DNA of 56,951 nt from Jaapia argillacea MUCL 33604. Taxonomy: Eukaryota > Basidiomycota > Agaricomycetes > Jaapiales > Jaapiaceae. Each line of letters starts with the position of its first letter. The stretch's first letter is position 1. The DNA lies in assembly GCA_000697665.1 (NCBI GenBank), contig KL197718.1, forward strand, positions 161,869-218,819. The letters are read 5' to 3'. Below the pieces are notes generated by a model, which was not told the DNA's origin, made no database searches, and worked only from the letters and a program-made list of their open reading frames with translations. Shown here piece by piece: positions 1 through 56,951 of this stretch. The translations under genes were made by a program, and so were the position numbers.

Positions 1-738
1 CCGTGGGGGTGGGACTATATGTGATGAAAATGTGGCGGGGTTTCAAGCCTCCATCGTCCAGGTTGAGGGCTTCCTCAGAGATGTGTTATGGAGGTACCAT
101 GATCTCCGTTAAGGTCCAATGTTCGTATTACCATTGCAATGCCAAGACTGTTTTCCCCATTTCTGCCTGTATCAACATTTGAGCAGTGAATGATAACTAT
201 ATAAAATATATTCATAAAGCTCGGTGTTACCACTATGTGTTGTTTCGCCAAGGTTGAATTAACCGTTTACCAGAGGTGGCAAGAAACGTCTCATTGAGGT
301 CCGGCTGTCAAACGTCGCACGGACATACGAGATCAGCTGATGCTCAATTGATTTGCGCTAGCTACGACAAAATGACCTCAATCAGTGACGAGCTGACCTC
401 GAGTGCGGGACCGTTGTCGTGCCTCTGAATTGACCTCTGGAAAACATCCCCCCGGTATGGTGGTGTAGACTGCACAACGAACATGAAACGGGCTCTCTGC
501 GAGTCGGGACACGTTAATCCATACGCCAGCAAACTCCATCGTTAGCACTCCGAGAATGAGTGACAAGATACATGTACGATATATCACAGAAGTCTTATAT
601 GTAGAAATTATCGACTCGCCGATCATTGCAGTAATCTAAAGCACCCGCCACAAGGGATTGCCACACTCGAGCGACCATAGCACGTTAATTGATCTCATCA
701 TCATCATCAAGCGGTTGCGAGCGAAATCCTCTAGCAAA
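1..738. other. Intergenic left edge, no gene recognised
   Basis: No open frame longer than about 80 codons shows a family signature or a plausible splice pattern. The right part is the 3' flank of the Hsp70-like gene that ends at 739. A gene continuing from outside the window cannot be excluded for the first few hundred bases. Confidence 0.5.
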
Positions 739-3419
739 TCAGTCATAAGCAATTGTAGCGCTTCCATATACATGTTTACCCTAGTCGGGGAGGTCATTTA
801 TGAAGTAGCGCAGTAATGCCAGAAGCCACTCACGTCTTCTGCCCATCGCATGCGAGCCGATAATTCGGTGGAACCGAGTGCGAGGCAAACATCAAACTAT
901 CCAAACAGGTCAAGTAGAAGCAGCCAAGGTGAAGTGGAGGGCTTACAGCAAGGTCGCGATACTTCTGCCCTGTAATCTTGGAGACCTTTAGCCGTGCAGT
1001 CCTTAAGCATCTGGATAGATCTCCCTCAATGGAACAAATTTTCTCAAAACCAGGTTGCAAGGTTCCTTTCCCTGTAGCGTGTTATCAGCACCACCATCGT
1101 CTCAAGATGAACCAGTACCTACCGGGGAATGTTACGAATTTCGGGGCCTTAGCACGACGATACACATAAATATCACAGCGGTAAAGCGCAATGGGACCAT
1201 CCTTCTCAAACTGGGTCACATAGTAAGGCTTGATAAACTCTCTTTCCGACTCAACCTGGGAGTTCTGTGCAAACCTGTTGTCAGCGGTTGAAATAAGGAA
1301 CGAGGTTGGGCGAACCTTGGGTAGAATAACATTCCACGCCTTCGACACTGACACTGTACCGTCCGGCTCAACGACGGTAGGTCTGTTCTGGCTATCTTTG
1401 CAGTTCTTGTCGTACGGAATATTGACGGGTGTACCGTACTCATACTTCGATACACGCACTCTGATGCTGTTATCGACGAACCAAGCCAATGCCCCGTTCG
1501 CGACCGCTTTCGTGCTGCACGAGAAATCAGAAATTTTGGTGGTGGTAGACGGAGGAAATTACCAACGTTGGCCCATCTGGTCTGCTGACAGATATACCCA
1601 TTTCTGCGCCCCACGCGACAAGCTCTGAATACACATAGGGAGAACTTGCTAAACCTCCAACCAGGATCACTTTCTGTTGAGCGCAGGCATCAGCTAGAGA
1701 GATCTCGAAGTGAAGGCTGCACATACATCAGCGAGCTTGTCTCCGTTCTCGAAAGCTATTTCAAGCCCTTGCTTGATGGAGGTCAAAGAGGGTTCAAAGA
1801 ATCTGACCATGTCATTGCTGGAAAGCGTGATCAGCATACGAAATCTTCGCCACGCATGGCAACTTACCCAGGAATTTTGAGCCGGCCACGAACAATGCCC
1901 AGATGGGCGATTGTTTTGAATCCATGCAAGTTGACCCATGAGGTGGTCTCAGGACCGTTGAACTATAACTGATTAGTATCGTCATAGATTAGAAAGCCAA
2001 TGGATACGTACCCTTCGTTTCGCATTCTTATCGAAATCAAAGAGAGCCCGCTGAATGGCTTCGTCGCTCTCCCACTCCGTTCCAGCTAACTTGTCTGGAT
2101 AGTGATGTGAGAGAGGCACCACGGAGAGTTCGAGGGCACCATACTCTTGAGATATTCCTTCGCTGCCTGCGTAACGAAAACAGCCCCAGCTAGATAACCT
2201 GGCAAATGCGTGCAAGGTCGGGAGGGGTTGGATACGAAACTATTCAAGAAACATACATCGTGAAGCTGAAGATTCCTCTAGTCTCAAGGGAGTTAGGCTG
2301 GCTATGCTGTATCCGCTATGAACCAGATTTGATATGAGAAACAGAGCATCAGTAGTACACGAAGGAAGCATACGTTATGTCGATGGTTCCGCCTGATGCT
2401 TCGCGTCAGCGGTTCAGCACAAATGGGAAGTGCGAAAATGTATCACACCTCCACAGTCACACAGAATCAAATTTCCATTCTCCTAGAAAAATATCAGTCA
2501 GGATGAGCATTGGGAAAAGAGGACATCTTTAAAACATACCACTAGCCAGTCTCCTACGCACCCGCTGTCGACAGCGTAAAGGACGGCAGCCTGCATAAAA
2601 ACTGTTATCGATTGTGCATCCTGAATGAGTCTTTGAGAAGGGAGTACCTCCGCTTCGGTCACAAATCGTACTCGACGTCCACTATCAGCTGCCACCAACC
2701 CGGCGCTGATCGCAGCATTCCTCATCTTATTCTGCTGCGACCCTTCCCACCTGTTGGGCGTTGTGAGGATTACATACATGGACGGACTCAACAAGGCCCA
2801 TAAGTTATGGCCATCGCCATAAGTGGTTGTGATGTATTCTTTCACTTGTTGCTTTACAAAGCTAAGGTAGTCAGCAAAAACTTGATCCGCCGACTTGCCC
2901 TCAGGAAGTGGGGGAAGTTCCAGATCTCTGATGAGAGGTAAATGGGAGGGCCTCAGGTGAAGCTTCCACCTGGTCACATTAGAGTTGTCCGCGGGATGGA
3001 TGTATAATGAGACAGACCATTCGGCTTTGAACCATGACCCCTCTTCAGCCTCGACGATCTGCTCTTCATTCTCGGTCTGTGCCCCAACCGCACAAACATT
3101 TCCATCGCTGTCGTAATATATCACAGACGGCACTTTGGCATCTGGAGTGGCCTAGGGGTTCCGCTTGCTTCATTTTTGACTCAATGGCTAAGTCATAAGT
3201 AACATACTTGTGCTGGCCATCGAAGAATCTACCATAGGAGATGAGGTCAGCTCGGTATTTCAACCCATTGAGACCTCATCCACATACCTCTTCAAATTTT
3301 GGCACTTGACCTTCTCGAAGGATGCAGAAGGAAGCGGCAGAGAATGTAGTACCAACGTCAATGGACACCAGCAGCCGTTTGCCCTTTCCTGTGTAGGGCA
3401 CACGGATATTTTGAGCCAT
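739..3419 (-). CDS. Hsp70-like ATPase, HSPA12-type, multi-exon
   Basis: Cytosolic Hsp70-superfamily ATPase of the HSPA12-like group that is expanded in agaricomycetes; its clients are unknown. Seen in order on the minus strand: start ATG at 3417-3419; phosphate-1 motif SIDVGTTFSAASFCIL in exon 1; KFEEILRWPAQ joined across the first intron; PSVIYYDSDG; the long exon near 2560-3140; the phosphate-2 motif LCDCGGGTIDIT, itself split by an intron at about 2397-2452; adenosine-site motif VILVGGLASSPYVYSEL near 1620-1670; the C-terminal FDVCLALGSTELSA; and a final exon ending ATIAYD with TGA at 739-741. About 11-12 exons have introns of about 50-60 nt. One 50-nt intron (about 2105-2154) is needed to keep frame between AKEYLK and KLAGTEW. 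All ATPase motifs are present, so it is probably active. It lacks the typical Hsp70 substrate-binding lid, as is usual for the group. Confidence 0.9.
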
Positions 3420-3658
3420 ATGATGTCGAATGCTGAAGCGCAGGAGCCAGGAGGGGTGGCGTTGACGACGAGGTTGATGTTGGCAAACGGAAGCAAGAAT
3501 AAAGGAGAAACGCGATGGAACGCGTTTGTGACGGAGACGGACGTGATCTTGTGACATCGGACCATGACCTCGGCGACAATAATGCACGTCAAGTAATCTT
3601 GCAATACTTATCAACCATTCTTACTTGATTACATACAATCCTTTCTCTTGAGGAGGAG

Positions 3659-4744
3659 TTAGTTCGCCAGAGAATACCCTACCTCTCCCGTTCCTTTCTG
3701 TAAGTCAATGATACGATCCAACATCGCTTGACCCCTCGCGTCCAACGTTTTTGGGAACGCCTCTTCCTTCATCCACGCCAACCCATGTTGGAGAACATTT
3801 CTGGCTCTCGTGCTCCCCCCTCTTGCATCCCCCATAGTTGCGTGTAGAGTCGCGCGACGTTCCCTTGGGTTGTAGGTGGCGCAATGAAGGATATTGCTAT
3901 TATAAAATGCTGTTTCTCCCGCTAGATGCGTTCAGCAAACGGAAGATGGTTTCTGTCGAAGAGGTTACTTACGTTGCAGTGTCACTTGAATGGCGCCAGG
4001 CATTTCAAGAGGATTTTTAGGCGGGTCGAGGGAGGAAGAATGCAACCTCTGCTCGGGAGTCCGAGACGTTTTGTGGGAGCCAGGCACGAGGTAGAGGCAC
4101 GAATCCTCATACAAGGCGCTAAGAACGAAGCTTGTAAGAACTTATAACACCAGTTTGATACACTTCCATACGTGTTCCATTGAACCTGACGTTTGGTCAG
4201 CGAATGGCTGAAATGCGCTCACTGCGACTTACCCCGTAGTGCCAAACCGTGAGGGCATCTCGCTCCTCGGCCTCTGTCGCATCTCCTCTCACATCATCCC
4301 GATGCCATCTTAAGGCAAATTCATGAGACAAGGGGTTGATAAGCAGGTTGAAAAGTTCTGATATTAGCAGTATCGTCAACATGAGGCGATCGACCAAATT
4401 TTGAAGGGACTCTTGAACGACGTACCCATCTGTAGGTCCTCCTCCCTGCATTCCATCAATTCTCTCGCGGCTGAAGTGAGGGCATCGGAAGTGTACCACT
4501 TCGCAAATGCCGGCTCGCCAAGATCGGGGTGCATAACATGTTGCACTCCCCAAGAATCGGGGTCGTCGTCGCCATACGGCGGGAATTGCTTTCCAACAAC
4601 CCTTCGATGAGGCCACTGCCCAGTGCGAGTGCGAGATATCACATTCTCGCAGGCCTCCTCCAAGACTGCACGGTCTGCCAGCGAGATGAGGTTGGGGACG
4701 ATAACGAAGCCCTGCTCTTCGAATTGCTCTTTGATGGAGTGCAT
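3659..4744 (-). CDS. Phytanoyl-CoA dioxygenase (PhyH) family oxygenase
   Basis: Predicted Fe(II)/2-oxoglutarate-dependent oxygenase of the PhyH fold, about 300 residues. The start MHSIKEQFEEQGFVIVPNLI (ATG at 4742-4744) is the classic N-terminal strand-helix of this family. The second exon carries FALRWHRDDV, giving the HxD metal ligands. Further exons give VQWNTALYEDSCLYLVPGSH, spliced across an intron of about 50 nt, then PGETAFYNSNILHCATYNP with the distal histidine, followed by the ERRATLH segment that supplies the 2OG-binding arginine. TAA is at 3659-3661. The substrate cannot be read from sequence; fungal relatives act on small molecules or lipids. The upstream in-frame Met at 4945 is rejected because the sequence between the two is non-conserved and basic, unlike the family. 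Confidence 0.88.
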
Positions 4745-5354
4745 TGCACAGTTAGAACGATAACAGGAGGAAATCCGTGAGTTGGGAAAGGTAATGGAGT
4801 GGATCAAAGATAGTCCAGGAATTCTGCGTTGGCACTCCCATCCATGAATAGGATGGACCCAAACATGTGGTGCGAGAAGCCACCGTCGTCGGTTGGACAA
4901 TGGCGCTACGGAAGGAGAAGGTGGCTTGGAATTGAACGAAAGCAACCTACGCTGAAGGCTCGCTTGAGATCGTCAGTCCAACGGTCATGCAAGTAAGGAG
5001 GTACGTACGACTCGGTACTAGTACGACCTCGAGGAGATGCCATGGCCACGTACGTGGAATCTCGAGGCGTGCACTATGCAAGTCTATATATTGTTCTGCC
5101 AGTCAAGTACGGATACATCCATGTCCAATGTTACTATTTCGAACATATGTAGTGACAATATACATACACAAAACACCCTATTTATCATCGATCCGTCAAC
5201 ATAATTCCTCTATGCAAAGTAGTAAGTACAATACGAAGCCTCGGAAGGTTATTCCATCGTGTAAGCTCCAATGGTAGGTATCGCTACCAACCCCTGCCAT
5301 ACCAAACCACAGATTATCAACGAAAGGCCGGAGAAGACGGAATTCATCCCAAAC
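4745..5354. other. Intergenic between two minus-strand genes
   Basis: Holds the promoter of the PhyH-type gene (reading leftwards from about 4745) and the 3' flank of the four-module protein gene. AT-rich around 5090-5230. No further gene or RNA recognised. Confidence 0.5.
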
Positions 5355-7941
5355 TTACATCGGATAGAAACCAGGGTGGTGGAACTGAGGGAGGACGTTT
5401 GGTGGCCGTGACTGTCGAGGGTCGGGGGGAGCAGAGGGATGGGCGTGGTGTTCGTAATGTGGAAAAGACCTGTTCCCCGGCTGAAAACTCATCGACGGGT
5501 GAGACCCATCGACATAAACTGGCATCGCTGCGTGTCCATAATATGGAAGGACTGGTGGGGGAGCATATCCAAGGGGTGGATACATCCCACCTCCGGCAGC
5601 AGGTCCAACAAGACCTGGGAAACCAGGGGCACCGCTAAGACTAGTGTCATAGTAGGCAGATACACCTTGAGCCTCCCCGTATTGATGAAGATGCTGTGGA
5701 GGATTCGGATGGGGAAAAGGAGAAGAAAGAGGAGGGCCTGGGAGGAGTGTTGGTAGTATCGGTGTCCTAGAAGTTGGTCGACTTGTACCACTCTGCGAAT
5801 AACGGCTTCGACCAGCTCTCCGATGACTAGTAGGTCTCGTAGCTCCGTCGAATCCGTCAGGCTCAGAGGGAACTGAAGTCGCCTGTCCAGTAGGAAGGTC
5901 AAACGGTCCCATGGTATATGCCTTGGACGAGCTTGCTTCTGTGAAAGACCGTAGTGGCATCGGTTCTGAAGCCTCTGTACTACTGTCCAAATCCATGTCA
6001 CATTCGGAGTTCACCTTCTTCTTCTTTTTCTTCTTCGACTTCCCCTTCTTTGAATGTGACGGCTCCAGAGATAGCTCTGATGTTTGACGGACTCCAGAGT
6101 CATCGCGCTGTTCTCGTTTTCTCTTTTCCCCACCTCGGATCCCAGCGACTTCTCTGGAAGAAGACGGCACAAAAGGACTTTGATACCCAAGCGGAGCCTC
6201 TTCTCCCCGAAAACGAATGAACTCCAAAGCGCCTTGGTCTGCAGCGAGACACAGCACGGCGAGTTTGGAATCATGCTTGTTGCGATATTCTGCTGGGACT
6301 CTGAACTTTCGAATGTCGTTAGGAGCAGGGTTCATGGTTGACAGGAGGATCGTCAAAGAGCAACCGTATGCTGAAATGGTAGAAGTGGCGTCAGCTTCAC
6401 CAAAAGGGGGAGTGCGAATCGGCTTACCGTCCATGTCCTTATGGTGCTCGAATTCCATGCCACCCTGAGAGACTTTGTTGAGTTCGCTCTGGAGCATGGG
6501 TAGAATGCGTTCATTTGCAAGCTTCCTCATCTCTGAGGTCAGCTTCTCCTCCACTTCTCGCACTATAGACCGAATATGGTCACCAGCGCCTTGCGACATC
6601 GCCAGAAGGCATACAGCTGCCTTGGCGTCAGTGCGTTTCGAGAAGACCGCATCAACGAGGTGGGTTCGAACTGGCGAAGATGGTCGGGAGATGCGAAGGA
6701 CACAGCCATAGTCTGAGATACAAGAACAAAACTCAAAACATTAGTTATTTGAAGGACCGTGAAGACAGGACGGTGGACTGACGGGGAATACTTCCTGGCA
6801 CCCCGTGGGTAGTCCAAATGAATTTATGACTCAGGCGACCACCTCGAGCAGACTGGATCAAAGAGTTAAGCCAAGCTGGGGCATTGACCTCGGCGGCTGA
6901 TTTGTCACCCATATCTTCTGGTAAAGGCCTCGGGAGGGAATCGTAGAAGCTTTGGAGAGCGACAGTACAGGCATCTTCGGAGCCACGGTACGTATCAGAA
7001 CCCTCTGAGGGTAGAGAAGGCTCCGCTCGACCGTTCTGTTGGTGAATAAATTCCAAAATCCCCTGGTCGATAGCGAGCGTCGCACACGCTCGCTTGGCTT
7101 CGGCAAATGTTGGGTGTACGGTGTCGACGGAATAGACTCTAAAGCAATGTGGCGAGAGAGATATCTTCAAGGCAGAACCATACGCAGCTTCATCCGAGTC
7201 AATGTCGCGATTCCTAAGTTGAAAGTAACGACGTACCGACTCCAGGCTTACTCTCGCTAAGATATACCCATTGCAGGGCGGCAAATACACCTTTCCGTTG
7301 TTCGCAAGATTCTTCTATCTGACGAATAGGACCATCAAGTTGATCACAATCAAGCGATGGGGAATCGTGAGGCAGCTCTACTTCCCTTGACTCGAGGGCA
7401 AGGGCACTCAAGGGGATTGGATCGGTCCCACTCTTCCCGGGACGGTCGGGAGAATCTCTATTAGAGATGAATTCAAGGGCTCCCATGCGTAGTGCGAGCT
7501 TGGTAACCTGGGTTTTTGCTGGATCTTGTCGAGTATCGGATGGAGTGGAAGTATACGATCGTGAAATCCCATCCGGACGTTTGATGGTCAGAATGCATCT
7601 TGAATCTGTCAGCCTTGAGTGGATGTCAACTGATACGGCATCGATTAGAACGTACTCTTCAGGTTATCTCCTTCAATGAATTCGAAATCCAAAGCTTGAA
7701 ACCGGCCAAATTCGCTCTGACAAGCTTTGTATAACAGAGCAACTCCTGGCTCTTCGTCCTTCGCCTCCAACTGCGGTGTCATAGTAGTCGCAATGACCTG
7801 AGTACCATGGTCGCGGTTCTCGAGGATGTCTTCGGATCTGAAGTATTGACCGAGTGTTAGAGCGCCCAATGCGACGAGACTCCTGGTGACGGTCGAAGAA
7901 GCCAGGTCGGTTTTGGGAGTGGCGGCAGAGGAAGCGCCCAT
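5355..7941 (-). CDS. Four-module dsRBD-like protein with disordered tail
   Basis: Unrecognised protein of 778 residues. Exons 7941-7656, 7605-7252, 7187-6792, 6712-6428 and 6370-5355 total 2337 nt and stay in frame to TAA at 5355-5357. Four times over it has an amphipathic helix and strand (ALLYKACQSEFGRFQALDFEF; IRQIEESCEQRKGVFAALQW; WLNSLIQSARGGRLSHKF; the LPMLQSELNK region), then an intron, a YG-x-x-L-x-I strand (RCILTIKR, AYGSALKI, NYGCVLRI, AYGCSLTI), a second strand, and a helix of the form AK-x-A-x-x-x-LA-x-x-x-G-x-LEFI (KLALRMGALEFI, TLAIDQGILEFI, LLAMSQGAGDHI, CLAADQGALEFI). This alpha-beta-beta-beta-alpha order resembles a degenerate double-stranded-RNA-binding domain (inference). 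All four internal introns are phase 1. After about residue 500 comes a lysine-rich NLS-like block (KKGKSKKKKKKK) and a Pro/Gly/Tyr/His-rich disordered tail. The start is ATG at 7939-7941; the frame upstream has no ATG. Confidence 0.8.
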
Positions 7942-8492
7942 CCTTTTCCGGTCCTCCAAGCAGCTGTCCAACTCAACTTCGTTTCTTGTGTGCGTCGTTC
8001 GTCGACCTTGTTACTCAAGCCCCAAAGACTTTACCATGAAAGCCACAAAGATTCTCGTCTCCCGCGGGGTTTGTCAATCACAACGTTGCATTGTTTGCCT
8101 CATGGAACCTTTTCACAATGGCATCCCTGAGCTAAAACATCTCTCACGGAATGGTCTGAACACTACTTTCGCCTCCGAGGTGTGTCGATATCTGGGGAAA
8201 ACGTTCCATACAGACTAACCTTGAATATAACCTACTCAGAGTAACACGGACACTCGGAGGGAGTCGGTGGCATTTGTCGCTGCCTAATTATCGTGGAGAT
8301 AACACGAAATCCCCCTCGTTGTGCGTCCACGCGAGCATCTAAGTGAGTCGTCAATTGAGTCTCCTGCCAGTCCGCATCATGCGTACGCGTTGCCCCAGTA
8401 GGATGGATCCCAATTTATTGGCGCATACAACCAGTCAGTCACATGTGCAGCGAAAGATAATACTACTGTTGGCTTCATCAGCTTTGATTTCC
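7942..8492. other. Intergenic, no gene recognised
   Basis: Promoter of the four-module protein gene at the left and the 3' flank of the first S9 peptidase at the right. No other coding or RNA feature is supported. Confidence 0.45.
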
Positions 8493-10728
8493 CTATTTCT
8501 TCAGACTAAACACCCCCTCGTACCACTGAATCTCCTTTTCCAATGCCGTCTTGATATTCTCTGCTATGCGCCAACCATGACCCTCGCCCTCGAACAAAAT
8601 GTATTCGACCTTCCCGCCACGTTGTTCAATGTCACGAACGATGGCTTCCGCTTGTTCAGGAGGCACGACCGCATCAATGGATCCTTGCAGGATCTGTGTC
8701 ACTCCATGAGCAAAAGTCTTATCTCGGTGAATCCAATGGTGTGCACGATACCCACCAATAAAGGCGACGTGATCTTGTCTGCATTGAAGACTGGTGACCT
8801 CTCCCTGAACACCTCCGGGATCTCTTTTGGTGTTCCTCCGACCAATTTTTCGAGGTACCTTGATTCCATCTTGTGCGTATCCTCACAAAGCTTGCGAAGG
8901 TCGGTTACACCATAAGAGGATGTTCCCGTCGCAAAAGTGTGCGGGGAGAAGCAGAGTAACGCCAGCGTGGTGAATCCCCCTGCAGAGCCACCCCTGATCG
9001 CGAGTCGTTTGGGGTCAATCAATGAGTAGGGAGCGGTTGACAAGGCTCCGACTGCTGCTACGGTATCTTGGACGTCCACGATGCCCCATTTTCCCACCAA
9101 CCGATCACTCGTGGTGAATAAGTCCCCGCAATCGATAAGGAGGCAGTATATAGGACTCACATATACCGACGGCCATAGCATGACGAACCACCATAGTTAA
9201 CGTCAAGCCTAAAGAAAGCGAATGAACAATGTAAGATCGGCAGGTGGGACTGGCGAAGTGCTCACCAAGCAAAGCCCCTACTAGTGAAATACTGCTTGCT
9301 CCAATCCAAACCTTGACGTTCGGCGTATGTTGGCCCGCCATGCACATGCACCACACAGGGAGGTTTCTCCCCGGCAATGCTCGTTCCCGCATAATCGGGG
9401 TTTGTCGGTGGATAGAAAACCACATAAAGAGGCTCACCGCTCGGCGGGACCTTCAGGGCGATGGGTTGCGGGACGGAGATTATGGACGGCGGGAAAGCCG
9501 ATTCGGATTCGCCAGCAGTAGATTTCAGGATGCTGAAGCTTGCGTGGGCGTTGGAAATAGTGCCAAGGACAACAGCAGCAGCCTCGGTACTCTTTTTGCC
9601 CATAAACACAACTTGGTTCCCACTTAACCTTCGCAGGTATTCCACTTCAGCATAGGGACATTCCACCTCCGTTATAGTGCCGCTCTCCAACCTGATAAGA
9701 TAGAACACACTCCTTCCGTCTCTGTAGGAAGTATAAAAAGTCTCCTCGCCTTCCAGAGATGCACCATAAGACCAGCCTAAAAACCATGCCGGACTACTGA
9801 AGTCTTCTGCAACGGGTGAAGGGAGGACGGGTCCAGCCTTTTTTTCGGTCAAGGAATACTTCCAAGGGTTGTGGTATCCCGAAATGTCCGAAGTAAAGAC
9901 CAGCAGATTGTCCGAAGTCCAAAATGGATAAGCAACGCTTATATCCGCTCGTTTCCCCGCAACATATGTCGGAGAAATGATCGACAATTTCCCTTCGCCG
10001 TCAATTGCAACGGTGCCGACATGAATCTCGGATCCCTCCCAAGGCATGTCGGGGTGGAACCATTGCTGCCAGGCGAGATGCTTGCCATCGGGTGAGAAAC
10101 GAGGACAATTGTAGAAATCCGCGCCAGATATGATGGTATAGACGGTCTTGGACTGTGTGTTCAAAACGGCGAGAGTGGTGACAACGTCGGCGGGCAATGG
10201 ATTGGTGTGATCTTCCAAAATCGCCACTAGGAGGTGAGGATACTTCGGGTGAACAGTGAAATCTGCGAAGCGATGGTTCTTATTATCTTCACTTATCGTC
10301 AGTCTCGCGATGAGTTTGAAAGGAAATGAAACACACCCGGAGTGATCGGCTCGGGTTGACTGCCCTCCTTCACAGCATAGACGCGATTGTCGGCAAAGTG
10401 TGAAAAGTACAGCACACCGCCATGCACAATAGAGGCTGCGCCTCCATACTCTTGAACACCGCTCCTTACATCCCACTCCGGGCCAAATAAATCCTTGGCA
10501 GATTTGGTGTTTACCACAACGCTTCGACCACCTTCGGAAGGTCGGTCTTCCAGATGATACACAGTGGATGATACTGGATCGACCAATACATCGCCAATGT
10601 TGATGGACTGTCAATCCTTATCAAATGGTGAAGGGGGGCCATGGAGGAGGAATGAAGCATACACTCTTTGTCAAGGCTTCTGCTGTAATTGGTGAAGACC
10701 AAGTTCCGTACGGGGCAGTCTTTGGCAT
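8493..10728 (-). CDS. S9 family serine peptidase, tandem copy 1
   Basis: Prolyl-oligopeptidase-superfamily (S9) peptidase, about 630-650 residues, probably cytosolic because no signal peptide is seen. The N-terminal half is beta-propeller-like (FTVHPKYPHLLVAILEDHT; FYNCPRFSPDGKHLAWQQW; KYSLTEKKAGPVLPSP). The C-terminal alpha/beta-hydrolase half carries CVVHVHGGPT, LDVNYGGSSCYGR, the nucleophile RGGSAGGFTT, the acid GSIDAVVPPEQ and the histidine EGEGHGWR, so the Ser-Asp-His triad is complete. TAG is at 8493-8495. The start MPKTAPYGTW (ATG 10726-10728) is chosen because the downstream paralogue starts there; an in-frame ATG three codons upstream (10735-10737) is possible. Introns: one after TKS, one near 10270-10330, and three in the hydrolase half at positions shared with copy 2. 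It probably cleaves N-terminal dipeptides or acyl-amino acids from peptides (family knowledge). Confidence 0.9.
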
Positions 10729-11275
10729 GTTTGGCATTCAGCGACGAGCACTTCGTTCTGGTGTTAGTGAGCAGTGGGTGGGTGGAATGTAACAATTGAC
10801 TCACACACCAAGACTCACATGTGGTATAAATATCGTGTAAAGATGCATCGATTTTGCGAACCGCATGACACCTAGCGTGTTATCTCCAAACGATCCCGGA
10901 GAGCGAGAATAACGTGGGGGATAAGTCACCGGCGAGCCTACTTCTCCTTGGAGTGAAGCCAGTGGACTGCACCATTGAACCATCATGTCGTTGAGTCCCA
11001 TTCTCTGTGCCACGGGACATAGACTTGTTAAGGCGTCTCTCGTACACAGACTTCACAGACGAGCGATTCCCTGTGCATGGAGTACTGAGGGACTGACTGA
11101 ACAGTGCAAGAGACGGTCGCTAGTCAAATTGAAATTCACGAAAAGGCACTCAGTACTGATAACAAACATCATTGCTACCGGACGAAAGGCCAGTGGTGTA
11201 GGTGCACAGACAATTACTTCTAATATACAGCATGTGCAAAAGATAGTACAGCTTGCTTCACCTACTTCGCATTCT
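10729..11275. other. Intergenic between tandem S9 peptidase genes
   Basis: Contains the promoter of copy 1 (reading leftwards) and the 3' flank of copy 2. Short open frames here lack family signatures. Confidence 0.45.
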
Positions 11276-13502
11276 CTATTTCTTGAGCCCAAACACCTCC
11301 TCATAGAATTGAATCTCCTTCTCCATCGCAATCTTGATATTCTCGGCCTTACGCCACCCATGTCCTTCACCCTCAAACAAGATGTACTCGACTTTACCAC
11401 CACGCGCTTCGATATCCTTGACGATGGCCTCAGCCTGTTCGGGGGGTACGACCGCGTCAATGGATCCTTGCAAGATCTACCATCTCGTCAGTAAAGCGAC
11501 ATCGTTGGGGACGGGATAAACTCACCAACAAAGGTGACATAATCTTGTCGGCGTGAAAGACAGGTGATCTCTCCTTGTAAATCTCCGGAACTAGTTCTGG
11601 CGTTCCACCAACCAACTTTTCAAGATACCTCGACTCAAATTTGTGCGTATCCTCCGCGAGTTTTCGGAGGTCCGAGACACCATAAGACGAAGTGCCTGCC
11701 GCAAATGTTGCTGGGGAGAAACATAAAGCTGCAAGAGTGGTGAACCCTCCTGCAGAGCCACCCCGGATGGCGAGCCGTTTTGGGTCAATCAGCGAATGGG
11801 ATGGGCCAGACAAGGTTTCGACGGCGGCGACGGTATCTTGGACGTCGACAATACCCCATTTCCCAACCAAACGATCACTTCTAAGAGTTAATCCCGGTGG
11901 TCGCCAGAGTGAACTATATGGGACTTACGTATAACGGCGACCATACCAAGACGAACCACCGTAGTTGACGTCAAGCCTGTAAGAAACGAACCAGCAGTGA
12001 GCAAAAGGGCAGTGGTGCGATAGTAGGTCGCTCACCAGGCGAAGCCCCTGCTGGTAAAGTACTGCTTCTTCCAGTCCAATCCTTGAGGTTCGGCGGAGGT
12101 GGGTCCACCGTGTATATGCACCACACAAGGGGGTTTCTCCCCATCGATGCTCGTCCCAGAATATTCAGGATTTCTAGGGGGATAAAAGACCACGTAAAGT
12201 GGTTCACCGTGTGGTGGGACCTTGAGCGAGAACGGTTCTGGTACAGATATGATAGAAGGTGGGAAGGCTGAGTCGGACTCTCCAGCAGTCGATTTCAGAA
12301 CAGTGAAGGTGGGCGAAGTCTTGGAAATGGTGCAAAGGACGACAGCAGCAGGCTCGGTGTCCTTTCGACCCATGAACACCACCTGATCTCTACTCAATCT
12401 CCGAATGTACTCCACTGTCGCATACGGGCACTTCACCTCTTCCAGGCTGCCGCTCTGTAATCCAACAAGATAGAAGACGTTCCTCCCATCCCGATATGCT
12501 GTAAAGAAGATCTTCCCAGACTCGAGTGGAGCGCCATGAGACCACCCCATGAGCCACGAAGGGCCGTTGAAATCTTCAACAACAGGCGAGGGAAAGATGG
12601 GTACAGTTTGTTTGTCGGCACAGGAATACTTCCAGGGGTTGTAGTATCCTGAAACGTCCGAAGAAAAGACCAGGATATCATCGGCAGTCCAAAACGGATA
12701 GGCAGCGCTAATATCTCCACGTCGGCCCGCAATATAGGCTGGGGCGGCGATGGAAAGCTCCCCTTTGGCGCTGACTACGACATCACCAACGTGGATCTCG
12801 GATCCTTCCCAAGGCATATCGGGATGGAACCATTGCTGCCAGGCAAGATGTTTGCCATCGGGTGAGAATCGAGGAGAGTTGTAGAAATCTGCGCCAGATA
12901 TGATGATGGAGACCGTCTTTGAGTGCGTGTTTATCACGGCAAGAGAAGTGACAACATCTGCGGGCAGCGGATGGGTGTGATCTTCCAATATCGCGACTAG
13001 CAGGTGCGTGTGCTTCGGATGGACAGTGAAATCGGCGAAGCGATGATTCTTGTTGTCTTGAAAATATCAATTAGTCTCCAAAGCGACTAGGGGACGAGGG
13101 GGAAGGAACACACCTGGGGTGACTGCCTCCGGCTGGGCGCCCTCCTTCACAGCGTACAAGCGGTTATCGGCAAAGTGAGATAAGTACACTACACCGCCGT
13201 GCACGATAGCTGCGGCTCCTCCATACTCTTGGACGCCAGTCCTAGCATTCCACTCCGATCCAAAGACATCCTTCTTAGATTTGGTATTTACGACGACGCT
13301 TCGACCACCTTCGGTTGGTCGATTTTCGACATGATACACGGTTGATGTGACCGGATCGATCAACACGTCGCCGATGCTAATAGACTGTTGCAGCTGATCA
13401 GATGGTGATTCTGCACAGAGAGGGATTGAGACGCACGCTTTTTGTCAACGCTTCTGCTGTGATTGGTGAAGACCAAGTTCCGTAGGGGGCAGTTTTGGGC
13501 AT
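11276..13502 (-). CDS. S9 family serine peptidase, tandem copy 2
   Basis: Paralogue of the neighbouring S9 peptidase with the same exon plan: MPKTAPYGTWSSPITAEALTKS, a propeller exon set, then the hydrolase exons. The triad is intact: RGGSAGGFTT, GSIDAVVPPEQ and EGEGHGWR. TAG is at 11276-11278 after FGLKK. The ATG at 13500-13502 is the only in-frame Met near the conserved N terminus. Intron positions agree with copy 1: after TKS, inside the TPGV region near 13070-13110, at AW/LDVNYGG, at RRY/SDRLVGKW, and before ILQGSID. Intron sequences and third codon positions have diverged strongly, so the duplication is not recent. The two copies are separated by 547 bp and transcribed in the same direction. 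Differential expression or substrate range is possible but not visible here. Confidence 0.9.
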
Positions 13503-13948
13503 GGTGTACCTCGTCGCGATCTCTTCAGTGTTGGTTGGTGGGTGGGTCGAAGTAGCGCGTCTAACTTGAATGCAGATAGATGCCGCATCGTTTATTTAAA
13601 TCCCATCAAGGGCTATCGATTCTGGTACCCGTATTCCAATCGACGTGTGCATGCTGCCCGAGAATCCCGGCGAAATATAAGGTGCGAATGAGGTGCAAAC
13701 GACAAGAAGCGAGGATCACAAAGTGTGATTCGCAAAGTCTCGAGGAAGTGGCAGAGGGCAAGTTACATCTTACAACAGGGCGCTGGGCTTTCAGGTAAAC
13801 TACAGGCCTATCCGGCATTCCTAACGAATAACAAAGATACATAACGTTTTACCAGGCACAGAGCAGTTCAAGAGTAGCTATCGTAAGGCAAAATAAACTC
13901 AATAAGGTATAAGGAAGCAACGGAAATCCAGAGGAGTTGGATAGCGTG
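13503..13948. other. Intergenic, no gene recognised
   Basis: Promoter of S9 copy 2 (left part) and 3' flank of the polytopic membrane protein gene. Nothing else is supported. Confidence 0.45.
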
Positions 13949-15851
13949 TTACGCATAGAATTTCTCCTCGGAAGGATCAAGAAACAGTTTCACGAAACCG
14001 ATGAAGACCGTACCGCATCCCAACGCCATGAGGACACCAGCGATCCACGCCGACCTCATCCCAGCAAGGTCGGCCTCGGTGTCCGTGATCACGTCATATG
14101 CTCGACTTCCACGTCCAAGAACGCTGCTATTGCAGTAACATCTATCGAAGAAGTTACTGAATTGAAAGAGACACGCGAGGACAATCCAGATCGCATTGAA
14201 AGCTGCGAGCACCTTTCCCAGGCGTCGAAGGCCTACGGAAAGTAAGCTGGCGATGTAGGAGGCATCGTACGAGGGTAGCGTGGCGTGCATACGATGTGAA
14301 CGGGGATAAGCATAGTGAGCGAGGGCGCTTGATGTGACCATCAGGAACCACACGAAGGTCGAGAGGGCTCCATAGAATAGGTATGCGCCAGATCGACAAC
14401 CCAGGCCCTGAGGAGCACGATGCCGTCAGTAAACTGGGAAATCGGTGTCGCAGATTACTGACCGTCGTTGGTGTGAACCAGACAACGACAACAGCAGCTC
14501 CTGTTGTACCCCATTGCAACATCAGGGCAAACAGTGACGCCACAACCACCCGCTTATAAACTCCCGGCCCCCATCGACTGCGACGCGCATATCGTGGAGG
14601 GCGAGTATATACAAGAACTTGTTCCTCCGTCCCTGACCTATTGCTCGCATCAACTTCGCCATCTCGATCCAAGTTCCAAGGAACATTTGGATCCACCGAG
14701 AGGTGATCGTTCGCGTTCCTCGATGCCACACGAAACACGGTGGCGACGTCCTCGACGGCCTGCACCCACGGAAGGAAACGAGCGTAGTTGAAAATGGGAG
14801 CACTCAATTCCTCGTCGCGAGTTATAGAGCTTCGCCGATGGCTATCGGGTACTAGCCCCGGTGGGTGACCATCGATCGAAAACGCCCTTTCCTCAGAGAG
14901 GTCACTGGCCTTAACCGCACCGTTTGCAGTCGCCACGAAGGCCAAGCTTTTGGTTTTGTCAAAAGCTTTTCGAAGGCGGTCGTAATCGCACTTGGGGGAA
15001 AGCTGGAGCCAACCAATTACGATGGGGAGCAACCACAACCAAACAGACCCTACTCCTTGTCCGTTCGAGTTAACATTGTTCGCCATATTGCTGAGGGAAT
15101 CGATAACAGTGAGGACGTATGCGATCACCACCCATGCTATTTGAGTAGCTGCGGCGATGGACCAAGTGTGCGTGTAATCGAGGGCTTCTTTGAGTTCCGC
15201 CCACCACTCATCATTCTGATGTAGAACGATGAGGGAGGAGAGTAATGTATCGTCGGAGGTGATGCGCAATGGTGATTGCTGCAAGTTGCTGAGGATGCGA
15301 ACGGCTTTATCGGCGTTTGGATATGACAAGTGCTGGAATCGACGAGTGATCCAACGCCCATTCAGGACTGTGAGACAGAGCGAGTACCCAGCTAATGCGG
15401 GTGAACCAACTGTCAAAATGACGGACGTGAGGTTGCCGAGCCTGTTTTTGGCACCAAATGGCAGCTGGGAGACAAGTGCAAGGTAAGGAAGTAACCAAGC
15501 ACTGAATTGCTCCGAAAAATCGGACCAGCTGAAAGCTTCGGGGCCGGACCCGCAAGCTCTCAGACACAGATCGTATGTGATCGCAGTGGCATTCTGGATA
15601 TCATCCACCGGATTTCCGTAGTTGTCGGTCCCTCCGACGGTTCCCCACTTCCCGTTGCGGATGTCGGCCATGCATGAGTCAAAATTTGTCGTTGCTGTTG
15701 CTGGAAGAGCGAGAGCGAAAAAGACAATACAAAGGGCGCCTGACGATATAATGAGGGAAGGATAAGACGATGTTATGGAGTCAAGTGACTCACACTTAAT
15801 GTGGAGGTATTCAGGCGCCCTTGGTGCGCGTCTGTGTGGACGAGACCGCAT
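13949..15851 (-). CDS. Polytopic membrane protein with signal peptide, unknown function
   Basis: About 600 residues. The start ATG is at 15849-15851. An in-frame intron of about 54 nt (about 15739-15793) is inferred because removing it joins a basic N terminus to a hydrophobic core (CALCIVFFALALPATATT) that reads as a signal peptide. A luminal or extracellular head follows, with FDSCMADIRNGKWG, NATAITYDLCLRACGSGPE and FSEQFSAWLLP. About seven hydrophobic helices come next: NLTSVILTVGSPALAGYSL; TQIAWVVIAYVLTVI; VWLWLLPIVIGWL; VVVASLFALMLQWGTTGAAV; YGALSTFVWFLMVTSSALA; KVLAAFNAIWIVLACLFQF; AWIAGVLMALGCGTVFIGF. A large hydrophilic loop lies between the third and fourth. A second intron sits near 14408-14462. 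TAA is at 13949-13951. I know this architecture only as a recurring uncharacterised basidiomycete family; transporter or receptor roles are speculative. Confidence 0.75.
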
Positions 15852-18156
15852 CGGGAATCCACAATCAGGTCAAGACTGGGGGATATTTACAGCGGGAATG
15901 AAATAAGGGAGGGGCATGTATTCAAGAGGGTGGTCCCCTCAGACGTCTTCAAGTTGGGAGCTGCCGTCAAGTTGACGAGGTACCAGAGATATATAGGCCC
16001 TCGTCAAATTTAGAAATTGCACTGGCTGAAGCGCCGACGTGACGCGACCCAGTTCGCAGGTGGCAATGAAAAGATACTAAGGAGAGAAGCAAGCTTTCGA
16101 GTGGAGCGTGACCTGCGCTACTCCAGGGAATCATGCAGTTGGGCCAACTGAGCCCAAGCTCTCAAGCTTAAAGACAAAGTCGTTGCGCGTTGCAGGTGGG
16201 TGTTATCAGTTCGGCAGAGGCCGGCATGTACCCGTGTCACGGATGTCACGTCCATTTTGCCAAGTAAAACCCAGTGTGCGCTCTCCACTTGCTCTCCACA
16301 AGTAGCTTACATATGAGAGTGTGGAGAAACTCCCCGTACGATCAGCCTCTTGCCCCGAGAAACTGTGGTCATAGCCCGCTGCTACTTACAAGCTCCTCCT
16401 TCGCGAATTGATCGGTTGGCGCGCTGGTGGAGTCTTTGGCGCAGGTCGCGATTAGAGAATGTTGCAAAGCGGTCAGATATTGAGGGAAAGTAGGAAATAG
16501 CTGCCTGTAGAGGGATCGAAGTAGACTTTAAAGTCTCCGTCCATCAACATGCAGGCAACGCAGCGAGTAAATTTCCCAAGTAGCAACGAGAGGACTCGGG
16601 GGGGGGGAAGATTTGTTACGCCCCTTCAAGTTGAGCGGAGACTGCGGCGATGCAGCCCTGAAAGGCAGGACGCCGGTGGGAGAATCCAGGAGCGTCGAGG
16701 GATGGTTTCTAGGACGTAGACCTGGGAGCAAGACGCTCCTATAGGCTGGGGAGGGACCCGTCAAAGCGAATGGGAACGTCTTGAGAGGCCCATGTGGGTA
16801 GGAACTCCATATCTGTATTCGTGATTGGATACTACATAGAACCAGCGGTAATCAATCCCATACAAACCACTTATACCACCAAAAGGTAAGCAATAGAGCC
16901 TGTTTTGAAGCCGGATGTGAACGCCCGAGGACAGAGCATGTACAGTCGAGAACCCAACTTTGATTCAACGGCGGGTATTGGACGACGGATATAGAAAGCA
17001 AAACGTTGCACCTCAAATGCACATCGACGACAATAGATCACGACCAGAGCACGATCCAATGGAATCGAGACCGCGAGTGCGGCATATCGAGGGTATTTCT
17101 TGACGAGAGTGTCGTAATAGTTCTTGTCCAGCCTCGCAACAGTTGACTAAAAAGCGCGGCTCTGGTCCCTTGATCTTTGGGAGGGCGTAAGGGTAAATCG
17201 CTTGAGGGAAAAGGTTCAGCGACAAGGACAGGTTAAGGACTCACGATGCGGCGGAAGCGCCCCAGGAATGCCAGTATCCTCACACGGAGTGGAGTAAAAC
17301 GGCAGTGGCACTGCATGGTCCGCTTCTAGGAAGTTCGGAGGGGGTATCAAATTGAAAAGTGCCGCGATACCCGCAGGACGGGGAAGACTAGAGAAGAAAT
17401 GGGAATCGAATGTACGAGAGAAGGTTGCTATAAATGTCACGCCAAGTACCGCGAGAACCTGCAAGGGAATGAAAAAAGTTCACGGGACATATTGCACCGA
17501 GGTCGTTGGAGTTTTCCGCGTGTCACGGAGACGAAAAATGATGAAGAAAGAGAACCATCGGGCGCTTCAATTTGTGGGGCAACGTGCCTTTTGGGAGAAG
17601 CCTCTGGACGGAGGAGAGGATGGCCGAAGGAGTTTCGAGGAGTCAGGCCAAGGTGGGGTGACATGGCCAACAGAATTACGCTGCCATAAACTGAAATATC
17701 GCGACGCTTTGCGGACGGTTGTAGGAGTTTGCAGTCGACACGTAAAGCGGAGGCGGTCCAATTTCAATATGAATAAACCCCTTCGGAAGGCATGTGTGTT
17801 GTCCTCGTTTGCTTTCATAATGTGGGGAAACAGGCGGGAGTCGCAGAATGGGAGATGGAACCAGTTCCAGGGCGAAGACTATGATTGGGTACATCAGCAT
17901 GGGCACGGCTCAAGAGGTAGAGAAAGTTGAGCGGAGTCCTTACGAGAGGTGTGCACGCGAATCGAGAAGGCTGACTCGGATTGGCGGAAGGGTGGAGGGA
18001 AGCCATGTTACTTGTACGATATTGAAGGATGCATGTACAAAGTGGTGGCCGTTGGGCGCAGATGTTGAATGAGCAGGGGTATAAAATCAGGACAACACTT
18101 GGTGTAGGACCAGTATCCGAAAAGCACACTGTTTCACCCAACTCTCACCCGCCAAT
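15852..18156. other. Gene-poor interval upstream of hydrophobin 1
   Basis: No gene could be assembled with confidence. On the minus strand, 16870-17470 contains a series of coding-like fragments: FIATFSRTFDSHFFSSLPRP, then YYDTLVKKYPRYAALAVSIP, after a possible acceptor at about 17461. No consistent frame joins them. A plus-strand open frame at 17352-17930 (192 codons) lacks any family signature. A short stretch around 17280-17335 has a related sequence at about 19375-19430, which suggests that an older duplication included this DNA. TATAAAA at 18080-18086, about 70 bp before the hydrophobin start, is a likely TATA box. Confidence 0.4.
18080..18086 (+). promoter_or_regulatory. TATA box of hydrophobin 1
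   Basis: TATAAAA lies 71 bp upstream of the hydrophobin ATG at 18157, a typical distance for a strongly expressed fungal gene. The second hydrophobin has a matching TATAAA at 20265-20270. Confidence 0.6.
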
Positions 18157-18615
18157 ATGTCGAGTCGCATTCTCGCCCTCTTCGTGGTGGCGCTGTCTAC
18201 CCTCACCCTCCTTGCGGCCGCCTACCCCACGCCAGAATTGGCTACTCGCCAGACCAGCGAGTGCAACACCGGTCCAATCCAATGTTGCAACACCGTCGAG
18301 TCGGTGGGTAACACAAATTTGACATTTACCACATAACTCACCACCAGCTTCAGGCCTCCTCGACGGGTGTCGCAGCCATCCTCGGATTGCTTGGGATTGT
18401 CCTTCAGGACTTGAACGTCCTGGTCGGCCTCACTTGTTCACCCATCACCGTCGTCGGCGTCGGCAGCGGTAGCTCCTGCTCCGCCCACCCTGTCTGCTGC
18501 ACAGACAATAGTCATGTAAGCTCAGTGCATCCGAAGGAATGACACAAGGAGGACTAATTCTGAGACCCCACAGGGAACCCTAATTTCGATTGGCTGCGTG
18601 CCTGTGACTTTGTAG
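18157..18615 (+). CDS. Class I hydrophobin 1
   Basis: Small secreted amphipathic protein that self-assembles at air-water interfaces and coats aerial hyphae and fruit bodies. Exons 18157-18303, 18354-18515 and 18574-18615 give 116 residues, ending in TAG. The signal peptide is [20 protein letters not shown]. Eight cysteines follow in the class I order: C, six residues (NTGPIQ), CC, about 32 residues, C, 13 residues, C, five residues, CC, 12 residues, C. The long loop between the CC pair and the fourth cysteine and the hydrophobic [12 protein letters not shown] stretch fit a basidiomycete class I member. Exon lengths (147, 162, 42 nt) are identical to hydrophobin 2 about 2.2 kb downstream, so the pair is a tandem duplication. 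Confidence 0.95.
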
Positions 18616-20374
18616 TTATGAGTTGATACTTTGTGTACTGGGCTGGACAGTGTTCGATGCAAATTAGTTTATATCTTGATCATGGATTCGTTGAGTTTAA
18701 GTGTCCCAGCAATAATGGATAGGGCACCTTGGCACACCGGGACCTAACCCTATAATTCCACGGACCACGGCCGATAACCCAATGACATCCACAAGGGGAA
18801 TCATTAAGGCCCGTGATATCTTCTTCGGTTCAGATGACTTCCACGGAGGACCCGACCATCGTGTCGACGGGAGTACGTGGCGGCCAAGCTTCTTCAAACC
18901 ATAAAAATGAATTGTAAATTCACAAAGCATCGGCGCGAGGATGCGTCGACACGCACCTGTAGCTGATTTCCGTTCGTCCTAATAGTTGAAGTAGTACAAT
19001 ATTATGGTGATCAACCAAGCGCTATTCTCGACAACACACGTGCAAGGGAACACCGGGTAAGCGAAGAGTCTCTCGAATGTGGAACGCCAAGGATTCGGTG
19101 GCCGGGGGACAAGAACACCGCTGAATGAAAGGTGCAACGAGTCAGCGCGGCAACAAAGATGCATATGTGGAACCTTACCAAACAGTCAAAACGTCGAGAC
19201 CGGTTATTACACATCCATCGCTCTAATTAACGAAGCTTGCAACGCCAGGCGGCGTACTGCTTCCTATTCCAACACGGAATTTGAGATAGTACCCGAGCCT
19301 CGCGGGATTCAAAAACCAGAACACCGAGTCTGAAGAGATTGGTGGGACATTCTCTATTAATGCCTCGTCGCTTCCACGGAGTGGAGCAAAACGGCATACA
19401 AGCACTCGATTGGACGGACCCAAGGAAGATTTGCATTCCTTCGTGATTGGTTGGGCATGATTAGTGTGTCCAGACCTTAACTTCGAGGCTGAAAGCGAAT
19501 GAGAATGGGACGGGGTTGAACGGGAAGTTTAGGATGGGATCGAGGGCAGTCGCAAACGATGGGCCCAGGGCTTCGGGAGAACGCAGTATTGTGTCACGTA
19601 AAAACGTGCCGACGGTTCCGCGTTTGTGAAGGCCAATAAGGATAGCTGAAGAAGTGTGAGGATCCAATCAGCTCGGTTCCTGGCGAATGTCGGCGAGGAG
19701 AGCAAACGCGAAATTTTGTGGATGTGAAAGGTTTTGGTCTAGTTTGGAAAAGCAAGCTCGAAGAGGTTGACGAGGTGAGAACGAAGGGGAAGGCCTCTTC
19801 AGTGGCGGAACACATGGGGGGGGGTACCCAAAGAGCGAATTGGGTGCCCAGAACGGAAACAATTTCCGAGCAGGTTCGAAACATCGAAACGTTGCGGAGC
19901 AGGTCCTCGTGCTTCTGGTCCAAATCGACGAGAAGTTGCTCGTGTTGAGACTTCGGAAACTGGACCAATAAGGAGGCCTGTCCTACGATTGGCGATACTG
20001 AGACGAGCGAGGACAAACTACTTGAACTGTTTCAGTTTCAAATACGAAGAATGTGGTCGCTCTCACCAGCGTGTTGAAGGATGTGAACTTGGGAAGTGTG
20101 GTTGGCTAGACCAACCCTCGAGACATGCACAATCTATCCAAGGAGTGATCAGGTGGAGGATGACACGGGAAGACACGGTTATCCTTACCCTCACGACCTC
20201 ATGGTGTACGGACTTTGGGCGCCGGACATTATGAAGAAGATTAAATTTATGGACTGTGAAGAGGTATAAAGAGATGGCGTACCTTCAGTGACAACCTCAG
20301 TCGAACAACACCGGTCGTTCTACAGCCACTCATCTCACTCAGCTTACACTCAGCAACACTTCCACTCAACAACA
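18616..20374. other. Intergenic between the hydrophobins
   Basis: No gene is supported. A minus-strand open frame at 19594-20016 has no ATG. A coding-like run (ILIGLHKRGTVGTFLRDTIL) follows a possible acceptor near 19650 but has no consistent upstream exon. Similarity between about 19375-19430 and 17280-17335 suggests a decayed copy of DNA lying left of hydrophobin 1. TATAAA is at 20265-20270. Confidence 0.4.
20265..20270 (+). promoter_or_regulatory. TATA box of hydrophobin 2
   Basis: TATAAA lies 105 bp upstream of the ATG at 20375, in the place expected by comparison with hydrophobin 1. Confidence 0.55.
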
Positions 20375-20839
20375 ATGTTTGCTCGCATCCCCACCTTTTC
20401 CGTTGCGGCTTTGTCCACTCTCGCCATCCTTGCTGCCGCCTCTCCGATGCCGGAGGTCGCTACTCGCCAGACCAGCGAGTGCAACACTGGCCCGATCCAG
20501 TGCTGCGACACGGTTGAGTCGGTGAGTTCCTTGATTTATCTCGGATCCGCATAGCAACTTATATGACCCTTAGGCCTCCTCCAGTGGTGTAGCGGCTATC
20601 CTCGGCTTGCTCGGGATCGTCCTCCAGGACTTGGACGTCTTGGTCGGTCTCACTTGCTCGCCTCTTACAGTCGTCGGCGTTGGCAGTGGAAGTGCCTGCT
20701 CCGCCAACCCAGTCTGCTGCACTGACAACAGCTACGTGAGTGTTCAAAAATGTAACAAGACGACGTGATACTCACGTCAAATGTTGGTAACTTATAGGGT
20801 GGCCTCATCTCCATCGGCTGTGTCCCTATCACCCTCTAA
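20375..20839 (+). CDS. Class I hydrophobin 2
   Basis: Paralogue of hydrophobin 1 with the same 116-residue length. Exons are 20375-20521, 20574-20735 and 20798-20839, ending in TAA. The signal peptide core is [13 protein letters not shown]. The mature part repeats the paralogue almost exactly: [66 protein letters not shown]. All eight cysteines have class I spacing. Introns are in the same positions and of similar length but differ in sequence. Differences are concentrated in the signal peptide and in single surface positions (such as N to D after the CC pair, and H to N), which points to conserved function. Distinct promoters may give stage-specific use, as is common for hydrophobin families. 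Confidence 0.95.
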
Positions 20840-22570
20840 GATGGCTTAGTAGAGCGCCATCATGAGATGAATTGGGTAGCGAGAGGCGGATTCGCTCAGA
20901 TCAGGTTTTGGTTGAAACGTGAAGGAGAATTTTGGTTATCAAGTAATTTGTTGTAGCTCGGGAATAAAAGACTTCTAGTCGGAAATATGAGGCGAGTGAC
21001 TGCGGGGACCAAGGAATGCAACGCAAGAACTACATATGCATAGTGAACCAGTTCTGTGGGGGTTCGAAGACAGCCAGCTGCTGCCAATTTCATTGAAGTC
21101 TACCGATGACGTCATCGTCGTTTGGACTTCAAACCGAAACTTAGCTCTGGTCAGTGGAGCTTTTGTGTCTACGGGAAGTAGAGGGGACTCGACACCGGGT
21201 TCGGGAGAGTATTTTCTTGTGACTCCACTAGAGCACGATTGGCATATATCGTGATTGTCTTTGTTGCCTTGGCTACTTCCTTTTGGGAGGTGAGTGGGTA
21301 GGTTACGCAGCGCGGTCCCGACGAGGAGAGTTGTGGGTGCCAGCATTTTGACGGGCCCGTCGTTCTGGAATAAGAATGCCTAATAACCTATCCACGGACT
21401 ACCGCCTACGTGCGACGACCAAGACAAGGTTGCATGACTTCGTGGCTCCAGTGCTCAAACTGACAAACTCTTCAGAGCCTCTCAGACTTCTATGGGATTT
21501 GGCGCCTCCTTGTGGGAACGTATCTTCCCTCGAGTTCCTCAGAGTAATCTTTCGGGAGTTCAACAATTTCGCGTCCTTCAATAAGGTAAATGACTGTCTG
21601 GACGGTTGTCTGGCCGTCACAGCATGTCGGACGACCACAGAAACGATGCTGATACGTGATCATATCTCGTCCGTTTAATCATGTCCTTGTGGTTCTTCAA
21701 TGCGCGTGTATCTCATCGATGTCATGGATGATTGATTGATTCGCATGTCCTCAGCAGTGGGCAACTTGTCCTTAACATCAGGAACGCTCTCTCCGCATGT
21801 TGGGTGTATATTTCAGGGAATAAGCATCAACACTCTCAGCGGGCGCGTATCTGTGAAGTGAGTGAGTGACTGCCCTTCGACGGTACTTATCCTGCGGCCA
21901 TTTCGTGGCCTTGACACCTGCACATCATCTTATTCGGGAACGCCCCAGTACCTGACGTAAATCAGAGTGAGGGACTGTCATTGGCATGGTAGTGCCACGC
22001 TGGATATTACTCGATGCTATTACGCCATAGACCCTTCATTTTACTGGTTGGATCTATGTACCCAGGAGGAAGGTCAGAGTTCATCGCGGTTCCGACACGA
22101 AGATGAATATCGCGAAAGTCGTCAACCGTACCTTTCCAGGGCCTCGAAAAAGTATATCGAAGGGTACGCGTCTGAGTCGTTGCCTCAGGTGTTGAAGGGA
22201 GAAAGAACTCTTGAAATTTCCGAAAAGCAAAGCGGAACAATGGACAAGAACAAAGGTACGGGTAATTGGAGGTGGTGCCACAGCAGCCACATTGGGAATA
22301 AAACTCCGCCTAAATTATAAGCGAGCGCCCTTGACCCGAGGCCTTTTTTGAGTTCGCTGTCCGTTCTTCAACCCCCTTGTCCTCTTTCGACGACGACCAC
22401 ATACCCCTCACGACCCTTTTCTTAATTCATGTGAGTATTCTCACTATTCCGCCAATCTACCGGATCTGTTCTCGTCGCAGTCGGCGTCGACCAAACACGC
22501 GTTGTTGGCGCGTTTCAATATCGTCCCACTTTTCTTCCAGTGACGAAGTAACTCACTGAATCGTTGCAGC
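20840..22570. other. Intergenic between hydrophobin 2 and beta-tubulin
   Basis: About 1.7 kb without a recognisable gene. A 123-codon minus-strand frame (20975-21346) starts with ATG but shows no signal peptide, domain or splice context. The 250 bp before 22571 are pyrimidine-rich and probably form the tubulin promoter and leader. Confidence 0.4.
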
Positions 22571-24563
<1,993 letters not shown>

Positions 24564-24964
24564 ACGCCCAGACCACTCACCTCTGGTTGTGATTCCCTCA
24601 TACCTTTTTTAATCGGAAAAGCTCTATTAGGTGGCTCATACTGGCGTCTCCTTCTCGTTCATTGCATACTCTTCACGTCCCTCACCTCACGTTATCCTAG
24701 TCTCGCACACGTTGTGTTTTATGTTCTGGCCCACTCTATTTCCTGTTCACGGTCGTTAGAAACGAAAATGATGACCTCTCATTCATCGCGGATGGTATAA
24801 TATTTGTTGCATACTTGGCGTTGGTGTGATCTCGTTGTAAGGTTTCGATCAAACTTATAATAATCAAGGAAGCATCGTGCGAATGTCACTTAGTTCTCGT
24901 ACGCAACGTATTGGGACCGAGCTGGAACGCTTCAAGTCGACGACTTCTTGAAATATTGAAGGTC
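24564..24964. other. Intergenic: tubulin 3' flank and F-box gene promoter
   Basis: Contains the beta-tubulin 3' untranslated region (T-rich after the stop) and, before 24965, the promoter of the F-box gene. Nothing else is supported. Confidence 0.5.
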
Positions 24965-27686
24965 ATGGCAACTCAGGGGCCTATGAGTTCCAAAGCGAGG
25001 GGAAAGCGCAAAGCTGAACCTATCCAGATACCGAAGTGAGTGGGCCAAGATTCCCAGTCTTTCTCTTTCGCTGAAGGCCCCTAGACATGTCATCCACCCC
25101 GGGCCTTCAGAAGATGGTAACGGAGAGACCTCAACAAGTAACAGTGAGCCGTCATTATATATCTGCCATGCCATTAGCTTATTTCTCATTTAGATCGACT
25201 TGCTGCCTTGACGAAGCCCAGAGCGTCTGAACAAGGAAAACGGAGGGTCGCAGAAATCCCAGACACCAAAGGCAAATCATTGAAGGGAAGAAATGTTGGG
25301 AAGCTAGCTAATTTGATGACTATGCCCATGGATATCTTTTTCGAGGTGCGGTATCTATCAGGACCTCTCTACAGAGACTTAACCCCTTTACTTGTCGTAG
25401 ATCACGTCGAAGCTCCATCCGGTAGACATCCTGCAGCTCGGCAGAGTCTCCAAGCATTTCAGATCGATCTTTATGACCCGCAGGGCCAAGCACATCTGGG
25501 TTGCTGCTCGTAGCAACGTTCCCGCATTGCCAGACTGCCCACCAGATCTTGACGAGCCGCAGTACGCGAATCTTTTATTCGAACATAATTGTTTGGTCAG
25601 GGCTTCTCAGATTTTCAGGTGGTCAATGACTGATTCCCATATAGGCATGCGGTAAGCAAAGAGCCAATCTGGTGGACTATATGCTGCGCCTGCGATTTTG
25701 CAAGCCTTGTCTCACAGAGAAGTGACTATCTCCATTCTTTTTGGTAAATATGAGATTCACCTGCCTGTGTCAGTGTTTCTCGAGGATCCACCTTGCTCAA
25801 GCGCTTCGGGAAGAAAACGGATCCCGTAGTTTACACACTCCTGCCGCGTTCCTCTGTGAAGCTCCGTATGTATCACGTCACCTATCGTCGCTGCGTAATT
25901 CTGATATTTTCAATAGCTACATCTCAAGCCCCGCCTGAGAGTCGTTTGAATGACGGTAATAATGCGTACTACCAGCCAGAGTTCAACAAGATTGTCGCTC
26001 AATTCCTCGCCTGTGAGATGAACAAGGACGAGCGAGAGCATTTCGTGAGTGAAAGGCAGGAGTTATCATCTCAAATAATGCAGGTTGGTTCTGCAAATTA
26101 CTATTTTCGCATCGAGTTTGGCATCTGTTGACTTCGGCTACTAGAGTGGAGTCGACCTCCTTCGGTGGCATAATGACTCTAGAATCAACAAAGATGAACA
26201 GCAGCGTCAAAGGGCAGCAAATCGGAAAGCAAGGTGAGCCGGATGCACTCGTCCGACCCTCCTCGTCTGATTTTGAATCACAGCATCGAAGAGAAATTGG
26301 AAGAGTTGGGCTGGGATGAAAGCTCCTTTCCCACATGGCGGGAGTGGTCCCACAGATATGAATGGGACAAGCTACTAGAACAACCTAGAGAACTCACCCC
26401 GCGCAGTGAGCGTCACTTACTGTCATTCGACTTCTCAGACGCTCACGCCATTGCATTCTTGCTAGTTTGGAATGCGATTCAGCCGAAGCTCGAAGCTATT
26501 ATTCGTGCCGTACAAGAGCAGCGTGATCGCCAAAATCTTGCCACACGCAAGGCCTCCAGAATAGAAGAATTTTGGAGAATATATGAAGCCTTCTTGGTTA
26601 ACAACTACTCTACTTACCTCGATCGAATCTTGATGCCCAGGGTTTTCGACGCATCCAAGCTTCCTTCGGTTATAACATTGATTGAGGAAGACGAGGCGAC
26701 CATCCCGGTCACGCAGGAGCGCCTGGAATCAATCTTGGAGGATTTTTCCAGGGAGGCTGAGGAGCACAAGCAGGCTATCAAGGAGGACCTCCTTCGCGTT
26801 CTCGGGAAGTCGAACTTTCCCACTGATGGATCTTTGAAGGAATCCAGGGACATTTCACCAAGCGCAGATGACGCTGACAGTCTATTTCTACTTCCATCAT
26901 CGTTCTTCTCGTGTCAAAACCGCCTTCAGCACTCAACCTCCTGTCATCACCTTAGGAGGTATCCGGAGATCCTTGACGAGGTACATGTGCGGGAACGTGC
27001 GTGGGCGACGTCTCCGGTCAAATATGATCATCAGACCGGCAAAGTAGCCCAGTATGTGCTTCAGGCGTTGGGACTCAAAGCCGACATCACCCAAACCGAG
27101 CTGGATGCGCTGGATGGTCGGTTCTTTTGTCTGTGTGGGAAGCCTGGTCTACGACCCATGGATTTCGGTGATATAGTGAGTTCTTTCACATATGGGCTCG
27201 AAGGCGTGAGGAAATAACTATTACGTGTTCTCTAGACAAATCATCTTCTGACGGAGAATCAATGGTTTGACTCTATGCAGGGAGGTATCCAGTAAGTGTT
27301 TCCCTGTTCCCCATCAATGCCTATATGACAGATCTTGGTGTGTTAGAGTCGAAAATGAGTCGTTTGTGATCAACAACGACCACGATCTCAAAGGTTCCAA
27401 ACCCTTGATTACGGTATTGTCCCAAGAAGAAATCGCTGGAGTGGACGTGTCCAGTGGTGTTCGCCTTGTCATTGAGCCGTCGTGTTATTGCAATTTGTGT
27501 TACAAGGCCAGATCCCGCCACCACTGGCTGCTAAGTAAATCTCTCGCTGAACACCATATGCGGGCGAAGTACGTTTCCGAATCTCCCTTCGTTGGTCCCC
27601 ACCGAAATCTCACTGTTCACTCCATCAGGCATTCAAAGGAGTTGGAAGACGGTGATACCGTGTCGCGTTCTGAGCTGCACATGTAG
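24965..27686 (+). CDS. F-box domain protein, agaricomycete family
   Basis: Probable substrate receptor of an SCF ubiquitin ligase. ATG at 24965 begins MATQGPMSSKARGKRKAEP, a basic disordered leader. The F-box follows across an intron: MTMPMDIFFE then ITSKLHPVDILQLGRVSKHF, continuing with SIFMTRRAKHIWVAARSNVP and the family signature LPDCPPDLDEPQYANLLFEH. A CxxC pair comes next (ACGKQ and CKPC), which may bind zinc. Later exons give YYQPEFNKIVAQFLACEMNK, a charged coiled-coil-like segment ending ANRKA, LGWDESSFPTWREW, ELTPRIWNAIQPKLEAII, WATSPVKYDHQTGKVAQYVL and LDALDGRFFCLCGKP. The last exon ends SRSELHM with TAG at 27684-27686. About ten introns of about 45-65 nt. Members of this family are numerous in mushroom genomes; the target is unknown. 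Confidence 0.88.
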
Positions 27687-27919
27687 TCCCATTTCTGGGA
27701 GTCGCCTACTTACAGTACAAATCGTCCTGGATACCAATTCTTGTGCTGTCAATCCCGTGAGAACTATGACGTCCGCCAGATATGTTTCTCTTGTTCCATC
27801 TCGTATCTCTTGAAAACTCGACGGTGATTCACGTCGTCGGCTCCGCCCATGATGAACTCGCATACTTATAGGTTTCATGAACCTCAAGCCTTACACGTAG
27901 CTCACTTGTCTTGATCACA

Positions 27920-28268
27920 ATGGGGTATGCTTTACCTTTGGTTCTCTCTCCTTGGGGAACCTTCTGACCATAAACGTCCCATCTAGAATCATAGCGTCTT
28001 GTATAGCAGGTTCGTCGGAATCGGCTGTGGATACAGGAAATCCTGATTCACGTAGGTGTATATCGACAGGAATCTTTGACTGCATTGGCGGGGTGATCAT
28101 GGCGATTGTCGAAACGATTGCCGGTTGTCTTGAATGCATCGTATCAGGTGAACACTCGCAAGGTGCATAAATTGACCACCTTCAAAGCTGAAATACATTA
28201 CCGCAGCCATCGCCGGGTGCTTCACGGGTATTGTCGATTGCATCACTGGGTGTCTCTGTTGTGGGTAG
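27920..28268 (+). CDS. 55-residue cysteine-rich hydrophobic microprotein, four exons
   Basis: Unrecognised by standard length cut-offs, but every boundary is GT-AG and the frame is exact. Exons 27920-27924, 27987-28009, 28070-28147 and 28207-28268 total 168 nt, giving 55 residues and TAG at 28266-28268. The first exon is only five nucleotides. The product starts MGIIASCIAGIFDCIGG and ends GCFTGIVDCITGCLCCG. It is almost wholly hydrophobic, with Cys spaced at about 3-11 residues in a repeated I-A-G-C or D-C-I-x-G pattern and no basic tail. A Gly at position 2 could be myristoylated and the Cys residues palmitoylated (inference). I recall similar short Gly/Ile/Ala/Cys-rich proteins of unknown role in agaricomycetes. 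It lies 233 bp downstream of the F-box gene and converges on URA2. Confidence 0.7.
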
Positions 28269-28623
28269 GTGCCGAAGGCCCGCCTCGAGATATTCTCACT
28301 GACTTGCGTGAGCAGAAGAGTCTGATGAAGGGCTCCGGGATGATTTCCATCCCCCTCCGCGCACGCTCCCGGAGCCCTGGCCTCTGATGCATTTCAACAT
28401 TGATTATCTTTTATCATATATCAGACACTACTTTATTCCGAACCAATACCAATACGGTTGCGGACGAAGAGAGTGACAATTCATGCGCACATATCCAAAA
28501 CAACAACGGTCAAGATTGAGTGCGTCCGACCTGCTAATTGATACATTTTGTGGTGGTAGTAGCCCTCGTCCAATGTCTCTTAGAAGAGACGAGATACATA
28601 AGAAAGGATTCGTTGACTATATG
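28269..28623. other. Intergenic between convergent genes
   Basis: 3' flanks of the microprotein gene and of URA2. No gene recognised. Confidence 0.5.
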
Positions 28624-31600
28624 CTAGCCCATCACACTCGCTAACAAGGCCATTCGCACCTGGACAAAATGCTAGTTAGTCGTTCGTCGAGGGAAGATGG
28701 GGTGTACTCACAAACAATCCGTACCGCATCTGACGGAAATAAGCAGCACGGCGAGAGTCGAAATCCACCTCTGGGTCAATTTCTGTTCAGGATAGTTGAA
28801 CGAGTCAGCGAGATAAGGAAAGAAATCAACTGGGAGCTCACCGTTAACGCGTGGAAGAGGGTGCATGACGATCATGTCCTCCTTCGCGCGAGCTAAAACG
28901 GCATGATCGACTCGATAAGCGTCTTTGACCGCCTCCCATGCCGCCTCGGTTTCAAACCGCTCTTTCTGAACCCTCGTAACATACAGAACATCTGTATCTT
29001 CTAATACGTCCTCCAGGGACTCGTATTGCTTCACAGGGACGCCCGCTCGGCGTGCCGCGCTTACTACGTTTGCAGGCATGGAGAGAGATGCAGGGGAGAC
29101 GAAGTTGAGACGGACAGAGTACAAGCAAAGCAACGTCACCAAACTATGCACAGTGCGTCCGTTTTTCAGGTCGCCCAGCAAGGTGATTGTACGGCCGTTG
29201 ACGGTCCCGAGTTCAGATCGAATGGTATACACATCCAAGAGTGCCTATGAACGGATTAGAAACATAAATATGGCGACAAGGGGAAGGCGTACTTGGGTCG
29301 GATGCTCGCCGATACCGTCGCCTGCATTGATGATCGGCACAGGAGAGAACTTGGCAGCAAGCTGAGAGCTGCCAACTTCAGGATGACGAATTACGATGGC
29401 GTCCGCGTAACACCCGAGGGTTCGAATAGTGTCCTGCAAAGTTTCACCCTTGGTTACCGAAGATGTCGTCGCGTTCACTTGCACAACCTCTCCACCACAA
29501 CGTTTCATGGCCGCATCGAATGATGCACTAGTCCGCGTGGATGCCTCATAGAACAACGTGCATAGCACTTTGCCTCTGAGAATGTCAAGTGTTCCGTTCC
29601 TCTCGACCTGTAATTGCATTTCATGGGCGAGAGAGAACAGGTCATATAGGTCGCGAGCGGTGAACTGCTTGACTGACAAAATGTGTCTGCGGTGGAAGGC
29701 AGGGTGCGAGGTGACGTGTGACAGTAGGAGTGATGAGGAGGGAGGTCCATGGAACAAAGGAACTCCGGCTGGACCCTGTAGAGGTGACATTGGGGTAGGA
29801 TGAGTTACTCCATCTGCGCCCCTCTGCCCAAGGGATAAGTCAGGTCTTGCACCGGAAATTGATGCTGCCCTCTCAGTGCGCCCATGAACGATTGTGGAAC
29901 TGGAAGTATCTCGACCTGATGGAGAGAGTGTCAGAGCGCCATCGAGGAATACGGTCTGGCCGTGGACGACAACTCGGTGAACTTCTCCAGCGACAGCTAC
30001 ATTGTCCAGAGGAGACCAATAATGTGCTCCATCGCTATAGAGGGATCGTCTGCCGACTACAACTTCGACATGAGTGTGAACTTGCTCGGGAAGGTTGAAG
30101 ATGCGGAGCGGATTGTCGTGTAAGCGATCCTTGATGTCTTTGAGGGATAAGCGACCTTGAGAGACGGCAGTGAGGAGCAAAGGAAGGGTTTCCTTAACTC
30201 CCGACCAGGGGGATGCACTCTTCTTCAACTCCGAAGCAAGTTCGTAAGGCGTCGATCCGATGGAGAAGGCGTCCACAACATCCAGGTTCTTCCATAACGA
30301 TGCCTGATCATCTGAGGATGGCAAGCAAGTGGAACCTGGGAATTGTTCTCGTGTAAAGAACAGTGCATAAACGGATACATCGCAGGTAACCTTCAGGTGC
30401 TTGGCTTTGCTGAGGGAGATAAGGAGGATATCCTCCTTACTTCGAACGCCAGATACGTGAATGCTACGTCCGTGCAAACTAGCCAGCAGGAGGACCGAGG
30501 CCAAATCAGAACCCCTGGCATCTGTGACGATAAGTTTATCTTCAGGCCAGGATGTGAAGTGAGAGGCGACAACAGAGACTTGAGTGGACACGCTGTCTTG
30601 GAAGGGGATGAACAAGTATTTCACATCTGCTTGGATTTCCTCGTCGAGGGACTTAACATTGCCAGCCGATGCCGAGACGCTGAGAGCGTAATTGCAGTAG
30701 GCGGAATCTTTCGCGTTAGCGCGAGCTTGGTCGAGAGTACGGTCATCGACAATGCGATCGTCGAGCCCAACAGGAGTAATCAAAGCCGTGGTGAATCCTG
30801 CAGAGATGAATGCCTTGGTAGCTTCAGCGAAGTCACGAGAATTCTTGGTGGTCAGTACCGGAACGAAACCTGCAATGTTGATTAGACCCGGGAAGATGTA
30901 AGTGTCGTGTGAGGTCTTGAAGTCGACGGAGGATACGTCCAAAGGCAGCCGTCGCACAAGTGCTTCGACAAGCAACTTAGCACACTTGACATTGGTTATA
31001 AGGGGGATGGCGAAGTCGACGGCCATACGACGGGTTCGATATCCCTTACTAGCATAGCTGGCGGGGCGACGATAGTGGTTCTTGGAGGGCAGATTGATGT
31101 ACATGTCAATGAGGTTGTTTGCAAGGTGCTGAGTGAGATCATATTCGGACTTCGATTTCGCGGTATTATCTTCGCCCAAAGCCTCAAGATACTATCGAGG
31201 AGATGAGCACGATGAAAAGAATAAAGTGGGAGAAGTGGATACCTTGCAAGGCACATTATGTTCGGCCAAGAAGTCGGCTGTACCAGAAGTGGCAAATATG
31301 TTGTAACCAGCTGCGTGAAGCTTCTGCACGGATGGCAAGAGCTCTAGTTTCTCTTTGTAGCCGCCAATGGAGAACAAAACGTTCTTCTTTGGGGGAACGA
31401 TGCCCGTGGAGATGAGGGCTTTCAAATACGCCTCGTATTTGTCCTTGCCGAAGCATGCCACCTCGCCAGTCGAAGCCATCTCGACGCCCAAGATGGGGTC
31501 GGCACCAGAGAGGCGACTAAAACTGAACTGGGGTACCTTGACGCCAACATAATCATTTGGCAGGCCCGGGTCGGGGTATGGTTCAACAGGAATCCCAAGC

Positions 31601-34600
31601 ATGACCTTGGTAGCCATCTCGATGGCGTCAATGCCTGTAACTTTGGAGACGAAGGGGAACGACCGTGCTGCGCGTAGGTTGCACTCAATGACCTTGATCT
31701 CGTTGTTCTTCGCAATGAACTGGATATTGAATGGTCCAGTGACGTTAAGGGCATTCCCGATCTTCGCGGTAGCTTCCTCGATTTGTCGAACCGTGGTCGG
31801 ATCAAGATCCTGAGGTGGATGGATGAGAGTGGCATCACCAGAGTGGACACCCGCATTCTCGACGTGCTCGGAGATGTAGTGCATGATCATTTTCCCATCC
31901 TTAGCGACAGCATCCATCTCGATCTCCTTCGCTCCCTCGATATACTTGGTTATGACGACGGGATGTTCGCGCGATACGGCAGTAGCTTGAGTGAGATAGT
32001 TCACCAGGTCATCGTCAGTGAAGACCACGTTCATTGCGGCGCCGGACAACACATAGGACGGCCTGACAAGCACGGGATACCCCACATTGTCGCAGAAGGC
32101 GTGGGCCTCTTTGAGAGTGGTGAGCTCTTTCCATGAGGGCTGGTCGACGCCAATCTCGTCCAATAATCGAGAGAATTTGTACCTGTTCTCGGCAGTATCG
32201 ATCATCTCCGGAGACGTTCCATAGATGCGGACATTCTGGCGGTACAATGGTAGCGCAATATTGTTTGGTGTTTGACCTCCCATAGATAGGATGATACCGC
32301 GAGAACGTTCGGTATCATAGATGTCAAGAATCGTCTCCAAACTGATGTTCTCGAAGTAGAGACGATCAGCTTCGTCGTAATCAGTGCTGACAGTCTCGGG
32401 GTTGTAATTGACCATCACTGTTGGCAGGCCCTGATCCCGTAAGGTTCTGATCGCTCGAACGGCGCACCAGTCGAACTCTACTGAAGATCCAATCCGGTAG
32501 ACGCCTGAGCCCAGAACAATAACACCTCTGTCCTCGAATGTGATATCATGCTCCACGGCGTTGTACGTGGTGTAGAGGTAATTGGTAAACGCAGGGAACT
32601 CTGCTGCCACAGTGTCGATTTGTTTGACGAAAGGCGAGATGCCACTTTCTTGGCGGAGGCGGCGCACAGCGAGCTCTGTGGAGCCCACACAAGCAGCAAG
32701 CTGTCGATCGGAGAACCCAAGCTGCTTCGCCTGCCGGAGGAGGTCCCCATCAATGGAGGCGATGGTACATGACCTAGAGAACGAGGGGGGATAAGGACTA
32801 GACTTCTTGGGTAAGAAGGGCTGCGTACGACAATCGTTGCTCCATCTGGAAGATATATTGGAGCTTCGTCAAGAACCACTTGTCAATGTTGGTCATTTGC
32901 CAGATCTTATCAACACTGTATCCGCGATGGAAAGCCGTCGAAATGGCAAAGATGCGTTTGTCCGTCGGGTTCATGAGTTCTTCATCAATATCTTCTACAA
33001 AGTCATTCTGGACGACAGAGGGGCCAATATCAGCGTAGTGTTGGGGAGGAAGTTCGAAACGAGCACACCTTGGCGAACCCAGCAAACTGGTCGTCAATAG
33101 CCCTGATAGCCTTTTGGATCGTTTCTTCGAAAGTTCTCCCAATGCTCATGACCTCGCCAACGCTCTTCATGCTGCTGCTTAACAACTTGCTCACGCGACT
33201 GAACTTCTTCAGGTCCCAGCGTGGTATTTTGACAACGACGTAGTCCAAACTGGGTTCGAAACATGCGGTAGTGACCTTCGTAACAGAGTTTTGGATTTCG
33301 TTGAGAGGGATACCGAGACCGAGTTTCGCAGCAATAGATGCGAGCGGATATCCAGTAGCTTTGGAGGCAAGGGCGGAAGAACGAGACAGACGTGCATTGA
33401 CCTGACATAAGCGTTAGTGGTGACCTAAAGGTCCGGGGAAGTACCTACCTCGATGATACAATACTCCCGCGACGTTGGGTTAAGAGCATACTGGATGTTA
33501 CATTCGCCAATGACTCCCAGGTGGCGAATCACGTTGATAGCAGTTGTGCGCAACATATTATAATCAGCGTCAGAGAGGGTTTGTGATGGAGCGACAACGA
33601 TGGAATCGCCAGTATGTATGCCTAGGGGATCAAAGTTCTGTAGAGTTTTGTGAGAGGCGTCCTAGTAGTATCAGATACCACCTCACCTCCATGTTGCAAA
33701 CCGTGATACAATTATCTCGGCAGTCCCTTACGACCTCATACTCAATCTCCTTCCACCCCTTCATGCTCTTTTCGACCAAGACTTGTGGGCTCGTCGCGAA
33801 GGCTTTGGCGCACAACGCCCTGAGTTGTCCCTCATTCTGCGCAAACCCACTACCCAAACCTCCGAGAGCATACGCCGCTCGCACGATAACGGGGAAGCCA
33901 ATCTCGGCGGCGGCGGCGACAGCTTCCTCGCTAGTAGTAGCGGTCCTACTCATCGCACACTTTTCACCGATCTCCTCCATCGCCTGTGCAAACAACTGGC
34001 GATCTTCGGTCGTGATGATCGTCTCGATTGGGGTCCCAAGAACTTTAACTCCAAGACTCGCAAACTCGTCTTTGAGTTTGATGCCAACGTTAAGAGCCGT
34101 TTGGCCGCCGAAGGTCACGTAGATTCCATCGGGTTTCTCATATTTGATGATTTTGCGAACGAATTCGGGGTTAACGGGGAGGAAGTAGACTTTGTCTGCG
34201 AGACCTTTGGATGTGGCGATGGTAGCAATGTTTGGGTTGACGAGGACGGTGTATATGCCTTCCTCTTTCAGAGCCTTGATGGCCTGCGAACCCGAGTAAT
34301 CGAACTCGCCTGCTTGGCCGATGGATAACCCACCAGAACCGAGGATGAGGACCTTCTTGACGTCCGCTCGAGGGATTCGTTTCTCATTCTCTTCCTTGTC
34401 CCCTCCTGGCATGAAGATCGGAAGAAGAGAATTTGTCTTGACGCAATCGACGATATTCTGAATAAATACGTCGAACAGGAACTCGGTGTCCCTCGGGCCA
34501 GGTGTGCTTTCCGGATGGAACTGGACTGAAAAGAAGGGCTTGTCAACGCAATAAATACCCTCGTTGCTTCCATCATTCGCATTCTTGAACAACTCCTTCC

Positions 34601-35932
34601 ATCCGGCGGGCAGAGTAGCGGTATCCACTTGATACCCATGATTTTGACTCGTGATGTAACATCTACCACTGAGAGCGTCCGTGCAAGGGATGTTATGGCC
34701 ACGATTACCATACTTCATTTTTGACGTCGTCGCTCCTGCGGCGAGGGCGAGAAGTTGGTGACCCAGACAGATACCAAAGATTGGTCGATCGGCCTTTTGG
34801 AGCGCTTTGCTGAGTCGAGTGATAGTGGCTTTGACCATGGTAGGATCACCAGGTCCGTTCGAGACGAAGAGTCCATCGTAAGGCTCCTCAGACGAAGCGA
34901 GGAAGTCGTAGTCCCATGGAACGACTTTAAGTTCTACGCCTCGGTTGATAAAGCATCGTACTTGGTTATATTTCATACCAACATCGAGAGCAAGGACTCG
35001 TAGAGGACGGCCGGACACGTGGAGTTTAGGGGTGGAAGTCGGCTTGTACAATCGAGGAGTCGTGATGGACACAGCCGCAACGAGGTTGTCCTGGTTAGGG
35101 TCCCTGAAAGGAATATCCACATAGTCTTCTCTCCAAGCTGAGCCGGGAGGGGAGGGCGCCCGCGAAGGGGCTCGCGAGACAGATCGAGACTCGGGAATGG
35201 ACATCCTGGATCGCCCAATGGGGGCATCAGCCCTCCTCGCAAGTATCTTACCCAGCATACTTCCCTTTTCTCGGATACGTTTTGTGAGCATACGAGTGTC
35301 GACACCATAAATGGCGGGGATATTATTTTCTTTCAACCATTGGGAGAGAGATGAGGAGGCGAGGAAATGGCTGAAGTCTTGTGAATAGTTGCCTACAATA
35401 AGGGCCGATATGTGAATGCGAGACGACTCGAACTCGAGAGGTAGGGAGGTGGGATCGGGGGAGGGGCGGGCTGGGACACCATAATTGCCGATCAGAGGGT
35501 AGGTGAGGATCAATATTTGACCTTCGTAGGACGGGTCTGTGAGCGATTCGGTGTAACCGACCATTCCTAGAATGTATCCCGTTAGTTCTGGTTTCAAATA
35601 TCAATCGAAAGAAAAATGATAATGTGGTCGTGTGCGCCCATGGAAGATAATCCCTGAATCCGAAGCATCATAGTCTAGTACTCACCGGTTTGGAAAACAC
35701 ATTCTCCCGAAACGCTCTTACCCTCCGCACCGAAGCTGTATCCTCTCAGCTTCGTGCCATCGGCGAGCTCCAGGACCGCGTCCAATGCGTCAGTTCGACC
35801 ATTTAAATGGATCGCACCATTTTTCATTGGAGGTACGGTGACAGGAGCTGTTGGATACCCATGAGGGGTATTGGTTGCATTTCGAAGGAGGACAGGTCGA
35901 ACGGGGAGGCCTGGCGGATTCGACAGAGCCAT
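28624..35932 (-). CDS. URA2: CPSase II / aspartate carbamoyltransferase fusion (URA2/CAD type)
   Basis: Catalyses the first two steps of de novo pyrimidine synthesis: carbamoyl phosphate from Gln, bicarbonate and ATP, then carbamoyl aspartate. About 2250 residues. In order: small-subunit-like region; class I glutaminase with [14 protein letters not shown] (catalytic Cys) and SVQFHPES (His, Glu); CPSase half 1 ([32 protein letters not shown]); half 2 ([46 protein letters not shown]); MGS-like allosteric domain ([16 protein letters not shown]); a dihydroorotase-like domain without metal ligands; and ATCase with [35 protein letters not shown] and [17 protein letters not shown] is at 35930-35932; TAG at 28624-28626 follows [10 protein letters not shown]. 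About nine exons: the first intron is about 121 nt, others about 47-61 nt, including one inside [14 protein letters not shown] near 32772-32825. Expected to be UTP-inhibited. Fungi need a separate URA4-type dihydroorotase. Confidence 0.96.
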
Positions 35933-36230
35933 GGTCGGAGAAGTGGGGGAAGGGTCTCGGAAAGATAAAAGGTAGATTTATTGAAGGTTCTGTGAGTTTA
36001 TATCCTCTTCCTCTTCGTCCAGGTCGCGTCCTAGGAGATCGTGAATTGGGTGAAGAGGAAGAGGAGAAGGAAAAAAAAATCCACAATCGCGTACCCATCT
36101 AAGGATCTTATTTGTCATTATTGTGATTTCAGTCTATATCAGGAAGGTGTCGTTATTTTGTGGCGGTTCTTGGACCTTGATCACATTCTCATCTTGCAGC
36201 TGACGCTCATCTTCCCCTGCATTTTTATCG
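35933..36230. promoter_or_regulatory. Bidirectional promoter region, URA2 and Nudix
   Basis: A 298-bp interval separates the divergent start codons of URA2 (35932) and the Nudix gene (36231). It holds a purine-rich tract around 36050-36085. No clear TATA box is seen on either side. Confidence 0.5.
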
Positions 36231-36803
36231 ATGGAATCAGTCAGAATTCATCCGTCTGTCGAAAGTCGCCTCATCACCGCCGGCGCACTGCTATCCGATG
36301 CCCCGATTTATGATCGCGTTGTCATCGGCGTGGCTGTCTTCAAACCGACACCCGCTAAAGACGGAGACACTTTATCTCCCAATCACCCTAGCGTCCTTAT
36401 TGTCAAGCGCTCAGCACACGAGTCATTCCTTCCTAACGTCTGGGAGATACCCGGTGGACATGTCGAGCCAACAGATCCGACTATTCTACATGCGGTCATC
36501 AGGGAGACCAAGGAGGAGACGGGTTTGGATGTCGAAGCGGTGTTGGGAGAGTTTGACCAGTTTGTTTACAAAGTGGAGAAACCGGGGGGTAACACGAAGA
36601 CCACGATCCAGTTAAATTTTGCTGTGGGCGTGTTGGGCGGTGTGGACATCGATAAGATGGTTGTACTATGTCCCGATGAGCATCAGAGCCACGCTTGGGT
36701 TTCGGTAGGTAATATTGGCGATTACACGTTGACGGAGGGTATGAAAAAGGTAGCTATGGATGCTTTGGCTTGGGGGCAGCGTCATCTTATTGTTGGCGAT
36801 TGA
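36231..36803 (+). CDS. Nudix hydrolase
   Basis: Intronless gene, 190 residues. The Nudix box region reads WEIPGGHVEPTD then TILHAVIRETKEETGLD. The REtkEE core with its metal-binding glutamates and the GG turn are present, while the first box Glu is replaced by a T-D-P stretch with one extra residue, a variant I associate with fungal members. The fold context fits: VVIGVAVFKP first strand, LIVKRSA, then TIQLNFAVGV and HAWVSVGNIGDYTL in the C-terminal half. The start MESVRIHPSVESRLITAGAL uses the ATG at 36231. Substrates of such enzymes are nucleoside diphosphates linked to another moiety, or oxidised or capped nucleotides; this one cannot be assigned. It is divergent from URA2, so co-regulation with nucleotide synthesis is possible but unproven. 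Confidence 0.9.
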   Translation: MESVRIHPSVESRLITAGALLSDAPIYDRVVIGVAVFKPTPAKDGDTLSPNHPSVLIVKRSAHESFLPNVWEIPGGHVEPTDPTILHAVIRETKEETGLDVEAVLGEFDQFVYKVEKPGGNTKTTIQLNFAVGVLGGVDIDKMVVLCPDEHQSHAWVSVGNIGDYTLTEGMKKVAMDALAWGQRHLIVGD

Positions 36804-37739
36804 TATCATTGTTCGGCGAGTGAGCGGTTCAGCCCTTCAGACATAGCCTTCCTTCTTACACACATTCTAGCGATCGACCGTGGGGCATAGGTTGGCCACT
36901 TCTGATCTTTGGTGTCCTCTTTCCTCGGCCACTTACTTACTTTCTAGTAGCTTGGAGGAAGCCGTTGAGAACTGTCCATGTGGAGCTGGGGCCTGGCTGA
37001 CGCACGAGGGCTATTTCTTGTGAGCCGTTTGGGCTTTCGAGACTCAGCGCCCGCGCGGCTTTCAGTATGAAGCTCGATGCCGTTCCATCATACCCATTTA
37101 CTAGGCTAGACTAGCGGTCAAGTTGGGCGCTTCCCTTCTGAATTCGTTCCCATACGGCGATATCGTATTCGAGCGCTCAACTAAACTTATCCGGATCCTA
37201 TGTGCGTCAGGTACTATCTTTTCCTTCAAGCGCTTTCTTGGTCGCCCCTGGGTTTCATGAATACCATCCCCGCCCCAGGGGCCACTACTAATGTCTTATC
37301 TCTCCTCATCTCTTCTTCGCGTATCTCTGCCCATCTCCCTCTAAAGGTCCGTGTCATATCTGCTTCGGGAGGTTCACCGGTAGCTCCTTCGCACGTGCAC
37401 CTGGTTGGGACTGTACAAGTAACCCCGGTTATAAATTCAATGTTCAGATTTGGATCCAGGCCAACAATCCCATTCCCAACGTTGATCGCAACACGATTGA
37501 AGAACCATTGTCATCTCGCCGTCAACACTCCTCCCCTGTTCGGGACTCGGGAACTTGATCACGGACAGAACAAAGCACCAGTAGGATTTTCTCTTACAAT
37601 CAACAACTCAAGCGAGCCTTCAGCAGGTGCGCAAGTGCACTCAGTCTGAGCGATTGTATGCACCGTTTGTGGGCTATTCGACGACTCTGGCACATAGTAT
37701 ACGACATATGGAAAAACTACAACGAATAATAACGCGACA
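36804..37739. other. Downstream flank and left edge of cassette copy A
   Basis: The first 130 bp are the Nudix 3' flank. From about 36935 the DNA is repeated near 44510, marking the left end of the duplicated cassette. Both copies contain, on the minus strand, a coding-like run (in copy A WFFNRVAINVGNGIVGLDP and FRGRWAEIREEEMRRD, about 37230-37520). Stops interrupt it upstream and the frame differs between copies, so it is probably a gene relic or chance. No intact gene is supported. Confidence 0.4.
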
Positions 37740-39108
37740 TTAGCCTTGTCGCATAAAAAACAGTGGATGAGACGAGTAGCAGATAGAATCGGTGGAGAGT
37801 GGGAGATAGTGAACTGAAATCAGCGGAGCTCCTCTTGGACTATCCAAGACAGCTGTTAGTGCGAACCTGGGTCGAATCAAATCCGGCGCACCAAGTTCCG
37901 AAGACTCGACCATGGGATGTGCCTCTCGCAAAGTCTTGACAGCAATAGAAACGCGTTGATCCACAGTATTCTTGCGAAGATACTGTTGAGTATGTGTTCC
38001 CACTTCGCCCAATTTGTCCCAATCGCCCAACGACACGCTCTGCAACCCTTGCTCCACATTGAAACGAAAGTAAACATCTGGCTTGTCCCTGAAATGCTTC
38101 TCCAAGTCATCCGCCGTACGTTCACAATCAGTGGCGATATCTCGCAAAGCCTGAACGACTTGCAACGGAAGTATGTTCTGAAACATGCCCGAAGATTTTG
38201 GAAGCTTGATAACGTGTGCTTGACCGCTCCCGATACTGATAATACAGGCAATGGATCGCCCGGGGAAAATGAGGTCAGCTTCTTCGATGACTCGCATGGT
38301 CGGGTTGTTGTTCCCAAGCCCAGCATCCACAAAACGCTCCTTCACCGTGTCTCCAATATCGATAGGTTTGAAGAAGGTAGGGGCAGCGGACGTCGCTCTG
38401 GCTGCTTCCCATATAGTGCAATCGTAGCTTGCATTTTTCGGTGAGGGGTAAGTGCGGAAGAGGCGGGGGATGGAGGCGTTCATGTTGTCAGCCGCCATGG
38501 CACAGACGAATCTAATTGTCGATCGGTGTCTAGCACGCGAAAGGATCAGAGACGAGAAACTCACGTCTTGCAAACTTCCTTTTCAGGCCGAGGATCCAAC
38601 ATTCGAACTTCAGGGTTTGGTGGTGAGGTTGCCTTCCCCACGATATCTTTGATAGCCTTCTCCAAATTGGTTTTCTTGAACATACCATCTTGTCCCATCC
38701 ACTTCTTCTCCGAAAATACGCTTTCCGCTAACCGACCATAGGCGGCAATGGCCTCGTCGACGGACATCCGAAGACGACCAAGCATGAGTGCTATGAAACT
38801 GCATGGTGAACTGACATCAACATCCTGTCCTACGAGGGAGGAAAGGTAGAGATACGAACCCGCCCGTGCTCGTCCCACCGATGAGGTCAAAGTATTCACA
38901 AGGAAGCGGAGGGCTCGGTAGTTTATCCTGATGCTGGATTCTCTGCATCAACTCCCTCAACACCAGCAACTCGGACAAGCCACGGATTCCGCCACCATCT
39001 GATGAGTGAATCAGTACGGGTGTACTACAGGGACTAGTGATCGACGATGAGAGACGTACCAAGAGAGAGCAGTCTTAATCCTCTTGGTTCCTCTGCGTGA
39101 ATTGCCAT
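37740..39108 (-). CDS. Patatin-like phospholipase, cassette copy A
   Basis: Ser-Asp dyad lipid acyl hydrolase of the patatin/iPLA2 superfamily. ATG at 39106-39108 gives MAIHAEEPRGLRLLSLDGGG. The DGGGIRGLSELLVLRELMQR motif (oxyanion hole) is completed across the first intron, and FDLIGGTSTGG contains the GxSxG nucleophile. After the second intron come FIALMLGRLRMSVDEAI and MDPRPEKEVCKT-like sequence; after the third, FVCAMAADNMNASIPRLFRT, WEAARATSAAPTFFKP and FVDAGLGNNNP, the DG/A catalytic Asp. The C-terminal part is VYFRFNVEQGL and KNTVDQRVSIAVKTL. The 3' end is uncertain: the open frame runs to 37740, but a splice near DSPRGAPL would give a different tail. Adjacent to the P450 in the same orientation. 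Substrate unknown; most relatives release fatty acids from phospho- or galactolipids. Confidence 0.87.
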
Positions 39109-39663
39109 GATGGTTGACGACGATGAAGCGCAAGAGGACGCATTGCGGATGCGAAGCAGCGCGTTGACAGATTGGCGCTGTGCAATCACACCGCCATTCA
39201 GCGCTTGAGCCACCGAGGAACCCACGAGAACTAAAATATGATAAGTGAAGTTAATGAGCCCCCTTGCCGTCCGTTGTGCGAGTACTGTGAGCATAGGACC
39301 TATGCTCACAGTCGACTTCAAATCACAAGCCTATTGCTTATTGCCTGTTGCATAATTACATAAAGTGTCGCACAGCACTTCTTACGCTAGGGATACAGTT
39401 TCGACGTTCGGGTCGGGACTGTTTCCCGCCGTCACATCCATCTTTGCTTCGCTTACACAAGTCGCTTCAAAGCCAGAGGATCCAGGGAAGCCTTAATATT
39501 AATCCAGGAGAAACAGTCGACAGCCTAAAGCCTACATATGTCATCTATAAAAGTCCTAACCTGAGAATGATCACCAGAAACTACATAGTTGCAAGGCCGT
39601 ATGAACTCCCCGATACGTCCTCAAACCACTTGATCCTTTCCCCGAGACCGCCTTACTCAACAT
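39109..39663. other. Patatin A promoter and P450 A 3' flank
   Basis: Intergenic DNA between the patatin start and the P450 stop. It contains a perfect 14-bp inverted repeat at 39284-39312. No gene recognised. Confidence 0.5.
39284..39312. promoter_or_regulatory. Perfect 29-bp palindrome upstream of patatin A
   Basis: Arms ACTGTGAGCATAGG and CCTATGCTCACAGT pair perfectly around a single A. It lies about 175 bp upstream of the patatin A start. The equivalent place in copy B (about 46855-46885) keeps the left arm partly but has lost the right arm. It could be a dimeric transcription-factor site. Confidence 0.5.
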
Positions 39664-41772
39664 CTACGATCTCCGTTTCCTAAACATAACCTCCGCAGTC
39701 GGGTTGGGAGAACACGCAGTCGCAAAGTAAAAATCAGCCGGTCGAACACCCTCATTCTCCAATTTTAGATCATACGTGATCACAACATGCGCCAACATTG
39801 CCTTTAACTCGTTCGAGGCGAAGAAACGGCCAGGACTAAGTGTTAATGGAGTGAGTATGAAATGAGGTACCTCGGAAAAGGGATCTGAACACACCAGGCA
39901 TGTCTACCGTGTCCGAATGGCACATAATCCACTCCAGTAGAAACGAATTGATGTTTCGTACCCTCACCTTCCTCCTCCCTCATATTGGCAAATCGGAAAC
40001 CGTCGAATACATCGGGGTCGGAATAATTGCCTTCGTCATGGTGCATTGGAGCTGCGGCGGTTGATACATAATGGCCGACGGGGACCCGTGTGCCGTCAGA
40101 GAATGTGAAAGGCTGCAGGACTTTACGAGTCATAGATACTGGACGGAACGATGTTCAGATTTTAGGACGATCGAAGATGGGGTGGATGTGGGGAGAGATA
40201 CACACCACATCCTATCCCATTAAACCTTTGAGATTCCTTCAAGAAACTATCCAACTTCCTCATCTTCTGCATAGCAGCTTTTGTCCATCCCTCTTCCTTG
40301 ACGATCGCCTCAACCTCTTCTCGCATGGGTTGAATATACTGAGGGTTCGCGGCGAGATGGAACAGTGCATGGGTGAAGCTCTAGGGGTGGATATATGAGC
40401 ACTTCTATGGCCAAAAGCGGATGGACTGATAGTCACCATCGAAGACGTATGGATCGCGGCAAAGTTGACGGTCAAGATCCGAAGAGTCCAGTTCCGAATG
40501 GTACGCTCTTCACCTTTGGCGTCTTCCATGAACCACATAAGCATATCATTCTGCGGTAGAAAGAGTTTTAAGAAATGTGTCAGAGGATAATAAGTTTTCG
40601 AGAGACAACATATTGACGAACAGGTTTGTCAGACCAGTCTTCACCATACTCTTCCATGCACTTCAGGCGCTCTTCAATAAGTGGCTGCAAATGTTTCATG
40701 CCCCGTTCAATGCTAGCAGGCACATTGGTGAAAAGTCGACCGGCCAGGCTGAAGAAGGCAAGCACCGAAGTCAGACGGTATGAAACGATAATCGCGACGA
40801 TGCTACTCACGGTTTCAAGAAAGACGGGAATAGATTGATAATCGCAGCACCTTTTACGACGTCGATCGTGAATTGGATGTTCAGTTGTCCATAATCTTTG
40901 TTGCGGCCTGATAGAAGGGTGTTTATGTGTAAAGTTCGCAACGACAACGGAGCCGAACACACATAGGGGTAGGCCGACGAAGACCCTGTTACTGATGCGA
41001 CATACAACTTGCATGATCGTAGATAATCCCGGCAACTTGGTCCACTCTAGAAACGTTGGGGTTCAATTCTGGAAGTGGGGTGATTGAGGTTAAACGTACC
41101 ATCTGTAGGGGGGATGACATCTGTGAAGGCAGCGGCCACTTCATCTCGAACATCGGGGAATAACTTCGCAAGGCTCCTGGTTAACTGAGACCTGACGATT
41201 GGGATGTGATATCCGTCATGATGAACGTTTGAACCAAGTGTATATGTGATGGCAAGCGACTGAAAGGTTTCGGAGAAAATGAGATATATATTTAGGGTAA
41301 GTTGGGGGAGGTACAAACTTCGTTGATCGCTTCGGCAAAGGACAAAACATTGTCCGGTGCCTTGCGAACGTCTTCGACCAGCTTCGGATCGCCAACGATG
41401 ATATTCCACTGGCCAATCCCAGCGATCTTGAAAGGGGCTCCCTTGAACTATTCAAAGTGCAGTCAGTACAAGTAGTTGAGATGGAAACCAAAGATCATAT
41501 TGACCTTATCGTAGCCCGCTTGAACTAGCTTGGGTGCGCTGAGCAAGAAACGAATTGATCCGATATACGACAACAGTGGCACCGAAGGGCCTCCAAGAGT
41601 TGGGATGGCATCGATCTGTGGGGAGACGACATGTCGATATTCCCGCTGAGTACAAAATGAGGGAATGGTCAATACTCACGATACGCTCCTCAGAAGTAAG
41701 ATAGCGCAATCCAAGAAACACCAGAGCACCGGCACCAGCGAAAATCCAGGTGGGGTACGATATGTCGCCCAT
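39664..41772 (-). CDS. Cytochrome P450 monooxygenase, cassette copy A
   Basis: Membrane-anchored microsomal P450 of about 510 residues. ATG at 41770-41772 starts MGDISYPTWIFAGAGALVFL, the N-terminal anchor. The proline-rich hinge region has IPTLGGPSVPLLSYIGS. Later exons give GRNKDYGQLNIQFTIDVVKG and FTNVPASIERGMKHLQP. The I-helix reads NFAAIHTSS, with His in place of the usual acidic residue. The K-helix ExxR is in LKESQRFNG. The substrate-recognition strand is RKVLQPFTFSDGTRVPVGHY, and the heme loop FGHGRHACPGRFFA is assembled across an intron. TAG at 39664-39666 follows MFRKRRS. About eleven exons. The I-helix form FAAIHT[TS]S is found in fungal ent-kaurene-oxidase-like (CYP503-related) P450s, so a terpenoid or lipid oxidation is plausible; the family assignment is inference. 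Confidence 0.9.
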
Positions 41773-41845
41773 GGTGAACGCGATGGAAAACTTGTGAGCT
41801 GGACGTTCGCCCGCAAGCTGGGGGCGCTCAGCGGCTCGGTAGCGC

Positions 41846-42127
41846 TATTTTAGGGGTTGCACCCCATGTCCGAACCGTCATTAGAACCTGATGGTGAGAA
41901 GACATCAGCAATGGATGCACGAACGGGGATCGCAGAGTCACTGTCGAACCCAGTTGAAGATCCGAAGAATCATCGAACTGTGCTTGCTGGCACTTCCCGG
42001 ATCCCCGGATGAGTATGGTATTGAGTATGGCTATTCGAGTGGTTGCACCTCATGTCCGAGCTGTCATTAAAACCTGATGGCGAGGAGATATCAGGAATGG
42101 ATCCACGAATAAGGATCGTAGAGTATA
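41846..42127. repeat. Direct 90-bp repeat pair in P450 A promoter
   Basis: Two copies (41846-41940 and 42031-42127) share the order GGTTGCACC, CATGTCCGA, CTGATGG and GGATCG and are about 80 percent identical by eye. The same pair lies in the P450 B promoter at 49326-49420 and 49511-49607. Possibly a duplicated regulatory module. Confidence 0.65.
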
Positions 42128-42676
42128 AGTTACAGCCATGTTTACAGGGGTCGGACAGTCCGCGACAATGTGGCCATTTTTAATTTCGGGATATTCACAT
42201 GCCTGGTAGAACCCCGATAGGCGGGCGAACGTGGATAATTATAAAGCGGTTTGCGAGATCATGAGGAGAAGCCCCGAGAAGCCCGATGATCACTTGCAGT
42301 CGAACGTCAGGCTGGGAGTGGACATTTTGCTGAGCGTTGCGTGTCGTCCGAATATATCGTAGATGGCGTGTAATGTTGTAACTACAGCGGACGGCGTGCA
42401 AGGTGCAATGTGGGTGCAGATCCGAAAAATCCTCAACCACGCCCCCGTGTGAGAGGTGAAATGTGAAATGTGACACCACAACCGCGAACGGCCCGGTTCT
42501 CAGGCTTCCTCGTCGGGCGACTCGGACATGGTTCTATGCTCTGATGGCGAACAACGCGTGCGCATCCATTTCACGTGTCTTTAATCTGGCGAAAGGCTCA
42601 TATCTCCTCCCTCTGTTGGGTCTCTTCCCAGATCAAACCTTCCCTCCTCGAGATGATCCTCTCCCTCCTCCCATGA

Positions 42677-42860
42677 TTCCCCACCATGAATCAGCTGGGA
42701 GGTATTCCTGTCAGGGCAGCCCCACCGTCCTCCAATATCACTTCATATATTGCCCCTCTTTCCAACGATTGCACTTCAAAGATATCTCAGACAATCAGAC
42801 ATCCAAGCCTGAAAACGCCCCCCTAGTTTACTCGGCTTAAGCTTGGGCAATTCGTCACTT
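42677..42860. mobile_element. Fragment of non-LTR retroelement 3' region
   Basis: Matches 53170-53345 with scattered changes, for example GGCAGCCCCACC, TCCTCCAATATCAC, AAAGATATCTCAGACAA and TCCAAGCCTGAAAACGC. It abuts the right edge of the duplicated cassette. It carries no complete coding sequence. Confidence 0.75.
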
Positions 42861-43525
42861 CAACACTGCCTGTTTCCGGTCAGCCACCCAGCTCAAGTGG
42901 TCTGTCCTCAGAATCTAGATGAGTTCAAATTTCCTGTTCTGACAGTCGAGCTTGGTCTCCAAATCTTGCACGACGATACGTGTATGTAGCTCCTTCGTCT
43001 CTCTCCAACTGCCCTATTTTACACCGCTTGCTTGCATGATATAATGAAAATCCCGCACCGTCGCACGTGAAACCCATGGAGCATTATAGTCCCATCGACT
43101 CTCTTTGACGTGATTGAGGGCCCTTTCGTCACTCTATTTTTACAGCATAGCTTTCCTTCTATCGTTCGAATCCCGGCGCTGATGCTCCTCGAACTTCAGA
43201 GGATTCAGCTTCTTGATGCATCCCCCACGCACGAGCTGCCTCCAGCGTTGTAGTGACTGTTCTCGGCGTAAACTTACCATTACTTATCGAGGAATAACAT
43301 TCGAATGTGATGCTCGCAATGAAATGAGTTTCAGCACAGTTTATGAATCTACTGAACGCCACAGTTTCGCCTAACAAGTGTACACATCAAATGTGGAGTG
43401 TGCAGAATTGGTGCAGAAGAGTTCTCTCCATCGTCATATCGAAGTCCCTCTTCATGTTTCCTCTATAAAATCACAATTATCCCTTCTAATCAACCCCCAA
43501 ATCTATCCCACTCCTACTGTACACC

Positions 43526-44027
43526 ATGCCCCCGCGCGAGACCACCTTAATGGGCCTGCCGCGCCTATCCCGACGCTGGGCGTCCACGAGCTCAGACATA
43601 CCCAAACCAACACCTCGTAAAGGTCGTAAAGGTCATTTATACGGACCTAAACCCGAGCACCCTCCAGTCACACCTGAGGAATATGTGAGGATCACGAAGA
43701 GGAGGATTAGCAAGGCTGAACGGGACGAGAGGATGGACGTCACTCTCGCTCTGACACCCGTAAAGACGTGCGTTTTCTTCTTGTTATCATATTCTCGTAG
43801 TACTCAAGTTGTTACCCTCCTGAATTCAGTTATATGGGAGGTTTCACCAGACCCCGTGATATCCGTACATCAAATTGGTGGACGGGTGGAAGGTACAAGA
43901 ATATGGGCAAGTGTACGAATCACCACCTCCAGCAGCCTACACCTCCCACACCGTTTTCCTCCTCGAATCCCGTTATACAATACAACCACGGTATTGGTCG
44001 AGCCGATACTCCCGAATCGGATCGTAG
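43526..44027 (+). CDS. Small unknown protein, probable mitochondrial targeting (frame broken)
   Basis: Two exons, 43526-43767 and 43830-44027. The N terminus MPPRETTLMGLPRLSRRWAS is arginine-rich, hydroxylated and acid-free after the start, like a mitochondrial presequence. It continues RKGRKGHLYGPKPEHPPVTP, EEYVRITKRRISKAERDERM and LTPVKT. Exon 2 gives YMGGFTRPRDIRTSNWWTGG, and the tail ESRYTIQPRYW ends at TAG 44025-44027. One base is missing near 43910 (GGGCAAGTG here, GGGCAAAGTG in the second copy), which shifts the frame. The break is next to an assembly gap and the copies differ by other single-base indels, so a consensus error is more likely than a real mutation. I do not recognise the family. 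Confidence 0.6.
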
Positions 44028-44028
44028 G

Positions 44029-44048
44029 NNNNNNNNNNNNNNNNNNNN
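44029..44048. other. Assembly gap (20 N)
   Basis: Twenty undetermined bases. The 411 bp before the gap (43618-44028) are repeated after it (44049-44458), so the scaffold join is suspect. Confidence 0.99.
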
Positions 44049-44458
44049 TAAAGGTCGTAAAGGTCATTTATACGGACCTAAACCCGAGCACCCTCCAGTC
44101 ACACCTGAGGAATATGTGAGGATCACGAAGAGGAGGATTAGCAAGGCTGAACGGGACGAGAGGATGGACGTCACTCTCGCTCTGACACCCGTAAAGACGT
44201 GCGTTTTCTTCTTGTTATCATATTCTCGTAGTACTCAAGTTGTTACCCTCCTGAATTCAGTTATATGGGAGGTTTCACCAGACCCCGTGATATCCGTACA
44301 TCAAATTGGTGGACGGGTGGAAGGTACAAGAATATGGGCAAAGTGTACGAATCACCACCTCCAGCAGCCTACACCTCCCACACCGTTTTCCTCCTCGAAT
44401 CCCGTTATACAATCAACCACGGTATTGGTCGAGCCGATACTCCCGAATGGATCGTAGG
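44049..44458 (+). repeat. Second copy of the small-gene body after the gap
   Basis: A near-exact repeat of 43618-44028, lacking the first 92 bp of the gene including its start codon. It differs only by single-base indels: an extra A in GGGCAAAGTG, a missing A in ATACAATC and a missing C in GAATGG. The pattern fits an unresolved overlap at a contig end rather than a biological tandem duplication. Confidence 0.8.
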
Positions 44459-45172
44459 CGTTTGTCGCGAAGTCGACCTGATCCCTGTCCTGCAGTTTTA
44501 CAATTCAGCACTTACTTTCTAGTATCTTGGAGGAAGCCGCTGAGAACTGTCGACGTGGAGCTGGACCCTGGCTGACGCACGAGGGCTATTTCTTGTGAGC
44601 CGTTGGGCTTTCGAGACTCAGCGCCCGCGCGGCTTTCAGTATGAAGCTCGATGCCGTTCCATCATACACTTTTACTAGGCTAGACTAACGGTCAAGTTGG
44701 GCGTTTCCCTTCTGAATTCTTTCCCATACGTCGACATCGTATTCCAGCGCTCAACTAAACTTATCCGGATTCTATGTGCTCAGGTACTATCTTTTCCTTC
44801 AAGCGCTTTCTTGGTCGCCCCTGGGTTTCATGAATACCGTTCCCGCCCCAGGGGCCACTACTAATGTCTTATCTCTCCCCGTTGCTTCTTCACATATCTC
44901 TGCCCATCTCCCTTTAAAGGTCGGTGTCGTATCTGCTTCGGAAGGTTCACCGGTAGTCCCTTCGTACATGCACGCTGGCTGGGAATGTACAAAAACCCCG
45001 GTTATACATTTGATGTCCAGATTTTGGATCCAGTTCGACAATCTCATTCCCAACGCTGATGGTAACACGATTGAAGAACCATTGTCATCTCGTCGCCAAC
45101 ACTCTTCCCTGTTCGACACTCGGGAACTTGCTCACGGACAGAACAAAGCACCAGCAGGATCTTCTGTTATAA
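44459..45172. other. Left edge of cassette copy B, no intact gene
   Basis: Corresponds to the region 36935-37740 of copy A. It holds the same coding-like minus-strand stretch with a different frame, so no gene is called. Confidence 0.4.
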
Positions 45173-46662
45173 TCAACCAATAAAGCGAGCCTTCAGCAGG
45201 TGCGCCAGTGCGCGGCAGGCAGTTTGAGCGATCGTATGCAACATTTGTGGGCTATTCGACGACTCTGGTACATACATATAGAAAAACCAAAACGAATAAT
45301 AACGCGACATTGGCCTAGTCGCGTGAGACAAGTAGATAAAAGTAGCAAATAGAATCGGTAAGGAATGGGAGACAGTCAGCGGAGCTCCTCTTGGACTATT
45401 CAAGACATCTGTTAGTACGAACCTGGGTCGAATCAAATCCGGCGTACCAAGTTCCGAAGACTCGACCATGGGATGTGCCTCTCTCAAAGTCTTGACAGCG
45501 ACAGAAACACGTTGATCCACGGTATTCTTGTGAAGATACTGCTGAGTATGTGTTCCCACTTCGCCCAGTTTGTCCCATTGGCCCAACGACACGTTCTGTA
45601 ACCCTTGCTCCACATTGAAACGAAAGTAAACATCTGGCTTGTCCCTGAAATGCTTCTCCACGTCTTCCGCCGTACGTTCACAATCAGTAGCGATATCTCG
45701 CAAGGCTTGAACGACATTCAACGGAATAATGTTCTGGAACATGCCTGAAGATTTTGTAAGCTTGATAACGTCTGCTTGACCGCACCCGATACTGATAATA
45801 CAGGCGATCGGTCGGCCGGGGAAAATGAGGTCAGCTTCTTCGATGACTCGCATGGTTGGGTTGTTGTTTCCAAGCCCAGCATCCACAAAATGCTCCTTCA
45901 CTGTGTCTCCAATCTCGATAGGTTTGAAGAAGGTAGGGGCCGCAGACGTCGCTCTGGCTGCTTCCCATATAGTGTAATTGTAGCTTGCATTTTTCGGTGA
46001 GGGGTAGGTGCGGAAGAGGCGGGGAATGGAGGCGTTCATGTTGTCAGCCGCCATCGCACAGACGAATCTGATTGTGGTTCAATGTCTAGCACGCGAAAGC
46101 GAAAGGATCAGAGACGAGAAACTCATGTCTTGCAAACTTCCTTTTCAGGTCGACGATCCAACATTCGAACTTCAGGGTCTGGTGGTGAGGTCGCCTTCCC
46201 AATGATATCTTTGATAGCCTTCTCCAAATTGGACTTCTTGAACGTTCCGTCCTGCCCCATCCACTCTTTCTCTGAAAATACACTTCCCGCCAACCGACCA
46301 TAGGCGGCAATGGCCTGATCGACGGTCATCCGAAGACGCCCAAGCATGAGCGCTATGAACCTGGATTGTGAACTGATATCAACATCCTGCCCTATTGGGG
46401 AGAAAAGGCGGAGATACGCACCCGCCCGTGCTCGTCCCACCGATGAGGTCAAAGTATTCACAAGGAAGCGGAGGGCTCGGTAGTTTATCCTGATGCTGGA
46501 TTCTCTGCATCAACTCCCTCAACACCAGCAACTCGGACAAGCCACGGATTCCACCACCATCTGGTACGTGAATCAGGACTATAATGACCGGTAGTCAACG
46601 ATGGGAGACGTACCAAGGGAGAACAGTCTTAATCCTCTTGGTTCCTCTGCGTGGGATGCCAT
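45173..46662 (-). CDS. Patatin-like phospholipase, cassette copy B
   Basis: Paralogue of the patatin gene at 37740-39108 with identical exon layout. ATG at 46660-46662 gives MASHAEEPRGLRLFSLDGGG; the nucleophile GGTSTGG, FIALMLGRLRMTVDQAI and FVCAMAADNMNASIPRLFRT follow. FVDAGLGNNNP supplies the catalytic Asp. Differences from copy A are mostly conservative (SVDEAI to TVDQAI, IDIGD to IEIGD, SIAVK to SVAVK), and all splice sites are retained, so both copies look functional. The open frame extends to 45173 and would encode a longer C terminus than copy A (through MSRYYSFWFFYMYVPESS). The tails of the two copies are unrelated after DSPRGAPL, so the true stop or last intron is uncertain. The promoter lacks the perfect palindrome of copy A. 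Confidence 0.85.
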
Positions 46663-47136
46663 GATGGTTGACGACGTTGAAGCGCAAGAGGACGTATGGC
46701 GGATGGGATGCTGACGAGAAGCAGCATGCTGACAGATTAGCGCTGTGCAATCGCACCGCGATTGAGCGCTTGGGCCACGTACACATCGAGGAACCCAAGA
46801 GAACTAAAATATGATAAGTGACGTTAATGAGCCCCTTGCCGTCCGTTGTGCTAGTACTGTGAGCACAGGAACCCCCAGTCAAACTTCAAAATTAGAAGCA
46901 TGTTGCCTGTCGCATAATTATATAGAGTGCGGCCCAGCACTTCGCTTAATCTTAATCCAGGAAAAACAGGGGACAGTCCAATTGGCCAAAGCCTACATGC
47001 TGTATGTCATCTATACAAGTCCTAACCTAAGAATGTTCACTACATAGTAATGTCGCAATGCCGTATCAACTCGCCGATACGTTCTCAAACCACATCATCC
47101 TTTCCCTGAGACTACATACCTTATTCAACGTACGGT
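46663..47136. other. Patatin B promoter and P450 B 3' flank
   Basis: Counterpart of 39109-39663, about 80 bp shorter because of deletions around 46945-46955. No gene recognised. Confidence 0.5.
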
Positions 47137-49252
47137 CTACGATCTCCGTTTCCTAAACATAACCTCCGCAGTCGGGTTGGGTGTACACGCAGTTGCAAAG
47201 TAAAAATCAGCCGGTCGAACACCCTCATTCTCCAATTTTAGATCATACGTGATCACAACATGCGCCAACATGGCCTTCAGCTCGTTCGATGCGAAGAAAC
47301 GACCAGGACTAAGCATTATTGGAACCAACATGGGTGAGTATGGGGTGGGGTCTTCGGATAACGGGTCTGAACGCACCAGGCATGTCTACCGTGTCCGAAT
47401 GGCACATAGTCCACTCCAGTAGAAACGAATTGATGTTTCGTACCCTCACCTTCCTCCTCCCTCATATTGGCAAACCGGAAACCGTCGAATACATCAGGGT
47501 CGGAATAATTGCCTTCGTCATGGTGCATTGGAGCAGCGGCGGTCGATATATAATGGCCGACCGGGACCCGAGTGCCATCAGAGAATGTGAAAGGCTGCAG
47601 GACTTTACGAGTCATGGATACTAAACGGAGGGGATGTTCAGAATCAGGACGATCGAAGAGAGGGTGGATGTGAGAGCGAGATACACACCACAGTCTATCC
47701 CATTAAACCTCTGAGATTCTTTCAAGAAACTATCCAACTTCCTCATCTTCTGCATAGCAGCTTTCGTCCATCCTTCTTCCTTCACAATTGCCTCAACCTC
47801 CTCTTGCATGGGTTGAATATACTGAGGGTTCGCAGCGAGGTGGAACAGTGCATGGGTGAAGCTCTAGGGGTGGATATATGAGCACTTCTATAGCCGAAAG
47901 CGGATGGGCTGATAGTCACCATCGATGAGGTATGAATCGTGGCAACGTTGATGGTCAAGATGCGAAGAGTCCAGTTCCGGATCGTCCGCTCTTCGCCTTT
48001 GGCGTCTTCCATGAACCACATGAGCATATCATTCTGTAGGTGCAACAGGAAAAAACCCGTCAGAGGATAATCTTTCCAGGGACACCTGATGGTGACGAAC
48101 AGGTTTATCAGACCAGTCTTCGCCATACTCTTCCATGCACTTCAGGCGCTCTTCAATAAGTGGCTGCAAATGTTTCATGCCCCGTTCGATACTAGCAGGC
48201 ACATTGGTGAAAAGTCGACCAGCCAGGCTGAAGCAAGCAAGTACCAAAGTCAAAGTCAGACGGTTTAGAACGATAATCGCGACGATGCTGCTCACGGTTT
48301 CAAGAAGGACGGGAATAGATTGATAATGGCAGCACCCTTTACAACGTCGATCGCGAATTGGATATTCAGTTCTCCGTAATCTTTGTTGCGGCCTGAGAGA
48401 AGGGGTTTTATGTGTAAAGTTCGCAACGACAGCGGGCACGAACTCACATAAGGGCAAGCCAACAAAGACTCTATTACTGATGCGACATACAACTTGCATG
48501 ATCGTAGATAATCCAGGCAACTTGGTCCACTCTATATATATTGGGGTTCAATTCTGGAAGTGGGGTGATTGAGGTTAAACGTACCATCTGTAAGGGGGAT
48601 GACATCTGTGAAGGCAGCGGCCACTTCATCACGAACATCGGGGAACAACTTCGCAAGGCTCCTGGTTAACTGAGACCTGACGATTGGGATGTGATATCCG
48701 TCATGATGAACGTTCGAACCAAGGGTATATGTGATTGCGAGCGACTGCAAGGTTTCGGAGAAAATGAGATATATATTTAGGGTAAGATGTGAGAGGCACA
48801 AACTTCGTTGACCGCTTCGGAAAAGGACAGAACATCGTCCGGGGCCTTGCGAACTTCTTCAACCAGCTTCGGATCGCCAACGATGACATTCCACTGTCCA
48901 ATCCCAGCGACCTTGAAAGGGGCTCCCTTGAACTGTTCAAAGTACGGTCAGTTGAGTTGAGGTGGAAACCAAAGATCAGATTCACCTTGTCGTAGCCCGC
49001 TTGAACGAGCTTGGGTGCGCTGAGCAAGAAACGAACCGACCCAATATACGACAACAACGGCGCCGAAGGACCTCCAAGAGTTGGGATGGCATCGATCTGT
49101 GTAGGAACGACATGTCGATACTCCCGCTGAGTAAAAATGAGACAAGGGTTGATACTCACGATACGCTCCTCAGAAGTAATATAGCGCAATCCAAGAAACG
49201 CCAGAGCACCGGCACCAGCGAAAATCCAGGTGGGGTACGATATGTCGCCCAT
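47137..49252 (-). CDS. Cytochrome P450 monooxygenase, cassette copy B
   Basis: Paralogue of the P450 at 39664-41772 with the same exon plan. ATG at 49250-49252 starts MGDISYPTWIFAGAGALAFL. Conserved features: IPTLGGPSAPLLSYIGS, GRNKDYGELNIQFAIDVVKG, the I-helix with AxIHTSS (NVATIHTSS here against NFAAIHTSS in copy A), ExxR in LKESQRFNG, and the heme loop FGHGRHACPGRFFA across an intron. TAG at 47137-47139 follows MFRKRRS. The substitutions are mostly conservative and no stop or frame break is seen, so it is probably functional. Changes sit in likely substrate-contact regions (I-helix F-A-A to V-A-T; RYLT to RYIT near the anchor). Two P450s sharing a promoter sequence but differing around the active site could have different product profiles (inference). 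Confidence 0.9.
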
Positions 49253-50326
49253 GGTGAACGCGATGGAAAACTTGTGAGCTGGACGTTCGCCCGCAAGCTG
49301 GGGGCGCTCAGCGGCTCGGTAGCGCTATTTTAGGGGTTGCACCCCATGTCCGAACCGTCATTAGAACCTGATGGTGAGAAGACATCAGCAATGGATGCAC
49401 GAACGGGGATCGCAGAGTCACTGTCGAACCCAGTTGAAGATCCGAAGAATCATCGAACTGTGCTTGCTGGCACTTCCCGGATCCCCGGATGAGTATGGTA
49501 TTGAGTATGGCTATTCGAGTGGTTGCACCTCATGTCCGAGCTGTCATTAAAACCTGATGGCGAGGAGATATCAGGAATGGATCCACGAATAAGGATCGCA
49601 GAGTATAAGTTACAGCCATGTTTACAGGGGTCGGACAGTCCGCGACAATGTGGCCATTTTTTAATTTCGGGATATTCACATGCCTGGTAGAACCCCGATA
49701 GGCGGGCGAACGTGGATAATTATAAAGCGGTTTGCGAGATCATGAGGAGAAGCCCCGTGAAGCCCGATGATCACTTGCAGTCGAACGTCAGGCTGGGAGT
49801 GGACATTTTGCTGAGCGACGAGTTTTGAGTGTCGGAAAGTATCGTAGATGGCGTGTAACGGTGTATGTACAGCGGACGGCGTGCAAGGTGCAAATATGTG
49901 GGTGCAGATCCAAAGAATCCTCAACCACGTTGAAGTGTGACATGTGGTACCACAACCGCCAACGGCCCGGTTCTCAGGCCGCCTCGACATGGTTCTATGC
50001 TCTGGTGGCGAACAACGCATGTGCATCTATTCTGTGTCTTTGATCTGGCGAAAGGCTCATATCTCCTCCTCTGTTGCATCTCTTCCCGATCAAACCTTCC
50101 CTCCTCAAGGTATTCCTCTCCCTCCTACGGTTGCCTTGAGCCGCCAGGATTGATTTGGCATGTACCTAGCGTCAAACTCAGTAAGTTGCTGCCAAGACCT
50201 CTGAAACCTCGGGTCGGACCAAACCTTCCCACGACATCTGATAATGACGATTGGCCAATGGCTCGGGCATTGCTGCCGACGCTGTTGAACCTTCGCTCTC
50301 GCTGTTAGCAACGGTGATGACGCATT
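49253..50326. other. P450 B promoter and cassette right edge
   Basis: 49253-49815 is the P450 5' flank, almost identical to copy A, with the 90-bp direct repeat pair at 49326-49420 and 49511-49607. From about 50130 the sequence leaves the cassette and shows a piece of about 35 bp that is the reverse complement of about 53124-53160. No gene recognised. Confidence 0.5.
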
Positions 50327-50654
50327 ATGCGCTGTATATCCACGACTTTTGAGCGGATTTTCGTATTTTTTTGCCCTCCATGTAGCTGCTATAGTATGGT
50401 ACATTATAGATCATTCAAATAGTTTTGGAGGGTTGGTTAAGTGATATGGTGATGGCGCAGGAAACATCTAGATTTGGCAACTGACATCATCAAGGTTTTG
50501 CGTGGTTGGCTGATGTTCAGCTTCCTCAATGCCACCAATGATGTTGACCAAAAACCATTTGAATATTCTATAATAATATACCATAATATAACAGCTACAT
50601 GGAGAGCAAGAAAATAACAAAAATCCGCTTAAAAGTCATGTACATACAGGCCAT
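50327..50654. mobile_element. Fold-back MITE with long inverted repeats
   Basis: About 328 bp, nearly all of it an imperfect hairpin. The left arm contains GACTTTTGAGCGGATTTTCG, then CTCCATGTAGCTGCTATAGT and CATTCAAATAG. The right arm read backwards gives GACTTTTAAGCGGATTTTTG, CTCCATGTAGCTGTTATATT and CATTCAAATGG. Arms of at least 100 bp pair around a short loop near 50490. It has no coding capacity and no clear target-site duplication. Probably a non-autonomous DNA element. Confidence 0.75.
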
Positions 50655-50662
50655 GAGGTGTC

Positions 50663-51333
50663 TGTTAAGATCGTTACTTCAACGAAGTATACGATGAAAG
50701 ACTTTGATACTTCTCTGATGATACCTAGGCTACAGCCACAGAGTAGAGCGACGAGAGGATGAGAAACTATCAGAGGTTTCCAGACAGATGATCAGACAGA
50801 GATCAAGTTGGGATGATGTGAATAAAGATAACAATCTATATTGACAAAGTGAACAAGATGGGGAATACTAGCGAATACAGGGAAGTATATATACTAGGAT
50901 GAAGCACAGTCCGTAGTCTGTAGTAGCGATGAGTAAGACAGTAGTAAGACAGTACTAAGCATGAGTTTGAAGTGAGTCAGAAGGATAGGAGTCCGTAGTC
51001 TGTAGTCCACAGTCGATGGTCTTAATCTGTGAGTCAGAGACATAGGGGTCCGTAGTCTAGGGCCTGGGTTGTACTGAAGGTGAAGTATTGGTGTATCAGA
51101 GGGTCTGAGTAACGGAGGTTGAGTGCAAGTGATGGATGATGTACTAAAGGTTGGATGTGCAGGAGTGAGGATATATCAGAGGGATATTGAAGGGATATGT
51201 ACCTGTCCCTCATGTTCAGGAGGAATATGGTTGTAATGCTTGATGATCCATATATGGAAGGATCAGATATCTGCGAGGAGTGTCGAATAACAAGAAAAAT
51301 GAAAATAGGCGTAGCGAAGTGTGATTCTTAACA
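50663..51333. mobile_element. Solo LTR (671 bp) of an LTR retrotransposon
   Basis: Starts TGTTAAGA and ends TCTTAACA, the short inverted termini of an LTR. It is flanked on both sides by the 5-bp direct repeat GTGTC (50658-50662 and 51334-51338), the target-site duplication. No internal retroelement coding region is next to it, so it is a solo LTR left by recombination. Inside are three copies of a TCCGTAGTCTGTAGT-like motif (near 50909, 50989 and 51048). Ty3/gypsy or Ty1/copia origin cannot be decided. Confidence 0.88.
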
Positions 51334-51338
51334 GTGTC

Positions 51339-53100
51339 GTTGCCATTGCCAACAGCGAGGATGAAGGTTCAACATTGAGGTCTGACAGCAGTGTTGGTGG
51401 CAATGTTGGAGCCATTGTTCAATTGTAGTTTATGTGTCGTGTGAAGGCTAGGTTAGACCTGAGGTGCCCCTCCTTTGAGGGGTTCTCCCACCCCATATTT
51501 TGTCCACACTTTTTGACCAACCAGTGCATGTCTTGTTTGCTCTGGGTAGCGCTATTTCCCATGGCTCCTTGCCCCACCTCAGTACTGTGGCTGAGCTGTT
51601 CCCTACCATTCCTCAAGTCAAAGTTGCTACACATGCACAGTTGCACTTTGTCTTTGTCATATTGTCTTGGGCACTCTAGCTTTGTTCTCACAGCGATATT
51701 CTAGTGCTCAGACTACATCCAGATTCAAATGGCATCCCATACCCTAACAAGTTTCACAGCGTCCTTCCAAGCAAATCAAGGCCATCTGAGGACACCTTGA
51801 TAATCGATAAGGACCATGTCAACATGCTCTTGCTTCTCTTGTCCCTTGTCCTGCAATGCTCAGGCTGTTCTGTCTCATACCAACACATTCTCGAAGCAAG
51901 ACAACTTTCTCTGACCACTGGTAGACACTAGCCAAGGCTCAAGCTTAGCCCCAACGGGGGCAGCAAAACACAGACCTGAGGGAGTTGGTGAAAACTACCA
52001 TGCAGGACACCATTGGCTCCAGATGGGTGTGCCAGTGTCATGTTCAATTCATCACATACTGCTTCTATATTCTTTGGGATGACCCTGTTTCCCCAGTTGC
52101 GTATGTCCCCTTCATTTCTTACAAGTCCCTGCAGATGTCCTTGGCACTGCATACTGTCCATCTGCAAGGTAAAATGCTGACTCACTGCATTCCTGGTGTG
52201 TAACATTTATCTTAGAGTACCTCTATACATTTATCTATCGTACGAGGCTCTGTCCCATCATGTTGGGTCTCAGATGCTGTACCTTTGTGAGTTTTCCAAT
52301 CAAAGGAGGGGCGAATGTTGATGCATGTTGGCGCTTCCTAGTTTTAGAGGTCCTGGTAGCCACTTGCTGAGTTTGATGCCAGGCTATGGTGCATGGTTGG
52401 TATCAGGTCTATTTTCTGAACTCCGAACATTGAATCCGAGGTTCCAATCTCTCAGTCACCGAATTGAGGAATTAGTGATGACATCACTTTCCTGTTTGGG
52501 TAAAATGAAGTTCTTCTTCCACATGTGTTATGTCTCCTGCCCTTTGTAGTGTGCACTGCCTGCCCTGTGATACTAATACTTTTGGGTTCTACTGTACATG
52601 TGGTGGAAAATTATGTCTTAGCTACTGAATACACATTGATATATTTATTTCTCAACTGACTGTGATAATTAGCTATGATTTAGCTCTCAAAATTCGCATT
52701 TATTCAACTTAAGCTCCCAAGTCACCAGATCATCCCAAAAGAGCCGCTCCTACAAGTAATTCCTGCCTAATATATTTGTGGTGTTTTTTTATAGAAGGGA
52801 ATGTCATTAAATTTTGAAATTTAGTTGAAAATCCATTTATCTACAACCCAAACATTGTCAGTGCCATCGACAGCAGCGAGCGCAGTGGGCCTTGTCATTG
52901 TGGCACACGTTGCCACCTGAGCTTCCAGAACTTGATGTGAAGTCAGTGTGGAGTTCTTGCCGTCTTGCTGACTGCCTTCTCATTGATATTATGTAATTTT
53001 ATTCTTCCTGTTCTCGCTTCTTAGGACCTCACTTAGCCTAATCTGGAGACTTTGTTGTGGAAACTTGGGAATTCAGTTTTCGGTTTTGGGGGAATAGACC
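51339..53100. other. Decayed repetitive DNA, no gene recognised
   Basis: Contains several open frames of 70-92 codons on both strands without initiating context or family signatures, for example 51704-51931 plus and 51928-52206 minus. The base composition is T-rich and unlike the genes of the left half. It is probably degraded transposon sequence between the solo LTR and the non-LTR element. Confidence 0.4.
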
Positions 53101-56100
53101 TGATACCAATCGGCAACAGTACAGGTACACACCAAATCAGTCCTGGCAGCTCAAGGCAACTGTACTCCCTCCTGCCAGCCATGGACTAGCTGGGAGATGT
53201 TCCTGTTGGGGCAGCCCCACCATCCTCCAATATCACTCAAAATATTGCCCCCTCTTTCCAACAATTTCCCTTCAAAGATATCTCAGACAACGTCCAAGCC
53301 TGAAAACGCTCCCTTGGTTTACTCAGCTTAAGCTTGGGCAATTTGATTCTGACATGTTCTTATTCTTCTTTTGCCTCCTCCTTGCTGCTGTTATTCTGTC
53401 AGTTGTCAGTCTTTGGTTCATTGCATTTAGCCATCTCTGCCGTATTGCTTCCTCTGTGAGTGTGACATCCTGGATCACTCGCAGGCACCTTATCGCCCAG
53501 ATCAGGTGGGCTGATTCCGAGGCTAGTATCTGGAGTAGTCTCGACGCCCCTTTTGACTTCGCGTTGACTCTCCTCCCTCCTTGGTCTGTGCCTGTATTGT
53601 TGCCTGGGGGCCTGACCTTCAGGGATCCACTACCCAGTATCATTCCGATCGTCAGTTGTGGCCACTCTCCATGTTCCATTGGCCACAGGCCTCTTGCCAG
53701 GCCCCATATTATTGGGCCTTCCTGAGCATTGCACTTCAGCAGAATGTGTTCCATCAACTCCTCTTCATCCCTGCATACACCACATGTTCCCCTTTGCTCG
53801 TAGCCAGGTATGTTCCTCCAGTATTCTCCTATCTTCTGGGTTTGATGGATTGAGAGGAACAGGAACTGCCAGATTTTAAGTTGGATGTCCAGGTTCCTGC
53901 ACCCCTTCCAGATTGTGCTGTCCTTTGGCAGCCCGCCAATGTGTTCCTTCAGGGCATGTCTGGTCATGTCCAGTGAGGTCATTGTGCGTCGTCTCTTGGG
54001 TTTCTCCTTTAGCTCCCTGATCCCTTTGTAAGCAGTGGCCTGGGTTATCATGGCCAGTTTCGCTCCATGAAGGTGGAAGCTGACAGGGACTGTCAGGTCA
54101 ATTTTGTCGGCCTGTTCCTTCTCGGCGCCTTCATTTGCAAGTCGGTCTGCACCCTCATTTCCGGGTACTCCACTGTGTCCTTTGACCCAGTGGAAGGCTG
54201 TGGTAGCTGACCTGCGGCGCAGCTGATATGCAGCTGCTTGGAAATACTCCTTGTTTTCAATTCCTATCCATCCTCAGTCTTCCCACTCCCAGAGGTGCTT
54301 GGTTAGGCCGTCGATTACATACAGTGAGTTGGTTACAATTGTGACTGGCTGGAAGTTGTCAACTGACTGGAGGTAGCATATCACCACTACCAGTTCCCCT
54401 ATCTGGTTGGAGTGGACCATGCCTGGGACTTTGATCATGCAGTTCCTAGCATCATTCTCTCTGAACCACACACCACTCTCGCAGTATGCATCTGCCTGTC
54501 CATTGTTCATGCAGGACCCGTCTGTGAAGATCGTCAGGTGTTCGTGGGCTGTGTTTATTCCCCCTACCTGTGCATGTAGTCTGTATGCCGGGGGGGTCCC
54601 AGGGTTGGCCCCCCCTGTGAATATTCTAAAGCCCTCTGATAGGTCCTCCTTCAGTGTCACTGAGGGGTTGAATAGGATATCCTCCTTGCACCTTCTTGTG
54701 TAGTCATTTCGACAGATCCGTTAGTGCGTCAGGGACAGGTTGTTGCTATGTGGGTGTTCGTTTGGCACGTATTTCAGGGTGGAGCTTTCCAATCAGTCTG
54801 CGGGCTTGCTTGGCACAGGCGTGGGGTTTCACACATCCTAAGGTTGTCCTATCATGGGAGCACGCGGTGCAGGTGCAGCCGTCTGTGTTGGTGTGGGCAT
54901 TCTGGCCAGGCGTGTCAAGTCTCCTAGTTACGAGCAGCAGGTCCCATATCAATACCACTTTGTGGTTCCCCCTGAGACACATATCAAACTTGTCGTTGTA
55001 TGCCCATTTAACTGCACTGAGGTGGGCCCATGCAGGTAGTTTCTCCTTTGCCTGCTCCCCTAGTTTGAGGGCCTCAAAATTTACCCCCAGCTTCTTCACT
55101 GCCCTCAGCATGTTGAGTATGTCTTTTGGTAGCCTGTTTGCCTTAGCGCCACGGGTTGGTGTGTTCCATGTTTGCAGGAATGAGTTGAGCCAACTGCTGC
55201 TTGCTATGCCCTCAGGTTCCAGCCTGTTGATTATCACATCTGTTACAAAGGCCCATGCTGGCCGGTTGGGGCCCATGTCAAGGTAGCGTTGTAACCAGGT
55301 TATTTCTATGGCCATGTTCCTCGATGCAATGTCTAGGAGGCCAATTCCGCCCTTGTCTTTCGCTAGGTACAGTGATTGTAGTGCGATTGGGGGGGTATGT
55401 CCCACACCCCATATGAAGTCCCAAATCATTTTTTCTATCACATGCTTGATTCCTTTGGGCATACCCTGAACTTTTGTCAGGTACTGGGTCATTCCTCCCA
55501 CTATCATTTGGATGATGAGCCTTTTTCCTTCTATGGTCAGATGTCCTTTCCCCCATTGCTCAAGGTTGCTGTGTATCCTATCCAACACCGGTTCCCAGGG
55601 AGAGGCACCGTCCACACCATTCCCTATCCACATGCCGAGTGAGCATACTGGATCATTTTCGTCAGCAATCTTGATACCATCGTTGAGTGGTTGATCATCT
55701 GGGTGGATTTTCCTTGTGTGTACAACTTAATCTCTGTGGCCCTTCATTCCTATGGGGATAATCTCAGTCTTGTTTATGTTGAACCTGGCCCTGGACACCT
55801 GGTACCATTTTTGGAGAACACTCTGTAGGTTGTGGTATCAGTCATTTATGTTGAGGTAGACCATGGCATCATCCGTGAACAGGTTTATTAGGAGCTTCCA
55901 TGTCAGTCCAGGGATTTGGTAGCCGGCTAGCTTGTCTGAGTTGCGGAGCATGCATGCGAGGGGTTCGATGGCTAAGTCAAAGAGGAGGCACGACAAGGGG
56001 TTGCCTTGACAAATGCCTCTGGTTACATTAAACAGCTCACTTAGGGTCCCATTTATTATCACCCTGGTCTTCACAGACGTGTATAGGGCTTCCGCCATGT

Positions 56101-56951
56101 GTATGAACAGTTTGGGCATCCCGAAGGTGTGCAGAGTGTCCCATAGGTACTCATGTTTGATCCTATTGTATGCTTTCTCCTGGTCTAGCGCAATGATGAC
56201 TCCATTTTCTTCAACAGCTTCTGCATAGTTCATCATCGCTTTGGATAGCCTCACAAGGTCGAATATCAACTGGCTGGGCACAAAGCCTGCCTGGTCCTTA
56301 TGTATCAGTGATGTTGCGACTTTTGATAGTTGTATGGTGAGGGCTTTCATCAGCAGTTTATAGTCTGTGTTCAACAGGGTGATGGGCCTGTAGTTCGTGA
56401 TGTTACACTTGTCATTTTTCTTGAATATGGGGCACATCCATCCCAGCGTGAATTCTGTACGAATGTCCACCCCATGGGTCTGGATGTCGTTGAACACAGT
56501 TGCCATCACTCTTGACAGCTCGAATCTGGGTTTGTTATGTTTAGCGGCTGCTGTGTCATCAGGAAAAAAGGTTTGGAGCAAGAAGTGCTCCAGACCACTT
56601 CTATAGTTAGATTGTTCTATATTATGCAAATTATGAACTTTTGATGCATCTTGAGTGTTCCAGGCTTTCCAGAATATAGCAACCAAAACTCTAGAGGCAT
56701 CTAGAATCTTCTTTTCTGAGCAATCTTTCCAGTGGGCACTATGATAGTTGCTGGTTGCAAGACAATTCTTTCATATGGAGTTTTCTTAACTTTAGACAGG
56801 AGCATGTAGTTCTATAGCATTCATAGTTCCCATGGCCAGGCATAACCATGAATCCATTACTGGTTGAAAATCAAGTTATCTCAAAGCGCCCTTTGAAAAT
56901 GAGTATGGTGTCCAAAGCATGGGCTAATAAAATGTTACAGATAGATACAAT
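53100..56951 (-). pseudogene. Non-LTR (LINE) retrotransposon, ORF2 remnant, 5' truncated by window end
   Basis: Reading leftwards, the reverse transcriptase (about 56680-55840) has GWMCPIFKKNDKCNITNYRP, domain A IIALDQEKAYNRIKHEY, domain B RGICQGNPLSCLLFDLAIEP and domain C LFTDDAMVYL. The thumb/connection follows (55633-54746) with KGHLTIEGKRLIIQMIVGGM. RNase H (about 54660-54110) has IFTDGSCMNNG, QIGELVVVICYLQS, IVTNSLYVIDGL and HWVKGHSGVPGNEGADRLAN. A cysteine/histidine motif near the end reads CGVCRDEEELMEHILLKC, and the last coding block stops at 53323. At least three stops or frame changes (near 55845, 55730, 54277) break the reading frame, so it is inactive. The presence of RNase H after RT suggests a Tad1- or L1-like clade (inference). 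The 3' region runs to about 53100-53170. An endonuclease domain would lie outside the window. Confidence 0.85.

Follow-up and report, generated by a model that had tools for sequence, protein, structure and literature searches.

Within the stretch of Jaapia argillacea MUCL 33604 DNA that we analysed (contig KL197718.1, 56,951 nucleotides, hereafter the window), one gene had been predicted to encode four tandem modules resembling double-stranded RNA-binding domains (dsRBDs), each cut by an intron at the same place, and had been put forward as a candidate for a new RNA-binding or protein-interaction family. This raises the question of whether the modules are true repeats with a dsRBD-type fold and, if so, whether they serve to hold RNA or other proteins.

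Gene model and repeated modules

Scripted splicing of the minus strand from position 7941 to 5355 joined five exons into a coding sequence of 2,337 nt (778 amino acids) that stays in frame from ATG to TAA, the start ATG being the earliest in its frame past an upstream stop (Table 1). The introns interrupt codons 96, 214, 346, and 441; all four are GT-AG introns in phase 1, with junction codons A-AT, A-CT, A-AC, and G-CA (hyphens mark the junctions). Exons, length, frame, and phases were thus reproduced as originally predicted. The numbers of frame-keeping GT-AG pairs of 40 to 120 nt around introns 1 to 4 were 7, 10, 6, and 4, chosen pair counted, and in our judgement the chosen pairs are the most typical sites among these options. 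Retention of introns 1 to 3 would break the frame, which does not apply to intron 4. Since the latter is a multiple of three and free of stops, coding potential alone does not require it, and the case for it is made by its splice sites, by where it lies, and by the structure model, in which the read-through is disordered. As far as coding sequence can indicate, this is very probably a real five-exon gene with the structure given here.

Table 1. Features of the predicted gene, with positions counted from the first letter of the window
Feature	Position	Strand	Description
Exon 1	7656..7941	-	286 nt; start codon at 7941, N-terminus, module 1 helix 1 and strand 1
Intron 1	7606..7655	-	50 nt, phase 1, GTACGT...GACAG; retention breaks frame
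Exon 2	7252..7605	-	354 nt; module 1 strands 2-3 and helix 2, linker, module 2 helix 1 and strand 1
Intron 2	7188..7251	-	64 nt, phase 1; competing donor at +15 nt, likewise phase 1
Exon 3	6792..7187	-	396 nt; remainder of module 2, linker, module 3 start
Intron 3	6713..6791	-	79 nt, phase 1; competing donor at +9 nt, likewise phase 1
Exon 4	6428..6712	-	285 nt; remainder of module 3, long helix, module 4 helix 1 and strand 1
Intron 4	6371..6427	-	57 nt, phase 1, multiple of 3, stop-free, GTAAGC...TTTCAG; read-through modelled as disordered
Exon 5	5355..6370	-	1016 nt; remainder of module 4, lysine block, tail, TAA
Module 1	7451..7770	-	about aa 58-147; contains intron 1; net charge -1
Module 2	7033..7366	-	about aa 176-265; contains intron 2; net charge -5
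Module 3	6558..6906	-	about aa 308-397; contains intron 3; net charge +7; top single-module DUF283 match
Module 4	6204..6542	-	from about aa 403; contains intron 4; net charge -1; predicted alpha-beta-beta-beta-alpha-alpha
Lysine block KKGKSKKKKKKK	6015..6050	-	aa 548-559; candidate nuclear-localisation or RNA-contact patch
C-terminal tail	5358..6014	-	aa 560-778; P/S/G-rich with aromatics, probably disordered

Four segments cut around the intron junctions were scored pairwise and compared with 2,000 shuffles. All six module pairs exceeded every shuffle (scores of 50 to 70, with shuffle maxima of 46 to 50), by which chance repeats were rejected; modules 1 to 4 are true repeats. The identity of the other modules to module 2 in the alignment is 22 to 27%, so the duplications look old. 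The distance from the junction to the codon of the conserved strand-2 leucine is 14, 17, 14, and 14 nt in modules 1 to 4, and chance agreement was likewise rejected, since none of 2,000,000 random placements of four introns agreed equally well. The claim that a phase-1 intron cuts each module at the same place holds to within one codon, and the symmetrical unit that could be duplicated without breaking the frame is borne out by the exon phases and by the lengths of the internal exons, each of which is a multiple of 3. The simplest account of this arrangement would be that the array grew by duplication of a unit that already had the intron inside it, between strands 1 and 2. With one regular intron per module, the duplication history is legible in the gene structure.

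Fold, motifs, and profile comparisons

The expected dsRBD-like order of elements was found in full in the best of five models of module 4, predicted as alpha-beta-beta-beta-alpha, whereas the evidence for modules 2 and 3 was partial: a model of the exon-3 unit had strand-strand-helix for module 2 and a helix-strand start for module 3 at low confidence. Of the 50 rows listed by VIA-align, 43 were dsRBD or Dicer entries as judged by title. They included the RNA-binding dsRBDs of ADAR2, HYL1, and DRB4, and the top row among those listed was an ancestral Dicer construct, across its DUF283 stretch. The remaining seven rows (T7 Gp1.2, YcaO, and protein Y) were taken as matches of a common arrangement. 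On the basis of these models, we consider a dsRBD-type fold for the modules probable.

The motifs proposed for every module were present in most of them. The terminal helix LAxxxGxLEFI is complete in three of the four, module 3 ending in GAGDHI instead; the strand YGxxLxI is also found in three, with SRCILTI in its place in module 1, and it directly follows the intron in modules 3 and 4 but starts one residue later in module 2. The proposed loss of most canonical basic residues was confirmed. The GPxH loop between strands 1 and 2, a type-A feature, has no counterpart, as G[PAL]xH does not occur in the whole 778-amino-acid protein. As to the KKxAK motif at the start of helix 2, AK is kept in modules 1 to 3 and SK is found in module 4, while both preceding lysines are present in none of the four. 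At the level of primary structure, we thereby show that the modules have lost the contact residues by which canonical dsRBDs grip dsRNA. Together with the fold, predicted in module 4 alone, this would give a type-B-like combination. Strand 2 carries [LV]x[LI] in 4/4 modules, 6/6 DUF283, 2/3 type-B, and 0/8 type-A sequences, and a cysteine two residues past the strand-2 aromatic position occurs in 3/4, 3/6, 3/3, and 0/8, respectively, both counts coming from small sets and from patterns chosen after the sequences had been viewed.

Profiles were compared with hhalign using a mixed dsRBD set (eight type-A and three type-B sequences) and a DUF283 set of six sequences (the three Dicers of this genome, an ancestral Dicer, human Dicer, and DCL1). 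The four modules matched the mixed dsRBD set with a score of 25.0 (probability 41, E 2.9e-4, 65 columns), which was reached by 0/200 column shuffles and 0/200 block shuffles (maximum 21.3); reversal gave 10.6. The probability fell to about 2.5 when module 1 or 2 was omitted and was at most 2.6 for single modules; against type A alone it was 16%, and against the three type-B fragments alone 0.2%. The match with the DUF283 set scored 28.5 (probability 54, E 1.3e-4, 74 columns) and was reached by 0/150 column shuffles (maximum 17.2) and 0/150 block shuffles, the best of the latter coming to 28.2. It dropped to 7 and 11 without module 2 or 3, respectively. The three DUF283s of the same genome gave 29.8 (probability 59), as compared with 19.8 (5.5) for the other three, and module 3 alone had a probability of 35, the remaining single modules not exceeding 3.1. 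Since the yardstick comparisons of DUF283 with the mixed dsRBD set and of type A with type B gave probabilities of 92 and 89, the modules lie further out than the known branches do from each other. They appear to compare slightly better with DUF283 than with dsRBDs, which points to protein binding.

Searches for relatives and genomic context

With a limit of E<=10, neither the whole protein nor any of the four modules matched PF00035 (dsrm), so an ordinary Pfam dsRBD was rejected; PF03368 (DUF283/Dicer_dimer) also had no match to this protein at E<=10. The 778-amino-acid protein has no accepted Pfam domain and thus no helicase/RNase III context as in Dicer. Its only Pfam match, TPR_Vps41 on module 2 (E 0.066), was set aside with 12.8 bits against a cut-off of 27. 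NCBIfam gave no matches, PHROGs a single one (E 0.36), and the search of PDB sequences none with the array and six chance-level matches with the module profile (best E 0.72), none of them a dsRBD. When the 43.7-Mb genome (95 contigs) was searched with the full-length protein, with two modules taken singly, and with a consensus module, this gene alone was returned, and a paralogous family in this genome was thereby rejected; the sensitivity is imperfect, since the consensus module recovers three of the gene's own four modules. No relative was confirmed in viral contigs searched with the module alignment and a 461-amino-acid frame, or in prokaryote genome contigs searched with exon 3 alone. Among the matches listed in literature searches, a fungal protein of such a four-module layout did not appear in the excerpts returned.

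The genome search with PF03368 found DUF283 at three other places (C51, C7, and C1), this gene not being among them. Two of the three Dicer frames were scanned against Pfam and contain Dicer_dimer and RNase III domains; about 1.3 kb from the C1 DUF283 lies an RNase III match. In the whole genome, dsrm was matched four times at E<=0.001, and none of these matches is close to any of the three Dicer-type loci that carry a DUF283 match (L015, L016, and L032). A dsRBD shares a frame with DEAD and Helicase_C domains at L002:1-1827 (minus strand). Argonaute formed five clusters among 14 matches and RdRP eight clusters among 25 (our own grouping), which indicates that RNA silencing genes are present in the genome. 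The frames of all three Dicer DUF283s are open. In the C51 domain, extra sequence is inserted after strand 1 and before strand 2; it has one frame-keeping GT-AG pair, in phase 2, and none in phase 1. The module intron is therefore not shared with the Dicer DUF283s, and an intron common with that of C51 was rejected.

The neighbouring frames give no hint of function. Prolyl-oligopeptidase (S9) and PD40 pieces at 8496-13066 (minus strand) suggest at least one S9 peptidase gene directly upstream, and the two frames on the other side of the gene have no Pfam match. Further away in the window, two patatin-like phospholipase stretches on the minus strand (37743-38582, matching Pfam PF01734, and 45376-46144) share 92.5% DNA identity over 769 bases, a pair that reads as a recent local duplication. 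A frame at 29248-31191 (minus strand) combines OTCace_N and MGS domains, presumably the arrangement of a carbamoyl-phosphate synthase/aspartate carbamoyltransferase fusion gene, and an RNase H match with a sub-threshold zf-RVT at 53326-54273 (minus strand) is perhaps a retroelement fragment near the window end.

Function and comparison with known systems

With a probability of about one half, we propose that the protein is a chain of four divergent dsRBD-superfamily modules that have lost their contact residues, resemble DUF283 or type-B dsRBDs, and form a multivalent scaffold for protein interactions. In excerpts of two sources, DUF283 is described as an alpha-beta-beta-beta-alpha motif that binds cofactors including HYL1, DRB4, and ADAR1 (PMC7827160, PMC12663654), and in an excerpt of a third, type-B dsRBDs lack RNA-binding residues and bind proteins, themselves included (PMC5716075). 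It is from this published protein binding that we infer a multivalent docking scaffold. In this scaffold, each module would pair with another dsRBD-like domain through its sheet/helix-2 face, and dimerisation of the modules may be expected. The composition of amino acids 541-778 (17.2% Pro, 13.0% Ser, 9.2% Gly, 5.0% Tyr) suggests localisation or condensate roles for the lysine block and tail, which may help localise the assembly in the nucleus or in RNA granules. Binding of protein rather than RNA seems somewhat favoured, while a tie to Dicer or RNAi is doubtful.

RNA binding, the other option of the original prediction, was not established, as three of the four modules have net charges of -1, -5, and -1. 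A divergent dsRNA-binding protein of the Staufen/DRB type, in which the four modules bind jointly and module 3 and the lysine block supply the charge, is an unlikely reading. It would accommodate the predicted resemblance to the RNA-binding dsRBDs among the structural matches, the net charge of +7 and the KR pair near the KKxAK position in module 3, and the lysine run that follows the modules. However, it has to contend with the missing GPxH loop and KKxAK lysine pairs, the charges of modules 1, 2, and 4, a strand 2 that follows the DUF283 and not the type-A pattern, and the low profile match with type A alone. In the scaffold that we prefer, module 3 may still retain some RNA affinity, and nucleic-acid annealing noted for human DUF283 in an excerpt of PMC7827160 implies that a DUF283-like fold leaves RNA contact possible.

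The best profile match and the top listed structural row, together with the shared strand-2 pattern, would also agree with a stand-alone DUF283 array, copied out of Dicer, multiplied, and binding Dicer or its dsRBD partners in trans. Such a freed docking domain, brought to four copies via the intron-split unit, could allow several Dicers or dsRBD cofactors to be gathered on one chain, whose location would be set by the lysine block and the probably disordered tail. However, DUF283 is ahead of the dsRBDs by a narrow margin that is based on three to six sequences; moreover, PF03368 does not match the modules at E<=10, the intron is absent from the Dicer DUF283s, and the modules have a helix 2 that falls short by about one turn (a 4-residue gap). 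We therefore consider both the array copied from Dicer and the docking of several Dicers on it to be improbable. A reading outside this fold class, with a function unrelated to RNA silencing, is less probable still, given that the profile alignments keep to the expected register throughout the module and score above all column shuffles, and that 43 of the 50 listed structural rows belong to one fold class by title. Taken together, the protein looks more like a multi-armed docking scaffold than an ordinary RNA binder.

According to excerpts of PMC12663654, the dsRBD is undetectable in many fungal Dicers, and 1,825 of 2,911 (62.7%) lack both PAZ and dsRBD by HMMER. If made of DUF283-like or type-B-like modules, the protein would be a concrete candidate partner for such dsRBD-less enzymes. 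To our knowledge, cofactor recruitment by fungal Dicers without a detectable dsRBD has been little studied.

Among known systems, the Dicer dimerisation domain DUF283 (PF03368) gives the best profile score and the best listed structural row, but here four tandem copies stand outside a helicase/RNase III enzyme and below Pfam detection, with an intron between strands 1 and 2 and a shorter helix 2. Type-B dsRBDs (Loqs/TRBP/PACT D3 and Staufen D5) share the predicted dsRBD fold minus the RNA-binding residues and the strand-2 cysteine (3/3 in the set used); they differ in that the profile probability is 0.2 when the three type-B fragments are compared by themselves, and in adjoining type-A dsRBDs that hold RNA, whereas this protein has no recognisable type-A domain. 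Staufen, TRBP, and HYL1/DRB proteins likewise combine several dsRBD-fold modules and linkers in one chain, whereas the protein described here, with no Pfam dsrm match, no GPxH, and no complete KKxAK, is distinguished by a probably disordered P/S-rich tail, a lysine block, and one intron at the same site in each module.
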